A stretch of DNA of 64,000 bases from Candidatus Pelagibacter sp. IMCC9063. GTDB lineage: Bacteria > Pseudomonadota > Alphaproteobacteria > Pelagibacterales > Pelagibacteraceae. This document shows positions 1 through 64,000 of this stretch, one piece after another; within the stretch, counting starts at the first letter, position 1; every line of letters begins with the position of its first letter. The notes beneath the pieces were generated by a model that had not been told where the DNA came from, did not search any database, and saw nothing but the letters and a program-made list of their open reading frames with translations. The position numbers and the translations under genes are program-made. The stretch is from assembly GCF_000195085.1 (NCBI RefSeq), contig NC_015380.1, forward strand, positions 1,102,001-1,166,000, in the 5' to 3' direction.

Positions 1-372
1 CGTAATTTTTTCAAAATCTATTTTCTTTATTTCTGGTACCTGTTCTACGGTAACAGTGAATTCTAAGTTTTTATCCTCGCCCGATGTTTGGACATCAATT
101 TTAGGCTGACTGGCTGGTGTAATGTTTTGTTCTTTGAGTGCTTGAAATGTAGATTCTTGAAGTAACTTTTCTGCCACTTCTCCATAAACTGAAGAGCCAA
201 ATTGTTTTTTTAATAACTCCATGGGAGCTTTACCTGGTCGAAACCCTTTTAAATTAATTGTGTTTTTTAATTCAGATAGTCTCACTTCTATTTTGGCATC
301 TATTTCTTTTTTCTCAACTACGATCTTTAAAGTTGATTGAAGTTTTTTGGACGATGTTACAGTAACTTTCAT
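1..372 (-). CDS. tig: Trigger factor, N-terminal part (runs off the window)
   Basis: The 124 visible residues are the N-terminal ribosome-binding domain of trigger factor, the chaperone and prolyl isomerase that meets nascent chains at the ribosome exit tunnel. The signature loop GFRPGKAP lies at residues 43-50 and is the L23-contact site in known trigger factors. The start ATG reads from base 372 and follows a short leader after the tRNA-Leu gene. The PPIase and C-terminal domains lie beyond the left edge. In alphaproteobacteria a tRNA-Leu gene often precedes tig, which fits here. I see no disruption in the part present. Confidence 0.93.
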   Translation of the reverse strand, partial: MKVTVTSSKKLQSTLKIVVEKKEIDAKIEVRLSELKNTINLKGFRPGKAPMELLKKQFGSSVYGEVAEKLLQESTFQALKEQNITPASQPKIDVQTSGEDKNLEFTVTVEQVPEIKKIDFEKIT

Positions 373-383
373 AATTCCTCATT

Positions 384-467
384 TGGTGCGGAAGAAAGGA
401 CTTGAACCTTCACGAGTTGCCTCACTGGTTTCTAAGACCAGCGCGTCTACCATTCCGCCACTTCCGC
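384..467 (-). tRNA. tRNA-Leu (anticodon UAG)
   Basis: The minus strand gives a full class II tRNA: acceptor GCGGAAG at the 5' end pairs with CTTCCGC before discriminator A, and CCA is encoded. The anticodon stem CTGGT/ACCAG closes the loop CTTAGAA, so the anticodon is TAG (leucine). A long variable arm and the TTCAAGT T-loop are visible, as expected of tRNA-Leu. It lies 11 bases upstream of tig on the same strand. Confidence 0.95.
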
Positions 468-548
468 GATTAATTTCTGGCTATTTATAGTGCTTTTTAA
501 ATATTAATCAATTGAAGATAAATTTGAATTTAATACCTTTTTTTAAAA

Positions 549-644
549 TCAGGAAAAAACAAATGCAACCAATAATACTGAAATAACGAATAAAATTACA
601 AATTTTATTGGGTGTCTAACAATTAGTCTAATAAACTTTTTCAT
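549..644 (-). CDS. Possible 31-residue single-pass membrane peptide
   Basis: An ATG at 644 opens a 31-codon frame ending in TGA. The peptide has a basic N terminus (MKKFIRLIVRHPIKF) followed by about 15 strongly hydrophobic residues rich in V, I, L and F, the layout of a single transmembrane segment with its N terminus inside. It starts 16 bases downstream of the stop of the dehydrogenase gene on the same strand and could be translated from that transcript. I do not recognise a family, and no strong ribosome binding site is visible. AT-rich DNA can give such hydrophobic frames by chance, so this is a candidate only. Confidence 0.4.
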   Translation of the reverse strand: MKKFIRLIVRHPIKFVILFVISVLLVAFVFS

Positions 645-660
645 TTTATATGCTTTTTCT

Positions 661-1427
661 TCATTGTGCTGTCCATGCCCCGTCTAGCGAAATATTTGAT
701 CCAGTAACTTGATCAGCTTCCTGAGAACATAAAAAAAATATCATTGATGCTATATCCTCTTTTCTAACGAATTTTAATGAAGGTTGCTTATCTCTTAACA
801 TTTCTACCCTAGCATCAAGAAATGGAATATTTTTGTTTTTTGCAACTGCTTTAATTTGATCTTGGATTAGTTCCGTAAGGACAAAGCCTGGACATAAAGA
901 GTTACATGTAATTGGATCTTTTGCAGTTTCTAGAGCTGTTACTTTTGTTAATCCAACCAACCCATGCTTAGAAGCTGTGTAAGCAGATTTATTTACCGAG
1001 CCAATTAAGCCGTGGGTAGAAGCTATGTTAACAATTCTGCCCCATTTATTTTTTCTCATAACGGGCAATAGCTCCTTTGTGAATAGAAAAGGAGTTGTAA
1101 GATTAATATCTATCATCTTTCTCCAAACCTTTTCTGGATACTTTTCAATAGGCATCACAAATTGAATTCCCGCACAATTAATCAGCACATCAATTTTTTT
1201 AAATTTTTTAAGAGAACTAGCTATTACTTTTTTAACGTTTTTAGAGCTTGTGAGCTCTGTATTGATAGTTAAAGATCTTTTTGAACTAAATTTTTTTTAA
1301 ATATTTTTGTATTATTGGCCTTAGCTATTCCAGCGGCAATAACGTTGAATCCCTTTTTGTAAAAAAGCTCAATGATAGAAAGCCCTATAACTCCTGTGCC
1401 GCCAGTAACCAGTATCGTTTTTTTCAT
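661..1427 (-). CDS. bdhA: Short-chain dehydrogenase, 3-hydroxybutyrate dehydrogenase-like, with apparent frameshift
   Basis: The product resembles NAD-dependent D-3-hydroxybutyrate dehydrogenase, which interconverts 3-hydroxybutyrate and acetoacetate. The N-terminal part from ATG 1427 carries the dinucleotide motif TGGTGVIG at residues 8-15. The C-terminal part carries NCAGIQF, the serine segment NIASTHG, the catalytic YTASK and the end LDGAWTAQ, all very like BdhA. The two parts lie in different frames: adding one A to the run at 1291-1298 (T8 on the plus strand) joins them into about 255 residues, the usual SDR length. As written, translation from 1427 stops soon after that run. Either the base is a sequencing error or the gene is decayed or slippage-dependent. 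Substrate assignment is by overall similarity. Confidence 0.8.
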
Positions 1428-1618
1428 TATGATTTGTTTATATGCTTTTATGCAGATATTTGCATTTCTTAAGTATATTCAATCAAAAGTTGCTTGCTGG
1501 CATGAACCTTAATTATCAACATTATGCATATCAGGCATGGTATAAAAGCATTCAAAAATATTCTTAAATAGTATTAATTGTTCATTTGTAACTTAAGAAA
1601 TAACAGGAGCTAATAAAA

Positions 1619-3025
1619 ATGACTGCAGAGAATATTTTAAAAACAATTAAAGATAAAGAGATTGAATTTGTAGACTTGAGGTTTACGGACCCTAGAGGGA
1701 AACTTCAACACTTAACTCAAGATGTCAGCACCGTTGATGCTGAATTTTTAAACGATGGAACTTTTTTTGATGGCTCATCTATTGCTGGATGGAAAGCTAT
1801 TAACGATTCTGACATGATTTTAAAACCAGATTTAACAAGATCTTTTGTTGATCCGTTTACTTCTCATAATACCTTAGTTATTTTTTGCGATATTATGGAT
1901 CCTATTAAAAAAGATTACTATGAAAGAGATCCAAGATCGATTGCAAAAAAAGCAGAAGCTTATTTAAAAACGACAGGTATTGGTGATACTATTTATTTTG
2001 GACCTGAACCTGAATATTTTGTCTTTGATGATGTAAAGATTTCTAACTCCATGAATAAAGTTTCTTTTGAAATTGACAGTTCTGAAGGTCCCTACAATTC
2101 AGATAAAAAATATGAAAATGGTAACATGGGTCACAGACCTGGGGTAAAAGGTGGATATTTTCCAGTGCCGCCAGTTGATAGCTGCCAAGACTTAAGAGCT
2201 GAAACTTTAAAAGCAATGAAAGACATGGGTGTGAAAGTAGAAAAGCATCATCATGAAGTTGCGCCTTCTCAGCATGAACTAGGAACTATGTTTGATACAA
2301 TGGTTACTAATGCAGACAATATGCAAATTTATAAATACGCAGCTCATATGGTTGCGCATTCTTTTGGAAAGACTGCAACGTTTATGCCAAAACCAATTAA
2401 GGGAGATAATGGTTCGGGCATGCACTGTCACCAATCTATTTGGAAAGATGGTAAGCCAACATTTGCTGGTGATAAGTATGCAGGTCTATCGCAAGAGTGT
2501 CTTTATTATATTGGTGGAATCATTAAGCATGCTAAAGCTCTTAATGCATTTACCAACGCCACCACGAACAGTTACAAGAGATTAATTCCTGGGTTTGAAG
2601 CTCCGGTTATTCTTGCATACTCTGCAAGAAATAGATCTGCAGGTTGTAGAATACCATTTAGCTCTAGTCCTAAAGGAAAAAGAGTTGAGGTAAGATTCCC
2701 AGATGCTGCTGGAAATCCCTATTTAACTTTTGCCTCTATGTTAATGGCAGGACTTGATGGAATTAAAAATAAGATTGATCCAGGAAAACCTTTTGATAAA
2801 GATTTATATTCTTTAAGTGCTGAAGAGCTTGAAGGTGTACCGCAAGTTTGTGGTTCCTTACGAGAAGCCCTAGAAAGTCTTGACAACGATAGATCCTTTT
2901 TAACTGCGGGCAAGGTGTTTACTGATGATCAAATATCAGCCTACATTGATCTTAAAATGGAAGAGGTTTACAATTTAGAACATGCTCCTCATCCAGTAGA
3001 ATACCAAATGTACTACAGCTCTTAA
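1619..3025 (+). CDS. glnA: Glutamine synthetase type I
   Basis: This 468-residue protein has the usual length of bacterial GSI, which makes glutamine from glutamate, ammonia and ATP in the cytoplasm. Visible signatures are DGSSIAGW near residue 51, the ATP-site segment with GMHCHQSIW near 270, and NRSAGCRIP near 340. The motif DKDLYSL near 395 carries the tyrosine that is adenylylated in the GSI-beta type, so control by GlnE adenylylation is plausible; glnE is not in the window. A ribosome binding site CAGGAGC precedes the ATG. The gene stands alone, ends in a strong terminator, and no glnB/glnK neighbour is seen. Confidence 0.97.
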
Positions 3026-3044
3026 GCTACGTTTTTAAACAATT

Positions 3045-3077
3045 AAAACCCCGCATGAAAGTGTGGGGTTTTTTTTT
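3045..3077 (+). terminator. Rho-independent terminator after glnA
   Basis: An 11-base stem AAAACCCCGCA pairs with TGTGGGGTTTT across the loop TGAAAG, with one G-U pair, and runs into a tract of nine T. It begins about 20 bases after the glnA stop codon and isolates glnA from parE. Confidence 0.93.
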
Positions 3078-3137
3078 ATTCAGAATCGAATAAAAATTAA
3101 TCTGTATATTTTTATAAATTAATCTAATGATCTTAAC

Positions 3138-5087
3138 GTGGTAACAAAAAAAAATAACTATTCAGCAAAAGATATTGAGGTTTTGGAGGGTCTTGCTCCG
3201 GTAAGAAAAAGGCCAGGAATGTATATTGGTGGTACCGATGAAACAGCTTATCACCACCTAGCAAATGAAATTATAGACAACTGCATGGATGAGGTGGTTG
3301 CAGGGGAGGCTTCCGAAATAACAGTTATATTAAATAAAAATGGCTCGTTAACTGTCATGGATAATGGGCGTGGAATTCCAATTGATAAGCATCCTAAAAA
3401 AAATAAAAGCGCTTTAGAGGTAGTAATGACTACCCTTCACTCTGGGGGGAAATTTAAAGAAGATGGAGTATACACCACATCAGCTGGACTGCATGGAGTG
3501 GGCTTATCGGTAGTCAACGCGCTATCCTCTAAAATGAAAGTGGAAGTTTTTAAAAAGAAAAAAATACACTTTCAGGAATACTCTAGAGGTAAGCCTTTAA
3601 ATAAGCTTGCCCAAAAAGGAACCTACCCTTCTCCGCACGGTACTAGAGTTACTTTTTTACCTGACGATCAAATATTTGGAAAAGATTTAATATTTCTTCC
3701 AATAAAAATTTATGAAACCTGTAGGAATAAAGCTTTTTTATTTAAAGGTGTAAAAATTCACTGGGAGTGTGACAAGAGCCTATTAAGTAGAAAAGAAAAT
3801 ATTCCAAACAAAGATACCCTATTTTATCCGGAAGGATTGGAACAATATTTAAAATCTGAATTATCAAATGCAAAAAAGGTCCACGATAAATTTTGCTCCC
3901 TTAAAGGTGATTTTCAAGACAAAAAAGGGAAAGTAGAACTGGTTATTCAATGGCATGATAATAAAAATAATTTTACCAAGTCTTTTGCAAATACAGTTCC
4001 GACTTCTAATGGTGGAACTCACGAAAGTGGCTTTAGAGGCGGTGTTGCAAAAGCAATCCGAAAATATGCTAAATTAAAAAACAACAAAACAGTAATTAAA
4101 GCCTCTCAAGAAGATATTTTTAGTAACGCTAGTTATATAGTTTCTGTTTTTATAGGTAACCCGGAATTTGAAGGGCAGACTAAAAATAAACTATCTTCTT
4201 CTTTTGTGCTAAAATACTGTGATCAATCAGTCTCCATTCTATTCGAAGATTGGCTTAACAGAAATTCAAAAGCTGCAAAATCTATTTTAACTTTTATTGA
4301 AGAGAAAATTAGAGAGAGAAATCTTTACGAATTAAATAACAATGTTGAAAGGCAAACCTCTTTTAGAAAAATTCGTCTCCCAGGAAAGTTAGCAGACTGT
4401 GCTAGCGACAAAACAGAAGGAACAGAGCTTTTTATTGTAGAAGGTGATTCTGCAGGTGGTTCGGCTAAACAAGCAAGGGACCGCTATACTCAAGCTATAT
4501 TACCTCTAAGAGGAAAAATTCTAAATGTAAAAAATTCTAATACCGCAAAAATTCTTGCAAATAATGAAATTGGCAATTTGCTCCAGGCATTAGGATGCCA
4601 AAGAGGAAATAAATACGTTCGAAAAGATTTACGTTATGAAAAAATTATCATCATGACGGATGCCGATGTGGATGGAGATCACATTTCCACACTTCTGTTA
4701 ACTTTCTTTTTTATTGAAATGCCTGAATTAATTAAGGATGGCAGATTATTTATGGCTGTTCCTCCATTATATAAAATTAGCTCTGGAGCCCAAACTTTTT
4801 ACGTAAGGGACGATAAAGCAAAAGATAAGATTGTTAAAAGTTTTAAAAAGAATGCTAAAATTGAAATTGGTAGATTTAAAGGCTTAGGAGAAATGATGCC
4901 TGCTCAATTAAAAGAAACTACGATGAATAAAGAGACTAGAAATTTAATTAAAGTATCTGTGCCAACAAATAAGATTAAATATAAAGTAACTAGTAAATTG
5001 ATAAATGATCTTATGGGAAAAGATGCAGATTTAAGACTTAAATTTATATCTGAAAATGCCGGTAAAATTTTAAATTTAGATATTTAA
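3138..5087 (+). CDS. parE: DNA topoisomerase IV subunit B
   Basis: The 649-residue product is a type IIA topoisomerase ATPase subunit. The N terminus has the GHKL ATPase signatures EIIDNCMDEVVAG, DNGRGIP and GLHGVG; the TOPRIM part has EGDSAGGSAKQARDR near residue 435 and DADVDGDHI near 515, the Mg-binding residues. The short length, without the long GyrB insert, and the opening VLEGLAPVRKRPGMYIGG match alphaproteobacterial ParE, which decatenates daughter chromosomes with ParC. GyrB is the alternative. The start is taken as GTG at 3138; no strong ribosome binding site is visible. The 3' end overlaps the convergent SMR-like gene by four bases. Confidence 0.92.
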   Translation: MVTKKNNYSAKDIEVLEGLAPVRKRPGMYIGGTDETAYHHLANEIIDNCMDEVVAGEASEITVILNKNGSLTVMDNGRGIPIDKHPKKNKSALEVVMTTLHSGGKFKEDGVYTTSAGLHGVGLSVVNALSSKMKVEVFKKKKIHFQEYSRGKPLNKLAQKGTYPSPHGTRVTFLPDDQIFGKDLIFLPIKIYETCRNKAFLFKGVKIHWECDKSLLSRKENIPNKDTLFYPEGLEQYLKSELSNAKKVHDKFCSLKGDFQDKKGKVELVIQWHDNKNNFTKSFANTVPTSNGGTHESGFRGGVAKAIRKYAKLKNNKTVIKASQEDIFSNASYIVSVFIGNPEFEGQTKNKLSSSFVLKYCDQSVSILFEDWLNRNSKAAKSILTFIEEKIRERNLYELNNNVERQTSFRKIRLPGKLADCASDKTEGTELFIVEGDSAGGSAKQARDRYTQAILPLRGKILNVKNSNTAKILANNEIGNLLQALGCQRGNKYVRKDLRYEKIIIMTDADVDGDHISTLLLTFFFIEMPELIKDGRLFMAVPPLYKISSGAQTFYVRDDKAKDKIVKSFKKNAKIEIGRFKGLGEMMPAQLKETTMNKETRNLIKVSVPTNKIKYKVTSKLINDLMGKDADLRLKFISENAGKILNLDI

Positions 5088-5422
5088 GAACTTATTCTTC
5101 CAAAATAATTTACTAAAATTACGCCAATAATAATAAATAATAATCCTACAATTCCATAAACATTTGGAACTTGATTGTATCTAAACATTCCAAACAAAGT
5201 TACAGCTGCAATTGTAAGCCCTCCATAAGTAGCGTAGGTAAATCCGGCCGGAATAACAGTCATCGCTTTAGAAAGACAATAAATTGCTAGAATAATAAAC
5301 ACGGAACAAAACATAGAAAGCAAAGGCTTCGTGAAACCTTCCGTTAATTTAAGCAGACTGTTGGCCGTACTGCCTAACACAACACCTGAAAATAGAAAAA
5401 AATAGGCAACTGCAAGCTTCAT
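5084..5422 (-). CDS. SMR-like four-helix membrane protein lacking the EmrE glutamate
   Basis: A 112-residue protein with four hydrophobic segments and the small multidrug resistance layout; the stretch LLKLTEGFTKP lines up well with the LMKFSEGFTRL region of EmrE. By that alignment the membrane carboxylate Glu14 of EmrE, needed for proton-coupled export, is Gly17 here, and the conserved Trp63 position is Tyr. The fold is therefore supported but classical proton/drug antiport is not expected. It could be an SMR relative acting as a structural subunit or a transporter with another mechanism. It is convergent with parE and overlaps its stop codon; tRNA-Leu(UAA) lies upstream. Confidence 0.75.
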   Translation of the reverse strand: MKLAVAYFFLFSGVVLGSTANSLLKLTEGFTKPLLSMFCSVFIILAIYCLSKAMTVIPAGFTYATYGGLTIAAVTLFGMFRYNQVPNVYGIVGLLFIIIGVILVNYFGRISS

Positions 5423-5467
5423 AAAAACAGATTACCTTTAATAAAGATTTAAATAAATAGATAATTA

Positions 5468-5552
5468 TGGTGCCCTCGGCCGGACTCGAACCGGCACTCA
5501 CCGAAGTGCAAGGATTTTAAGTCCTTTGTGTCTACCATTCCACCACGAGGGC
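5468..5552 (-). tRNA. tRNA-Leu (anticodon UAA)
   Basis: On the minus strand the acceptor GCCCTCG pairs with CGAGGGC before discriminator A and an encoded CCA. The anticodon stem AAGGA/TCCTT encloses the loop CTTAAAA, giving anticodon TAA. A long variable arm and the T-loop TTCGAGT complete a class II leucine tRNA. It is the second leucine tRNA of the window. Confidence 0.95.
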
Positions 5553-5746
5553 ACATATAGAAACGATTAAATACATCGCATTCCAATTAGCTTTGTTGAG
5601 ATATCAAATTAGTTTTCGAACATCAACAACTTTTGGGGGACAGAATAGAAATGGAATCTGAATCTTTGCTATATCAAGTTAACTTACGTTATCACCTACT
5701 CTTACTTTATTAAGGCTTAGTCAATTCCTCTGAAGAGCTTTATTTT

Positions 5747-6880
5747 TTAAGAACGTTTGCTAGCCTGTTCATTTTCATTATCATTATGCGGCTCGCTTAA
5801 CTCAATATTTTCCTCTTCCCATTTTCTTATTCTTTCTTTTTCTTTCTCATCTTCCTTTTTTTCGATAGCAATAAGCTCTTCTTGTTTTTTATCTTGTTCT
5901 GCGTCGAATTTTTTTTCCCATTCACGTAAATTCATTTCCTCAATCTCTACTCTTCTATGCCACTCCTTGTTCAATTCCTCTTCATCTTTTATTGCCTGGT
6001 CCTCGATCATTTTTAACTCAAGAGCTTTTTGTTTCTCTTGCTCTTTTATATTCTTTTTATTTAAAGACTCTTTTCTATCAATTTCCTCTTCAGCAAGCTG
6101 TTGCAATTTCTTTTTTCTTTCCGCCTCAACTATTAATTTCTCTTCTTCTAATTTTTTTAATCTTTCTACCTCTTTTTCTTTTAGCTCTTGTAGTATCTTT
6201 GCTTGCTTTTCCGACTGTTCATTTAATTTTTGTTCTTGATATTTTAATTTACGAGCCTCGTTTTGTAATAAAAGCTCTTTTTCTCTAAGCATAATCTGCT
6301 GATCTTTATTTCTCTTGGCATTTTCTTCCCTTATTCTACGAGCTTCTTCTCTCGAAAATTCGTCTCGCTCATTTTTTAATCTTAGCTCTTCTTCTAATGC
6401 AAATTGACTCTCGTCTCTTAGGCGCTGGGCCTCCTCATCTTTTAATCTTAACTCTTCATCTTTTTTTATTTTTTCTTTTTCTTCTCTCTTTTTTTTAGCT
6501 TCAATTAATTTTAATTGCTTTTGTTCTTTTACTTTCTGTTCCTCGATTTTTTGTTGCTGTTTTTCAATATTTAGTTTAATTCTTTGATTTTCCAACCTTA
6601 TATCTTCTTGGTCAATTAATTTTTGTTGGTGTGCCCTCTCTTCTTTTAATATTTCTAACTGTATTCTTTCTGCTCTTTTTATTTTTGCATTTTCTATTTC
6701 TTCTAATTTTTTATTTTTTTGCTTTTCTATAAAATTTTCGTAATTATTCACCAGGGTCTGCTTTGTAATTTTTGCTATTTTAGAAATAGTTATTTTTTTT
6801 AAAAAACCCATTGGGTTTTGAGAAATAACTTTACTAGAAATTTTTGAGGTTATTTTCTTTTTTTTTATATTCTTGCCCAT
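5747..6880 (-). CDS. Highly charged, all-helical (single-alpha-helix or coiled-coil) protein of unknown function
   Basis: The 377-residue product consists from about residue 50 to 355 almost wholly of E, K, R, Q, L, I and D in repeating patterns such as RLKDEEAQRLRDE and EKEVERLKKLEEE. No glycine or proline breaks occur in this stretch. This is typical of a long single alpha helix or coiled coil. The first 50 residues are basic (KNIKKKKITSKISSK) and contain NPMGFLKKITISKIAKITKQ; the last 20 are acidic and polar (NDNENEQASKRS). There is no signal peptide and no membrane segment. I do not recognise a family. A scaffold, spacer or nucleoid-associated role is possible but unproven. It is transcribed alone, between a tRNA and the GT9 gene. 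Confidence 0.8.
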   Translation of the reverse strand: MGKNIKKKKITSKISSKVISQNPMGFLKKITISKIAKITKQTLVNNYENFIEKQKNKKLEEIENAKIKRAERIQLEILKEERAHQQKLIDQEDIRLENQRIKLNIEKQQQKIEEQKVKEQKQLKLIEAKKKREEKEKIKKDEELRLKDEEAQRLRDESQFALEEELRLKNERDEFSREEARRIREENAKRNKDQQIMLREKELLLQNEARKLKYQEQKLNEQSEKQAKILQELKEKEVERLKKLEEEKLIVEAERKKKLQQLAEEEIDRKESLNKKNIKEQEKQKALELKMIEDQAIKDEEELNKEWHRRVEIEEMNLREWEKKFDAEQDKKQEELIAIEKKEDEKEKERIRKWEEENIELSEPHNDNENEQASKRS

Positions 6881-6992
6881 AAAGAATATATTTGATCTTA
6901 TTTAGTTTGTTTAATCAATGCAAAAAATGCATATTTTATAAGCATTTTTTTAAATATGTGATATATTTTTTATTAATTTTTAATAAAAATGA

Positions 6993-7137
6993 ACCTCAAA
7001 TATTTTGGAGCAGGGTTACGACAGAATCTCCTTAGCTGTTAACTTAAATTGATGATCCAAGGGATATTAGGGCTGAGACTACCGAGGCTATTAATCACAC
7101 ATGCAAAAATTATAAAGCACACAAGGAAAGACTATAA
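6993..7137 (+). pseudogene. Possible decayed coding remnant
   Basis: The gap upstream of the charged-helix gene contains a stretch that looks coding on the plus strand although no gene fits. One frame reads TSNILEQGYDRISLAVNLN and stops at 7050; the next frame, shifted by one base, continues DDPRDIRAETTEAINHTC and ends at TAA 7135. Removing the single T at 7050 joins them into about 46 residues with normal amino-acid mix, unlike the flanking AT-rich spacer. There is no start codon. I read it as the tail of a lost gene, origin unknown, but it could be chance or a regulatory leader of the opposite-strand gene. Confidence 0.3.
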
Positions 7138-8127
7138 AAGATTTAAAATTTTTTTTGACAGTTTGGCAAAGTTTTCTCTTGGTAGTGATGTTGTTTTTTT
7201 AAAATGCCCAGAGCAACTTTTGTGGATTAAAAGTCCTTCGTTGCCGTCTATAATATCAATAGTTTTTTTTGAGTTGCACGCAGCTAGGTGAGATGGTGCT
7301 CCGTGGCAAGTTAATATTAAACTAGAGCATGAGATTAAATGATTTAAATCATGAATATCTATTTTTCTAAAAAGATAGATTTTAATATCATCATCAATAA
7401 TTTTTTCATAAACAAATTCATTTATTTTATGCGATTCTGAGATCAGTCTGTCAAATAAAGTATTTCTAATTAATCCATCAGAAATCCAAAGGGTATATTT
7501 TTTCTTATTAACAACCTCTTCTATAAAATAAATTAACTCTTCGTAGCTAGGCTCAATATTTTCAAAAGTTTTAATATAATTATCCCAAATCCACTTTTCA
7601 TCAAAATTAAAAAATAAGATTGGATTTTTGCTTACTGGCATTTTGTAATTTAACTTATTTGCTATTCTATCTTTTAACAAATAATCCTCCTCTATAAGAG
7701 TTAACTTTAATAACTTCAAAGCTTCTTTCTGATAAGAAATAATTGATTGATTGTAATCTATGTAAAAAAAATAATTAAAAAAAATAGAAAAAAATTTTTT
7801 AATAAAAAGACTTGGTGAAAAAAGAATTTTCAATTTTGAGTGTATGAAAATTGAAAAATAGATAGATCTTTTTTTTCCATCCAAAGTCATAATTAAATCT
7901 TTTTTAGAAAATAGTTTAATAAATAAAATTATTTTCTGGATAAAGCTTTTGGGATAAAGATAAGCTTTATTAAATAATTGAAGATCTCGAGTGTAACTAT
8001 AATTTTTTTCAGAGCAGACAATGCTAATTATTGAAGAGGGATAATTTCTTTTTAAGCAATTTATTAAAGGAAGATATAACAACAAATCTCCTATTCGATC
8101 TGTCCTAAAGATTAAAATTTCCTTCAT
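7132..8127 (-). CDS. Glycosyltransferase family 9 (heptosyltransferase-like)
   Basis: This 331-residue protein begins with ILIFRTDRIGDLLLYLP, the hallmark N-terminal motif of ADP-heptose:LPS heptosyltransferases (GT9, GT-B fold). The C-terminal half has CHGAPSHLAACNSKKTIDI near residue 285, the nucleotide-sugar site motif normally written as a G-x-S/P-x-H pattern. The family transfers heptose or related sugars to lipopolysaccharide core at the inner membrane. The middle is very rich in K, F and I and diverges from characterised members, so the sugar and acceptor cannot be named. It lies just downstream of the CinA-like gene on the same strand (6-base gap), with no other LPS gene adjacent. Confidence 0.85.
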   Translation of the reverse strand: MKEILIFRTDRIGDLLLYLPLINCLKRNYPSSIISIVCSEKNYSYTRDLQLFNKAYLYPKSFIQKIILFIKLFSKKDLIMTLDGKKRSIYFSIFIHSKLKILFSPSLFIKKFFSIFFNYFFYIDYNQSIISYQKEALKLLKLTLIEEDYLLKDRIANKLNYKMPVSKNPILFFNFDEKWIWDNYIKTFENIEPSYEELIYFIEEVVNKKKYTLWISDGLIRNTLFDRLISESHKINEFVYEKIIDDDIKIYLFRKIDIHDLNHLISCSSLILTCHGAPSHLAACNSKKTIDIIDGNEGLLIHKSCSGHFKKTTSLPRENFAKLSKKILNLL

Positions 8128-8133
8128 TAATGA

Positions 8134-8871
8134 TTATTTAGCACTAAATACATAAATCATTTTTTCAATATCCTTTTTGCATTCTATAATTTTATTTTCA
8201 TTTGTAGATCTCATTACGAGCATAGTTCCGAAGCCACCCTCTTTTGAGTATGGGTAACTACCTATGTCTATATCTGGGTACTTATCTTGGATGTTTGAAA
8301 GCTCAACTGCCATACTACTTTCTCTTACTTTGGCATCACAAGAAACGGAAATAATTTTTTTGCCACTGGTTAAAACCTCCTTTAATTGAGGTAGCATCAG
8401 CTCTACATAGCTCGGAATTCCTGGCAACACAAAAACGTTTTCTACTGAAAAGGCCGGTGCAGATCCTTGCTCATTATATATTAAGGTTGCACCCTCTGGC
8501 ATTCTAGCCATTTTTTTTCTACCTTCATTAAAATCAGAATTCGCATAATACTTTTCAAGAATGACATAAGCTTCTTTATTGTATTCATATTTTTTTCCAA
8601 AAGCCTTTGCTACCGATTCCGAAGTAATATCATCGTGGGTAGGACCTATGCCTCCAGTAGTGAAGACATACTGATATTTCTTTCTCAGTTCGTTTAAAGA
8701 AGAGATAATTACATCTTCTTTATCTGGAATAATCTTTACTTCTTCTACGCTAATACCTAGATCACCTAACCATTTTGCTATAAAGCTAGTATTTTTATCA
8801 ACAGTTCTGCCTGATAATATTTCATTACCTATAATTAGAATGGCTGATGTAAATTCTTTGCTGAAAATCAT
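8134..8871 (-). CDS. CinA-like molybdopterin-binding domain protein
   Basis: The 245-residue protein has the MoaB/MogA-like fold of the CinA N-terminal domain: AILIIGNEILSGRTVDKN at the start, FTTGGIGPTHDDIT near residue 72, and the segment FVLPGIPSYVELM near 150. The C-terminal nicotinamide-nucleotide amidase domain of full-length CinA is absent. Stand-alone proteins of this type are linked to ADP-ribose or nicotinamide nucleotide pyrophosphatase activity in related families; the substrate here is unproven. The only good start is ATG at 8871, one base from the ATG of divergent sfsA at 8873, so both genes must use promoters inside or across one another. Confidence 0.88.
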   Translation of the reverse strand: MIFSKEFTSAILIIGNEILSGRTVDKNTSFIAKWLGDLGISVEEVKIIPDKEDVIISSLNELRKKYQYVFTTGGIGPTHDDITSESVAKAFGKKYEYNKEAYVILEKYYANSDFNEGRKKMARMPEGATLIYNEQGSAPAFSVENVFVLPGIPSYVELMLPQLKEVLTSGKKIISVSCDAKVRESSMAVELSNIQDKYPDIDIGSYPYSKEGGFGTMLVMRSTNENKIIECKKDIEKMIYVFSAK

Positions 8872-8872
8872 T

Positions 8873-9571
8873 ATGAAATTTAAAAATAAATTAATACCGT
8901 CAAAATTTCAAAAAAGATATAAAAGATTTTTTACGGATGTTGAAAGTAAAGGAAAAACTCTAATTTCTCACTGTGCAAACTCTGGTTCTATGCTAGGACT
9001 TTTGGATGAGGGCAATAAAACTTGGATTTCTCCAGCAGACAACCCTGATAGAAAATTAAAATATACTTTAGAAATCATCAATGACAAAAAATCTAACGTA
9101 GGGGTTAATACTCATTTGGCTAACCGTATAGTGGAAGAAGCAATTGAAAAAAAGATCATTAAAGAAATTAAAAACTATTCTGAACACCAGCGTGAAGTAA
9201 AATTTGGTCTCCACTCTAGGTTAGATTTTCAATTAAGAAACAAAACTAAAAAAGCTTTTTTAGAAGTTAAGAATGTAACCCTGTCCAGGCAAAATGGAGT
9301 TGCAGAATTTCCTGATGCTGTAACTTCTAGAGGATTAAAGCATTTAGAGGAATTGGAGAAAGCTATAAAAAAAGGATACGAATCTTTTTTAATTTATCTA
9401 GTGCAGCGTGAAGACTGTAAAGAGTTTAAAATAGCTAAAGATATAGACCCCAAGTATTATGAGGGTTTTTTAAAAGCTAAAAAAAATGGAGTTAAATTTA
9501 TAAGTTATTCGTGTAAAGTGAATGAAAAAGAAATTTACATAAACAAACCAATAAAAATTATATTTAAATAA
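8873..9571 (+). CDS. sfsA: SfsA family protein
   Basis: A 232-residue member of the SfsA family. It shows the N-terminal KFQKRYKRFFTDV with HCANSGSMLGL (family HCPNTGAM), then NTHLANRIVEEAI, SRLDFQL, AFLEVKNVTL and FPDAVTSRGLKHL; the D, E and K in the last segments form a PD-(D/E)XK nuclease-like site. The E. coli protein was named for sugar fermentation stimulation and binds DNA; the molecular role is unsettled. ATG 8873 matches the family start; an in-frame ATG at 8840 would add 11 residues that overlap the divergent cinA-like start. It opens the purine operon and ends one base before map. Confidence 0.9.
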   Translation: MKFKNKLIPSKFQKRYKRFFTDVESKGKTLISHCANSGSMLGLLDEGNKTWISPADNPDRKLKYTLEIINDKKSNVGVNTHLANRIVEEAIEKKIIKEIKNYSEHQREVKFGLHSRLDFQLRNKTKKAFLEVKNVTLSRQNGVAEFPDAVTSRGLKHLEELEKAIKKGYESFLIYLVQREDCKEFKIAKDIDPKYYEGFLKAKKNGVKFISYSCKVNEKEIYINKPIKIIFK

Positions 9572-10348
9572 GTGTCTATTCAACAATACTCCCAAGAAGA
9601 TTTTAAAAAATTAAAAAAAGCAGGTTGCATAACTGCTCGGGCTTTAGATTTTTTAGATGATAAAATAAAACCAGGTATCACAACCAATTACATAGATAGA
9701 ATTGTCTCAGAATTTCTTAAATCAAACAATGCTACTTCCGCTCCACTATTTTACAAGGGCTTTACTAAGTCTATATGCACCTCTGTAAACCACGTCGTTT
9801 GTCATGGCATACCTTCTGAAAAAATATTAGAAGATGGAGATATCGTAAATATAGATATCACTAGCTACATTGACGAGTTTCATGGTGATGCTTCTAGAAT
9901 GTATTGCGTGGGTACCCCTTCTGTTAAAGCTAAAAAATTAGTGGATGTAACTTATGAGTCTTTGGTTCGTGCAATTAAAATATTAAAACCAGGAGTTACC
10001 TTGGGAGATATTGGCTATGAAATTCAAAACTTTGTAGAAAACGAGGGATTTTCAGTTGTCAGGGATTTTTGCGGTCATGGAATAGGTAGATTGTTTCATG
10101 AAGAACCGAGCGTTGTTCATTACGGTAAAAAAAATCAAGGCATGAAAATTAAAGAAGGAATGGTTTTTACAATTGAGCCTATGATTAATGCTGGAAATTT
10201 TCAAACAAAAGTATTAAATGATGGTTGGACAGCAGTTACAAAAGATAAGTCATTATCAGCTCAATTTGAACACACTGTTGGTATAACTAGTAATGGTTGC
10301 GAAATTTTTACATTGTCCAACAAACACGATAAAGAATTAAATCAATGA
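9572..10348 (+). CDS. map: Methionine aminopeptidase, type I
   Basis: A 258-residue type I MetAP that removes the initiator methionine from new proteins. The five metal ligands are visible: Asp in VNIDITSY, Asp in FHGDASRM, His in GHGIGRLFHEEP, Glu in FTIEPM and Glu in FEHTVG. CVNHVVCHGIP is the substrate-pocket region near residue 78. The start is GTG at 9572, directly after the sfsA stop codon, so expression probably relies on coupled translation. It overlaps purB by four bases (ATGA). Confidence 0.95.
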   Translation: MSIQQYSQEDFKKLKKAGCITARALDFLDDKIKPGITTNYIDRIVSEFLKSNNATSAPLFYKGFTKSICTSVNHVVCHGIPSEKILEDGDIVNIDITSYIDEFHGDASRMYCVGTPSVKAKKLVDVTYESLVRAIKILKPGVTLGDIGYEIQNFVENEGFSVVRDFCGHGIGRLFHEEPSVVHYGKKNQGMKIKEGMVFTIEPMINAGNFQTKVLNDGWTAVTKDKSLSAQFEHTVGITSNGCEIFTLSNKHDKELNQ

Positions 10349-11640
10349 TACCAAGATACAGCAGAGATATCGTTACCAGTATTTGGTCCCAAGAAACTAA
10401 ATATAAAATATGGCTAGATATTGAAATTTATGCGGCTGAAGCCATGGAAAAATATAAAATTATTCCAAAAGGAGTTGCTGCCAAGGTAAGAAAAAAATCA
10501 AAGATTAATGTTAAGCGAATTGATGACATTGAGAAAATCACTAAACATGATGTGATTGCGTTTTTAACGTCCATTGCAGAAAAAGTTGGACCAGAAGCAA
10601 AATTTCTTCATCAGGGCATGACCTCTTCGGATGTATTAGACACTTGCTTTAATATCCAGCTTCAAAGATCAGGAAAAATACTACTAGATGATCTAGATCA
10701 ACTTCTAAAGGCACTTAAAAAAAGAGCCATACAGCACAAGAAAACGATTTGTATGGGTCGAAGTCACGGAATTCATGCAGAACCAGTTACGTTTGGTTTA
10801 AAATTAGCAACCTATTATGAAGAATTTAAAAGAAATAAAAAAAGATTAGAAAGTGCTGTTAAAGAGATATCTACCTGTGCAATTTCAGGAGCGGTGGGAA
10901 CATTTGCTCATATCACTCCTAAAGTAGAGCAGTATGTTTCTAAAAAATTAAATTTAATTCCAGAACCTATCTCTACACAGATAATTCCAAGAGATAGACA
11001 TGCTCAGTTTTTTAGTGTGTTAGGAATTATTGCAAGTTCAGCAGAACGTCTTGCTACAGAAATACGTCACTTACAAAGAACCGAAGTTTTAGAAGCAGAA
11101 GAATATTTTTCATCTGGGCAAAAGGGATCTTCCGCTATGCCACACAAAAGAAATCCCGTGCTGACCGAAAATATTACTGGCTTGGCAAGAATGGTTAGAA
11201 GCTACGTATTTCCCGCTATGGAAAATATTGTTCTTTGGCACGAAAGAGATATTAGTCATTCTAGCGTAGAAAGAAATATTGGTCCTGATGCAACTGTTAC
11301 TTTAGATTTTTTACTTAATAGATTAACCGGAGTTGTTAAAAATTTAGTAGTCCATAAGGGAAATATGCTTTCTAATATGAACAAGTTTAAAGGCTTAGTA
11401 TTTTCTCAAGGTGTAATGCTAAAACTAACTCAAAAAGGTGTTAAAAGAGAAAATGCTTATAAAGTAGTACAAAGCAACGCTATGAAAACATGGGATAAAA
11501 AAGAAGATTTTTATACTAATTTAAGTAAAGATAAGTTAATTAAAAAACATCTAACAACAAAAGAACTTGGGCAACTGTTTGACCTCAACTATCATACTAA
11601 AAATGTTAATCATATTTTTTCAAGGGTATTTAAAAAATGA
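10345..11640 (+). CDS. purB: Adenylosuccinate lyase
   Basis: The 431-residue enzyme acts twice in purine synthesis, cleaving SAICAR to AICAR and adenylosuccinate to AMP, each with release of fumarate. Superfamily signatures include TKHDVIAFL and [13 protein letters not shown] near residue 92, [10 protein letters not shown] near 140, and the mobile signature loop [11 protein letters not shown] near 260 with the catalytic serine. It overlaps map and purC by four bases each, in one operon. Confidence 0.96.
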
Positions 11641-12419
11641 GTAGAGGAAAAAAAATTTACGAAGGCAAAGCAAAAATTTTATACGCGGGACCTGAAAGGG
11701 GAACTTATATTCAGTACTTCAAGGATGATGCAACAGCATTCAATAATGTTAAAAAAGCAGTCATTGATGGTAAGGGTGTTTTAAACAATAGAATCTCAGA
11801 ATTTTTATTAAATCAATTAAATGAAATGGGTATTGAAACTCATCTTATAAAAAGAGTTAATATGAGAGAACAGTTAATCAAGGCTGTGGAGATTATTCCA
11901 ATTGAATTTGTGGTTCGAAACATAGCTGCAGGCTCTCTTTCTAAACGACTAGGAATTCCTGAGGGCACCCAATTAAAAAGACCAATTATTGAATATTATT
12001 ATAAAGACGATGCTCTGGGAGACCCCCTGGTTACAGAAGAGCATATCGACATAAATGACTGGGCTTCCATGGAAGAAATATCTATTGCAACAGATACATC
12101 ACTAAGAGTTAATGATTTTTTAATTGGATTGTTTCGTGCTGTTGGAATTAAACTAGTCGACTTCAAATTAGAATTTGGACGTATTTGGAAAGACGATGAA
12201 AAAAGAGTTATTTTAGCGGATGAAATTAGTCCGGACACTTGCAGATTGTGGGATGTGAAGGACGAAAGAAAATTAGATAAAGATAGGTTTAGAAAAGACT
12301 TGGGTGGATTAATGGAGGCATATCAGGAAGTTGCCAAAAGACTTGGAATCATGCCAGAAGGTACCAACATCAAAGAAATTAACACCAAAATTTCTAAAAA
12401 CTTTAAAATTAAAAAATAA
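11637..12419 (+). CDS. purC: Phosphoribosylaminoimidazole-succinocarboxamide synthase
   Basis: PurC joins aspartate to CAIR to give SAICAR, the substrate of PurB encoded just upstream. The 260-residue protein starts with [12 protein letters not shown], then [22 protein letters not shown] near residue 95, and [14 protein letters not shown] near 195, all standard PurC motifs. The ATG overlaps the purB stop. The C terminus ([15 protein letters not shown]) is a short lysine-rich tail. Confidence 0.97.
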
Positions 12420-12420
12420 A

Positions 12421-12663
12421 TTGAAATTTGAAATTTTTGTTACTCTAAAAAAAGAGGTTTTAGATCCTCAAGGAAAAGCCGTTGAAGGAGCTATTCAAAA
12501 CTTAGGCTTATCTAATATTTCTAATATACGACAAGGCAAATACTTCACTTTAGAAGTAAACGATTCCAATGAAGAAAAGGCAACCCAACAAGCAGAAGAA
12601 GCTTGTAAAAAACTTCTGGCTAACCTCACAATCGAAGAATATTCAATTAAAAAGATAGGCTAA
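12421..12663 (+). CDS. purS: Phosphoribosylformylglycinamidine synthase subunit PurS
   Basis: An 80-residue PurS, the small dimeric subunit that bridges PurQ and PurL in the three-part FGAM synthase. The reading is MKFEIFVTLKKEVLDPQGKA with the conserved DPQGKAV and later FTLEV near residue 40. I chose TTG at 12421, one base after the purC stop; a longer frame from 12331 would lie inside purC and add a non-family extension. The stop shares its last base with the purQ ATG. Confidence 0.93.
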   Translation: MKFEIFVTLKKEVLDPQGKAVEGAIQNLGLSNISNIRQGKYFTLEVNDSNEEKATQQAEEACKKLLANLTIEEYSIKKIG

Positions 12664-13337
12664 TGAAAGCATCGGTCATCGTATTTCCAGGGTCGAATTG
12701 CGATAGAGATGTTCAGGTAGCTTTAAAAAAATTTCAAATTGATACCACTATGGTCTGGCATCAAGAAACGAGCCTGCCCAAGTCTGATCTTGTTGTTCTG
12801 CCTGGAGGATTTTCTTATGGTGATTATTTGAGATGTGGAAGCATGGCATCTAAATCTAAAGTTATGAATGAAGTTATTAAGTATGCCAAAGATGGTGGTT
12901 ATGTATTTGGAATATGCAACGGATTTCAAATTTTAACAGAGACAGGTTTGTTGCCAGGAGCTTTGCTAAGAAACAGTAAACTAAAATTTATATGCAAAAA
13001 TGTTTTTATTAAAACTACTAATAACCAAACTGCTTTTACTAAAAAAATACCTGAAAATAAAATTTTATCAATACCCATAGCTCATAATGAAGGAAATTAT
13101 TTTGCCAGCAAAGAAGAAATGCAATCTTTAAAAGAGCACAACCAAATCGTATTCCAATATTGTGATGAAGTAGGAAATATTTCAGGAGAATCTAATCCTA
13201 ATGGTTCTTTTTTGAATATTGCAGGAATTTCTAATCAAAACAAAAATGTCCTAGGTATGATGCCCCACCCTGAACGATCTATTGATCAACTATTAGGTGG
13301 TGTAGATGGTCAAGGTATTTTCCAATCTTTATTATAA
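12663..13337 (+). CDS. purQ: Phosphoribosylformylglycinamidine synthase subunit PurQ
   Basis: The glutaminase subunit of FGAM synthase, a class I amidotransferase that feeds ammonia to PurL. In 224 residues it shows FPGSNCDRD at the start, LPGGFSYGDYLR near residue 47, the nucleophile loop GICNGFQILTE near 83 and the catalytic His-Glu pair in MMPHPERS near 200. It overlaps purS by one base and abuts purL with no gap. Confidence 0.97.
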   Translation: MKASVIVFPGSNCDRDVQVALKKFQIDTTMVWHQETSLPKSDLVVLPGGFSYGDYLRCGSMASKSKVMNEVIKYAKDGGYVFGICNGFQILTETGLLPGALLRNSKLKFICKNVFIKTTNNQTAFTKKIPENKILSIPIAHNEGNYFASKEEMQSLKEHNQIVFQYCDEVGNISGESNPNGSFLNIAGISNQNKNVLGMMPHPERSIDQLLGGVDGQGIFQSLL

Positions 13338-15527
13338 ATGGAAACTGTATCAGTCGATCAAGCTACTAAACTAGGATTAACTCCTTCAGAATTTGAAAAA
13401 ATTAAAGAATTGATCGGAAGAGAGCCTAATTTTACCGAGCTTGGTATTTTTTCTGCCATGTGGAATGAACACTGTTCTTACAAATCTTCTAGAGTTTGGT
13501 TGTCTCAACTTCCAACTAAAAATAAATACGTAATTCAAGGTCCTGGCGAAAACGCAGGGGTAATCGATATTGGTGATAATGATGTAGCCATCTTTAAGAT
13601 TGAAAGCCATAACCACCCTTCTTATATAGAGCCTTATCAAGGAGCTGCTACGGGAGTTGGTGGAATCTTGCGGGATATATTTACTATGGGAGCCAGACCG
13701 GTTGCTAATTTAAATTCCATTCGGTTTGGAAGACCAGAGCATGCAAAAACTAAATACTTATTAAATGGTGTTGTTTCTGGGATAGCTGGCTATGGAAACT
13801 GCATGGGAATACCAACGGTTGGTGGTGAGGTAGAGTTTGACGAGTGTTATGACGGAAATATTCTAGTCAACGCGATGAATATAGGTATAGCCAAGAAAGA
13901 TAAGGTGTTTCTCTCGATTGCAAGTGGTGTAGGAAATCCTGTTATTTATGTTGGTTCCAAAACAGGTAGAGATGGCATTCATGGTGCCTCTATGGCGTCT
14001 CAAGAATTTGATGATAATTCTGAAGCTAAAAAACCAACCGTTCAAGTAGGAGATCCCTTTGCAGAAAAACTTCTATTGGAGGCATGTTTAGAACTAATGA
14101 AGACAGACACCATTGTTTCCATTCAAGACATGGGAGCTGCTGGATTAACCTCATCTTCTGTGGAAATGGCATCTAAAGGAAAGTTAGGAATAGAAATTAA
14201 TTTAAATAAAGTTCCTTGCCGAGAAGAAAATATGCAACCCTTTGAGCTTATGCTTTCTGAAAGCCAAGAGCGAATGCTAATTGTTTTAAAGGAAGGAAAA
14301 GAGAAGGACGCAGAAAAGATATTTAAAAAATGGGATTTAGATTTTTCTGTGATTGGAAAAATGACGGATAATAAAAATTTAGTTCTGCATTTCAAAGATG
14401 AGATAGTTTGTGACATTCCCATTACTTCTCTTGCAGATGAGGCTCCCAAATATAATCGAGAATGGGAATCTACACCCCTTCCTCAAGAAATTGATATGGA
14501 TCAAAAATTAAAAGATTTAGATATTAAAACTTGTTTAAAGCAACTACTAAGCCACGAAAACCAAGCTAACAAAATGTGGGTCTGGGAACAATACGACCAT
14601 ATGGTTATGGGTGACACTATTCAAAAACCAGGTGGAGATGCGGCTGTAGTCAGGGTTCATGGAACCAATAAGGCATTAGCAGCTAGTGTGGATTGTACAC
14701 CAAGATATTGCTTAGCTCACCCTTTTACTGGAGGCATGCAAGCTGTATGTGAAACCTATAGAAATTTATCTGCTGTGGGTGCAAAACCTAGAGCAATTAC
14801 TAATTGTTTAAATTTTGGAAACCCTGAAAAAAAAGAAATCATGGGTCAATTTGTAGATGTTATTAAAGGCATAAAAGAAGCCTGTACTAAATTGGATTAT
14901 CCAGTCATTTCAGGAAATGTATCTTTATACAATGAGACTAATGGAGTTGGAATCAAACCCACCCCTACTATTGGAGGTGTCGGACTCATTCAGGATGTGA
15001 ATAATACTATGACTTATGGATTAAAATCATCCGACAATCTTCTAATCGTTGTTGGGGAAACCAAAGGTCATGTACACCAGAGCGCTCTATGCCATGACAT
15101 TCTCTATTTAAAAAAAGGACCTCCTCCCACTATGAATCTAGAAGAGGAAAAAAAGAATAGCTTCTTTATAAGAGGTCTTATTGAAAAAAAATTAGCCCAA
15201 TCTGTACATGATGTTTCTGATGGAGGAATTGCTTTAGCAATTGCAGAAATGTGTATGGCTGGAAAAATAGGCGCTAAAATCAGCACTAACTTAACAGGAC
15301 CCGAAAGAGTAAAGTATTTATTTGGTGAAGATCAGGCTAGATATGTAATCGAGATAAAACAGGAGCATCTAAATAATTTAGTTCAAATAGCAAAAGAACA
15401 AGAGATAAGCATGACACAACTAGGCTCTACTAATCTAGAGCAATTTGCTATAGATGAAATTAAAATATCGGTTGATGAAATGATTAAATTAAATAATAAT
15501 TGGTTTTATAATTACAATTCAAATTAA
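13338..15527 (+). CDS. purL: Phosphoribosylformylglycinamidine synthase subunit PurL
   Basis: The 729-residue synthetase subunit of the PurSQL complex, converting FGAR, ATP and glutamine-derived ammonia to FGAM. This is the short PurL form that needs separate PurS and PurQ. Motifs are [12 protein letters not shown] near residue 42, [21 protein letters not shown] near 88, and [16 protein letters not shown] near 258. The second AIR-synthase-like half includes GGDAAVVRV near 432 and [17 protein letters not shown] near 625. ATG follows the purQ stop directly. No purF, purM or purD is present in the window. Confidence 0.97.
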
Positions 15528-15758
15528 ATGGCAATAAAACAGCAAGAAATAGAACAATTACTAAAAGAAGGTTTCCCCGATGCAGAGATTCAGATTCAGG
15601 ATCTTGCTGGAGATGATAATCATTTTTCTGCAAAAATAATATCGTCTGCTTTTAAGGGAAAAAGTAGAGTTCAACAACATCAAATGGTGTATAGCTCTCT
15701 TAAAGGAAAAATGGGTACTGACTTGCATGCTTTAGCATTAACAACGGAGGAAAAATAA
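15528..15758 (+). CDS. bolA: BolA family protein
   Basis: A 76-residue BolA-like protein with the class II KH-like fold. Conserved parts are [21 protein letters not shown] and [12 protein letters not shown], with the invariant His of the C-terminal half and the central GDDNHF histidine. BolA proteins pair with monothiol glutaredoxins to carry [2Fe-2S] clusters, and the next gene encodes exactly such a glutaredoxin, overlapping by one base. It starts directly after the purL stop. Confidence 0.92.
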
Positions 15759-16084
15759 TGAATATAAATGAAAAGATACAAGATACAATTTCTAAGAATG
15801 ATGTAGTGCTATTTTTAAAAGGAACTCCAGATATGCCTCAGTGTGGTTTTTCCATGGCTGTTTGCAATGTCTTGAAACACTTGGAAGTACCATTTGATGG
15901 TATTAATGTTTTAGAAGATGAAGAGTTAAGAAATGGAATTAAAACATTTAGTGACTGGCCTACTATTCCTCAACTTTATATTAAAGGTGAGTTTGTTGGG
16001 GGTTGTGACATTATAAAAGAAATGTTTGAAAAAAAAGAACTTCAAAAACTATTGGAAGATAAAAAAATTACTTTTAAAAAGTAA
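15758..16084 (+). CDS. grxD: Monothiol glutaredoxin, Grx4 type
   Basis: A 108-residue glutaredoxin with the CGFS active site ([10 protein letters not shown], residues 25-34), TIPQLYI with cis-proline near 70 and the glutathione site GGCDI near 83. Proteins of this kind bind and pass on [2Fe-2S] clusters with BolA rather than reduce disulfides. It overlaps bolA at its 5' end and closes the sfsA-to-grxD operon; the convergent rpsD ends one base further on. Confidence 0.95.
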
Positions 16085-16085
16085 A

Positions 16086-16706
16086 TTATCGAGAGTAGTA
16101 TTCTACTACTAGATTTGGTTCCATAATTGCAGGGTAAGGAATTTCTTCCATTTTAGGAACTCTTGTATATTTTGCTGTTAGTTGTTTGTGATCTACCACA
16201 ACGTACTCTGGAACTTCTCTTTCCTTGCTTGCTACTGAACTTAAAATAGTTGTTAGCTGTTTAGAAGAATCTCTAACTTCAATTTCATCATTTTCTTTTA
16301 ATGAATAACTTCCCACATTAACTTTTTTTCCATTTACTTTAATGTGTCCATGATTAATGATCTGTCTTGCTTGAAATACAGTTAAAGCAAATTTAGCTCT
16401 ATACACCACTGCATCCAATCTAGATTCTAAAATACCTACTAAATTTTCTCCAGTATTTCCCCTAACTCTTTCGGCTTCTTGAAATACGTTTCTAAATTGT
16501 CGCTCGTTAAGATTACCATAATAACCCTTTAATTTTTGTTTTGCTTGCAATTGAATTTTGTAATCTGAAGGCTTTCCTCTAGCTCTTGTTTGTCCGTGTT
16601 GACCAGGACCAAATGCTCTTGTGTTAAATGGACTTTTTGGACGGCCCCAGAGATTAACTCCTAGTCGTCTGTCTACTTTATGTTTTGCTTGTATACGTTT
16701 TGTCAT
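16086..16706 (-). CDS. rpsD: 30S ribosomal protein S4
   Basis: A 206-residue S4, which starts 30S assembly on 16S rRNA. The N-terminal part has [14 protein letters not shown] and the conserved [17 protein letters not shown]; the S4 RNA-binding domain lies near residues 95-155 ([34 protein letters not shown]). Zinc-binding cysteines of some S4 proteins are absent, as in many bacteria. It stands alone on the minus strand. Confidence 0.98.
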
Positions 16707-16762
16707 TATTTAAGATAGGCACTTATAAACAACAAAGGTTTTTTGTCAATAAGGCTTTAAAA

Positions 16763-17475
16763 TCAGTACTTCTTTAGAGAACTGAAAATACCCATTAAAG
16801 TCTTCAGTTCTCGCTTAGTTAAGGGCTGTTGAGAGAATATGTTCTTAATACTTTTGACCATGAACTCTTTTTTCTCAATTGGCCTAAAAAAACGAGTTTT
16901 TTCCAAATTTCCAATCAGAAAATCATAGAATTTAAAGAGATCACTTTTACCGACAATCTCACTTTTGTCCGTATTATTATAAATAATTTTTTTTTGCTTG
17001 GATGTGTATAAATTATAAGCAACTACAGACACTGCATGCGATAAATTTAAAGATTCGTACTTAGCATCTGAAGGAATTTTCAATAGATAATTAGCACTAA
17101 TTAAATCTTCATTACTTAAACCTGCATTTTCCGGACCAAACAAAATAGCTATTTTTTTTTACTTTTTTTAATAATTTTTACAGCCTCATCTAAGGAATAT
17201 ATTTTTTTATTTAGATTTCTAATTCTTGCAGTGGTAGCAAAAACAATATCACTTTTACGTAACGCATCTGATGTGGATTTAAATACTTTTGCTTTGTGAA
17301 TAATGTCAACTGCCTTAACCGAAGTATACACAGCTTTAGTATTTGGCCATTTTTCTTTTGGATTTACTATTGCCAATTTGCTTAAGCCAAAATTTTTCAT
17401 GGCTCTTGCGGTAGCTCCAATATTTTCTCCTATTTGTGGTTTAATTAAAACAATAGAAATATTTTTCAAACTCAT
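16763..17475 (-). CDS. trmJ: TrmJ-like tRNA methyltransferase of the SpoU/TrmH family, with apparent frameshift
   Basis: The N-terminal frame begins MSLKNISIVLIKPQIGENIGATARAMKNFGLSKLAIVNP, the start of the TrmJ/LasT group, which 2'-O-methylates position 32 of tRNA. The second frame supplies the SAM-knot motifs FGPENAGLSNEDL and IPSDAKYESLNLSHAVSVV. The break is at 17152-17160, a run of nine A on the coding strand; a tenth A restores one frame of about 237 residues through SKKKIAILFGPENAG. The catalytic core spans the break, so neither half should work alone. Its start overlaps the cimA stop by four bases, making it the last gene of nadE-cysS-cimA-trmJ. Confidence 0.87.
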
Positions 17476-19082
17476 TTTGAATTTTCTGGAGCTTGTGACT
17501 TATAAAGCTTATAATCAATACTATCTATTAAAGCTCGAAAAGATGCTTCGATGATATTTGGGGATACTCCTATCGTAAACCAATTCTCGTTACTTTTGTC
17601 TGAACTTTCAATTAAAACTCTAGTCATTGCATTCGTTCCAGTGTTTAAAATTCTTACTTTATAATCAATTAATTTTAAGTCTTTTAAGTATTCGGAATAT
17701 TTTCCAATATTTTCTAAATTATTTCGAATAGCTTGGTCCAATGCATTTACTGGGCCGTTTCCTATTCCTTCACAAACAATTTCTTCACCGTCCACAATTA
17801 AAGTTGCTTTTGCTTTAGAATTTAAATCGGTAGAAGTTCCTTCATTTTTCACAACACTTACTTCATAATTTTTAATTTGAATGTAATTAGGAACCTGTCC
17901 TAACAATCTTCTAGTAAGTAATTCAAATGATGCATCGGCACCATCATAGGAATAGCCTGAAAATTCTCTATCTTTTACCTCATCTAAAATTTTTTGGATT
18001 TTAGGATCTTTTGAATCTACAGTAATTTTTAATTTCTCTAATCTGGAAATAATATTGGACCTACCTGCTTGATCAGAAATAACCACAGTTCTATTATTTC
18101 CAACTAAGGTAGGGTCTATATGCTCATAGGTCTTTGGATCTTTTTGAACAGCAGAGACATGCAGCCCTCCCTTATGGGCGAATGCAGAGGAGCCCACATA
18201 AGCAGCTCTATTGTTGGGTTTTCTATTCAAAATTTCATCTAATAATCTTGAGCAGTCAGTCAAATAAGCTATTTTTTCTTCATTTACAGACGTCGTAAAA
18301 CGATCTTTAAAATATTTTTTAAAAAGCAAAGTTGGAATAATTGATACTAGATTGGCATTACCACAGCGTTCTCCTAAACCATTTAATGTTCCTTGCACAT
18401 GTCTCACACCAGAAATAACAGCAGCCAAAGAATTTGCTACAGCATTTTCTGTATCATTATGAGTATGAATCCCAAGGTTAGCACCCGGTATAATCTTAGC
18501 AACTTCTGAAACTATAGTGCTTACTTCGTAGGGTAGTGTTCCGCCATTTGTATCACACATGACAATCCATCTTGCTCCATGATCATAAGCGGTTTTAATA
18601 CAAGTTAAGGCGTACTCTTTATTATTTTTATATCCATCAAAGAAATGTTCAGCATCAAATATAAATTCCTTCTCATTCTTTACAAAATGCTTTGTAGTCT
18701 CTTTGATATTTTCTAAATTTTCTTCATTACTAATATTTAAAGCAATGTCTACATGATAGTCCCAAGTCTTTCCGACAACACAAACTGAACGAGTATTGGC
18801 ATTTAACAAAGAAGATAATCCAGGATCATTTTCTGCACTTCGTCCACTTTTTTTAGTCATACCAAAAGCTACGAAAGTAGAGTCTTTAACATCTGGCTGG
18901 TGATTAAAAAAACTAGTATCCAATGGATTTGCTCCTGGCCATCCGGCCTCGATATAATCTAAGCCTAACATTGCTAAAGCTTTAGAAATTTTTATTTTGT
19001 CTTCTAAACTAAAATCCACTCCTTGGGTTTGTGAACCATCTCTCAGAGTTGTGTCAAAAAGATAAATTTTTTCTTTGCTCAT
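17472..19082 (-). CDS. cimA: Citramalate synthase
   Basis: The protein condenses pyruvate and acetyl-CoA to (R)-citramalate, feeding 2-oxobutyrate and isoleucine synthesis without threonine deaminase. It opens with IYLFDTTLRDGSQTQGVDFS (metal-site DTTLRDG), has GIHTHNDTENAVANSLA near residue 205 and GERCGNANL near 240, and a C-terminal LeuA-type regulatory dimer domain after about 400. The direct GSQTQGV start and length distinguish the CimA group from 2-isopropylmalate synthase. I place the start at ATG 19082, whose first base is shared with the cysS stop; a longer start at 19097 would lie in cysS. Confidence 0.92.
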   Translation of the reverse strand: MSKEKIYLFDTTLRDGSQTQGVDFSLEDKIKISKALAMLGLDYIEAGWPGANPLDTSFFNHQPDVKDSTFVAFGMTKKSGRSAENDPGLSSLLNANTRSVCVVGKTWDYHVDIALNISNEENLENIKETTKHFVKNEKEFIFDAEHFFDGYKNNKEYALTCIKTAYDHGARWIVMCDTNGGTLPYEVSTIVSEVAKIIPGANLGIHTHNDTENAVANSLAAVISGVRHVQGTLNGLGERCGNANLVSIIPTLLFKKYFKDRFTTSVNEEKIAYLTDCSRLLDEILNRKPNNRAAYVGSSAFAHKGGLHVSAVQKDPKTYEHIDPTLVGNNRTVVISDQAGRSNIISRLEKLKITVDSKDPKIQKILDEVKDREFSGYSYDGADASFELLTRRLLGQVPNYIQIKNYEVSVVKNEGTSTDLNSKAKATLIVDGEEIVCEGIGNGPVNALDQAIRNNLENIGKYSEYLKDLKLIDYKVRILNTGTNAMTRVLIESSDKSNENWFTIGVSPNIIEASFRALIDSIDYKLYKSQAPENSK

Positions 19083-20434
19083 TATATGTACTTCCAAGTA
19101 GTTGAATTTTCTTTATCTTCTATTAAAATACCTTTGTCATTTAATAAATCTCTTATTTCATCTGAACGTTTAAAATCTTTATTATCTCTGGCAAGATTTC
19201 TCTCTTGAATCAATATATTGACCTCATCTTCAGACAATGATTTTTTGCTTTTTTGATCTTTCCATCCTTCTGCATTAACATTAAACAGACCTATAAATTT
19301 ACAAGCTGTAGACAGTTTCTTTCCTGATTTTGTATTTCCATCCATTGCCTCTTGATGCAATTTATGTAGCTGAGAAATAAATAAGGGAGTATTCAAGTCA
19401 TCTTTTAGGGAATCTAACAAACTAGGATCGATTGTTTCATTTTCATCTGAATAAAAATCATACCATTTGTTTAATGACTTGTAAGAGTTCTCTAAAATTT
19501 GATTATTCCAATCAAAGGGCTGCGTATAATGAGTGCTTAACATAGCCAGTCTGATGACCTGTCCATCAAATTTACCTTTGAGCTCATTGATAGTAATAAA
19601 ATTTCCATCTGATTTGGACATTTTTTCTTTATTTACAGTTACATATCCATTGTGCATCCAAAATTTTGCGAGAAGATTGGTCTCATTGGCACAAGTAGAT
19701 TGCGCTATTTCATTTTCGTGATGTGGAAAAATCAAATCCAAACCTCCTCCGTGAATATCAAACTCTTTACCCAAATACTTTTCGGACATGGCAGAGCATT
19801 CCAAGTGCCACCCAGGTCTACCTTTGCCCCAAGGAGAATCCCATCCTGGCTCATCTTCAAGAGATGGTTTCCACAAAACAAAGTCTACTGGACTTTTTTT
19901 AGATTTCGAAATTTCTACCCTTGATCCAGAAATCAATTCATCAATTTTTTTATTAGAAAGACTGCCATAATCCTTATATTTAGATACCTCAAAATAAACA
20001 TGTCCCTTTTCGATATAAGCAAATTTTTTCTCAATTAACTTTGTCGTTAACTCAATCATTTCTTGTATGTGATCTGTAGCCTTAGGTTCTTTCGTCGGAG
20101 TTAGACAATTTAAATAGCTACAATCATCTTGAAAATCTTTAATAACTTCTTTTGTAAGGTCTTGAATAGAGATATTTTTACTTTTTGCAGACTCTAAAAT
20201 TTTATCATCCACATCAGTAATATTTCTGACATATTGAACTTTTTCTTTTCCAAATATTTTGTTTAACAATCTAAAAAGTAAATCAAATACAATTAAGGGT
20301 CTGGCATTACCAACATGAGGGTAGTCATACACAGTAGGTCCACAAACATACACGCGAACATTATTTAAATTCAAAGGAACAAAAGTCTGCTTGGATCTAT
20401 TAAGAGTATTATATAACTTTAATTCACTACTCAT
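19082..20434 (-). CDS. cysS: Cysteinyl-tRNA synthetase
   Basis: A class Ia synthetase of 450 residues that charges tRNA-Cys. The zinc-site cysteine and the HIGH-type motif are in YVCGPTVYDYPHVGNAR near residue 30; the other zinc ligands are in WHLECSAM and FPHHENE near 205-235, and KMSKS is in NKEKMSKSDGN near 265. The start is ATG 20434, which overlaps the nadE stop by eight bases; the preceding in-frame TTG is less likely. Confidence 0.97.
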   Translation of the reverse strand: MSSELKLYNTLNRSKQTFVPLNLNNVRVYVCGPTVYDYPHVGNARPLIVFDLLFRLLNKIFGKEKVQYVRNITDVDDKILESAKSKNISIQDLTKEVIKDFQDDCSYLNCLTPTKEPKATDHIQEMIELTTKLIEKKFAYIEKGHVYFEVSKYKDYGSLSNKKIDELISGSRVEISKSKKSPVDFVLWKPSLEDEPGWDSPWGKGRPGWHLECSAMSEKYLGKEFDIHGGGLDLIFPHHENEIAQSTCANETNLLAKFWMHNGYVTVNKEKMSKSDGNFITINELKGKFDGQVIRLAMLSTHYTQPFDWNNQILENSYKSLNKWYDFYSDENETIDPSLLDSLKDDLNTPLFISQLHKLHQEAMDGNTKSGKKLSTACKFIGLFNVNAEGWKDQKSKKSLSEDEVNILIQERNLARDNKDFKRSDEIRDLLNDKGILIEDKENSTTWKYI

Positions 20435-21164
20435 CAAATTTACAAACTGGTATGGGATTCATTTTGTGTAAATTCATTTCTCTAATTTTTAAATATTTAG
20501 ATCGATTAGCTGAATTGGGGTTGCTCATGGCCTCTTCTAACTCTTGATAGCTCATACCCAGTTGCTGCTCATCATTTCTTCCGTCAGACCAAAGCCCATC
20601 TGTGGGAGCTGCATTAATAATGGATGGATTGATACCAAGTTCTTTACCCATGTCCCATACTTGCGTTTTGGTACAATCCGCAATAGGAGAAATATCAACT
20701 CCTCCATCTCCATATTTAGTATAAAAACCTACACCAAAGTCTTCTACTTTATTTCCCGTTCCAACTACTATTCCATTATTGGATCCTGCGACCTGATACA
20801 GTGTGCTCATTCTTAATCTAGCTCTGGTATTTGCAAAAGCATGTTCATTGTTATTCTTACCTAAAGTTTTTTCAAATTCTCCAAACGTTGAATCTAAGTT
20901 TATATTTAAAACGTCCACATTTTTGAAATTATCAAAAAGCCAATCACAATGAATTTTGCTTAAATCATCTTGCTCTTTAATTTGCTTGATAGGCATGGAT
21001 AGCACAAAAGTTTTAAATCCAGAAGCAGCACAGATAGTGCTAACTACAGCTGAATCAATTCCACCTGACACCCCCACCACCAAACTATCTGGTTTTTTTG
21101 GCATTTTAGAGCAATAATCTAAGATCCAGCCAGTGATAAATAAAATTCGTTCTTTAGGTTCCAT
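20427..21164 (-). CDS. nadE: Ammonia-dependent NAD+ synthetase
   Basis: The 245-residue enzyme makes NAD+ from nicotinate adenine dinucleotide, ATP and ammonia. The PP-loop GVSGGIDSAVV is at about residue 31, with FANTRARLRMSTLY near 118 and GTGNKVEDFGVGFYTKYGDGG near 140. There is no N-terminal glutaminase domain, so it uses free ammonia. It leads the overlapping run nadE-cysS-cimA-trmJ. Confidence 0.95.
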   Translation of the reverse strand: MEPKERILFITGWILDYCSKMPKKPDSLVVGVSGGIDSAVVSTICAASGFKTFVLSMPIKQIKEQDDLSKIHCDWLFDNFKNVDVLNINLDSTFGEFEKTLGKNNNEHAFANTRARLRMSTLYQVAGSNNGIVVGTGNKVEDFGVGFYTKYGDGGVDISPIADCTKTQVWDMGKELGINPSIINAAPTDGLWSDGRNDEQQLGMSYQELEEAMSNPNSANRSKYLKIREMNLHKMNPIPVCKFDE

Positions 21165-21204
21165 GGTATTTTTTAACTTAAATATCTTAAAAAATCTAAG
21201 ATAA

Positions 21205-22581
21205 TTATGACGCTGCTTTAATGGAAGTTTTAGAAAAGTTAGAGTTTTTTTTAATTTCTCCTGAAATTAAGAATGCTAGCTCCAATGCCTGACTTGCATT
21301 TAGTCTAGGATCACAATGAGTATGGTATCTATCGGACAGATCTTTATCGGTAATATTTTGAGCACCTCCAATACACTCTGTCACATCCTGACCTGTCATT
21401 TCAATATGCAAACCTCCTGCAAACGTACCTTCGGATTGATGGACTTCAAAAAAACTTTTAGTTTCAGAAATTACATTTTCAAAAGGTCTAGTCTTAAATC
21501 CTGTGGATGCTTTTACTGTATTTCCATGCATAGGGTCACATGACCAAATTACATTTCTACCAGCTTTTTTAATAGCCTGTATTAGCTTTGGTAAAAATTT
21601 TTGAACTTTATCGTGACCAAATCTTGCAATTAAAGTAATTCTTCCTGCTTCATTATCAGGATTTAAAACTTCTGTTAATTTTACAATTTCTTCTGGGTCT
21701 GAAGTAGGACCACATTTAATTCCCAATGGATTTTTAATTCCTTTGCAAAATTCAACATGTCCACCATCTAATTGTCTAGTTCTGTCACCAATCCATAAAA
21801 AATGTGCCGACGTATCATGATATTCGCCTGTAGTAGAATCTATTCTTGTCATAGCCTCTTCAACAGGAAGTAATAATGCTTCATGACTAGTAAAAAGATT
21901 AACAGTACGAAGTCTTCGATTGTTTTCTGAAGTAATTCCGCAAGCATTCATAAAATCTAAAGCATCGGAAACTTTTTGTTCTATTTCTTGGTATTTTTCT
22001 TTAGCCTTATCTTTAACAAAAGACATATTCCACAAATGAACTTTATTTAAATCTGCAAATCCTCCTTGAGAAAAAGCTCTCAATAAATTCAATGTAGATG
22101 CTGACTGAGAATATGCTTTCAATAGTCTTTCTGGATCTGGCTCTCGTCCTTTAGCATCAAAAGCCATAGAATTAATATTATCTCCCAAGTAACTAGGCAG
22201 TTCCACTCCATCTTTATTTTCTGTGGGAGCGCTTCTTGGTTTTGAAAATTGACCAGCAATTCTACCTAGTTTTACAATAGGTAAACCAGAAGATACCGTT
22301 AAAACTAACGACATCTGCAAAAATAATTTAAAAAAATCTCTTATATTATTTGGATGAAACTCAGCAAAACTTTCAGCACAATCTCCGCCCTGCAATAAAA
22401 AAGCTTTACCTTGGCTTACTTTTGCCAAATGCTCTTTTAAAGATCTAGACTCTCCTGCAAATACCAAGGGAGGAAAGTTAGATAGTTCATTTAAGACATT
22501 ATTAAGCTTATCCTGATCTTTGTATTCAGGTAAATGTTTAGACGGTTTGCCTTTCCAGCTATTTGGCTTCCAGTTTGTCAT
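21205..22581 (-). CDS. aroG: Class II 3-deoxy-7-phosphoheptulonate (DAHP) synthase
   Basis: A 458-residue plant/Mycobacterium-type (class II) DAHP synthase, first enzyme of the shikimate pathway, joining phosphoenolpyruvate and erythrose 4-phosphate. The sequence shows WKPNSWKGKPSKHLPEY at the start, FLLQGGDCAESF near residue 63 (metal-site Cys), RIAGQFSKPRS near 105, and CDPMHGNTVK near 350 with GGLHIEMTGQDVTECIGG near 390. Transcribed alone, about 40 bases upstream of nadE. No regulatory leader peptide is evident. Confidence 0.95.
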   Translation of the reverse strand: MTNWKPNSWKGKPSKHLPEYKDQDKLNNVLNELSNFPPLVFAGESRSLKEHLAKVSQGKAFLLQGGDCAESFAEFHPNNIRDFFKLFLQMSLVLTVSSGLPIVKLGRIAGQFSKPRSAPTENKDGVELPSYLGDNINSMAFDAKGREPDPERLLKAYSQSASTLNLLRAFSQGGFADLNKVHLWNMSFVKDKAKEKYQEIEQKVSDALDFMNACGITSENNRRLRTVNLFTSHEALLLPVEEAMTRIDSTTGEYHDTSAHFLWIGDRTRQLDGGHVEFCKGIKNPLGIKCGPTSDPEEIVKLTEVLNPDNEAGRITLIARFGHDKVQKFLPKLIQAIKKAGRNVIWSCDPMHGNTVKASTGFKTRPFENVISETKSFFEVHQSEGTFAGGLHIEMTGQDVTECIGGAQNITDKDLSDRYHTHCDPRLNASQALELAFLISGEIKKNSNFSKTSIKAAS

Positions 22582-22699
22582 ACAACTAGAAGTATATAAA
22601 CTTAGTTGGCTTTCTCAACAAGTCATTTATTTCGAAGAAAAAAATTATTAATAATTAGGAGTGAGTTGGCTAATTAGTTAAAGTTTGTAATCAACAGGT

Positions 22700-23149
22700 C
22701 TATTTTAAAGATCCTTCCAATATATACTTTAATATACGGAATGCTTGATTTTGATCTTTGGCAACTGCAGCTGCAGATGCATCTACTTCTTTAAGTGCAT
22801 GCTGATGATCGTCATTATGAATAACGATAATAGATTTGTTAAGAGCTGAAGCATATCCTGCATCAAAAGCTGCATTCCATTGCTTATATTTTTCACCAAA
22901 TTTAACAATCACAACATCGCAATCTTGGATAGATTTTTTGGTTCGAATAGAATTAATATTGGCCCCTTTGCTATCTTTCCAAAAATTTTTTTCTTCAGCA
23001 CCAAGTATTTCTACACCACAATTATCTGAATTTTCATGATTGGTTACAGGTGAAGAAAACTGAACCTCTAATTTTTCTTTTTGGCAAAGTTGGATAATTT
23101 CTTCTCTCCAGTTACTATGTATCTCGCCGGCTAAATATACGTTTAACAT
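22700..23149 (-). CDS. YtoQ family protein
   Basis: A 149-residue protein that begins LNVYLAGEIHSNWREEI and contains SPVTNHENSD, DCDVVIVKFGEKYKQWNAAFDAGYA and ASALNKSIIVIH, the pattern of YtoQ proteins, which have a nucleoside 2-deoxyribosyltransferase-like fold (AGEI..., ADxxVxxFxxxxxxWNAAFDAG). Biochemical role is not established. It sits between the DAHP synthase and the YdcF-like gene on the same strand with gaps of 36 to 118 bases. Confidence 0.85.
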   Translation of the reverse strand: MLNVYLAGEIHSNWREEIIQLCQKEKLEVQFSSPVTNHENSDNCGVEILGAEEKNFWKDSKGANINSIRTKKSIQDCDVVIVKFGEKYKQWNAAFDAGYASALNKSIIVIHNDDHQHALKEVDASAAAVAKDQNQAFRILKYILEGSLK

Positions 23150-23185
23150 ATAATACTATTTATTCTATTTAAAATTTTTTTACAA

Positions 23186-23929
23186 TTAAAGCATAATTTT
23201 TACTAAAAAAATACCAACAAGCTCTCTAAAAAAAATATCAAAATAGTATAAATTATTTTGAATTCTTAAATTTTGATAGGAGTTGATTAAACTAGAATAA
23301 TCACTCGAAATATAAAAAAAAGAAGGAAACCCTTGTATTTTAATATCATACTTTTTAGCTATCATTAAAGATCGTTTCATGTGAAAAGCACTTGTTACTA
23401 ATAAAACTTTTTTATTTTTTTTATTTGTTAAGAAAAACTTTAGTTGCTTAAAGTTTTCAATAGTATTCCTTGCGCTGGGTAAAAAAATAATGTCTTTTTT
23501 TTCTATATTTGAATTTGATATTATTGTTTGCACAAACTCAGATTCTGGGTTTTCTTTATTCTTAGTGTCTAGGGATGTGTTTCCACTAGAATATAGAATT
23601 TGAACTTTCTTAGGCAAGTAGTTGTTTTTAATATTAATTGCTTGAACTATTCTCTCTCTACTACCACTAGGAACAAAAATATAATCAATATGATTTGGAA
23701 GTTTGCTATTTTTATAATCTTTTTCTAGACCATGATGAATTAAGTTTTTTCCTAAAGGAAATAAAGATATGCATGAAAAGAATAAGAAAAAAAAACAAAA
23801 TATTTTTTTAAACCTTTCATTTTTCTTAACAATGCCTAAATAAAAAAAAATAATGAGTGCAAAAATAAAAAAATTACTAGGTAAAATTAATGGAGTTATA
23901 ATTTTAGATGCGTAAAAATAAAGATTCAT
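23186..23929 (-). CDS. YdcF/ElyC-like (DUF218) membrane protein
   Basis: A 247-residue protein with two N-terminal hydrophobic segments (about residues 8-32 and 40-60), then a soluble alpha/beta DUF218 domain: YIFVPSGSRERIVQAI, ILYSSGNTS, FLPSARNTIENFKQL and LLVTSAFHMKRSLMIAKK. The SAFHM-R segment is the family hallmark. Relatives such as ElyC affect cell-envelope or peptidoglycan precursor metabolism in enterobacteria. Position next to glmS and glmU, which make UDP-GlcNAc, suits an envelope role; that is inference. Confidence 0.85.
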   Translation of the reverse strand: MNLYFYASKIITPLILPSNFFIFALIIFFYLGIVKKNERFKKIFCFFFLFFSCISLFPLGKNLIHHGLEKDYKNSKLPNHIDYIFVPSGSRERIVQAINIKNNYLPKKVQILYSSGNTSLDTKNKENPESEFVQTIISNSNIEKKDIIFLPSARNTIENFKQLKFFLTNKKNKKVLLVTSAFHMKRSLMIAKKYDIKIQGFPSFFYISSDYSSLINSYQNLRIQNNLYYFDIFFRELVGIFLVKIML

Positions 23930-23935
23930 CCAAAT

Positions 23936-25756
23936 CTATTCAACCGTCACTGATTTTGCTAAATTTCTAGGCTTGTCAATGTCGTACCCTTTGTTTTTTG
24001 CAGAATGAAAGGCAAGAATCTGCAAGGGCAATGTTAATAAAAACGGCAATAGTTCGTCTGATGTTTTTTCTACTTCGATAGTCTTCCAAACATTTTCGCT
24101 ACTAATCTCATCTTTGCTTTTATTGCTTATCAATAGAACTTTTGCACCCCTCGATATAACTTCCTGCATATTTGATAAAGTTTTTTCATAATACTTATCT
24201 CTTGGTGCAAGTACTACTACTGGTATTCCTTCTTCTATTAATGCTAAAGGACCGTGTTTCATTTCACCTGCTGGGTAACCTTCGGCATGAACATAACATA
24301 ACTCTTTTAACTTAAGGGCCCCTTCCATTGCTACGGGATAAGCAAAACCTCTTCCAAGAAACATGGAGCCCTTTGCATTGGCAAAGGTATTGCTAATATT
24401 TTCAATTTCTGACTCTACTGATAAGGTTGACTTGATTAACTTGGGTAGCTTTTTTAGTTCTTTTATTTTCTGCTCGAACGTTTTTTTATTAATATCTTTT
24501 TTTAAAAAAGAAATTTTTAAAGTAAGAATATACAAAACTAGCATTTGTCCAGTAAAAGCTTTTGTGGAAGCTACCCCAATTTCTGCGCCACAATGAATGG
24601 GCAGTACAAGATCAGAATTTCTTGCAATAGAGCTTTCGACTACATTGACAATACTCAATGTTTTCATTTTATTTTTTTTACAAAGCTCTAAAGCAGCAAA
24701 AGTATCTGCTGTTTCTCCCGATTGAGAAACAAAAATATATAAGTTATTTTTTTTAAATTTGTTAGTTTTGTAACGAAATTCAGAAGCTATATCAATTACA
24801 ACATCTAAAGAAGTTAGTTCCTCTAACCAATATTTAGCAATCATACAAGCATGGTAAGCAGTACCGCAACCAATTAACGTAATCGAATCTATTTTTTGAA
24901 TATCCCAAGGAAGATTATAAATATTAATATCATCTCTCAAATGATCTACGTATTCATTAATACAAGATTTGGCTGTGTCGGGTTGTTCAAAAATTTCTTT
25001 TTGCATGAAAGTTTTAAAGTCACCTTTTTCATAACTTTCTGACTCTTCTGATAGGGTTAATATTTTTTTATTAATTTTTTTTCCTTTGGAATTGTAAAAT
25101 TCAGCATTGTCTTTTGTTAATAAGCAAATTTCACCGTCCTCTAAATAAGAAATCTTGTTGGTCATCGATTTTAAAGCGTAAGAATCTGAACCTAAATAGT
25201 TTTCATTGTGCCCATAACCCACCGCTAAGGGCGAGCCTCTTCTAGCTCCTACAATTAAATCAGGATTGTCTTTAAACAAAATCCCCAAAGCGTAGCTTCC
25301 ATGCAACTTTTCTAATGTTTTTTGAATAGCTACAAGAGGTGTATTTTTTTTTAAATTTTCTGAAAGTAAAGCGGTAATAACTTCCGTGTCTGTTTGTGAT
25401 TTAAATTTGTAACCTTTTTTTTCTAATAATTTTTTTAAAATAGTTGAGTTTTCAATAATACCATTGTGAACTACCGAGACACTTTCGTTAGAATGTGGAT
25501 GAGCATTAATCTCATTGGGAATGCCATGAGTGGCCCATCGAACATGGCCAATACCAACTATTCCAGCAAACGTTTTTTTGGAACAGATTTTTTCTAATTT
25601 ATTCACTCTTCCTTCACATTTAATTTCATCAATAAAATTATTTGAAAATGTAGCAATACCTGCTGAATCGTAACCTCTATACTCTAATTTTTTTAACGAA
25701 CTAATAATATTGCTTACAACAGGCTTTGAGCTGGCAATTCCTATAATTCCACACAT
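23936..25756 (-). CDS. glmS: Glutamine--fructose-6-phosphate aminotransferase
   Basis: The 606-residue enzyme makes glucosamine 6-phosphate. The N-terminal Cys nucleophile follows Met (MCGIIGIASSKPV); the glutaminase domain has HVRWATHGIPNEINAHPH near residue 75, and the two SIS isomerase domains show GCGTAYHACMIAKYW and FVSQSGETADTFAAL near 300-350 and GEMKHGPLALI near 485. The end DIDKPRNLAKSVTVE is the usual C terminus. It abuts glmU, giving the two consecutive steps towards UDP-GlcNAc. No glmS ribozyme is expected or seen. Confidence 0.97.
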   Translation of the reverse strand: MCGIIGIASSKPVVSNIISSLKKLEYRGYDSAGIATFSNNFIDEIKCEGRVNKLEKICSKKTFAGIVGIGHVRWATHGIPNEINAHPHSNESVSVVHNGIIENSTILKKLLEKKGYKFKSQTDTEVITALLSENLKKNTPLVAIQKTLEKLHGSYALGILFKDNPDLIVGARRGSPLAVGYGHNENYLGSDSYALKSMTNKISYLEDGEICLLTKDNAEFYNSKGKKINKKILTLSEESESYEKGDFKTFMQKEIFEQPDTAKSCINEYVDHLRDDINIYNLPWDIQKIDSITLIGCGTAYHACMIAKYWLEELTSLDVVIDIASEFRYKTNKFKKNNLYIFVSQSGETADTFAALELCKKNKMKTLSIVNVVESSIARNSDLVLPIHCGAEIGVASTKAFTGQMLVLYILTLKISFLKKDINKKTFEQKIKELKKLPKLIKSTLSVESEIENISNTFANAKGSMFLGRGFAYPVAMEGALKLKELCYVHAEGYPAGEMKHGPLALIEEGIPVVVLAPRDKYYEKTLSNMQEVISRGAKVLLISNKSKDEISSENVWKTIEVEKTSDELLPFLLTLPLQILAFHSAKNKGYDIDKPRNLAKSVTVE

Positions 25757-27063
25757 TTATTTTTTTTGTTTTTTATTGTTTAACTTTATTTTTTTTTGCT
25801 CAGCCCTGGTAAGTGCCAAGGTATTGTCCGGAACATTTTTCGTGATCACCGACCCTGCTCCAATAATAGAATTTTTACCTACAGTTACAGGAGCAACTAA
25901 AGAACTATTGGATCCTATAAAAGATCCTTTTTTAATCAATGTTTTGCTTTTTTTAACTCCATCATAATTGCAAGTGATAGTGCCAGCACCAATATTAACA
26001 TCCTCTTCAATCATAGCGTCCCCAATATAGGAGAGGTGATTAATTTTAGAATTTTTATTAATTTTAGAATTTTTAGTCTCTACAAAGTTACCAATTTTTG
26101 AATTGTTTTCTAGTACTGTTCCAGGTCTAATTCTAGCATACGGTCCGATGGAAACTTTATTTTTGATTACAGCACCTTCAATGTGAGAAAAAGAACGAAT
26201 AACAACATCATTTCCAATTTTAACTTTGGATGAAATTACGACATGCGGCTCAATTTTAACATTTTTTCCAAATGTTGTATCCTTAGATAAAAAAACAGTT
26301 TCAGGAGCAATCATTTGAACTCCTTGCTTCATAGCTTTGTTACGTAATTGATTTTGCATAATAGTTTCTGCTATTCCAAGCTCATTCATATCATTAATTC
26401 CTAAAGCGCTTTTAGCATCTTTTGCATTAATGAGCTTGATTTTATGATTATACTTTTTTGATAGTTTTACAATGTCGGTCAAATAAAACTCTTTTTTAGC
26501 ATTATTATTTTTAATTTGAGTGACTAATTGCAAGGCTTTTGAGCTGAACGCCATGATTCCAGAATTGCAAGTTTTGATTTTTTTTTGAATTGCAGATGCA
26601 TCTTTAAACTCAACAATCTCTGAAACTTTCCCTTTTTTCTCAACTACAATTCCATACCCAGTATTAACTTTTGGTTTAAAGCCCATTATAACAACGTCGT
26701 TTTTGGCTAACTGCTTATTCATATTTTTTAAATCATAAAAATCAATTAAAGGATTGTCTCCATACAAAACTATTAACTTGCTATTTTTCAGTTTGTTTTT
26801 TTTTTGAAATATTTGTACTGCATGACCCGTTCCTAGTTGAGGTTCCTGCAGAAGCATTTGTAAATCGGGATATTTTTTTTTATTCCTGATAAACTTTTAT
26901 TAATCATAATAGAAATCTTAAAGGGCTTTAGTAATTTTGCTTTGATAATAACATGATCAATCATAGGAGTTCCTCCTAGAGTATGCATAACTTTAGGAGT
27001 TTCAGACTTCATTCTAGTTCCCTTGCCTGCTGCCAATATAAGAATATGTAGATTGTTTGCCAT
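25757..27063 (-). CDS. glmU: Bifunctional GlcNAc-1-P uridyltransferase / GlcN-1-P acetyltransferase, with apparent frameshift
   Basis: GlmU acetylates glucosamine 1-phosphate and then forms UDP-GlcNAc. The first frame has the nucleotide loop [20 protein letters not shown]; the second starts near [14 protein letters not shown], runs through YGDNPLID and has the left-handed beta-helix with [24 protein letters not shown] and the catalytic region. The frames are joined at 26873-26881, a run of nine A on the coding strand; a tenth A gives [20 protein letters not shown], exactly the family sequence, and about 435 residues overall. GlmU is normally essential, so a real knockout is unlikely. The start is ATG 27063; ATG 27078 would add five residues. 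It is adjacent to glmS. Confidence 0.93.
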
Positions 27064-27135
27064 TTTCACTTGCTTCATATAATAATGAAAAAAGTATCTT
27101 AACTCACTAATTATTGCCTACTAAAACTTTAATAA

Positions 27136-27819
27136 ATGATAAATAAAGCCATTCTTTTTGATCTCGACGGAACTTTAGTTGAAACTGCTCCAGATTTAAT
27201 GTCAGCACATAATCATGTTATGGAAAAATATGGATTTGAAAAAAAACCATTAAGTGACATTAGGTATTTGGCAGGAAGAGGTGCTGCAACTATGCTTATG
27301 CGATCAGCCAATTCTCGTAACACAAAAACTGAAAATAAAATTGATGAAAAGACTCAAAAAGAAATGACCGTGGAGTTTATAGACTTTTATAGCAAAAATA
27401 TTTGTAAAGGTTCTGTTATTAATCCTGGGGTAATAGATTATTTAAAGTGGTGCAAAGATCAAAAAATTCATTTAGCTGTTTGCACTAATAAAATGGAGCA
27501 CCTTACCATCAAGCTTTTAAAAGAAATTAAACTCTATGATTATTTTGATTTTATAGCTGGCGCTGATACATTTAATTACAGAAAGCCTAATCCACAACAC
27601 ATAACTTCTATTTTAGAAATCTTAAATATACCAATTGAAAACTCTATTATGATAGGTGATAGTGAAACTGATGCTGAAGCTTCCAAAGCTGCTAAGGTTA
27701 AATTTATTTTAATAAAAGGTGGCTATACAGAAAAAAACTATGATCAGATTTTTCATGATCATTTGGTTGGTACTTTTGAAGAAATAAAAGATTTATCTAA
27801 AAAAATCCTTAATATTTAA
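27136..27819 (+). CDS. gph: Phosphoglycolate phosphatase (HAD family)
   Basis: A 227-residue HAD hydrolase with the nucleophile motif FDLDGTLVETAPDL at residues 8-21, VCTNKMEH (motif II) near 116, the motif III lysine in NYRKPNPQH, and MIGDSETDAEASKAA (motif IV) near 172. The cap and the VETAPDL start match Gph, which removes phosphate from 2-phosphoglycolate; other sugar phosphates are possible. The plus-strand neighbours are the prpB and citrate-synthase-like genes. It is divergent from glmU with a 72-base gap. Confidence 0.87.
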   Translation: MINKAILFDLDGTLVETAPDLMSAHNHVMEKYGFEKKPLSDIRYLAGRGAATMLMRSANSRNTKTENKIDEKTQKEMTVEFIDFYSKNICKGSVINPGVIDYLKWCKDQKIHLAVCTNKMEHLTIKLLKEIKLYDYFDFIAGADTFNYRKPNPQHITSILEILNIPIENSIMIGDSETDAEASKAAKVKFILIKGGYTEKNYDQIFHDHLVGTFEEIKDLSKKILNI

Positions 27820-27864
27820 AAAAGTTTTTGGGAATCGCAAAAAAAACCTCTATAAGTACGTCTT

Positions 27865-28770
27865 ATGCATTTTATTAAAAAAGAACCTAAGCAAAAAAGA
27901 GAAGATCTAGTTACAAAACTAAAGACTGGAAACTTACTAAGATTTCCTGGTGCTTATAATGCTTTGGTTGGAAAACTAATTGAAGAAATTGGCTATGATG
28001 GAGTTTATGTCTCTGGAGGAGTAATGGCTAACGATCTTGGCATGCCAGATATTGGGCTTACTACTTTGCATGATGTTTCAAATAAATCTCATCAAATTGC
28101 AAGAGCAACTAACCTTCCAACTATTATAGATATTGATACAGGCTTTGGTGAAGCAATGAATGTTTCAAGAACAATTGAGACTATAGAAGGACTTGGAATA
28201 TCTGGTTGTCACATTGAGGATCAAATGAATCCTAAACGATGTGGTCATCTTGATAACAAAGATCTAGTTTCGACAGAAGAAATGGTAAAAAAAATTAAAG
28301 CTGCAGTTAAAGCTAAAAAAGATAGTAACTTTCAGGTTATTGCAAGAACAGATGCTAATGCTGTTGAAGGATTAGAAAAAACTATTGCAAGAGCTCAAGC
28401 ATATGTAGATGCTGGTGCTGACATTGTTTTTCCTGAAGCTTTAAAAGATGAAAAAGAATTTGAAGAATTTAGAAAAAAAATAAAGGTTTATTTACTTTCA
28501 AATATGACTGAGTTTGGAAAGTCTAAACTGCTGACTAAAGAGCAACTGGAAAATTTAGGGTATAATATTGTTATTTATCCAGTAACTACACAACGATTAG
28601 CACTCAAAAATGTTGAAGACGGGTTAAAACAAATCTTTAAAGAAGGTCATCAAAATAATGTTATTGATAAAATGCAAACTAGAAAAAGACTATATGAACT
28701 AGTTGATTATGAAAAATATGGAGAATTTGATCAATCAGTTTTTAATTTTGGCACTAAGGGTCATGAATAA
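27865..28770 (+). CDS. prpB: 2-Methylisocitrate lyase-like protein
   Basis: A 301-residue member of the isocitrate lyase/PEP mutase superfamily. It has GNLLRFPGAYNALVGKLIEE, IIDIDTGFGEAMNVSRTIE with the Mg-binding aspartates, and CHIEDQMNPKRCGHLDNK with the catalytic cysteine of the KRCGH loop near residue 125. This matches PrpB, which splits 2-methylisocitrate to pyruvate and succinate in propionate oxidation. The next gene, which begins one base after the stop, is a citrate/methylcitrate synthase. No prpD or acnD is in the window. Confidence 0.9.
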   Translation: MHFIKKEPKQKREDLVTKLKTGNLLRFPGAYNALVGKLIEEIGYDGVYVSGGVMANDLGMPDIGLTTLHDVSNKSHQIARATNLPTIIDIDTGFGEAMNVSRTIETIEGLGISGCHIEDQMNPKRCGHLDNKDLVSTEEMVKKIKAAVKAKKDSNFQVIARTDANAVEGLEKTIARAQAYVDAGADIVFPEALKDEKEFEEFRKKIKVYLLSNMTEFGKSKLLTKEQLENLGYNIVIYPVTTQRLALKNVEDGLKQIFKEGHQNNVIDKMQTRKRLYELVDYEKYGEFDQSVFNFGTKGHE

Positions 28771-29880
28771 ATGAGCGATGAAATTAAAAAAGGCTTGGTA
28801 GGAGTTGTTTCTGATGAAACTAAAGTTTCCGAGGTTATGCCTGAAATCAACTCTCTTACGTATAGAGGTTATGCTGTCCAAGAATTGTGTGCAAAATGTA
28901 ATTTTGAACAAGTAGCATATCTACTTCTTCATGGTGAATTACCAAATCCAGATGAATTAAAAGCTTTTGAGGAGTACGAAAGAACTAATAGGAATATTAG
29001 TGATACTCTAAAAAATACTATAAAAAATTACCCTAACAATGCCCATCCTATGGATACAACTAGGACTACAGTGAGTCACATGGGGTTAGAAGATCCTGAT
29101 ACCGAAGACAATTCTCCAGAATCTAATATGAGGAAATCTATGAGATTATTAGCTCAAATTTCAACTGCGGTAGCAGCAAATTTTAGAATTAGAAAGGGTC
29201 AAGAAATAATTAACCCAGATCTTAGTTTGAGTTTTAGCGAAAACTTCTTTCATATGTCGTTTGGAAAAGTTCCAAGCCCAGAGGTGGTAAAAGCTTTTGA
29301 TGTTTCAATGATTCTTTATGCAGAACACAGCTTTAACGCATCTACATTTACATCGCGCGTTATCACTAGTAGTCTTTCCGATATGCATGGAGCGGTAGTG
29401 GGTGGAATTGCCAGTCTGAAAGGTCCATTACACGGTGGTGCCAATGAGGCGGTGGCCCATATGTTAAATGAAGTTGGCTCTGCAGATAAAGCTGAAGAGT
29501 TCATTTTAAATAAAATCAAAAATAAAGAATTAATTATGGGGTTTGGTCATAGGGTCTATAGAGATGGCGACTCTAGAGTTCCTACTATGACTGAATACTA
29601 TTACAAAACAGCTGAGTTTTATCAAAACAAAGAGTTGCCAAAAATTTCAAAGATTTTAGAGAATACGATGTTAAGAGAAAAAAAAATCAAACCCAATTTA
29701 GATTTTCCAGCAGGACCTGCTTATCAATTAATGGGATTTGATATAGATTTTTTCACTCCAATTTTTGTTGTTTCAAGAATAACTGGATGGTGTGCCCATA
29801 TCATGGAACAACTATCTAGCAACAAGCTGATAAGACCCCTTTCTAAATATGCTGGAAGTCCACACAGAAAAATTAACTGA
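28771..29880 (+). CDS. prpC: Citrate/2-methylcitrate synthase
   Basis: A 369-residue citrate synthase fold: LTYRGYAVQELC early, catalytic His in LHGGANEAVAHML near residue 225, GFGHRVYRDGDSR near 260 and the Asp region LDFPAGPAYQLMGF near 310. The length and the GPLHGGANEAV form fit the small dimeric type that includes PrpC. Gene order with prpB supports methylcitrate synthase (propionyl-CoA plus oxaloacetate), but plain citrate synthase is not excluded. ATG directly follows the prpB stop. Confidence 0.87.
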   Translation: MSDEIKKGLVGVVSDETKVSEVMPEINSLTYRGYAVQELCAKCNFEQVAYLLLHGELPNPDELKAFEEYERTNRNISDTLKNTIKNYPNNAHPMDTTRTTVSHMGLEDPDTEDNSPESNMRKSMRLLAQISTAVAANFRIRKGQEIINPDLSLSFSENFFHMSFGKVPSPEVVKAFDVSMILYAEHSFNASTFTSRVITSSLSDMHGAVVGGIASLKGPLHGGANEAVAHMLNEVGSADKAEEFILNKIKNKELIMGFGHRVYRDGDSRVPTMTEYYYKTAEFYQNKELPKISKILENTMLREKKIKPNLDFPAGPAYQLMGFDIDFFTPIFVVSRITGWCAHIMEQLSSNKLIRPLSKYAGSPHRKIN

Positions 29881-30169
29881 CAACATTTTGGATTTAGATC
29901 AATTTTTATGGAAAAAAAGAATTCTTCTTATAGGGGAGAATACCTTTAATACCGTTCAAGCAAAGTTTATTTTAGAAAAATCAAGAATAGAAATTAAAAA
30001 GAGCAAAATAGAAGTTATTTGTTTTAATTTTCTCAATAAACCAAAGGAAATTCCAGCTGCAAATATTGTTTTGATTGGATTAGATGGATTGATCAAACTC
30101 AAATCTCAAGAACTTGATTTAAAAAAAATCTTTTCACTAATTTCAAGCATGCCTATGGCTAATTTTTAG
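29849..30169 (+). CDS. DUF4174 domain protein
   Basis: A 106-residue protein matching the DUF4174 pattern as I recall it: DLDQFLWKKRILLIGEN near the start and VLIGLDGLIKLKSQE with the closing ISSMPMANF. DUF4174 resembles a thioredoxin-like fold without a CxxC motif; the function is unknown. It overlaps the 3' end of the citrate synthase gene by 32 bases when read from ATG 29849; a TTG at 29888 after the citrate synthase stop is an alternative start. It is convergent with the YczE-like gene (11-base overlap). Confidence 0.7.
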   Translation: MLEVHTEKLTDNILDLDQFLWKKRILLIGENTFNTVQAKFILEKSRIEIKKSKIEVICFNFLNKPKEIPAANIVLIGLDGLIKLKSQELDLKKIFSLISSMPMANF

Positions 30170-30812
30170 CGTAAAATCTTGAAACTAAAAACAATCCCAA
30201 AGCAACAGCAGGTCCAATTCCAAAGGCAAACAAAAGAGTGCCTTCACCTAAAGTTCCCCCTAAATACCAACCAACCGTAGCTACTGTTATTTCAATAAAA
30301 GCTCTTACTACAGCAATAGGTAGGTTGGTTTTTCTTTGGAGGCCGGTCATTAACCCATCTCTTGGACCTGGCCCTAAGTTAGCAATTAAATATAAACCAC
30401 TTCCAAATCCGACAAGTAACACTCCACAAACTAACATTAAAAATTTAGATATATATAATTCTGGTGTGGGGATGAAAGCTATAGAAAGATCAATCATTGC
30501 TGCAATAATGATAGCATTTAAAAAAGTCCCCATGCCTGGTTTTTGTCCTAAAAATATCCAAAGAGATAATACGGAAATACTTATTAGAAAGGTTATAAAT
30601 CCTATGGAAAAATTAGCGTGCAAAGCAATACCCTGGGCTAATACTTGCCAGGGTGAATTTCCTATATAAGAAATCATAATCAATCCCTCCCCCAAACCAA
30701 AAAGAGAAAGTCCAATACACAAAAATAGAAATGTAGAAATCTTAGGTTTGTAATTTAATGGATTATTAGAACTCCATGAAACCTTAGGAATACTCCGAAT
30801 AGATAAGAACAT
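30159..30812 (-). CDS. YczE/YitT-like integral membrane protein
   Basis: The 217-residue product has about six hydrophobic segments. The family pattern is clear in ISYIGNSPWQVLAQGIALH near residue 48, ISVLSLWIFLGQKPGMGTFLN near 80 and ANLGPGPRDGLMTGLQRKT near 145, typical of YczE/YyaS proteins. Their role is unknown in most bacteria. It lies one base downstream of the EamA gene and is probably co-transcribed with it. Confidence 0.85.
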   Translation of the reverse strand: MFLSIRSIPKVSWSSNNPLNYKPKISTFLFLCIGLSLFGLGEGLIMISYIGNSPWQVLAQGIALHANFSIGFITFLISISVLSLWIFLGQKPGMGTFLNAIIIAAMIDLSIAFIPTPELYISKFLMLVCGVLLVGFGSGLYLIANLGPGPRDGLMTGLQRKTNLPIAVVRAFIEITVATVGWYLGGTLGEGTLLFAFGIGPAVALGLFLVSRFYAKN

Positions 30813-30813
30813 T

Positions 30814-31722
30814 TTAATTATAAAATTTAGGTTTGCTTTTATTATTTCTCAACGGTACTATTTGTGCAAAAATAACCGCTATCAAAATTACTATTATTCC
30901 AAGAATTTTTATTTCATTTAAAAACTGATCTAATAATATCCAACCAAAAATTGCTGCAATGGCTCCTTCTAGAGAAAGTATGATTGCAACTGGTGCTGGG
31001 TTTAAATTTTGTTGTGCATAAATTTGAAGTAAAAAAGCTATACCGCTAGATATTACTCCTACATAAAACAACTCCTTCCATTCTAATAAGATATTGGAAA
31101 AAACTATCTCTTCAAAAATATATGCCGGTACCAGAGCAACTACTGCACCAACCAAACATTGGAATGCTGCAATAGTAATGGGATAGTTAAATATCCTTAA
31201 AAACTTTGAAATAAAAACAATATGAAATGCCCAAAAAAAAGCATTAATTACGGATAGCGTGTCTCCTGCTCTAATAGTAACATCATCAAGTTCGGTTAAC
31301 AAAAAACCACCCAATAAACACATTAGGACAGAAGGCCATATCGACCAGTGTATATTTTTGGAAAAAAGAAAATAAGCCACAAAGGGAACTAGCACTACAT
31401 ATAAAATAGTAAAGACGGCAGTGTTGGCAACATCGGTGCGTAACAATGCAAATTGCTGGAGACACATTCCAGCAGAAAGTAAAAAACCCAAAAGAACTAT
31501 ATAAGAAACAATAATTTTAGAATTAGTTTTTGTTTTTTTAATATCACTAAACTCATAAATAAAAAAAAATGGCAAAAGACATAAAAAAGCAATCACCATT
31601 CTTGCTCCGGTAAAAGTAAAGGGACCAATATGATCCATGCCCATATCCTGAGCTACAAAAGCACTTCCCCATATAAAAGAACAAGAGATAGCACAGATAA
31701 AAGAAAATAGTTTTTTACTCAT
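30814..31722 (-). CDS. EamA/DMT family permease
   Basis: A 302-residue membrane protein with ten hydrophobic segments in two EamA repeats: CSFIWGSAFVAQDMG at the start with TFTGARMVIAF, and the second repeat with APVAIILSLEGAIAAIFGWILL near residue 245. The glutamate in SLEGAIAAI is a standard DMT feature. Members export or import small metabolites such as amino acids; the substrate cannot be read from sequence. Two-gene unit with the YczE-like protein downstream. Confidence 0.9.
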   Translation of the reverse strand: MSKKLFSFICAISCSFIWGSAFVAQDMGMDHIGPFTFTGARMVIAFLCLLPFFFIYEFSDIKKTKTNSKIIVSYIVLLGFLLSAGMCLQQFALLRTDVANTAVFTILYVVLVPFVAYFLFSKNIHWSIWPSVLMCLLGGFLLTELDDVTIRAGDTLSVINAFFWAFHIVFISKFLRIFNYPITIAAFQCLVGAVVALVPAYIFEEIVFSNILLEWKELFYVGVISSGIAFLLQIYAQQNLNPAPVAIILSLEGAIAAIFGWILLDQFLNEIKILGIIVILIAVIFAQIVPLRNNKSKPKFYN

Positions 31723-31799
31723 TGGAAAATAATCTTAAAAAAAATAACAAATTTGATTAGAGGGTTATTTCAGAATTTTATAATTGAAACAATTAAAAA

Positions 31800-32540
31800 T
31801 TATTTTTTATATTTATTAAAAAAAGTAATGGTTCTGGCCATGGCATCTTCGTAAATTTCCCTATTATACCCGACGCCTTTTTTGTATTTTTTATTATGCC
31901 ATGCATGGCCGCCTTTTTTGTAATAATGAACTTCTACTTTCGAACTTTTTTTGGCAACTTTGGTTATATAAGATTTTACCCATTTATATTTTTGTACTTG
32001 GTCTTTCTTCGGATGTAGTATCAACAAAGGGTTTGTGTCTTTTTTTATATATTTTACAGGATATCCTCTTAAATCAGCTGTTGCACTTGGACCAAATTGC
32101 CATACACCATAATGACTTGAAGATGCACTTACTTGCTTGGTGCCAGCCATGAAAGTTGCCCAAAAACCTCCATTAGAAAATCCTACTGCAAATATATTTT
32201 TCGAATCTACTTTTGGATCTTTTTTCATAATCTCGACTATTTCTGTGAGATTTTTTTCAATAGGTTTTCTAAATTTTGTAAAAGTTAACTTTCTTTTTTT
32301 AGGTGTTATTCCATGACGTTCAAAAAAATTTGGTGCATAAATAGCATAACCTTCCTTTAAAAAAAAAGATGACCAGTTTTTTATTTCACCAACCCTAAAT
32401 CCTCCACTAGTGTGTAATATTAAAACAGTTGGAAATGGACCTTTTCCATCAGGATATTTTTTTTCGTGATAAATAGGCTCGGCAAAAACTGAAGTACATA
32501 TAAAAACTAATAGAAAAAATAGTTTATGCATAAAAAACAT
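31800..32540 (-). CDS. Secreted alpha/beta hydrolase, dienelactone-hydrolase-like
   Basis: The 246-residue protein starts with a signal peptide (MHKLFFLLVFICTSVFA, likely cut before EPIYHEKK), from ATG 32540 or the in-frame ATG 32531. The hydrolase core shows FPTVLILHTSGGF (oxyanion strand), the nucleophile elbow AVGFSNGGFWA near residue 120, Asp in LLILHPKKDQVQK near 177 and His in YYKKGGHAWHNK near 213. It should act in the periplasm on an ester or carboxylester; the substrate is unknown. It stands alone, with a 77-base gap to the EamA gene. Confidence 0.83.
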   Translation of the reverse strand: MFFMHKLFFLLVFICTSVFAEPIYHEKKYPDGKGPFPTVLILHTSGGFRVGEIKNWSSFFLKEGYAIYAPNFFERHGITPKKRKLTFTKFRKPIEKNLTEIVEIMKKDPKVDSKNIFAVGFSNGGFWATFMAGTKQVSASSSHYGVWQFGPSATADLRGYPVKYIKKDTNPLLILHPKKDQVQKYKWVKSYITKVAKKSSKVEVHYYKKGGHAWHNKKYKKGVGYNREIYEDAMARTITFFNKYKK

Positions 32541-32572
32541 ATTAACAGATCTACTGAGTTTACAAGTATTGT

Positions 32573-33214
32573 TTAAATGGATATTTGAGCAAAACGATTT
32601 GCTAAAGTGTCAATTTTAAGAGAGTTTTGGTTAGCAAAGTCATCGATTGCTTTTTTTACTTCTGGAATGCAAAAATTCTCAGAATAGTCATCACATAGAA
32701 TTGTAGAATTTTTTTTAAGTCCCTGAAACAATAACGTTAAGTCGCTAATAACAGTTCCATAGCTATGACCACCATCTAAAAAAACATAATCAATTTCAGC
32801 CAAAGGAACTTTTGTTAAATTTTCTCTAGAATCTCCTTTTAACAATGTAACTTGGTGAGTAAAACTTTCTAATAATTTACTAACACTTTCCAATGAATTT
32901 AAATTTTCTTTTTTAATAAAGTTGTAGTAAATATTTTTTAACGGATTGGAAAATTTTTGACTTTCTAAAAAATTAGGTTCGATTTCATCATCATGGCTTT
33001 TTTTTTCAGAGCCAAACAAATCAATTCCAAAATATTTAAAATTTCCACTATTTTTTCTATTTAAAAACTCACAAACATTTCTAGCGGTCACTCCGCAAAA
33101 AACTCCTACTTCTAGAAAATTCTGGACTTCAAATTGACCGATGTGGTTTAAAACAAAATCTCCAAATGGTTTTTTAAGTCCAGTTTTTCTCCAATAATTC
33201 TTATATGTGATCAA
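32573..33214 (-). CDS. Class I SAM-dependent methyltransferase
   Basis: A 213-residue protein with the Methyltransf_24 type pattern: FLEVGVFCGVTARNVCEFL (motif I) near residue 34, FGIDLFGSE with the ribose-binding acidic residue, LLKGDSRENL, and the aspartates of IDYVFLDGGHSYGTVISDL near 140. The GGHSY sequence is common in sugar or small-molecule methyltransferases and cephalosporin-hydroxylase-like proteins. Substrate unknown. It follows nrdB by six bases on the same strand, possibly read through from nrdAB. Confidence 0.8.
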   Translation of the reverse strand: MITYKNYWRKTGLKKPFGDFVLNHIGQFEVQNFLEVGVFCGVTARNVCEFLNRKNSGNFKYFGIDLFGSEKKSHDDEIEPNFLESQKFSNPLKNIYYNFIKKENLNSLESVSKLLESFTHQVTLLKGDSRENLTKVPLAEIDYVFLDGGHSYGTVISDLTLLFQGLKKNSTILCDDYSENFCIPEVKKAIDDFANQNSLKIDTLANRFAQISI

Positions 33215-33220
33215 AAAAAA

Positions 33221-34258
33221 TTACTTGGTAAAGTCGAATGCCTCAACCCAAGAACCTTTAGTAGAAGCTTTAGAGTATTCTGTAGCTCTACCTTCAAAGA
33301 AGTTCATGTGTTCTACTCCATTCAACATATCATCTAACCAAGTTAGTGGATTTTCCTTCACTTCATAAAGATCATTCAATCTAAGCTGTGCTAATCTTCG
33401 GTTTGCAATCCATCTGATATATTTTTTAACTTCTTCAGCTTTAAGACCTTCAATGTCTCCCATTTCAAAAGCTAAATCAATGAAAGCATCTTCGTGCTCG
33501 ATGATCGTGGAGCATGCTTCATAGATTTCTTTTTTCAAGCTGTCATCCAACAATCCAGGATTTTCATCACAGAATGTATTGAAAATTTTGATCATGGAAT
33601 TACAATGAAGTGTTTCATCTCTAACTGACCAAGTAACAATTTGGCCCATTCCCTTCATTTTGTTAAATCTTGGGAAGTTAAGTAGGATTGCAAAACTAGC
33701 AAACAACTGAAGTCCTTCAGTAAATGCACTGAATACAGCAACTGTTTTAGCGATTTCTCTTTTATCACCCATGTTAAAGTTTTGCATGTAATCATACTTA
33801 TCTTTCATTTCTTTGTACTTTAAGAATGCAGAATATTCTGTCTCTGGCATTCCGATCGTATCAAGTAAGTGAGAGTACGCAGCAACGTGAACTGTTTCCA
33901 TAGAAGCAAATGCCGTCATCATCATTAGAACTTCTGTTGGTTTAAATACAGTTGTGTAGTGTCTTAAGTAACAGTTATTTACTTCCACATCGGCTTGGGT
34001 AAAAAATCTGAAAATTTGAGTAAGAAGATTTTTTTCATGTGGTAATAATTTTTTTTGCCAATCCCTAACATCTTCTGCTAAAGGAACTTCTTCTGGCAAC
34101 CAGTGAATTCTTTGTTGAGTTAACCATGCATCGTAACACCAAGGATATCTAAATGGTTTGTAAACAATCTTTTCTTTTAACAATCCTTCTTCTTCGCAAT
34201 AATTTGCTCCGATGATTGTTTTTGCTTGAACTTCTGGTACTTTTGGGGCTACTGACAT
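33221..34258 (-). CDS. nrdB: Ribonucleotide reductase, class I, beta subunit
   Basis: The 345-residue radical-generating subunit of class I RNR. The diiron/tyrosyl site is visible in SMETVHVAAYSHLLDTIG, whose Glu, His and Tyr match E115, H118 and Y122 of E. coli NrdB, so a Tyr radical is expected. Further ligands are in FSAFTEGLQLFAS near 190 and RDETLHCNSM near 225. The ATG at 34258 is chosen because GAGGAG lies eight bases upstream; it falls inside the end of nrdA (10-base overlap). The longer frame from 34267 (GTG) is less likely. Confidence 0.95.
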   Translation of the reverse strand: MSVAPKVPEVQAKTIIGANYCEEEGLLKEKIVYKPFRYPWCYDAWLTQQRIHWLPEEVPLAEDVRDWQKKLLPHEKNLLTQIFRFFTQADVEVNNCYLRHYTTVFKPTEVLMMMTAFASMETVHVAAYSHLLDTIGMPETEYSAFLKYKEMKDKYDYMQNFNMGDKREIAKTVAVFSAFTEGLQLFASFAILLNFPRFNKMKGMGQIVTWSVRDETLHCNSMIKIFNTFCDENPGLLDDSLKKEIYEACSTIIEHEDAFIDLAFEMGDIEGLKAEEVKKYIRWIANRRLAQLRLNDLYEVKENPLTWLDDMLNGVEHMNFFEGRATEYSKASTKGSWVEAFDFTK

Positions 34259-36195
34259 GATAAACACTCCTCATAATTTGCTGCTTCGCCATTAGAGGCT
34301 TCTGCTGGTTGATTTTTAGCGGCATTTGCCACGGTTTGGTTGATTACTTCTGCACGTTGAATAGATTTAGATCTACAATAATACATGCTTTTCAAACCCT
34401 TTTTCCAAGCTTGAAAATGGATTTGGTGAAGATCTTTCTTATGAACATCTGCTGGCAAAAACACATTTAATGATTGTGCTTGAGATACATAAGGAGTTCT
34501 GTCTGCTGAGTGATCGATCAACCAACGTTGATCAATTTCAAAAGCAGTTTTAAACACATCTTTTTCTAAATCAGATAAGAAATTTAGATGTGAAATAGAA
34601 CCTTGGTTAGTTGTAATAGAAGACCACACTTCATCTGTATCTTTCTCATACTTTGCAAGAATTTGTTTTAAATACTTGTTTCGTACGTTGAATGATCCAG
34701 AAAGAGTTTTGTGGGTATAACTGTTTGCAGCTACTGGCTCAATTCCAGGTGATGCTCCACCACAGATAATAGAAATGGAAGCGGTTGGTGCTATGGCCGT
34801 TTTATTAGAAAAACGCTCCATAATTCCATAGTCCGCCGCGTCAGGACAGGGGCCTCTTTCTTCTGCAAGTTTTACAGAAGCGGCATTCACTTCCTTATCA
34901 ATTTGTTTGAACATTTTATTATTCCAAACTTTTGCCATCACCGATTCAATCGGAATAGAATTTTTTTGTAAGAAGGAATGAAAACCCATCACACCAAGAC
35001 CCACACTTCGTTCTCTCATTGCTGCATACGTTGCATCAGAGAACGATTCTGGAGCTCTTGTAATAAAATCAGTCAACACATTGTCTAAAAATTTCATGAT
35101 ATCTTCGAGCATGATTTTTTCATCTTTCCACTCGTCATAAGTTTCTAGATTCAAAGAAGATAAACAACAAACCGCTGTTCTATCTCTACCCGATTTATCA
35201 ATTCCTGTAGGAAGAGTAATTTCACTACATAAGTTTGAAGTTTTTACAGTAAGACCTGCAAGCTTATGATGTTGTGGGATCATTCTATTCACCGTGTCGA
35301 TAAACACAATGTAAGGCTCTCCCGTTTCTACTCTTGCAGTAAGAAGTCTAATCCATAAATTTCTTGCAGACATAGAAGACTGAACTGTTCCGTCGTGGGG
35401 GCTTTTTAAAGGCCACTGCTCATCAAGCTCCACTGCTCTCATGAAAGCATCAGTCACTAAAACTCCATGATGTAAATTTAAAGCTCTACGGTTTGGATCT
35501 CCACCGGTTGGTCTTCTCATTTCAATAAATTCTTCGATCTCAGGATGATCAATAGGTAAATAACAAGCAGCAGATCCTCTTCTTAATGAACCTTGACTAA
35601 TTGCAAGAGTTAAAGAGTCCATCACTTTAATGAAAGGCATAATCCCAGAAGTTTTTCCTACTCTTCCAACTTGTTCGCCAATCGAACGTAGGTTTCCCCA
35701 GTAACTTCCAATTCCACCACCTTTAGCAGCAAGCCATACATTCTCGCTCCAAAGATCTACGATTCCATTTAATGAATCAGATGCTTCGTTTAAGAAACAA
35801 GAAATAGGAAGACCTCTTTCTGTTCCAGCATTAGAAAGAACAGGAGTAGATGGCATAAACCATAAGTTACTCATGTAATTATAAATTCTTTGTCCATGAA
35901 GATTATCGTCCGCATAGGTACTTGCCACTCTTGCAAATAAATCTTGGTACGATTCTCCTTCGTTTAAATATCTATCTACTAAGGTAGCTTTACCGAAATC
36001 TGTTAATTTCGAATCTCTACTTCTATCGATTCGAATGGTGATTCCTTTTTCATTTTGAAAAAGTTCTGTATCATTGGATAACGAGAATAAATCAGGTCTT
36101 TTTAGATCTTGAAGGTTCTCATTTGACTTCTTAATGATGTTTGAAGTATCGTTTTCAACAGCATTTTGTATTGCCAGAGCTAAATTTTCTTGCAT
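34249..36195 (-). CDS. nrdA: Ribonucleotide reductase, class I, alpha subunit
   Basis: The 648-residue catalytic subunit that reduces ribonucleotides. Active-site residues appear in PISCFLNEASDS (first cysteine), NLCSEITLP (Asn-Cys-Glu triad) and TAVCCLSSLNLE; the redox-active C-terminal pair is ECLSCQ. The N terminus lacks a recognisable full ATP-cone, so activity control may differ from E. coli NrdA. A ribosome binding site GGGAG precedes the ATG at 36195. It is the first gene of nrdA-nrdB; a short palindrome lies upstream. Confidence 0.95.
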   Translation of the reverse strand: MQENLALAIQNAVENDTSNIIKKSNENLQDLKRPDLFSLSNDTELFQNEKGITIRIDRSRDSKLTDFGKATLVDRYLNEGESYQDLFARVASTYADDNLHGQRIYNYMSNLWFMPSTPVLSNAGTERGLPISCFLNEASDSLNGIVDLWSENVWLAAKGGGIGSYWGNLRSIGEQVGRVGKTSGIMPFIKVMDSLTLAISQGSLRRGSAACYLPIDHPEIEEFIEMRRPTGGDPNRRALNLHHGVLVTDAFMRAVELDEQWPLKSPHDGTVQSSMSARNLWIRLLTARVETGEPYIVFIDTVNRMIPQHHKLAGLTVKTSNLCSEITLPTGIDKSGRDRTAVCCLSSLNLETYDEWKDEKIMLEDIMKFLDNVLTDFITRAPESFSDATYAAMRERSVGLGVMGFHSFLQKNSIPIESVMAKVWNNKMFKQIDKEVNAASVKLAEERGPCPDAADYGIMERFSNKTAIAPTASISIICGGASPGIEPVAANSYTHKTLSGSFNVRNKYLKQILAKYEKDTDEVWSSITTNQGSISHLNFLSDLEKDVFKTAFEIDQRWLIDHSADRTPYVSQAQSLNVFLPADVHKKDLHQIHFQAWKKGLKSMYYCRSKSIQRAEVINQTVANAAKNQPAEASNGEAANYEECLSCQ

Positions 36196-36226
36196 AATCT
36201 CCCAATTATTACGTTTATTAATTAAA

Positions 36227-36241
36227 ACAACTACATGTTGT
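36227..36241. promoter_or_regulatory. Inverted repeat upstream of nrdA, candidate operator
   Basis: The perfect inverted repeat ACAAC-TACAT-GTTGT sits 32-46 bases upstream of the nrdA start, in the 171-base divergent gap shared with the phosphomannomutase gene. NrdR boxes lie in this position in many bacteria and have a similar ACA...TGT outline, but the match to the NrdR consensus is only partial and I see no clear second box at a fixed spacing. Confidence 0.3.
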
Positions 36242-36366
36242 GGTTATAAAACATTGATATACCATTAATTATAGCTGATCAAGAGAACATATAATGAACA
36301 AAGTAAAAAATCTACAAGAAAATTACCCTACTTAAATAAATTACTATAAACATTGAAAATTATCTT

Positions 36367-37817
36367 ATGAACAATTTCAACCTTATTGTGAATCAAAATG
36401 GCTTTCGAGAATACGATGCTAGATGGCTTTATCCAGATGACATCAATTTGGAGGGAATCAAACACCTGGGTATGGGTCTTGGAACTCAAATTGTAAGTCG
36501 AACCAAAAAAAATCCAAGAGTGGTCGTTGGACATGACTACCGATCGTACAGTGAGGACATTAAAAAATCTCTTATTGAAGGATTGATTCAAGCAGGATGC
36601 GCTGTGGAAGATGTGGGTCTCTCACTCTCCCCAATGGTTTATTTTGCACAGTTTGAATTAGATGCAGACGCAGTTGCGATGGTTACTGCAAGTCATAATG
36701 AAAATGGTTGGACTGGTGTTAAAATGGGAATTGAAAAAGCATTAACTCACGCGCCAGAAGAGATGGCAGAATTAAAAGATATTGTTCTAAATCAAAAATT
36801 TAAATTAGATCAAGGAAGCTACAAAGAAATAAAAGGGTTTAAAGAAATTTATACCAACGATTTAGTTTCTAAAAATAAAATTAAAAAAAAATTAAAGCAG
36901 TAGTTGCCTGTGGAAATGGGACTGCAGGAATATTTGCACCGGATATTTTAAGAGGTATTGGTTGTGAAGTAGTAGAGCTGGATTGTAACTTAGATTTTAC
37001 TTTTCCAAAATACAATCCTAACCCAGAAGATTTAGAAATGCTGCATGCGATAGCAAAAGCGGTGAAAGAAAATAATGCAGACGTAGGATTTGGTTTTGAT
37101 GGGGATGGAGACCGTGTAGGTGTTATTGATAATTTAGGTGAAGAAATATTCTCAGATAAAATTGGACTTCTGATTGCAAGAAACCTCGCTCCCAAACATA
37201 AAGGATCAAAATTTATAGTCGATGTTAAGTCAACAGGACTATTTGCCCATGATAAAGTGTTACAAGAACATAATTGTGAAACTGTTTATTGGAAAACTGG
37301 GCACTCTCATATTAAAAGAAAAGTGAATAAAGAAAAAGCATTAGCGGGATTTGAAAAAAGTGGTCACTTCTTTTTTAATCAGCCGTTAGGTTTTGGTTAT
37401 GATGATGGAATTAATTCTGCTATTCAAGTTTGTCACTTACTGGATCATCAAGATAAAAAGATGAATGATCTTATAAATGAATTGCCAAAAACCTATCAAA
37501 CTCCAACCATGGCACCTTTTTGCAAAGATGAAGAAAAATATAAAGTAGTTGAAGACTTGGTAAAACAAGTAGAAGATTTAAAAAAAACTACTAAGATAGA
37601 TGGTCAAGCTATCACGGATGTATTAACAGTTAATGGTGTTAGATTTTCACTAGAAGATGGTTCTTGGGGGCTTATTAGAGCATCATCAAACAAGCCTTCT
37701 TTAGTGGTGGTAACGGAGAGCCCAACTTCGGATGAGAGAAAGAAAAAGATTTTTGATTTTATCGATGATCTATTACAAAAGACCGGCAAAATTGGTGAAT
37801 ACGACCAAAAAATTTAA
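36367..37817 (+). CDS. Phosphomannomutase/phosphoglucomutase, with apparent frameshift
   Basis: The two frames together form an alpha-D-phosphohexomutase of about 483 residues, close to AlgC/ManB type enzymes that interconvert hexose 6- and 1-phosphates for envelope sugars. The first frame has FREYDARWLYPDDINLEG and the phosphoserine loop TASHNENGWTGVKMG near residue 103. The second has VACGNGTAGIF, the metal loop FGFDGDGDRVG near 242 and the sugar loop GFEKSGHFFF near 330. The break is at a run of nine A at 36883-36891; a tenth A gives IKKKIKAVVACGNGTAG and one open frame. As given, the product would end after residue 178. Confidence 0.88.
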
Positions 37818-38299
37818 TACCCTTTCGTCCAGTATCCATAAACACAACGAGTTCCATTTCTAGAGCAGTCATAAGTGTCATGAAGCACTCCATCTTTCAC
37901 AACAGTAATATGCTTTGAGCAAGAAACAATCAAAGTTCCCATGGGTAACTCTTCTTTTTTTAAATGAACTTTACAACCCTGGCCTATAAACATGGTGGGG
38001 GTCCAGTTCCAACCCAATTTTTGTAAATATTTTTTTAATACTACTCTATGTGTTCCCGATCTAGGGCTATCATTCTTTTGTTTTAAGCTTTTGGCAAGTT
38101 TAGTTCTGGAAGTATTTCGAAACTCTTCATTTTCTTTATACAAATCCTCATACACTTCGGAGTAAGCAATGCCGGTTGCAATCGCAATGGATCTAACCAC
38201 ACAATCCCCTGCTTTTCCTTTGTATCCTGCCGCAGCTCTACCGCCATCATTCACTTGAAGTTCTAAATTGCTGCTAGAAAACAATCGTTTAAAAAACAT
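37814..38299 (-). CDS. Predicted papain-like (C39-like) cysteine peptidase domain protein
   Basis: A 161-residue protein with the layout of a papain-fold peptidase: KAGDCVVRSIAIATGIAYSEVYEDL (candidate nucleophile Cys near residue 32 at the head of a helix), SCSKHITVVKDGVLHDTYDCSRNG (candidate His and Asp near 130-140) and the end RCVYGYWTKGY. I recall similar uncharacterised proteins in bacteria and phages, without known function. There is no signal peptide. It overlaps the phosphomannomutase 3' end by four bases (convergent) and the rlmJ stop by 11 bases. Confidence 0.6.
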   Translation of the reverse strand: MFFKRLFSSSNLELQVNDGGRAAAGYKGKAGDCVVRSIAIATGIAYSEVYEDLYKENEEFRNTSRTKLAKSLKQKNDSPRSGTHRVVLKKYLQKLGWNWTPTMFIGQGCKVHLKKEELPMGTLIVSCSKHITVVKDGVLHDTYDCSRNGTRCVYGYWTKGY

Positions 38300-39125
38300 T
38301 ATAATTTATTTTGGCTGCTTGAATGGGATCTTTAAGAATTTCTAACAAAATATCAAGTCCATTTGAAACATCTCTTTTCATGTTGATTGGAGCATTAATA
38401 ATAAAAAAACCTGTGCCCTGCATACGTAAGAAAGAATTATTCAATTCAATATGAATATGAGTGGTGTTGTTAATCTTTGCATTCAAAAGTTGATTAACAA
38501 AACGATCTGTCTTCTCCGATTCTAACACTGGATACCAAACCATATAACAGACATTCGGAAACTGTTTAGAATTATGTCTAATTAATTTGGCTACTTTTTC
38601 ATATTCATTTTTAACTTCATAAGAAGGATCAATTAGAACTAATCTAGTTCCTTGATAAGAAGTAATCATTTGATCTAGAGAAGCGTAGGCATCTTTCTTT
38701 TCAATGGTTACTCTTTTATCTTGACTAAAATTGTTCTTTAAAATCTCAAATTCATTATTGTGTAGTTCTGATAGATAAATTTTATCTTCACTATCCAAGG
38801 CCAAAAGGGACAAAAAACACGATCCTGGATAAATGGATAGCTTATTTCCATGCTTATTTGGGTTCGTTTGACTCACGAGGTCTAAATAATCCTGAATAAA
38901 AGGGTCGTTAATTTTAGAAGACAGCACTTTATAAATTCCATTTAAATATTCTTTATTTTTTTCCATAAACGGATCTTTTAATGAATATTTTCCTGCTGCT
39001 GCAAAAGGATCAATAAAAGAAAAGGGCTTATTCTGTTTTAGTTGTTTTAAAAGATAGGTCAGAAGAAAATGCTTAAACACATCTGCAAAGTTTCCAGCAT
39101 GAAAGCCGTGCCTATAACTAAGCAT
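38289..39125 (-). CDS. rlmJ: 23S rRNA (adenine2030-N6)-methyltransferase
   Basis: RlmJ methylates A2030 of 23S rRNA. The 278-residue protein opens with the family-specific LSYRHGFHAGNFADVFKHFLL, followed by FIDPFAAAGKYSL (SAM motif), YPGSCFLSLLALD near residue 112 and the catalytic motif LIDPSYEVKNEYEKV near 185 (DPSY in place of the common DPPF/Y form). The start abuts the stop of the HIT gene upstream on the same strand. Confidence 0.93.
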   Translation of the reverse strand: MLSYRHGFHAGNFADVFKHFLLTYLLKQLKQNKPFSFIDPFAAAGKYSLKDPFMEKNKEYLNGIYKVLSSKINDPFIQDYLDLVSQTNPNKHGNKLSIYPGSCFLSLLALDSEDKIYLSELHNNEFEILKNNFSQDKRVTIEKKDAYASLDQMITSYQGTRLVLIDPSYEVKNEYEKVAKLIRHNSKQFPNVCYMVWYPVLESEKTDRFVNQLLNAKINNTTHIHIELNNSFLRMQGTGFFIINAPINMKRDVSNGLDILLEILKDPIQAAKINYNVF

Positions 39126-39521
39126 TTAGATAATTTTTTTTAACTTATCTAGCATGCTAGCTAGGGCTAGTTTGGTATAAGGTTTCCCTTTAATAACCCA
39201 AATCGACAAAGGCCAGGTAGGATCTTTTTTATGTCTTGGCACAATGTGAATGTGCAATTGAGGTACGATGTTACCAACTTTTTCTACATTTAGATTGGCA
39301 CATTTGAAATTCTTTTTCATAATCTTGCTACAATATTGAATTTCATCCATTAATTGAATTTGATCTTTTCTATTTAAATCTAAAATCTGCCCTACACCTT
39401 TTCTTTTGGGTATCAGCATAATCCAGGGAAACTTTCTATTATCTTGAAGTCTTACTTGGCACAATTTTAGATCAGTAATGTAATGAGTGGTCTTCTCAAA
39501 TTTTTTATGTATTTTAAACAT
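39126..39521 (-). CDS. HIT family protein
   Basis: A 131-residue histidine-triad protein with PQLHIHIVPRHKKDPTWP near residue 90, the HxHxx part of the HIT motif with Gln in the first His position, as in many bacterial HIT proteins of this short group. FPWIMLIPKRKGVGQILDL near 33 is the first nucleotide-binding segment. The family hydrolyses nucleoside phosphoramidates or related bonds. It leads the HIT-rlmJ-peptidase run on the minus strand. Confidence 0.87.
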   Translation of the reverse strand: MFKIHKKFEKTTHYITDLKLCQVRLQDNRKFPWIMLIPKRKGVGQILDLNRKDQIQLMDEIQYCSKIMKKNFKCANLNVEKVGNIVPQLHIHIVPRHKKDPTWPLSIWVIKGKPYTKLALASMLDKLKKII

Positions 39522-39572
39522 TAGTATAAATTTATTATATAATTTTAAATTAACTTAAAGAAAATAAATATA

Positions 39573-40317
39573 TTGCAACATTACAATACACCAGGCCTTA
39601 GTATTATCATTCCTGTTTACAATGAGAACAAGAACATTCTTACTCTTGCTAAAAAATTAAATAATATAAAAAAAAAATAAAAACTGAAATTATTTTCATT
39701 GATGACAATTCTAACGATGGATCTATTCATTCATTAAAATTTGTTAAAAAAAATACAATACGCAATTTTTAATAAGAAGAAAAAAAAATAGAGATTTAAT
39801 GAATTCTTGCTTTATGGGAATTGAAAAATCTAAATACAACACATGTTTAATAATGGATGGAGATTTGCAGCATAACCCAAAATATATACCAGGCTTATAT
39901 AAAAAGCTTAACTCATATAATTATGATATTGGCATATGCTGTAGAAAATTTAATAAGTTAAAAAATAAAGATTTTAATTTTTTAAGAAAATACTCTTCAT
40001 TAATAATTATTTTTTTGATTAATATCTTTCTCGAAAAAAAAACAGCTGATCCTTTGAGTGGTTTTTTTATATTCAGAAAAACAATATTTAATAATTTTAA
40101 GTTTTTTTATTATCCCAGTGGGTACAAAATACTTTTAAACATATTGTACTGCACTAATATAAAATTAAAATCATTTGATAAAATCATCAAATTTGACAGA
40201 AGAATAAGTAATAAAAGCAAAATGAACAAGAAAGTTTTGCTTAACTTGGTTGTCCAATTTTTTTACTTGTTGTATATAAAATTATTTAAGAAAATTATTA
40301 TCGACAAAAACAATTAA
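39573..40317 (+). CDS. Glycosyltransferase family 2, polyprenyl-phosphate sugar synthase-like, with two apparent frameshifts
   Basis: Three frames together encode a GT2 enzyme of about 248 residues: GLSIIIPVYNENKNILTLAKKL, then TEIIFIDDNSNDGSIHSLKF, then RRKKNRDLMNSCFMGIEKSK, MDGDLQHNPKYIPGLYKKL and DPLSGFFIFRKTIF. The order PVYNE, DDNSxDGS, MDGDLQH and DPxSGFF is that of DPM1-like synthases that load mannose or a similar sugar on a polyprenyl phosphate. The frames meet at runs of ten A (39668-39677) and eight A (39746-39753); one extra A in each restores a single frame. The start is TTG 39573 at best; no ATG is available. Its 3' end overlaps the convergent membrane protein gene. Confidence 0.78.
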
Positions 40318-41549
40318 AAATATTTTGTGAAAAAATGATTTGGTTGTTTAAAATCAGGTAAAAACTTATAAGCTTTAGCAATCATTCTGTATGCAGGAAA
40401 AGTTCCAAAACTTTCGTGATATACAGCTTTTGGACTCCAGCCAAAGCATAAAAAAAATATTACAAGATATAATAATTTATTTTTAAATTTATCAAAAATA
40501 AAATATTTGGATTTAAAATTTTGGCTGATTTCTATCTCTTTTAGTTTAATCAATCCGAAATATGTTATCGCAATCATGTGATAAAGCATGCTTGTCCACC
40601 GACCACTATCAACGGCTATCAAAAAAAGAAGCATAGGTGGTAATGAGCAAAAAATTATAGGAATGAATGTATTTTTTTTTACAAATAGATTGTTTGTTAC
40701 TAGTTTGCTTTTATATATTAATAAAAATATTGCTGTGAATCCAAAAATAAAAATGAAAAAATAGTTTTTAAAATCTACCAATTTCCAGTGAACTTCACCA
40801 ATATGACGAGAAATACTAGCTGTGGTAAAGTTTGCACCAAGACCACAATGTTCATTTGAAATATTTAGCAGTCTCTTGCACATTTCTGCGTTGTCGAAGC
40901 TTGAGTGGGGATTTAAATAAATAGCCAATGATAGAAAAATAACTATGGATATTAATATGCCGCTTAGTAAGTAAAATCTCCAATTTTTTTTTTTATCCAA
41001 GACAGCAAAGAAAAAAAGATAAAATAAAAAATAAAATACAACAGATTCGTGCGTTAACATTAAGATGAATAGTGACAAGTAAGTATAAATATAATTCAAA
41101 TTGATATTCTTATATTTGTAAAAAAGATAAAAATTATAAGAAAAAAAAACGTACATTAGTATTTCTTTTCGACCCAAGGCTTCTAATTCATAAAGACCGA
41201 ATGAAAAAAAAACAGGAGAGAATACAGCTAAGATAATTAGAAAATTTTTCTTTAAATCTTTAAACAACCAGTAAATTAAAGTGTAATAAAAAAAATATGA
41301 TAAAATTTGAAATATTAGAAAACAATCTCTCAGATTTAGATTGGAAACAGAAGAAAGTTGAAAAATAAACTCTCCAATTAAACCTCTTCTTACAAAACCA
41401 CCTCCATAGTTAATAACCCACTCTGACATTGCGTTATTCACGCTAGATAAATAAACGGCTGATAAATAGTATGAACTTAATAAGAAAAGAAATATTATAT
41501 AAATTTTGAATATATTAATATTTTTTTGCTGGAACATAGAAAATAACAT
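40314..41549 (-). CDS. Polytopic membrane protein, possible GT-C-like or polymerase-like glycan enzyme
   Basis: A 411-residue protein with about ten hydrophobic segments, no signal peptide other than the first helix, and several polar motifs in loops: SEWVINYGGGFVRRGLIGEF near residue 42, YELEALGRKEIL near 122 and MLTHESVVFY near 165. The NYGGGFVRRGL-GE loop after the first helix and the acidic-basic ALGRKE loop look like conserved catalytic-side loops. I do not know a named family. Facing the polyprenyl-phosphate sugar synthase-like gene, it may use the lipid-linked sugar, which is inference from position only. A run of eleven T at 40984-40994 leaves this frame open, unlike those of several neighbours. 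Confidence 0.7.
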   Translation of the reverse strand: MLFSMFQQKNINIFKIYIIFLFLLSSYYLSAVYLSSVNNAMSEWVINYGGGFVRRGLIGEFIFQLSSVSNLNLRDCFLIFQILSYFFYYTLIYWLFKDLKKNFLIILAVFSPVFFSFGLYELEALGRKEILMYVFFSYNFYLFYKYKNINLNYIYTYLSLFILMLTHESVVFYFLFYLFFFAVLDKKKNWRFYLLSGILISIVIFLSLAIYLNPHSSFDNAEMCKRLLNISNEHCGLGANFTTASISRHIGEVHWKLVDFKNYFFIFIFGFTAIFLLIYKSKLVTNNLFVKKNTFIPIIFCSLPPMLLFLIAVDSGRWTSMLYHMIAITYFGLIKLKEIEISQNFKSKYFIFDKFKNKLLYLVIFFLCFGWSPKAVYHESFGTFPAYRMIAKAYKFLPDFKQPNHFFTKYF

Positions 41550-41607
41550 ATAACAAAATAGATTGTATTATCAATTATACTGCATTTTATTCTACTAACT
41601 ACTTTCA

Positions 41608-41937
41608 ATGGATTTAAAGAAAATTAACCAAAAGATCAAAAGCTTCGTGAAAGCTAGAGATTGGGAACAATTTCACTCTCCCAAAAACTTATCTATGGCT
41701 TTATCCGTTGAAGCTTCTGAGTTAGTCGAAATTTTTCAGTGGCTAAAAGAAAGTGATTTGAAAAAAGTAGATAAAGAAAAAGTAGCAGATGAAATTGCTG
41801 ATATCTTTTTCTATCTAATAAGAATTTCTCAAAAAATGAACATTGATATTGAAAAAAGTTTTCATAAAAAAATGATCAAAAATATTAAAAAATACCCCGT
41901 CAAACTCTCTAAAGGAAAATCAGATAAAAGATATTAA
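41608..41937 (+). CDS. MazG-like nucleotide pyrophosphohydrolase
   Basis: A 109-residue all-alpha NTP pyrophosphatase of the RS21-C6/dCTPase type. It has WEQFHSPKNLSMALSVEASELVEIFQW (the ExxE helix) and KVADEIADIFFYLIRIS (the second ExxD helix) that bind Mg. The group hydrolyses dCTP and modified NTPs to the monophosphate, a house-cleaning role. It is a single gene that overlaps the CoA-transferase 3' end by four bases. Confidence 0.85.
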   Translation: MDLKKINQKIKSFVKARDWEQFHSPKNLSMALSVEASELVEIFQWLKESDLKKVDKEKVADEIADIFFYLIRISQKMNIDIEKSFHKKMIKNIKKYPVKLSKGKSDKRY

Positions 41938-43127
41938 CTGACGACCCCTTGCTTCATCAGAGAATCTATTTCTTCACTTTTAAAACCGTGGTCTAGCAAT
42001 ATTTGTTTGGTGTGCTGACCAAACGTTGGAGACTCTTTAGTGTCTTCTACTTTCGTCTCTGAAAATTTAATAGGCATTCCTATCGCTTTAAAGGATCCTG
42101 CCTTTTTATTTTTAACATCTACAATCATTTTTCTCTCTTTAGTTTGAGGATCTTCAAACATTTCTGTGACAGTATTAATCGGTCCACAAGGTAAGCCCTT
42201 TTCATCAAACAACTTTAGCCATTCTGCGGATGTTTTTTTTTCTAGTTCTTTTTTTAATAATTCCGTTAACTCTGTAACATTTTGCATTCTATTGGCATTG
42301 CTATTAAACTTTTCATTCTCTTGAAGTTCTTTTACTTCTAATGCATCAATCAGTTTTAACCATGTGTTTTGATTGGATGCTCCTACCGTAATCCATTTGT
42401 CTTTGGTTTGAAAAGCTTGGTACGGTGCGGTCAAAGGATGTGCAGATCCTAATGGTCCTGGCGCTACTCCTGTAGCTGAAGCAATAGCAGATTGCCAATA
42501 GGTATGAACAATTCCTGCTTCATACAAAGAGGTATCTACTCGTTGCCCTACTCCTGTAGTCGCTCTTGAAACCAATGCGGCCAACACTCCTGTGGCTGCT
42601 AAAATTCCTGCTGTAATATCTGTAACCGGAGCACCCACTTTCATGGGAGGCTTTCCTTTGCTTTCCCCGGTAATACTCATTAAACCACTCATACCTTGAG
42701 CGATTAAATCAAAGCCACCTTTATCTGCGTAAGGTCCTGTTCTTCCATAGCCTGATATTTCACAAAGTATAATTTTTGGATTTATTTTTTTTAATTCCTC
42801 GTACCCCACTCCCAATTTTTCTAGCGTTCCTTTTCTAAAATTTTCAACGACTACATCTGCTTGTTTGACCAGTCGTTTAAAAACTTCAACTCCTTCTTTT
42901 GTTTTTAAATCTAAAGCCATGCCTCTTTTGTTACGATTCATCATCATAAACGCTGCAGCTTCTCCATTTACATCGGGAGGTAAAAATCTTCTCGTATCAT
43001 CTCCTCCTGGAATTTTTTCTATTTTAATAACCTCCGCACCAAGATCAGCTAGCATCAATCCGCAAGTTGGACCTGCCATAATTTGTGCAAGTTCCAATAC
43101 TTTCACTCCATGTATTGGGCCTGGCAT
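41934..43127 (-). CDS. Class III (CaiB/BaiF) acyl-CoA transferase
   Basis: A 397-residue family III CoA-transferase. It shows GVKVLELAQIMAGPTCGLMLADLGAEVIKIE at the start (split here as two family motifs), MNRNKRGMALDLKT near residue 65, and the active-site Asp in VGAPVTDITAGILAATGVLAAL near 168. It moves CoA between two carboxylic acids, often from succinyl-CoA or formyl-CoA. The next gene in the transcript is an enoyl-CoA hydratase and the one upstream a TRAP transporter, so activation of an imported acid is likely. The exact acid cannot be read. It is the last gene of the run. Confidence 0.88.
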   Translation of the reverse strand: MPGPIHGVKVLELAQIMAGPTCGLMLADLGAEVIKIEKIPGGDDTRRFLPPDVNGEAAAFMMMNRNKRGMALDLKTKEGVEVFKRLVKQADVVVENFRKGTLEKLGVGYEELKKINPKIILCEISGYGRTGPYADKGGFDLIAQGMSGLMSITGESKGKPPMKVGAPVTDITAGILAATGVLAALVSRATTGVGQRVDTSLYEAGIVHTYWQSAIASATGVAPGPLGSAHPLTAPYQAFQTKDKWITVGASNQNTWLKLIDALEVKELQENEKFNSNANRMQNVTELTELLKKELEKKTSAEWLKLFDEKGLPCGPINTVTEMFEDPQTKERKMIVDVKNKKAGSFKAIGMPIKFSETKVEDTKESPTFGQHTKQILLDHGFKSEEIDSLMKQGVVS

Positions 43128-43128
43128 T

Positions 43129-43917
43129 TTATTTATTTTTAAATTTGGGTTTAGTTTTGGTTAAGAAGGACTTGTAACCAATTTGAAAATCTTTGGTGTC
43201 ATAACATTTATAACCAAGATCATTTAGCTTATTAGATATTTTTCCTTTGTATAACAATTCCTCAGCGAAAGCCTTGTGCCATCTAGCAACCATAGGTGCA
43301 CCATCACAAATTCTTTCTGCTGTTGCGTAAGCTTCTTTTTCTACATCTTGATCTGGCATGACTCTGTTGACCATTCCTTTTTCGTAAGCTTCATTAGAAT
43401 TAAAGATTTTACCTTCTAACAATATCTCCATAGTAACAGATCTTCCTACCAGTTGGAGAAGTGCCTGAATTTCTCTTGGAGCCATCGTAAGTCCTAATCG
43501 TTTAATAGGAACACCAAAACGAGAAGAGGTTCCACAAATTCTCAGGTCACAGCAGGCTGCAATTTCAAAACCACCACCAACACAAATTCCTTCGATCAAA
43601 GCAACTGTCGGGATGGGACACTCTTGTATAGCGGCCAAAGTTCCATGTAAGTGCTTACCATACTCTTTTGCAAGTTTGCTGTTCGATCTAGTTTTTGCAA
43701 ACTCGCCAATATCATTTCCTGGAGAAAAAGACTTTCCACCCTTTCCTCTAATCACCACACATCGAATATCTTTATTTTTTTTCTTTGCTAGGTCTCTAAA
43801 GATAGAGCCAAGCTTTTTCCACATAGGCTTGGTTAATGCGTTTAGCTTTTCAGGTCTATTTAATGAAACTTCAAGAATGTATTCGTTTATTTGTTTCGTC
43901 TGAACTAAGTCAGTCAT
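43129..43917 (-). CDS. Enoyl-CoA hydratase/isomerase family protein
   Basis: A 262-residue crotonase-fold protein: VSLNRPEKLNALTKPMW near residue 17, FSPGNDIGEFA in the CoA-binding loop near 65, and the oxyanion segment VALIEGICVGGGFEIAACCDLRI near 103. The catalytic acidic residues are less clear (FGVPIKRLGLTMAP), so hydratase, dehydratase or isomerase activity cannot be assigned. CaiD-like carnitinyl-CoA dehydratase is one possibility. It lies between the CoA-transferase and DctM with single-base spacing, clearly one operon. Confidence 0.87.
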   Translation of the reverse strand: MTDLVQTKQINEYILEVSLNRPEKLNALTKPMWKKLGSIFRDLAKKKNKDIRCVVIRGKGGKSFSPGNDIGEFAKTRSNSKLAKEYGKHLHGTLAAIQECPIPTVALIEGICVGGGFEIAACCDLRICGTSSRFGVPIKRLGLTMAPREIQALLQLVGRSVTMEILLEGKIFNSNEAYEKGMVNRVMPDQDVEKEAYATAERICDGAPMVARWHKAFAEELLYKGKISNKLNDLGYKCYDTKDFQIGYKSFLTKTKPKFKNK

Positions 43918-43919
43918 GA

Positions 43920-45200
43920 CTACCTATAAAAATGTTCTACTAATCCCATCGGGACAAATGGAACGTAGGTCACTAAAAGCAATACAGCAAATAATACAGC
44001 AACAAACATAACGTTAATTTTAGAAACTTCCCAAATGTCTGCTTTTGCTACTGAGCAGGCGGTAACTAACACGCTGGCTACAGGTGGAGTTTGCTGACCT
44101 ATGGCTAAGTTTAATGTTACAATAATTCCAAAATGAACTGGATCAATTCCAGCTGTAGCGACTAAAGGCATAACAATGGGAACAACTACAATAATAGCTG
44201 CTGCTGAGTGAAGAAAAAGTCCAATAATTAATAAGAAAACATTTAAAATTGCCAAAATAACAAATTTATTGTCTGTAAATCCTGTAATGGAAGTTGCTAC
44301 TGTTTGAGGCACTTGTTCAATAGTTAAAAATTCTCCAATTAAAACAGATGCTGCAACCAATAACATCACAATTGCTGTTGATGAGGCACCCTCAATTGTT
44401 GCATCAAAAAATTGTTTGAAATTGAGCTCTCTATAAACTGCTCCAATTATACAAGCAGCAACAACCGCTAAACCGGCTCCTTCTGTTGCAGTCACAAAGC
44501 CTCCAAAAATACCTCCCAATATAATTACAGGAAGCACAAATGCCAAAGATGCTTCTTTTCCAGTTCTCCTTAAATTTGATAAATTAAAAGTCTCCTCAAT
44601 TGGAAGTTTTTTTCTTATTGCATAAATATAGGAAACAAACATTAATCCAAAACCACCAATGATACCTGGAATTATACCAGCGACAAATAATTGAACTACG
44701 GATGTTTGTGCCATTACAGCATACAAAATCATTGGAATCGAAGGCGGTATAATAACCGCTAATGAAGCGGATGAAGATGTAACAGCAGCCGCAAATGCTC
44801 CTGTGTAACCCTTTTTCTTCATAGCAGGAATTAAAATAGATCCAAGTGCAGCAACGTCAGCAACTGCAGAACCAGAAATTTCAGCAAAAAACATTGAAGT
44901 TGCAATATTAACCATGCTCAATCCACCTCTGACAAACCCAACTAAAGCAGAAGCAAAATTAATTAAACGTCTAGAAATTCCTGAGGTATTCATAATTGCA
45001 CCTGCCAAAATAAATAAAGGAATAGCAATTAATGGGAAATTCATAGACCCATCAAACATAACAATGGCTGCATCAATTAAAAAATTAGTTCCATTGGCCG
45101 AGACCATGGCAATGATAGTAGTAACCGCAAGGGCTATGGCAATAGGAACGTTAATTGCTAATAACGTTAAGAGAACTAGAAACATAACCAAAACAACCAT
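43920..45200 (-). CDS. dctM: TRAP transporter large permease subunit
   Basis: A 426-residue DctM-type subunit with about 12 membrane segments, the ion-coupled channel of the TRAP uptake system. Signatures include NFPLIAIPLFILAGAIMNTSGISRRLINFA near residues 53-80, AEISGSAVADVAALGSILIPAMKKKGY near 110, and the C-terminal LNLAIGQQTPPVASVL near 365. It partners DctQ encoded one base upstream and DctP. The solute-binding protein defines the substrate, probably an organic acid. Confidence 0.95.
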   Translation of the reverse strand: MVVLVMFLVLLTLLAINVPIAIALAVTTIIAMVSANGTNFLIDAAIVMFDGSMNFPLIAIPLFILAGAIMNTSGISRRLINFASALVGFVRGGLSMVNIATSMFFAEISGSAVADVAALGSILIPAMKKKGYTGAFAAAVTSSSASLAVIIPPSIPMILYAVMAQTSVVQLFVAGIIPGIIGGFGLMFVSYIYAIRKKLPIEETFNLSNLRRTGKEASLAFVLPVIILGGIFGGFVTATEGAGLAVVAACIIGAVYRELNFKQFFDATIEGASSTAIVMLLVAASVLIGEFLTIEQVPQTVATSITGFTDNKFVILAILNVFLLIIGLFLHSAAAIIVVVPIVMPLVATAGIDPVHFGIIVTLNLAIGQQTPPVASVLVTACSVAKADIWEVSKINVMFVAVLFAVLLLVTYVPFVPMGLVEHFYR

Positions 45201-45201
45201 A

Positions 45202-45723
45202 TTAGTTTTGCTCCTCTACAATAATTGCTTCCGGGTCTCTTTTTTTGCCAGACATTACATCTTCGTAATCTTCTCTTAATCTCAAAGTTTCCGAGAGCAT
45301 AAAAAGCAAAGAACCGATTGGAATTACCGATTGCACAAGTATTTGCGGAACCCACTCTAAAGTTACCAGTGTTTCTCCTCGAATGAGCGTTAATACTTTA
45401 AAGCCGTAATAAGCTAATAAGATGAAAAACCCGTAAATAATAATCTTGGAAACAACCCATAAAATTTTTCTAAGACCTAAAGGAAATGATTTAATTATAT
45501 TAGGAACTCCAATATGAGCGCCTTTTAAAGCTGCATAAGCAGATCCATAATAGGTAAGCCAAGCAAGTTGTACCGATGCCACTTCATCATACCAAACTAA
45601 AGCGTGGCCAGACCAGCGAAAAATGACGCCAACAACGACCGTAACAGCCATAGCTATCATCATGACAAACATTACATATTGAAGAAATGTATCATATGAA
45701 TTTTTAAAATTAGAGGAGAACAT
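45202..45723 (-). CDS. dctQ: TRAP transporter small permease subunit
   Basis: A 173-residue DctQ-type protein with four membrane segments and the small-subunit hallmarks VIFRWSGHALVWYDEVASVQLAWLTY (split: FRWSGHALVWYDE and ARW-type tail) near 36-55 and GSAYAALKGAHIGV near 60. It supports the large permease at the inner membrane. ATG lies just after a terminator-like hairpin that separates it from dctP. Confidence 0.9.
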   Translation of the reverse strand: MFSSNFKNSYDTFLQYVMFVMMIAMAVTVVVGVIFRWSGHALVWYDEVASVQLAWLTYYGSAYAALKGAHIGVPNIIKSFPLGLRKILWVVSKIIIYGFFILLAYYGFKVLTLIRGETLVTLEWVPQILVQSVIPIGSLLFMLSETLRLREDYEDVMSGKKRDPEAIIVEEQN

Positions 45724-45788
45724 TTTTTTTAAATAAATTTTTTTAAGATTTGTAGAGTAGTTTTGTATTTTTTAAAAGTTTTAAATTT

Positions 45789-45822
45789 GAAAAAAATTGG
45801 CCCTTAATCACTTAAGGGCCAA
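45789..45822 (-). terminator. Terminator-like hairpin between dctP and dctQM
   Basis: On the minus strand an 11-base perfect stem, TTGGCCCTTAA with TTAAGGGCCAA and loop GTGA, is followed by seven T. It lies about 15 bases after the dctP stop codon. The permease genes dctQ and dctM lie immediately downstream on the same strand, so partial termination would let dctP be expressed above the permease, as is usual for binding-protein genes. Confidence 0.88.
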
Positions 45823-45836
45823 AATTTATAATTAAT

Positions 45837-46811
45837 TTATTTTGCTAAAGATGAAACTGCTTTAATTAAAGCTCCACCAGAAGGAACGTCTTTTGTAAAC
45901 TCTTCATAGATACCTTTACTACCTTTAATAAATGCATCTTTGTTTGCAGTGTTTACTTTTACGCCAGCTTTTTTGATAATGCCTAACATAGACTTTTCAT
46001 ATGAAGCAGCCGTTTTATAAACGAACTTTTGGTTTTCTTTTGCAGCAGATTCTAAAATCTTTCTTACATCCGCAGGTAGCTTGTTGTAGCTGTTTTTGTG
46101 AACTGCTACGTACGCTGGTGTGTATACGTGACCTGTGATTGAAAGATATTTTTGAACTTCCTGAAATTTAGCACTAGTAATTTGTGCATAAGGATTTTCT
46201 TGTCCATCCATAGTTCCAGTTTGTAATGCTGTAAACACTTCAGAAAAAGACATTGGAGTAGGGTTTGCTCCGTACGATTGGAACATTTTTACTCTCCACT
46301 TAGACTTAGGAGTTCTCAACTTAATTCCTTTTAGATCGCTAGGAACGTTGATTGCTCTTACATTGTTAGTAATGTGTCTAAAACCATTTTCCCAAACACC
46401 GATAATTTTATAACCAGTCTTTGCTTCTAGGTTTTTAAAGATACCAGGCAAAACATTTTTCTCTACTTTTGCCATATGCTTTCTATCTTTAATGATGAAA
46501 GGCATATCAAATACACCGAACTCATCATGAATAGAAGCCATTACTGAAGAAGGCAACCACATGTCAACTGTTCCCAGTTTAAGTTTTTGCATTCCTTGTT
46601 TATCTTTTCCAAGTTGTGAAGATCCAAAGACAGTTATCTTGCCTTTGCTACCTAATTTCTTGTTAGCTATTTTTGCAAAATTCTCAACTGATGCAGTAAA
46701 TAAAGAACCTGGTTTTCCTACGTGACCAAACTTTAACTCTACTGAATGCGCAGCTGAAGAAATAAAAATAACTGAAGTGATTAAAGCGAATAGTTTGCTT
46801 AAGTTTTTCAT
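45837..46811 (-). CDS. dctP: TRAP transporter solute-binding protein
   Basis: A 324-residue periplasmic binding protein with a signal peptide (residues 1-23, ending SSAAHS). It has the DctP pattern: FGHVGKPGSLF at the start, FGSSQLGKDKQGMQKLKLGTVDMW near 60, KGIKLRTPKSKWRVKMFQSYGANPTPMSFSEVFTALQTGTMDGQENP near 165-205, in which the arginine that binds the substrate carboxylate is visible. The substrate should be a carboxylate. A ribosome binding site GGGGAG precedes the ATG; it follows the aminotransferase by 107 bases on the same strand. Confidence 0.93.
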   Translation of the reverse strand: MKNLSKLFALITSVIFISSAAHSVELKFGHVGKPGSLFTASVENFAKIANKKLGSKGKITVFGSSQLGKDKQGMQKLKLGTVDMWLPSSVMASIHDEFGVFDMPFIIKDRKHMAKVEKNVLPGIFKNLEAKTGYKIIGVWENGFRHITNNVRAINVPSDLKGIKLRTPKSKWRVKMFQSYGANPTPMSFSEVFTALQTGTMDGQENPYAQITSAKFQEVQKYLSITGHVYTPAYVAVHKNSYNKLPADVRKILESAAKENQKFVYKTAASYEKSMLGIIKKAGVKVNTANKDAFIKGSKGIYEEFTKDVPSGGALIKAVSSLAK

Positions 46812-46918
46812 TATATTCTCCCCTTATTAGTTATTAAAGAAAACAACTTAATAAAAAACTTGAAAAGAAGCGAGTCTTTAAACTTTTATTTTAAAGGGAA
46901 AATGTGAGTAAATTTATT

Positions 46919-48094
46919 TTATTTAGCTAAAAAATCTAATGCAGCCATGATTCCACCTGCTTTATATGGAATTCCAGCTTTCTTTAAACCCATCTCTACA
47001 CCAGAAAGAGTTCCTGCTAACATTAGGTCGTTAAAGTCACCTAAGTGACCAATTCTGAAAACTTTTCCTTTAACTTTATTTAATCCCATTCCAAGAGACA
47101 TATCAAATTCTTCTAGAACAATTTTTCTAAAGTTATCTGCATCATGTCCATCTGGTAAAAGTACAGCTGTTAACGAGTTAGAATATTCATCTTCATTCTT
47201 ACATAAGATTTCTAAACCCCATGCCCTCACAGCAATTCTTGTAGCTTCAGCGTGTCTTGTATGTCTTGCAAAAACATTCTCCAAACCCTCTTCAAGTAAC
47301 ATGTTAATTGCTTCATCTAATCCGTAAACCAAATTAGTTGCAGGAGTAAAAGGAAAGAATCCGTTTTTATTATTTTCTATCATCGGTAACCAATCCCAAT
47401 AATGTTTTGGCATGGTTGCTTGCTTATGCGCCTCAAGAGCTTTTGGACTTAATGCATTAAAAGAAAGTCCGGGTGGTAATAACAGCCCTTTTTGAGATCC
47501 ACCTACTGTTACATCCACTTTCCATTCATCGTGCTTATAATCAATAGAGGCAAGGGAAGAAATAGTATCCACCATATATAAAGCTGGATGATTAACACTA
47601 TCAATAGCTTTTCTAATTTCACCAATTTTACTTGCTACACCAGTTGATGTTTCATTGTGCACTACAAATACTGCTTTAATTTTATGATCTTTATCGTCCC
47701 CTAATTTTTGAGCAACAACTTTTGGATCAACACCTGTTCTCCAGTCACCTGGAACAAAATCTACATCTAATTTAAATTTTTCTGCAATTTCCCACCATAA
47801 AGATGAAAATTGCCCTGTTTCAAACATTAACACTCTATCGCCAGGATTTAGCGTGTTTACAATCGCTGCTTCCCAAGCGCCTGTTCCAGATCCTGGATAC
47901 ATAATTACCGGGTTTTTTGTTTTGAAAACTTGCTTAACTCTATCTAAAACTCTTTTTGCTATTTCTGAGAATTCAGGTCCTCTATGATCGATGATAGCTC
48001 TATCCATCGCTCGTAAAACACGATCTGGTAAATTGGTTGGTCCTGGAATTTGTAAAAAATGTCTGCCCGCTTTGAAAGAATTTGATTTTGCCAT
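46919..48094 (-). CDS. Glyoxylate-type aminotransferase (serine/alanine/aspartate--glyoxylate, class V)
   Basis: A 391-residue PLP enzyme of the SgaA/AGXT/BhcA group: HFLQIPGPTNLPDRVLRAMDR near the start, GSGTGAWEAAIVNTLNPGDRVL near 66, and the PLP lysine in GGSQKGLLLPPGL near 200. These enzymes transfer an amino group from serine, alanine or aspartate to glyoxylate to give glycine. A glycolate or 2-hydroxyacid dehydrogenase on the divergent side would provide glyoxylate or a keto acid. BhcBCD, needed for a beta-hydroxyaspartate cycle, are not in the window, so the donor is open. Confidence 0.88.
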   Translation of the reverse strand: MAKSNSFKAGRHFLQIPGPTNLPDRVLRAMDRAIIDHRGPEFSEIAKRVLDRVKQVFKTKNPVIMYPGSGTGAWEAAIVNTLNPGDRVLMFETGQFSSLWWEIAEKFKLDVDFVPGDWRTGVDPKVVAQKLGDDKDHKIKAVFVVHNETSTGVASKIGEIRKAIDSVNHPALYMVDTISSLASIDYKHDEWKVDVTVGGSQKGLLLPPGLSFNALSPKALEAHKQATMPKHYWDWLPMIENNKNGFFPFTPATNLVYGLDEAINMLLEEGLENVFARHTRHAEATRIAVRAWGLEILCKNEDEYSNSLTAVLLPDGHDADNFRKIVLEEFDMSLGMGLNKVKGKVFRIGHLGDFNDLMLAGTLSGVEMGLKKAGIPYKAGGIMAALDFLAK

Positions 48095-48152
48095 ACGCGT
48101 ATATATGATGTTTTGAATAATTAATCAAATCGAAATATAATAAATAAAAATT

Positions 48153-49301
48153 ATGGATTTAATTGATCATATTGAAATCTACAAGCTGCAAGGCCCTGAG
48201 CAAAAGAAACCTTTTTGGGTCAGTCACTTCATTGTTCCTAATGCTAATGAACTTTTAATTAAAATAAAAACAAAAGATGGAGTTGAAGGATTCGGTATGG
48301 CTACTAGCTACACAGATATTACTCCTATTATAAGACCATTTACTAATGGTCTTGCGGATCAAATCATGGGCATGAATCCATATCAGCCTGAAGAAATTTA
48401 TAATAAACTTTTTAATTTAACTGACACAAGAATTTCTAATGAAAAAAAGTGGAGTAGAGAAGCTTTAATTAGAATCTCTTCTGCAGTGGATATTGCGTGT
48501 TGGGATATTATTGGAAAAAAAGCAGGTCTTCCCCTGTATCAAATTTTTGGTGGCTTTAGAGATAAAGTACCTTGTTATGTTACTTGTGCCTACTACCAAG
48601 ATGGAAAAGACAATGTCCGATTAAAAGATGAGATTCAAAAATTAGTTGCAGAGGGTCATCAAGGATTTAAGGGTAAGGTAGGAGGATTGTCTTTGGAGGA
48701 GGATATAAAGAGAATGCAAATTATTAGAGATGTGATTGGCCCAGATAAAGATCTTATGATTGATGTCAATCGTGCATGGGATTTAAAAACAGCTATTCAA
48801 GCTTGCAAACTGTTAGAGCCGTTAAAGCCTACTTGGTTAGAGGAGCCTGTAAGATGGGCAGATGATAGAAGGCAAACTACTTTACTAGCTAAACAAACAT
48901 CCATACCTATCTCAGGAGGAGAAAGTGAAATCACTAGCTTTGGTTGCCGTTCTTTTATTGAAGAAGGTGCTATCCAAATTTTACAATTTGATGTGACAAT
49001 GTTTGGTGGTTTTACCCATGGAAAAAAATTAACAGCGCTTTGTGAATTAAACCATATAGATGTAGCTCCTCATCATGACTGTTATATTCATGCACAATTA
49101 GTTGCCTCCTCTCCTGCTGGAAGAATTGTCGAATCTTTTCCAGATCCTGAAAGAGACCCTTTGCAGGCAGAACTGTTTTCTAACCCACCTGAAATTAAAA
49201 ATGGATGGCTAACATTGAATAAAGAGCCTGGATTAGGATTAACCTTATCTTCAAGTGCGATGAAAAAGTTCGGGACTTTAATTTATCAAAGCAAAAAATA
49301 A
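48153..49301 (+). CDS. Enolase-superfamily acid dehydratase/racemase (MR/MLE family)
   Basis: A 382-residue enolase-superfamily protein. Visible catalytic elements are the KxK motif in GFKGKVGG near residue 165, metal ligands Asp in DVNRAWDL near 200, Glu in EEPVRW near 230 and Glu in SGGESEI near 257, and the His-Asp dyad region APHHDCYIHAQL near 300. The arrangement fits the mandelate racemase subgroup of sugar-acid dehydratases. The actual sugar acid is unknown. It is divergent from the aminotransferase (58-base gap) and 24 bases upstream of the hydroxyacid dehydrogenase. Confidence 0.87.
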   Translation: MDLIDHIEIYKLQGPEQKKPFWVSHFIVPNANELLIKIKTKDGVEGFGMATSYTDITPIIRPFTNGLADQIMGMNPYQPEEIYNKLFNLTDTRISNEKKWSREALIRISSAVDIACWDIIGKKAGLPLYQIFGGFRDKVPCYVTCAYYQDGKDNVRLKDEIQKLVAEGHQGFKGKVGGLSLEEDIKRMQIIRDVIGPDKDLMIDVNRAWDLKTAIQACKLLEPLKPTWLEEPVRWADDRRQTTLLAKQTSIPISGGESEITSFGCRSFIEEGAIQILQFDVTMFGGFTHGKKLTALCELNHIDVAPHHDCYIHAQLVASSPAGRIVESFPDPERDPLQAELFSNPPEIKNGWLTLNKEPGLGLTLSSSAMKKFGTLIYQSKK

Positions 49302-49325
49302 TGCTACTAGTCTAAGATATTAACT

Positions 49326-52220
49326 ATGAATCAAAATCAAATAGCAAAAATCGCAAAAGAAATTCAAGGTCAGGTCAAAGGCAAAGTGTTGTTTGATGAC
49401 TTTTCTAGAGGACGGTACAGCACCGATGCTTCTCTTTATCAAATCAAGCCCTTGGGTGCTGTTTTACCCAAAGACAAGAATGATGTTCTTAGAATCATGG
49501 AGTATTCCCAAAAACAAGGGATATCTTTGCTTGCAAGAGGTGGTGGAAGCTCTCAGTCAGGTCAAACGGTAGGTGAATCCATTGTCTTAGATTACTCGAG
49601 ACATCAAAATAAAATTTTAGATTTTAACAAGGAAGAAAAAACTGTTTGGGTTGAACCTGGGATAGTTCTTGATCAGCTTAATGCATATTTAAAACCTTAT
49701 GGTCTTTGGTATCCCATCGATGTCTCAACTAGCAGCAGAGCTACTATTGGAGGAATGACTGCAAATAACAGTTGTGGGTCGAGGTCTCTTCATTACGGTA
49801 ACATGGTGAATAATGTTTTGGCTGTTGAAGCAATCTTGGACGACGGAACTGTACACACTTTTGATGACATTGATAAAAATTATTTAGAAGTGACTAATGA
49901 AAGAAATAGAAAATACGAAATTATTAAAAAATTCTTAGATGTTAAGAATAATACAAAAGAAGAAATAGATTTGCACTTTCCCATAACTCAGAGAAGAGTT
50001 GGTGGATATAATATTGACCTTATCAATCCTAATGGTTTTAACACATCCAATATACTAGTTGGATCTGAAGGAACCTTATCTTTATTTAATAAAATCAAAT
50101 TAAAATTATGGGAGATCCCTACCAGAAAAGTATTGGGAGTTTGTTACTTTGCTAATTTCAGAGAAGCGATGAACTTAGCTCAAGAAATCGTTAAATTAAA
50201 ACCTACCACTGTAGAGCTATTGGATCACAACTTAATTAGCCTAGCCAAAGACATCCCTCTTTATGCAGGAGAAATTAAAAAATACATTAAAGGAAATCCT
50301 GAGGCCGTTTTAATGGTTGAGTTTATTGATGATGATTTAGATGTTGCAAGAAAAAAATTAAAAGATTTAGAGTCGTTAATAAAATTAGATAATCAAAACA
50401 ATGATTTTACCGCTTATGAAAATCTAAATGATCAAAAGGCAGTATTTGAAATAAGAAAAGCTGGATTAAACATTTTAATGTCCATGAAAGGTGACAAAAA
50501 AGGAGTAGCCTTCATTGAAGATTGTGCTGTCACATTAGAAAATTTAGCAGACTATACGGAACGATTGAGAGATGTGTTTAGAAAATATAATACCGAAGGA
50601 TTATTTTATGCCCATGCTTCGGTCGGAACCCTTCATGTAAGACCTATCCTCAATGCAAAATCTGAACAAGATATCAAAAATATGAAAGCTATTGCTCAAG
50701 AAGCTTTTGCCATGGTGAAAGAATATAAAGGGTCTCACTCAGGTGAGCATGGAGATGGGATTGTAAGATCTGAGTTTCATGAGATGATGTTTGGTAAGAA
50801 AATTGTTGGTGCTTTTGAGGAAATTAAAGACACCTTTGATCCAAAAGGGCTTTTAAATCCAGGAAAAATTGTACGAGCATTCAAATCAGATGACCGAACA
50901 TTAATGCGCTACAAACCTGGCTACAAAGCAGAAAATATTTCTACTCATTATGATTGGTCTGCTTGGGGTCAGCTTTCAGATGCAGTGGAGATGTGTAATA
51001 ATAATGGAGCTTGTAGAAAGCTAGATTCAGGAGTGATGTGCCCTTCTTACCGTGTAACGATGGAAGAAAAAGATTTGGTTAGAGGAAGAGCTAACACTTT
51101 ACGATTAGCTCTATCCAATCAATTACCAAAAGGATCTTTTGCATCAAAAGAAATGTTTGAAACTATGGAACTTTGTGTAAGTTGCAAAGCTTGTCAGCGA
51201 GAATGTCCGATGAGTGTAGATATGGCAAAGATGAAAAGTGAATTTTTATCTCATTACTATAAAAAATTTACCATGGGTATCAAAGACAGAATTATATCTG
51301 ATATGCCAAGACTTATCTGGTTAATTAAAATAACCGCTCCTATTTTTAACAAAGTAAAAAACATTCCTATCTTAGATAAAGTTATTGAGGCATTTGGTTT
51401 TTCTACCAAAAGAGAAATGCCAGAAGTGCAAAGCATTACCCCCTTAAAAGAAATTTACAAAACTCAGCCAACATTTGAGAAGAAGGTCATTTTACTTGCG
51501 GACACATTTAATATTAATTTTGAAGTTAAGAATATTATGTACGCTATCAAAGTATTAAACAAATTTGGCTTTCAAGCAATTATTCCAAGTTTTGATGATA
51601 ATAATTTATCCAGACCTCTTTGTTGTGGAAGAACATACATCTCATATGGTCAGATGGATAAAGCAAAATTTGAAATGAATAGAGTTACTAATTATCTATA
51701 TAATAATGGGTATGCAGAAATGCCTGTGGTTGGAATTGAGCCATCATGTCTTCTTACTTTTAATGATGAATTTACGGCCCTTAAAGGAATTGAAAATAGA
51801 GATAAGTTAAAGAATAAATTTTATTTGATTGAAGAATTTATTTTAGAACAAATTAAAGAAGGAAATAAAGTAAGCGCACATGCTTATAATAAGAATGTTT
51901 TAGTTCATGGTCATTGTCATCAGAAATCTCAAGATCGTTTTAAAGGTTTGTTAGAATTGTTAAAAACTCTAGAGATCAAGCATAAGCCCATTGATAGTAG
52001 CTGTTGTGGTATGGCAGGATCATTTGGATATAGCTCTAAAAATTATGAAATTTCTAAAAAAATGGCTAACCTATCTTTGATACCAGCTATTAATGACAGT
52101 CCTGATGATGTGGTGATTGCCAATGGAACTAGCTGTAGGCAACAAATATTTGATTTTTCCAAAAGAGATGCCAAGCACGTTTCGGAATTATTGTTTAATA
52201 TTTTTGAAAGAGTTAATTGA
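49326..52220 (+). CDS. FAD/Fe-S D-2-hydroxyacid dehydrogenase (YdiJ-like, GlcD-GlcF fusion)
   Basis: A 964-residue fusion of an FAD-linked GlcD-type oxidase (residues 1-530) and a GlcF-like iron-sulfur part. The FAD motif is in LLARGGGSSQSGQTVGESIVL near 65 with GGMTANNSCGSRSLHYGN near 145 and HSGEHGDGIVRSEF near 475. Two cysteine clusters are at CNNNGACRKLDSGVMCPSY near 560 and CVSCKACQRECPM near 620, and a CCG domain with SSCCGMAGSFGYS near 900. Relatives oxidise D-2-hydroxyglutarate, D-lactate or glycolate and pass electrons to the respiratory chain. The substrate here is not determined by sequence alone; the gene neighbourhood suggests a hydroxyacid tied to the TRAP import module. Confidence 0.92.
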   Translation: MNQNQIAKIAKEIQGQVKGKVLFDDFSRGRYSTDASLYQIKPLGAVLPKDKNDVLRIMEYSQKQGISLLARGGGSSQSGQTVGESIVLDYSRHQNKILDFNKEEKTVWVEPGIVLDQLNAYLKPYGLWYPIDVSTSSRATIGGMTANNSCGSRSLHYGNMVNNVLAVEAILDDGTVHTFDDIDKNYLEVTNERNRKYEIIKKFLDVKNNTKEEIDLHFPITQRRVGGYNIDLINPNGFNTSNILVGSEGTLSLFNKIKLKLWEIPTRKVLGVCYFANFREAMNLAQEIVKLKPTTVELLDHNLISLAKDIPLYAGEIKKYIKGNPEAVLMVEFIDDDLDVARKKLKDLESLIKLDNQNNDFTAYENLNDQKAVFEIRKAGLNILMSMKGDKKGVAFIEDCAVTLENLADYTERLRDVFRKYNTEGLFYAHASVGTLHVRPILNAKSEQDIKNMKAIAQEAFAMVKEYKGSHSGEHGDGIVRSEFHEMMFGKKIVGAFEEIKDTFDPKGLLNPGKIVRAFKSDDRTLMRYKPGYKAENISTHYDWSAWGQLSDAVEMCNNNGACRKLDSGVMCPSYRVTMEEKDLVRGRANTLRLALSNQLPKGSFASKEMFETMELCVSCKACQRECPMSVDMAKMKSEFLSHYYKKFTMGIKDRIISDMPRLIWLIKITAPIFNKVKNIPILDKVIEAFGFSTKREMPEVQSITPLKEIYKTQPTFEKKVILLADTFNINFEVKNIMYAIKVLNKFGFQAIIPSFDDNNLSRPLCCGRTYISYGQMDKAKFEMNRVTNYLYNNGYAEMPVVGIEPSCLLTFNDEFTALKGIENRDKLKNKFYLIEEFILEQIKEGNKVSAHAYNKNVLVHGHCHQKSQDRFKGLLELLKTLEIKHKPIDSSCCGMAGSFGYSSKNYEISKKMANLSLIPAINDSPDDVVIANGTSCRQQIFDFSKRDAKHVSELLFNIFERVN

Positions 52221-52245
52221 TATTTTTATTTATTAAAAACATTGA

Positions 52246-53153
52246 ATGCTTCCAATAGTTAATCATCCTGATTATGTAGCCCAAATTGGTGATGATCATC
52301 GCTTTCCCATAAAAAAGTTTGGTGCATTATTTGATCTTTTAAAAAAAGATAACATTTTAAATAAAAAAATTTGCATATTCCAGAGCCAGTTCAATATCTC
52401 GACCTAGCCAAAGCGCACCAGCCAGAATATATTCAAAAAATCGATAACCTCTCTTTGTCTAAAGAAGAAGAAAGAAAACTTGGTTTTCCAATGGTTCCGA
52501 GTGTCAAAAGAAGATCTTATATGGCAACTGGGGGGACTGTTTTGTCTGCAAAATTAGCTTTGAGTTACAAGTTAGCTTGCAATACTGCAGGAGGGTCTCA
52601 TCATGCATTTTCCGATTCAGGCAATGGTTACTGTGTCTTTAATGATGTAGCTGTTGCTGCCTACAATTTGCTAAACAAACATTCAGTAAAAAAAATTCTA
52701 ATCTATGATCTGGATGTACATCAAGGTGATGGTACTGCTAAAATTTTTGAAAACAATGATCAAGTCTATACTTTCAGTGCTCATTCCAAAAAAAACTATC
52801 CCCTTGTAAAGCAACAAAGCAACCAAGATTTAGAACTGGCAGATGACATCACTGATGAGGAGTATTTAAATACTGTATCAAAAAGTTTAGAGCTTGTTAA
52901 TAAAATGAATTTTGATTTTGTGTTTTATGTAGCAGGCGTGGATATCCATAAAGATGATAAGCTTGGTAAATTAAATATTACGACAGAAGGAATTGAAAAA
53001 AGAGAAAAAATGGTAATTAACAATTTTTATAAAAACAAAATTCCTTTGTGTGGAGTTTTGGGAGGAGGATACAATAAAGATTTTAATCATCTAGTGTATT
53101 TGCATTCAATTCTTCATCGAACTTGCCATGAAATATTAAGCAATGAACATTAG
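52246..53153 (+). CDS. Histone-deacetylase-like (AcuC/HDAC) amidohydrolase, with apparent frameshift
   Basis: The first frame begins LPIVNHPDYVAQIGDDHRFPIKKFGAL; the second continues HIPEPVQYLDLAKAHQPEYI and carries the HDAC core: GSHHAFSDSGNGYCVFND near residue 120, the Zn-binding Asp/His in IYDLDVHQGDGTA near 158 and Asp in GVDIHKDD near 222. Bacterial members act on acetylated amines or polyamine-like small molecules. The join is at a run of seven A (52363-52369); an eighth A restores a frame of about 302 residues through LNKKNLHIPEP. It lies 25 bases after the FAD dehydrogenase stop and overlaps the photolyase-like start. Confidence 0.87.
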
Positions 53154-54291
53154 AGATGAGGCATTAAGCCGGTTAGAAAATTTTTCTAATAACAACTTAG
53201 GAAAATATGCTGCAGAAAGAAATTTTGATCCTGGCCCAGTAAACAGAAACAATACAAGCTTATTATCACAATATATAAGTCACCGGATTATAGATGAGCA
53301 GGAAACTATTCGGTCTGCTTACAGTAAACTTCCCTTTAAAAAAATTGAAAAATTTGTTCAGGAAGTTTTTTGGAGAACTTACTGGAAAGGCTGGCTAGAA
53401 ATGAGACCACAGGTCTGGGATGATTATAACCACGACCTAAAGAATTTACATAATGAATTGACCAGCTCTAATTATAAAGAGGCCATAGAAGGAAATACTA
53501 AAATATCATGCCTTAACGATTGGGTTTTAGAATTAAAGGAATTTGGCTACTTACATAATCACGCACGTATGTGGTTTGCTAGTATTTGGATTTTTACACT
53601 AGGATTGCCCTGGCAGCTTGGCGCGAATTTTTTTCTTAAACATTTACTAGATGGAGATCCAGCATCAAACACACTAGGCTGGAGATGGGTTGCGGGGCTT
53701 CATACTAAGGGTAAGCATTATCTAGCTGCAGAATGGAATATTAATAAATTCTCCTCTAAAACGTATGAGCATTTAAATTTAAATGAACAAGCGCAAGCTA
53801 AGCATGAGGATAGAAGTTACGACATTCAGCCCATCTTATTTGATGAGATCAATAGTGAAGATTCTTTATTTGTTTTTCACAATCTAGACTGCTCTCTTCA
53901 TCTTGCGGAAAAAGAAATAAATTTTAATCACTACGCGGTTATAGACTTCACTTCCATTTTAAAAAAAGAAAGGTATTCACAAAAAGTGTTGGATTTTAAG
54001 ATTAGATCTAATCAGTATCTAACAACAGTTCTTAAAGAACGGTTTAACTCCCAAACGGTCATCCAAAACAAAGATGATTTTCAAACTATAACAAAAGAAA
54101 AAAGCATTAAAAATATCATATTTCCTTATCTTGCTGTTGGATATGAAAATGATTTTATAAAAGAGATTAAGAAAGAGTTTAATATTTATTATCTAGCAAG
54201 AGACTATGACAAACATTGCTGGCAATATTCGACCAAAGGTTTTTTTAAGTTTAAGGAACAGATACCTAAAATTTTAACAAAAATTTTATAA
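53143..54291 (+). CDS. Cryptochrome/photolyase-like FAD-binding protein of unusual domain order
   Basis: The 382-residue protein begins directly with a photolyase FAD domain instead of the usual alpha/beta antenna domain: SLLSQYISHRIIDEQETIR near 40, KFVQEVFWRTYWKGWLEMRP near 70, NHARMWFASIWIFTLGLPWQLGANFF near 140, LLDGDPASNTLGWRWVAGLHTKGKHY near 165. Residues from about 228 on form an alpha/beta part (DSLFVFHNLDCSLH, IIFPYLAVGY, FNIYYLARDYDKHCW, ATKGFFKFK-like end STKGFFKFKEQIP) that looks like the usual N-terminal domain moved to the C terminus. Domain placement is inference. The gene overlaps the HDAC gene by 11 bases. Confidence 0.82.
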   Translation: MNIRDEALSRLENFSNNNLGKYAAERNFDPGPVNRNNTSLLSQYISHRIIDEQETIRSAYSKLPFKKIEKFVQEVFWRTYWKGWLEMRPQVWDDYNHDLKNLHNELTSSNYKEAIEGNTKISCLNDWVLELKEFGYLHNHARMWFASIWIFTLGLPWQLGANFFLKHLLDGDPASNTLGWRWVAGLHTKGKHYLAAEWNINKFSSKTYEHLNLNEQAQAKHEDRSYDIQPILFDEINSEDSLFVFHNLDCSLHLAEKEINFNHYAVIDFTSILKKERYSQKVLDFKIRSNQYLTTVLKERFNSQTVIQNKDDFQTITKEKSIKNIIFPYLAVGYENDFIKEIKKEFNIYYLARDYDKHCWQYSTKGFFKFKEQIPKILTKIL

Positions 54292-54339
54292 GAAAAAATA
54301 CTCAAATTACTAAAAGATAGCTCAACAATAAATGCCTCT

Positions 54340-54879
54340 TCATGCTCTTCGCATACCCCAAATTTGAAAAGGTTTGAGTGAGTTAGTACAAAGTTCAAGC
54401 GATATATTTCTCATTAGGTGAACTGGCGTTCCACCCCCACCTTGCTTGGATTGTCCTTGATTAACAGTAAGACATAATTTTTTATTACTGATCGGATGAA
54501 TCTTGCCTTTATTGCTCCATTCAAATTTCTGAAGTTTACTATAATCACACTTTCCAAGTTGCAGATTAGATGACGGAATAACGGATGAAGCTGTCATGCA
54601 AACATTAAATGAAGGCATGAAGAATTGATTTTTAGTCAATTTAGTAGAATCAAAGCCTTGGTCTACAGATATTTCTCCTTGGTAAGAATAACAAGTGTGA
54701 GCCTGAAGTGCTTTGTTAATTTTTGCTTTTAATTTATGGCCCCTTATATCGATACAATAACCTCTAGGCTCATCCAATTGATTTACTAAATAAATTTCAA
54801 CACTATCATTAGTAATTTTACTCAACGTAATATTTGGTAGAAATAAGAATAGATAAATTAAAAAAATTAGTTGTTTCAT
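54340..54879 (-). CDS. Secreted ricin-type beta-trefoil domain protein
   Basis: A 179-residue protein with a signal peptide (KQLIFLIYLFLFLPNITLS) and cysteine-rich repeats spaced like a ricin-B beta-trefoil: GYCIDIRGHKLKAKINKALQAHTCYSY, FNVCMTASSV, LGKCDYSKLQKFEWSNKGKI, KKLCLTVNQGQS, and PFQIWGMR. The KFEW and PFQIW ends are QxW-type elements and CL/CID turns the typical sugar-site starts. It may bind glycans in the periplasm or outside. I placed the start at ATG 54879, which begins the signal peptide; a longer frame to 54978 would lie in the SOUL gene. It is 10 bases downstream of the SOUL gene on the same strand. Confidence 0.7.
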   Translation of the reverse strand: MKQLIFLIYLFLFLPNITLSKITNDSVEIYLVNQLDEPRGYCIDIRGHKLKAKINKALQAHTCYSYQGEISVDQGFDSTKLTKNQFFMPSFNVCMTASSVIPSSNLQLGKCDYSKLQKFEWSNKGKIHPISNKKLCLTVNQGQSKQGGGGTPVHLMRNISLELCTNSLKPFQIWGMRRA

Positions 54880-54889
54880 ATCGCTGTAC

Positions 54890-55459
54890 TTATTTTTTCC
54901 AATCAATTCTAAACATAACCTCATTGCGACGAAAAGGTGGAGGTGTAAAAGGAGCATTGTAAGTTGCTTTAATAGCAAATCCTTTCACTGAAACTTTATC
55001 TTCGATAAGTTTTTGACGAAGAATGTCGCTATGTTTTGTAAAATTTTTTTTAGAAGCCCATCCAGAGTATTCAATTACTGCAAAGTAGCCCTCCTTAATC
55101 GTTTCGATTGTTACCTCTGAATTGGTCGGGTTAGGAACTGTTTTTTTACTAAATTTGGAAGGAAGATAAAATTGCATAACACTGGTATTATTTTTATTCA
55201 TTTGAGTAACTGGAATGGTCATTTTTATCTTTTCAGAAGTGTTATTGGCTCCATTAATATATTTAAAAAGTTTTCTAAAAGCTCCGCTCTCTTCTTCCAT
55301 AACAGCCTGAACTATTAACCTATCCTGATACAACCTTATTTCGTAACCATTTTGTTTTTTAACAACGTTATATTTCGCCTCTTCATTTGCCATGCTTACA
55401 GAGTATGAAAAAAATACTGAAAAAAAAAGAGCAAAAAAAAATATTAGATTATTTTTCAT
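54890..55459 (-). CDS. SOUL family heme-binding protein
   Basis: A 189-residue protein with a signal peptide (KNNLIFFFALFFSVFFSYSVSMA) then a SOUL/HBP fold: YNVVKKQNGYEIRLYQDRLIVQAV near residue 28, FRKLFKYINGANNTSEKIKMTIPVTQ near 60, MQFYLPSKF near 95 and YNAPFTPPPFRRNEVMFRI at the end. The IKMTIPV motif is the family hallmark. Relatives bind heme or tetrapyrroles. Its neighbours are a photolyase-like gene and a SulP gene, and photolyase-SOUL pairings are seen in other bacteria, as I recall. Confidence 0.9.
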   Translation of the reverse strand: MKNNLIFFFALFFSVFFSYSVSMANEEAKYNVVKKQNGYEIRLYQDRLIVQAVMEEESGAFRKLFKYINGANNTSEKIKMTIPVTQMNKNNTSVMQFYLPSKFSKKTVPNPTNSEVTIETIKEGYFAVIEYSGWASKKNFTKHSDILRQKLIEDKVSVKGFAIKATYNAPFTPPPFRRNEVMFRIDWKK

Positions 55460-55511
55460 AAATAGATTAGCAATTTATATAAAATTTCTAATATAGAACA
55501 ATAAATAGAGT

Positions 55512-57125
55512 TTACTCTTTTCCAAAAATTCCGAGTTTAACGTCATAATCAACAGCTAAATCGTAATCTGGATCATCATCACTATCGACCATTAACTGCC
55601 CCGTTCTACTCAATAAGCGGTGACAATCTTTAGTTAAGTGTCTGAGTTTAACTTTTTTACCTATGTTGGAATATCGATCTGCAATATCTTCAATAGCTTT
55701 TAATGCAGATTGATCAATTACTTTAGATTTAGCAAAGTCTATAATTACAACATCAGGATCTTGTTCTGGTTTAAAAATTTCTAAAAAACTATTCGTAGAA
55801 CTAAAAAATAAAGGTCCTTCAATTTCGTAAACTTTTGCACCACTTTCGTGAACAGAAGGTCGTTCCGTTGCCCTAATTCTTGATGCAGATTTCCATGCAA
55901 ACACTAAAGCGGATACAATTACACCTACTACTACAGCTAATGCCAAATCTTTGTAAACGGTGACTATTGTGACTAACACAATCACTAAAGCATCTGACCT
56001 TGGTACTACTGATAACAATTTTATAGAATTCCAAGCAAATGTTCCAATCACCACCATAAACATAACACCCACTAATGCAGCAATTGGTATCAGCTCAATT
56101 AAAGAGGAGGTATATAAAATAAATATAAGAAGAAAAAGAGCGGCAGCCACTGCTGCAATACGAGTTCTTCCTCCCGACTTTACATTAATCATAGATTGCC
56201 CGATCATCGCACAACCACCCATACCTCCAAAAAATCCTGTAACGGTATTAGCCAATCCTTGAGCTAAACATTCTTTACTTGCTCCACCTCTTTTATTAGT
56301 AATTTCACTCACCAAGTTTAAAGTTAACAAACTCTCTATTAAGCCAATGGCAGCTAAAATAATTGAATAAGGTAAAATAATTTTTAATGTTTCAAAATTA
56401 AAAGGAACATTGGGAATAGAAAAATCAGGAAGTCCTCCTTTAACGCTAGCTAAATCACCTACTCTAGGAATGGGGATGTCAAAACCTATAACTATTCCCG
56501 TAACTACAAGAATAGAAACTAAAGTTGCTGGTATTGCTTTAGTAATTTTTGGCAATAACCAAATAACAAGCATCGTTACTAAAACAAATCCAAGAGAATA
56601 CAAAAGAGGTTCACCAGACATCCAAACGGATTCTCCATTAGCATTAGTTACTTTAAACTGACTAAGTTGAGATAATCCAATCACAATAGCTAACCCATTA
56701 ACAAAACCTAACATTACAGGTTGAGGCACCATTCTTATAAATTTTCCTAACTTAAATATCCCAGCAATTAATTGAATAATTCCCATCAGTACAACAGTCG
56801 CAAACAAATATTGGGCACCATGAATCATTACCAAAGAAACCATCACTACTGCCAAAGCTCCGGTAGCACCCGAAATCATTCCAGGACGACCTCCCAACAA
56901 AGCGGTAATTAGGCCAACAATAAAAGCTGCATACAATCCAGACAATGGAGTAACCCCCGCAACAAAAGCAAAAGCAATTGCCTCTGGAACTAAAGCCAAC
57001 GCCACTGTCAGACCTGATAAAATTTCAGTTTTAAATAGAAAAAAAGAAGCTCCTTCTTTGGGGATATAATCATTATCTCCATATCCAATTGACTGGGCAA
57101 ATGACTTCAGCGTTGTTTTGATCAT
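55512..57125 (-). CDS. SulP family anion transporter with STAS domain
   Basis: A 537-residue SLC26/SulP protein. The membrane part of 12-14 segments starts ILSGLTVALALVPEAIAFAFVAGV (residues 32-55), has GLYAAFIVGLITALLGGRPGMISGATGA near 62 and GFFGGMGGCAMIGQSMINVKSGGRTR near 298; residues from about 430 form a STAS domain (VVIIDFAKSKVIDQSALKAIEDIADR). The substrate is a small anion, sulfate or bicarbonate; sequence alone does not decide. The gene stands alone with a terminator-like hairpin upstream that belongs to the cupredoxin gene. Confidence 0.92.
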   Translation of the reverse strand: MIKTTLKSFAQSIGYGDNDYIPKEGASFFLFKTEILSGLTVALALVPEAIAFAFVAGVTPLSGLYAAFIVGLITALLGGRPGMISGATGALAVVMVSLVMIHGAQYLFATVVLMGIIQLIAGIFKLGKFIRMVPQPVMLGFVNGLAIVIGLSQLSQFKVTNANGESVWMSGEPLLYSLGFVLVTMLVIWLLPKITKAIPATLVSILVVTGIVIGFDIPIPRVGDLASVKGGLPDFSIPNVPFNFETLKIILPYSIILAAIGLIESLLTLNLVSEITNKRGGASKECLAQGLANTVTGFFGGMGGCAMIGQSMINVKSGGRTRIAAVAAALFLLIFILYTSSLIELIPIAALVGVMFMVVIGTFAWNSIKLLSVVPRSDALVIVLVTIVTVYKDLALAVVVGVIVSALVFAWKSASRIRATERPSVHESGAKVYEIEGPLFFSSTNSFLEIFKPEQDPDVVIIDFAKSKVIDQSALKAIEDIADRYSNIGKKVKLRHLTKDCHRLLSRTGQLMVDSDDDPDYDLAVDYDVKLGIFGKE

Positions 57126-57179
57126 TGAAATATAATTATTTTAAAAATTAACTTTACTCTACATTTCAAAGGAATCTTT

Positions 57180-57201
57180 AAAAAGCAACTAATTAGTTGC
57201 A
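57180..57201 (-). terminator. Terminator-like palindrome after the cupredoxin gene
   Basis: GCAACTAATTAGTTGC is a perfect 16-base palindrome that can fold to a six-base stem with an AATT loop. On the minus strand it is followed by five T and lies about 35 bases after the stop of the cupredoxin gene. The stem is short, so termination strength is uncertain. Confidence 0.5.
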
Positions 57202-57235
57202 TTTTTTGATGTACCTCTACTTCGTTTTATTAAAA

Positions 57236-57743
57236 TTAATTTATAGAAACTGCAGAAACCATGCCTGCCTGATAATGACCGGGTACATTACATGCAATTT
57301 CCAATTCTTTATTAGTAGAAAATTTCCAAATAATTTCACCTCTTTTATTCGGTTCAAGCAATAGGCTATTTGAGTGAGAATGAGACATGGAATGGTTTGT
57401 CTTTGAAGCTTCTTTCATTTTTTTCATATCCAGCTTGGTAGGAAGTAATATTCCCATCTGCATCATCATCATCATTTCTGGTTGATGCTTTAAATGCATT
57501 TTTTTTAGTAGCAATATTGTATTCATGGACTAACTTACCTTTATTTTCGACTACAAATTTAATTGTTTCTCCACTTTTTACTTTGATTGATTTTGGTTCA
57601 AAATAATTATCATACATCTTTACATTAATAGTTCTCGAAACCTCACTAGACTTTCCTTTCATTCCAATCATTTTCATAGATTCTGCGAATACAAAATTAG
57701 AAAATAATATGAAATAAACTGTTAGTAATATTTTTTTAATCAT
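57236..57743 (-). CDS. Methionine-rich periplasmic cupredoxin, with apparent frameshift
   Basis: The first frame has a signal peptide (IKKILLTVYFILFSNFVFA) and a cupredoxin beta-domain: NVKMYDNYFEPKSIKVKSGETIKFVVENKGKLVHEYNI. The second continues MHLKHQPEMMMMMQMGI, HSMSHSHSNS, GEIIWKF and ACNVPGHYQAGM, which holds the Cys-His-Met of a type 1 copper site; the remaining His is in LVHEYN. The switch is at a run of eight A (57499-57506); one A fewer gives ATKMHLKHQPEM in a single frame of about 168 residues. As written, the copper Cys, His and Met are lost. The Met- and His-rich insert suggests a role in copper binding or delivery. Confidence 0.82.
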
Positions 57744-57748
57744 TTTTT

Positions 57749-58042
57749 TTACTTTTCTAAAACTATAGGGCCAGATGTTGGTTCGGTAACTCCCAAACCT
57801 GATGATAACTCTTCCAATGTGTACCTTAGTGTATCCAAAAATTCAATCATTTGAGGTCTTGCTTTTACAATGGCATCCTCCGAATGCCATATGGCGATCA
57901 TATGAAATCGATAGGAACCTGTTTCAGCAAGATAGCTTGAGACTTGGCCATCAAATGCTGGTCTAGCATTCATTAATTTTAAATACTCTTCTTTTAAAGA
58001 TGGTTTAACCTTAATTCTTACAATATTTATAAATTTTGTCAT
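57749..58042 (-). CDS. Small ferredoxin-fold (ABM-like) protein
   Basis: A 97-residue protein with the ABM-like dimeric alpha/beta pattern: FINIVRIKVKPSLKEEYLKLMNAR then YRFHMIAIWHSEDAIVKARPQMIEFLDTLRYTLEEL. The closing part (GLGVTEPTSGPIVLEK) is typical of uncharacterised ABM relatives. Monooxygenase activity is not certain. It sits six bases upstream of the cupredoxin gene on the same strand. Confidence 0.65.
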   Translation of the reverse strand: MTKFINIVRIKVKPSLKEEYLKLMNARPAFDGQVSSYLAETGSYRFHMIAIWHSEDAIVKARPQMIEFLDTLRYTLEELSSGLGVTEPTSGPIVLEK

Positions 58043-58135
58043 TTGTTTTATTTTCTTTCAGTGTTAAATAAAAAATTAATTTATAAAAAAAATAAAAAAT
58101 AAGTAAATAAATTATTAGTTGTATTTAAAAATTTG

Positions 58136-59104
58136 ATGTTTTTTAGAAATCTATTCTTTGAGATAAAAGAAGTTGCCGTCCCTCTTTTTAAAATACTTAT
58201 ACCATTTGTTTTTATTATTAAGATTTTAGAAATAATTGGTGCGATTGAGCTTATCTCAAAAGTATTTGCACCTCTTATGGGGCTTATTGGACTTCCCCCG
58301 GAACTTGGTATTGTGTGGGTTACGGCTTTTGCAGTAAATATTTATGCTTCCCTAGTTTTATTTGTAAATTTAATTCCTGGGTTAGAAGTAACAGTTTCTC
58401 AAATCACTGTATTAGCAACTGGTATTTTAATTTGTCACAACCTTCCTGTTGAATCTGCAATATCCAAAGCTGCGGGTGTGTCTTTTATTTATACAGTTCT
58501 ATTTAGATTGGTTTCTGCTTTCATTATTTGTTTTATACTAGGTTTAATTTACGATTTTTTTAATTTTTTAAATGAACCATATTCTACTTACTTTAAAATA
58601 GAACCTCCTCGACCAGAATGGCAGTTTTGGATGCAAGACCAGTTACTAAATTTACTATATGTGTTTTGTATAGTCGTTGTGATGGTTACCATCCTTCAGT
58701 TATTAAAAGTATTAGGCATTGAAAGTTTTTTGAAAAAAATTTTAGTCTATCCCTTGAAGCTTTTTGGAATTAGCAAAGAAGCTACTAATATTATTATTGT
58801 CGGTATCACGATTGGTCTTCAGTTTGGAGGAGGTATTTTAATAAAAGAAGTTAAGACTGGAAAGATAGACAAGCAAAGTGTTTTTCTCGCTGTATCGATG
58901 CTGAATCTAGTTCATGCTGCAATTGAAGATACTCTTTTAATGATTGCTATAGGAGGTCATTATTCAGGAGTTTTTTTTGCGAGAATAATTTTTGGTTTGG
59001 TTATATCGCTTCTAATGTTTAAAATTTATTTAAAATTTTCTTCTTTTTATGAAAAGTATGTTTTTGATGATAGTATAAAAAATCTTCCTACATTTAAACA
59101 TTGA
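58136..59104 (+). CDS. Nucleoside-recognition (Gate) domain membrane protein
   Basis: A 322-residue protein with about eight hydrophobic segments in two similar halves, each with a Gate-type motif: VFAPLMGLIGLPPELGIVWVTAF near 45 and YPLKLFGISKEATNIIIVGITIGLQFGGGILIKEV near 205-235. LATGILICHNLPVESAISKAAG and LVHAAIEDTLLM provide matching polar loops. The Gate domain occurs in nucleoside and spore-maturation transport proteins, but substrates are mostly unknown. ATG 58136 is chosen; a TTG directly before it would add one residue. Confidence 0.78.
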   Translation: MFFRNLFFEIKEVAVPLFKILIPFVFIIKILEIIGAIELISKVFAPLMGLIGLPPELGIVWVTAFAVNIYASLVLFVNLIPGLEVTVSQITVLATGILICHNLPVESAISKAAGVSFIYTVLFRLVSAFIICFILGLIYDFFNFLNEPYSTYFKIEPPRPEWQFWMQDQLLNLLYVFCIVVVMVTILQLLKVLGIESFLKKILVYPLKLFGISKEATNIIIVGITIGLQFGGGILIKEVKTGKIDKQSVFLAVSMLNLVHAAIEDTLLMIAIGGHYSGVFFARIIFGLVISLLMFKIYLKFSSFYEKYVFDDSIKNLPTFKH

Positions 59105-59133
59105 GTTTTAAAAAAAAGTAACTAAAAAGTAAT

Positions 59134-60108
59134 ATGGTTAAAGTAATTAAAATTCAAAAATTTGGTGGTCCTGAAGAACTTCAGTCAGTAGATGTAGAGC
59201 TACCTAAGCTAAATGCGAATGAAGTTTTAATAAAAAATTTATCTATCGGTCTTAACTATATTGATGTCTATCACCGTACAGGTCTGTACCCTATTCCATT
59301 ACCTAGTGGTATTGGCTTGGAAGCGTGTGGAATGGTGGAAGAAATTGGATCAGATGTTACATTATTTAAAGTAGGAGATCGTGTTGCTCACTCTTCTATG
59401 CCCATCGGTTCTTATTCAGAAAAACAAATATTTCCTCAAGAAAAATTAGTTTTAGTTCCAGAGGGGATTTCCAATGAGGTTGCTTCTGTCATTATGTTAA
59501 AGGGAATTACTGCCGAATATTTATTGCATCGGGCTTATCCTGCTAAAAAAGGTGATAAGGTTTTATTTCATGCAGCAGCTGGTGGTGTGGGGCAAATACT
59601 TTGCCAATGGGCAAATGCAATTGGTTGCACGGTAATTGGAACTGTTGGCTCCAAAGAAAAAGAGGCGATAGCAAAGCAAAATGGGTGTCATCATGTAATC
59701 AACTACACAGATCACAATTTCGTTGAAGAAGTTGAAAAAATAGTAGGAAAAAATGGAATTGATGTCGTTTATGATGGTGTAGGTGCTTCTACTTTTGAAG
59801 GATCGATTGAATGTTTAAAAGTCAGAGGAATGATGGTTGCTTTTGGAAATGCCTCTGGATACGTCAAAACATTAGATATTAAGAAACATATTAATACAAA
59901 AGGTTTGTTTTTTACCCGACCTTCTATTGCTCACTATACAGTTACTAGAAAAGAATTGGAGGATGCGGCAGCAACAGTGTTTGATGCTATCTTAACTAAA
60001 AAATTTAAAGTTGATATTTTTAAAACTTACCCTTTATCTGAAGCAAAAAAAGCACACGAAGACCTAGAGGCAAGAAAGCTTAAAGGACCAGCTGTTATAC
60101 TTCCGTAA
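59134..60108 (+). CDS. qorA: Quinone oxidoreductase (zeta-crystallin type)
   Basis: A 324-residue medium-chain dehydrogenase without the structural zinc: LPSGIGLEACGMVEEIGSDV near residue 55, GVGQILCQWANAIGCTVIGTVGS near 150 (NADPH Rossmann motif AAAGGVGQ), and NYIDVYHRTGLYP near 38. The sequence is that of Qor proteins that reduce quinones with NADPH. It is about 30 bases downstream of the gate-domain gene on the same strand. Confidence 0.93.
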   Translation: MVKVIKIQKFGGPEELQSVDVELPKLNANEVLIKNLSIGLNYIDVYHRTGLYPIPLPSGIGLEACGMVEEIGSDVTLFKVGDRVAHSSMPIGSYSEKQIFPQEKLVLVPEGISNEVASVIMLKGITAEYLLHRAYPAKKGDKVLFHAAAGGVGQILCQWANAIGCTVIGTVGSKEKEAIAKQNGCHHVINYTDHNFVEEVEKIVGKNGIDVVYDGVGASTFEGSIECLKVRGMMVAFGNASGYVKTLDIKKHINTKGLFFTRPSIAHYTVTRKELEDAAATVFDAILTKKFKVDIFKTYPLSEAKKAHEDLEARKLKGPAVILP

Positions 60109-60138
60109 GCGCACACTCTCAAAATATAAAAATAAATA

Positions 60139-61458
60139 TTAACTAAACTTTAATGGTTTACCGTATTTAGTTTCGGCTAGTTTTCCATCCCACACAGAAA
60201 CATTTCCATTCACAATAGTACCTGATGGCGTGGCAGGTAATTTCCAACCATCGTATGGGGTCCATTTACAATTACTTGCAATCCAATCATTGGTAATTAC
60301 AAATTCTTTTTTCATATCAACTACTGTAAGATCCGCGTAGAAACCCTCTTGAATAAAACCTCTTTTTTCTATTCCAAATAATTTACAAGGATTTTCAGAT
60401 AATAAACTAATTACTTTTGATAACTTAATTTTTCCCTCGAAGAAATGCTTTAACATTAAAAGAAAAATAGTTTGCACACCTGGCATTCCCGATGGACTTG
60501 CTGGATAAGTTTGTAATTTTTCTTCTATCGTATGAGGTGCATGATCCGAACCAATAACATCCACCGTTCCATCTAAAACACCTTTCCATATTCCGTCCAT
60601 ATGCTCTTTTTCACGAACAGGAGGATTCATTTGTACAAAAGTTCCTTTTTTATCGTAACAATCTGGGGCAAATAAACTTAAATGATTAGGAATAACTTCA
60701 ACGCTAACAATATCTTTATAATCTCGTAAAAATTCCATTTCGTCCTTAGTCGATATGTGAAGGATATGAACTCTTTTGTTATGATTTTTTGCGTAGTTAG
60801 CTAATTTTTTTGTAGAAGACATCGCGGTCTCCACACTTCTCCAAACATAATGTGTTTTAACATCTCCTTCGATAATTTTATCTTTATTAGCTTCAAGCAT
60901 GTTTTCATCTTCTGAATGAACAGAAACGATTCTTGGAGAATTTTTAATCACTTGCTCGATATATTTATCTTCTTTAACTAATAAATTTCCAGTAGAAGAA
61001 CCAACAAACATTTTAACTCCGCAACATCCCTCTAAGTTTTTAGTTACATCTAAGGCAACTGAGTTATTCTCTGTCGCTCCATAATAAAAGGCATAATTAC
61101 AGTGCATTCTATTTTTTGCTAAATCTAATTTTTGCTGAAAACGTTCAGGGCTATCCGTCGGGGGTGAAGTATTAGGCATTTCAAACACAGAAGTCACTCC
61201 TCCCAGCACAGCAGATTTACTACCACTTTCTAAATTTTCTTTTTTTGTATTGCCTGGTTCCCTAAAATGTACTTGCGTATCTACAATGCCAGGAAAGACA
61301 GATAAGCCTTTTGCATCAAGAACAAGGTCTGCAGAATCATCTATTTTTTCTGAGATTTTGGAAATAATGTTATCTTTTATTGCGATGTCGGTAAGAATAA
61401 GCTTCTTATCTATATAGCACTCTGCATTTTTTATAATTAAAGTATATTTATTAGACAT
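60139..61458 (-). CDS. pyrC: Dihydroorotase with QxH metal motif
   Basis: A 439-residue amidohydrolase of the class I dihydroorotase group: GIVDTQVHFREPG near residue 57, EMPNTSPPTDS near 95, the carbamylated-lysine segment GVKMFVGSSTG near 150, HSEDE near 182, HILHIST near 233 and GSDHAPHT near 300. The first His of the usual DxHxH motif is Gln (codon CAA). I recall the DTQVHFREPG form from other alphaproteobacterial dihydroorotases, so it is likely a lineage variant, though its effect on activity is unclear. I place the start at ATG 61458; the frame extends to 61512 without good start support. Confidence 0.87.
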   Translation of the reverse strand: MSNKYTLIIKNAECYIDKKLILTDIAIKDNIISKISEKIDDSADLVLDAKGLSVFPGIVDTQVHFREPGNTKKENLESGSKSAVLGGVTSVFEMPNTSPPTDSPERFQQKLDLAKNRMHCNYAFYYGATENNSVALDVTKNLEGCCGVKMFVGSSTGNLLVKEDKYIEQVIKNSPRIVSVHSEDENMLEANKDKIIEGDVKTHYVWRSVETAMSSTKKLANYAKNHNKRVHILHISTKDEMEFLRDYKDIVSVEVIPNHLSLFAPDCYDKKGTFVQMNPPVREKEHMDGIWKGVLDGTVDVIGSDHAPHTIEEKLQTYPASPSGMPGVQTIFLLMLKHFFEGKIKLSKVISLLSENPCKLFGIEKRGFIQEGFYADLTVVDMKKEFVITNDWIASNCKWTPYDGWKLPATPSGTIVNGNVSVWDGKLAETKYGKPLKFS

Positions 61459-61493
61459 TATTAAACACAAACTAATATACAAAAAAGATATAT

Positions 61494-62390
61494 ATGAATA
61501 GTAATTTTGCAATCCATTTAGAACAAAAGACAGTTATTTCCATTAACGGGTCTGATGTAGTTCCTTTTTTGCAAAGTATAATCTCTAACGATATACAATT
61601 AGTGGATGAAAAAACTTCCATATATTCATGCTTATTAACTCCACAAGGAAAATTTTTATACGATTTTATTATAACTAAGAAATCTAGTGATCATTATTTA
61701 CTTCAATGTAATAAATTAATTGTAGATGACTTTATTGCCAAGCTTACTGTCTACAAGCTTAGATCTCAAATTCAAATAAGCAAAGTAGATCAGGAGTATG
61801 TCTCGCTTTTTTTTAATATGGCAAATGAGATCATAGCTAGCAAATTTAATACTATCCAAGGATTTACCATTCAAAATCAATATGGTTTTTTTTTTAATGA
61901 TCCAAGATTAGCTGACCTGGGTGTTCACGGAATTATTCTCAAAGATAAATTTGATGATCTAGTAAAGGAGTTGAATGTAAATTTATTACCCCTAGATACC
62001 TATGTTAAAATTTGTCACCAAGTCGGATTGGTAGACTTGGTTCCAGAATTGGCATTATCCAATTATTTTTCTCTAGAGTTAAACCTAAAGGAACTGAATG
62101 GGGTAAGTTTTAAGAAAGGATGTTTTGTAGGTCAGGAAAATACCGCAAGAATGAATTTGAAAAATAAAATAAGAAAAAGAGTTTTTCCTATTCAAATCAT
62201 TCAAGGTTCGGTTGAAATTGGACAGCCTATAAAAGATAATGAAAAGACAATTGGAAAAATAATTTCTTTAGATCCTGCCTGCTTTGGTATTTTAGATGCA
62301 GAAGAGAGCAAGCATTTACTTGACCAAACTATTTCTTTGGAGCAATCTAGTATTAAAATTTTAAAACCGTATTGGCTAAACTTAAATTAA
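61494..62390 (+). CDS. ygfZ: Folate-binding YgfZ-like iron-sulfur/tRNA-modification protein
   Basis: A 298-residue YgfZ/GcvT-like protein. The hallmark KKGCFVGQE is near residue 204 with the conserved Cys of the K-G-C-x-x-G-Q-E motif; LLTPQGKFLYDFII near 47 is the folate-site strand. YgfZ acts in Fe-S enzyme maturation and MiaB-type tRNA modification. It is divergent from pyrC, with a 35-base gap. Confidence 0.92.
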   Translation: MNSNFAIHLEQKTVISINGSDVVPFLQSIISNDIQLVDEKTSIYSCLLTPQGKFLYDFIITKKSSDHYLLQCNKLIVDDFIAKLTVYKLRSQIQISKVDQEYVSLFFNMANEIIASKFNTIQGFTIQNQYGFFFNDPRLADLGVHGIILKDKFDDLVKELNVNLLPLDTYVKICHQVGLVDLVPELALSNYFSLELNLKELNGVSFKKGCFVGQENTARMNLKNKIRKRVFPIQIIQGSVEIGQPIKDNEKTIGKIISLDPACFGILDAEESKHLLDQTISLEQSSIKILKPYWLNLN

Positions 62391-62400
62391 AACTATCTTA

Positions 62401-62778
62401 TTAAGACTTTTGCTCATCTAAAACTTTTTTAGCTACTCTAAAACATTCCATTGCCTGAGGTACACCACAATAAATACCGATCACATGCAAAATAGCTCTT
62501 AACTGCTCTTCAGTAACTCCGTTTTTTATTGCACCCTTGCAATGAATTTCCCATTCATGCATTTTTCCTAAAGCTGCAATCATAGTTAAATTCATCATAG
62601 ATCTCGTTTTCATATCAATAGACTCATCACCCCAACCAAAGCCCCAACACCATTCTGTCATAGCCTTTTGAAATGTATCGTTTAAGTCAGTGGTATTAGC
62701 CATGACCGTTTCGACATACTCTTTTCCAAGAACTTTTTTTCTTTTTTCCAATCCTACTTTAAATAGTTTTTCGTCCAT
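62401..62778 (-). CDS. Carboxymuconolactone decarboxylase family protein
   Basis: A 125-residue all-helical CMD-type protein: MTEWCWGFGWGDESIDMKTRSMMNLTMIAALGKMHEWEIHCKGAIKNG-like run with AIKNGVTEEQLRAILHVIGIYCGVPQAMECFRVAKK. The length and the IYCGVP region match the PcaC subgroup, and no CxxC peroxidase motif is visible. Substrate unknown. It lies 18 bases downstream of the aldehyde dehydrogenase stop on the same strand. Confidence 0.82.
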   Translation of the reverse strand: MDEKLFKVGLEKRKKVLGKEYVETVMANTTDLNDTFQKAMTEWCWGFGWGDESIDMKTRSMMNLTMIAALGKMHEWEIHCKGAIKNGVTEEQLRAILHVIGIYCGVPQAMECFRVAKKVLDEQKS

Positions 62779-62796
62779 GCCATTCCTTTCATTTGG

Positions 62797-64000
62797 TTAA
62801 AGCCATTTCATATTAATATTCTTTACTCTGCTATAACTTTTTAATTCATCGTAACATTCTTCAACACCAATTCCACTTAACTTCCACCCCCCATAAGGAG
62901 CACCTGCATATCTACCTGCCGCATTAATCCATACATACCCACATTCAATTTCTTCTGCAGTTTTCATCGCATTGCTTAATGAATTCGTTACAATTCCTGC
63001 AGTTAATCCGTAATCTGTTGAATTGGCTATGTTCATCATCTCTTCATAATTACCCCAACTCATGACCGATATTACAGGACCAAAAATTTCCTGGTTTGCA
63101 ATGGTCATAGTAGGGGTGACTTTTGAAAAAATAGTGGGATTGATGAAAAAACCATCTTTCAAATCTTCTGTTTTGGGTGAATCTCCACCCAATTCTAATT
63201 TTGCACCCTCTTTAATTCCTGATTGAATAAAACGATGAACACTATCAAATTGCTTTTTGGAAACTACCGGCCCTACCACATTAGTATCAATCCATGGCAA
63301 GCCTACTGGTATTTTTTTTACTTCAGTAATTAATGTTTCTAAGTATTTATCGTGTAATTTTTTATGGACTAAAATTCTAGAAGGAGAGCTGCAAGACTCG
63401 CCCTTAGTGTCAAAACGCATTCCTTTAATAGTTAGATCGACTGCAAAATCAATATCCACATCATCAAAAACAATAAGAGGATTTTTTCCACCCAATTCTA
63501 ATGATATATTCTTTAATAAAGGAGCTGCATCTTTGGCTATAGCAATTCCTGTTTGAACTGATGAAATTACTGCTATTCGTTTGACTAAAGGATGTTTAAC
63601 TAAAAAAGATCCTACATCCGCACCTCCGGTTACTACATTAATAAGTCCATTTGGAAACAAGCCATCCAACAATTCACAAAATTTTAAAGATGAAATAGGT
63701 GCTTGTTCTGAGTTTTTAATGATGACGGCATTTCCCATTAAGATAGGAGCAGCCAATTTTTCAGCACACCATCTAAAAGGGCGATTAAAAGAATTGATTT
63801 TCAAAACTACCCCATACGGTTGTTGTCTCGAAAAATTTAAATGTTTTGGCTCCATGGAGAAGGTCTCCCCTTTTACTTCACGGACTAGTCCTGCAAAGTA
63901 TTTCATATTAGCGACTGCCTGTAAGACATCTTTTCTAGCAAAAGTAATTGCGTTACCTGCATTGTAGGTATCCATCAAGGCGAATTCTTCTACTCGATCT
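62797..64000 (-). CDS. Aldehyde dehydrogenase family protein (5' end beyond the window)
   Basis: The visible 400 or so residues are the C-terminal part of an NAD(P)-dependent aldehyde dehydrogenase. The frame stays open to the right edge, reading DRVEEFALMDTYNAGNAI, so the true start lies outside; an ATG at 63978 is internal. Catalytic elements are FNRPFRWCAEKLAAPILMGN, ISLELGGKNPLIVF with the general-base Glu near the middle, FDTKGESCSSPSRI with the nucleophile Cys, and NQEIFGPVISVMSW. The type resembles betaine-aldehyde or related dehydrogenases; the aldehyde is unknown. Confidence 0.92.
   Translation of the reverse strand, partial: DRVEEFALMDTYNAGNAITFARKDVLQAVANMKYFAGLVREVKGETFSMEPKHLNFSRQQPYGVVLKINSFNRPFRWCAEKLAAPILMGNAVIIKNSEQAPISSLKFCELLDGLFPNGLINVVTGGADVGSFLVKHPLVKRIAVISSVQTGIAIAKDAAPLLKNISLELGGKNPLIVFDDVDIDFAVDLTIKGMRFDTKGESCSSPSRILVHKKLHDKYLETLITEVKKIPVGLPWIDTNVVGPVVSKKQFDSVHRFIQSGIKEGAKLELGGDSPKTEDLKDGFFINPTIFSKVTPTMTIANQEIFGPVISVMSWGNYEEMMNIANSTDYGLTAGIVTNSLSNAMKTAEEIECGYVWINAAGRYAGAPYGGWKLSGIGVEECYDELKSYSRVKNINMKWL

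Follow-up and report, generated by a model that had tools for sequence, protein, structure and literature searches.

The gene at positions 53143..54291 (+) of the window, i.e., the whole stretch of 64,000 nucleotides of "Candidatus Pelagibacter sp." IMCC9063 that was analyzed, very probably codes for a photolyase of the NewPHL/short photolyase-like (SPL) class, predicted to carry out the light-driven, FAD-dependent splitting of cyclobutane pyrimidine dimers (CPDs), probably in single-stranded DNA. As judged from an in-frame stop upstream and from the predicted structures of both domains, the domain order of this 382-aa protein is inverted, with the photolyase FAD domain first and an antenna-type alpha/beta domain last. 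The open reading frame starts with ATG, and the two motifs that were first taken as antenna-like, IYYLARDYDKHCW and STKGFFKFKEQIP, are both found within its translation. Reading the sequence ahead of it, the in-frame codons are TAA (53137..53139, +), GCA, and then ATG. With only one codon between this stop and the start, no upstream antenna domain is possible for this protein, and the missed start further upstream that the preliminary description had considered can be discarded. The open frame likewise begins one codon ahead of the match in the relatives L001, L002, and L004. Three parts can be distinguished in the model: a helical N-terminal FAD domain (residues 1-219; 53143..53799, +), a linker to which DSSP assigns neither helix nor strand (residues 220-240; 53800..53862, +), and a C-terminal alpha/beta domain with the predicted fold of an antenna domain (residues 241-382; 53863..54288, +). 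Pfam recognizes FAD_binding_7 at residues 71-194 (model positions 1-127 of 203, E 1.7e-17), and its scan of the C-terminal part gave no match at all.

The full-length structure was modeled with an alignment of 64 sequences and reached a mean pLDDT of 96.0 and a pTM of 0.92. Using VIA-align, residues 1-223 of this model were superimposed on residues 176-416 of the Thermus photolyase 1iqr (Z 15.9, rmsd 2.9, 212 residues), and the photolyase FAD domains in the list were matched across residues 1-219; the absence of a family from such a list does not by itself exclude it. Photolyases also ranked first when the whole model was searched with Foldseek (1iqr, E 6.7e-6). The sequence search of the PDB retrieved no close relative, the best match being a class I photolyase (E 2.1e-23) along the FAD domain only. 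Among the photolyases of the full-model list, there was one chain that is not a photolyase by its title, 7pub_Ff, from a trypanosome mitoribosomal small subunit assembly intermediate. This chain (7pub_Ff and 7pua_Ff) matches both photolyase domains, with Z values of 14.2 and 7.8, and its antenna-like part (205-421) precedes the FAD-like part (488-734). Apparently, it represents the photolyase fold outside photolyases.

The C-terminal 155 residues (228-382) were also modeled alone (pLDDT 91.0, pTM 0.84). In VIA-align, they were best matched by 8ijy (its residues 2-158; Z 10.6, rmsd 3.6, 142 residues), and Thermus 1iqr was matched at residues 2-148 with a Z of 9.8. Ranks 1 to 14 were all N-terminal domains of photolyases and cryptochromes, and a universal stress protein (Z 8.4, 110 residues) was the highest-ranking chain of another fold, ca. 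2 units below the best photolyase. Best Z values of 7 to 8 are often obtained with models that match nothing clearly, and the weight is placed here on the coverage of nearly the whole domain; the Z of 10.6 is a good match, not an overwhelming one. The alignment is colinear, with the order kept from the first strand through the last helices; the whole domain would, thus, have been moved with its own topology unchanged. A chance likeness of the two motifs is superseded by this whole-domain alignment. Together with the in-frame stop, the predicted structures support a circular permutation in which entire domains have changed places. The preliminary description had arrived at the same domain order, at an antenna-like C-terminal stretch, and at a circular permutation from the sequence, and all three hold in the models.

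By sequence methods alone, the homology of the C-terminal domain with antenna domains appears weak. In local hhalign comparisons, the E value was 0.01 with the antenna domains of 29 class I enzymes and 0.0085 with 15 DPRP domains, next to 0.032 for the universal stress protein control and 0.34-0.40 for the reversed controls, all of them with probabilities of <5%. A profile search of the PDB with this domain found three unrelated sequences only (E 0.34-1.3), and Foldseek with the C-terminal model gave nothing at E ≤ 0.001, PPAT leading its list with photolyases and universal stress proteins lower down. It was the fold match to 8ijy, rather than sequence methods or Foldseek alone, that ruled out a C-terminal domain unrelated to the antenna domain. 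In the Pfam annotation of 64 family members, FAD_binding_7 was present in 64/64, and the other families were scattered, weak, and unrelated matches found in 1 to 5 members. A weak match that might serve as a bridge between both domains comes from the Deinococcus relative L136, in which Pfam DNA_photolyase was found after the FAD domain, at residues 300-395 of 456 (E 7.2e-4; 20 bits, i.e., under the curated cut-off of 26.6). The gene is located on plasmid p380k of Deinococcus sp. AJ005 (1387-2757 of L136, +). Its 456-aa product has the FAD domain first, followed by a stretch with several cysteines, and may be an inverted photolyase with an Fe-S cluster from outside Pseudomonadota.

The same fold could be read in another way, with the C-terminal domain of a domain-swapped photolyase still binding an antenna chromophore (MTHF, FMN, or lumazine). 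The match to antenna domains does run over nearly the full length, and the highest ranks are taken by prokaryotic (6-4) photolyases carrying antenna chromophores, tied within Z 1 with the Thermus photolyase. However, only 4 columns of the domain are invariant in the family alignment, and most of its best-conserved columns are located near the C-terminal end (R353, D356, W360, G366, F368, K371, I374, and P375), a clustering that in our view fits an interface or a FAD-sealing role better than a pocket. Emmerich and colleagues reportedly assigned a FAD-sealing role to it in 2020. In addition, no match to cofG or cofH was found in the genome at E 0.001, and this host is unlikely to make 8-HDF by that route, judging from its gene content. 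This result bears on the different chromophore arrangement that the preliminary description had raised as a possibility. Altogether, we regard the binding of an antenna chromophore as improbable. Equally doubtful is the broader version, in which the SAR11 C-terminal domain has kept or regained a chromophore other than 8-HDF, or docks light capture to another process, making the protein more than a minimal single-strand CPD photolyase.

For the NewPHL/SPL-type CPD photolyase that we favor, residues were mapped by alignment with the Anacystis nidulans photolyase (1owl), and their conservation was counted over 64 aligned sequences. In that enzyme, we take E283, W286, N349, M353, and W392 to be the CPD-pocket residues and W390, W367, and W314 to be the electron-transfer Trp triad. 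The equivalents of the former, E74 and W77 (53362..53373, +), N139 and M143 (53557..53571, +), and W182, were each present in 64/64 sequences. So were N176, equivalent to N386, the partner of FAD N5, the proximal W180 (this cluster of N176, W180, and W182 at 53668..53688, +), and the middle W157 (53611..53613, +). The FAD contacts used for mapping were taken from PMC9426592, and PMC12083526 describes the FAD N5 asparagine as conserved in NewPHL. The distal W314 aligns with N104, in a column where the commonest letters are D (19/64), E (11/64), and N (8/64) and Trp is not among the eight commonest. The stretch around it is gap prone, with Trp in 6/64 at column 103 and Tyr in 30/64 or Trp in 19/64 at column 111, which leaves the alignment at the distal position open to doubt. 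Apparently, the inner two Trp have been kept and the outer one lost, resulting in a Trp dyad, and another residue may possibly act as the third electron donor. Of the FAD contacts and W-triad proposed for checking at the outset, the N5 asparagine and two of the Trp are present in the alignment, and the third Trp apparently is not. Cysteine is conserved in the majority of sequences at C123 only (58/64), with Cys in no more than 19/64 at any other column, so there is no four-cysteine Fe-S set.

In the mechanism that we propose, the N-terminal domain would bind FAD, which would be photoreduced via W180 and W157, and the dimer would be flipped into the pocket lined by E74, W77, N139, M143, and W182. 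Blue or UV-A light would then drive the splitting of the CPD by this FAD-dependent enzyme, with an electron passing from FADH- to the dimer, and the C-terminal domain would cover the FAD site rather than carry an antenna. The single-strand preference has been carried over from the published enzymes of D. shibae and M. mesophilicum and probably applies here.

The conservation of the CPD-pocket residues and of the FAD N5 asparagine (64/64 each) indicates a repair function. This bears on the light sensor suggested in the preliminary description, i.e., a cryptochrome-like protein that no longer repairs DNA and signals by means of its swapped domains. Such a role could draw on the domain order itself, on a C-terminal domain that may offer a surface to a partner, and on the overlapping deacetylase-family neighbor in the window, an adjacency seen in 3/80 loci. 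Nevertheless, none of the five mapped pocket residues varies among the 64 sequences, no homologue of the neighboring gene was found in 77/80 fetched stretches (some of them short), and published proteins with the inverted architecture do repair CPDs (PMC9426592 and PMC13274461). The suggestion has gained no positive support, and we consider a sensor very unlikely.

Scanning genome contigs, we obtained at least 586 confirmed relatives, of which the best 80 were fetched and are, thus, a set chosen for good matches. All of these 80 match the query from residue 11 or before to residue 377 or beyond. They include Pelagibacteraceae, other Alphaproteobacteria (among them Roseobacter-group genera), some Gammaproteobacteria, and Verrucomicrobiota, the closest within this best 80 being L001 (Pelagibacteraceae), with 91% identity. 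In a sample of 197 genomes of Pelagibacteraceae, the IMCC9063 genome included, 156 gave a match and 41 did not. Counting from the listing, 134 had a strong match (E 2.6e-114 or better), reaching model position 382 or beyond in 129 and ending between 211 and 305 in the other five. The remaining 22 matched only weakly (E 1e-28 or worse); among the matches listed, those of this strength extended along roughly half of the model and were located in frames of 465-490 aa, which is what ordinary photolyases would give. Since these relatives show the same architecture (the same order in all 80 fetched loci, the best of at least 586, and full-length strong matches in the family sample) and the C-terminal part has an antenna fold, a truncated or misassembled ordinary photolyase with an unrelated C-terminal part is refuted for practical purposes, even if two other genes of the assembly have apparent frame breaks. 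Plasmid records contained seven proteins with matches to ≥80% of the query, and six of these bear the annotation "FAD-binding domain-containing protein," e.g., WP_011536985.1 of Ruegeria sp. TM1040. A phage origin was rejected: tblastn against 50,697 phage records matched 10, none spanning 80% of the query, and a search of viral structures yielded a single match at E ≤ 0.001, the photo-lyase of Tetraselmis virus 1 (221 columns), with the rows below weaker or unrelated.

A tree was built from the FAD domains of 57 proteins, with a midpoint root for drawing only. The 25 proteins of the window type, the window protein among them, formed a single group (100/100), shared by relatives from Roseobacteraceae (e.g., Ruegeria sp. 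TM1040, L135). Relatives from Deinococcus and Persicobacter adjoin this group (98/86), both on long branches, while the class I enzymes (100/99) and those of the DPRP type (100/100) are separate from it, also on long branches, and some rows, including the window type, have an odd amino acid composition.

The domain-swapped architecture is already known from the NewPHL/SPL class (PMC13274461 and PMC9426592). According to these and PMC8948257, such proteins have the FAD domain first, followed by a C-terminal "Z-domain," repair CPDs in single-stranded DNA, and use a Trp dyad, the D. shibae NewPHL having "a mere Trp dyad" (PMC8948257). NewPHLs named in the literature come from D. shibae, M. mesophilicum, E. 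litoralis, and R. centenum; the primary papers on the class are Emmerich et al. 2020 (NAR 48:12845), Xu et al. 2021, and Lacombat 2021, and SPLs are described in PMC9178010, PMC9649867, and PMC9498864. A literature search combining photolyase and circular permutation gave no title on the subject, the class going under the names short photolyase-like, NewPHL, and inverted domain. The window protein fits as a NewPHL member, an assignment made by architecture, residues, and the published descriptions of NewPHLs such as those of D. shibae (A8LJA9) and M. mesophilicum (M7YZC8). It has the inverted topology (in-frame stop, full and C-terminal models), the FAD N5 asparagine, no set of Fe-S cysteines and, at the level of the alignment only, the Trp dyad. 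The same features, with a short antenna-type Z-domain comparable to the C-terminal domain described here, are given for NewPHL and for Phr7 of Prochlorococcus, the latter also without the four-cysteine Fe-S set (PMC9426592); compared by description only, no difference from the window protein was found.

Neither SPLs nor the window protein (in-frame stop, model) have an N-terminal alpha/beta domain, and their FAD domain is similar to that of class I CPD enzymes (PMC9178010 and PMC9649867). For the window protein, the statement that an SPL "lacks the alpha/beta domain" would be better put as the domain sitting at the other end. Some SPLs, as reportedly found by Xu and colleagues, carry four Fe-S cysteines, unlike the window protein. 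The reversed order with the FAD domain first is also known from Synechococcus Phr4 and Phr5 and Cyanobium Phr6, but these keep the Fe-S cysteines and a DNA photolyase domain recognized by InterPro (PMC9426592). The class I CPD photolyase of A. nidulans (1owl) shares the FAD-domain fold, the mapped CPD pocket, and the proximal and middle Trp, whereas its antenna domain is located ahead of the FAD domain and the window protein apparently has no Trp at the distal position. The prokaryotic (6-4)/FeS-BCP enzymes (8ijy and 4dja) have an N-terminal domain to which the C-terminal domain of the window protein is structurally closest, but they have the opposite order, a DPRP domain (no PF04244 match was found in the window protein), and, in most, four Fe-S cysteines, and they belong to a separate tree group.

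Structure prediction indicates that the SAR11-type "short" photolyase has not lost the antenna-type domain and carries it at the other end, and this relocated domain is relevant to the question of whether the family descended from antenna-less proteins of the SPL/NewPHL type. In other respects, the enzyme is typical of a class that has been described before, present in abundant aquatic bacteria and common in the relatives of the host.

The genome of IMCC9063 (1.28 Mb, one contig) has three places with FAD_binding_7 and one with DNA_photolyase. Besides the gene in the window, FAD_binding_7 is found in two genes outside it: a class I photolyase (L084, 563-1977, -; ca. 958.7-960.1 kb of G000:C1), which, next to a T-rich run, is split between two ORFs that overlap and differ in frame, and a DPRP-type (prokaryotic (6-4)-like) enzyme of 498 aa (L083, 1255-2751, -; ca. 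1222.0-1223.5 kb of G000:C1). None of the three proteins, whole or in pieces, reached the NCBIfam cut-off for DASH, although the DASH model was the best NCBIfam row for the DPRP-type protein (23.4 bits, the cut-off being 317). The absence of a DASH-level match would fit a NewPHL standing in for DASH enzymes, as Emmerich and colleagues reportedly proposed in 2020.

Upstream, a histone-deacetylase-family ORF (52371..53153, +; Pfam Hist_deacetyl, E 6.9e-54) overlaps the photolyase ORF by 11 bases and is a neighbor, not part of the enzyme. A functional link between both genes was set aside, with a homologue adjoining the photolyase in only three of the 80 fetched loci. The deacetylase-family gene (52246-53153, +) is spread over two frames near an A run (52246-52404 and 52371-53153), and in the close relative L001 it is a single open frame of 302 aa. 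The break may be either real or an assembly error, and, together with that in the class I photolyase, it hints at homopolymer errors in the assembly. On the other side of the photolyase, two ORFs on the minus strand were inspected by eye: one of 212 aa (54340-54978) looks like a secreted beta-trefoil lectin-type domain, and one of 189 aa (54890-55459) looks like a SOUL-type heme-binding protein.
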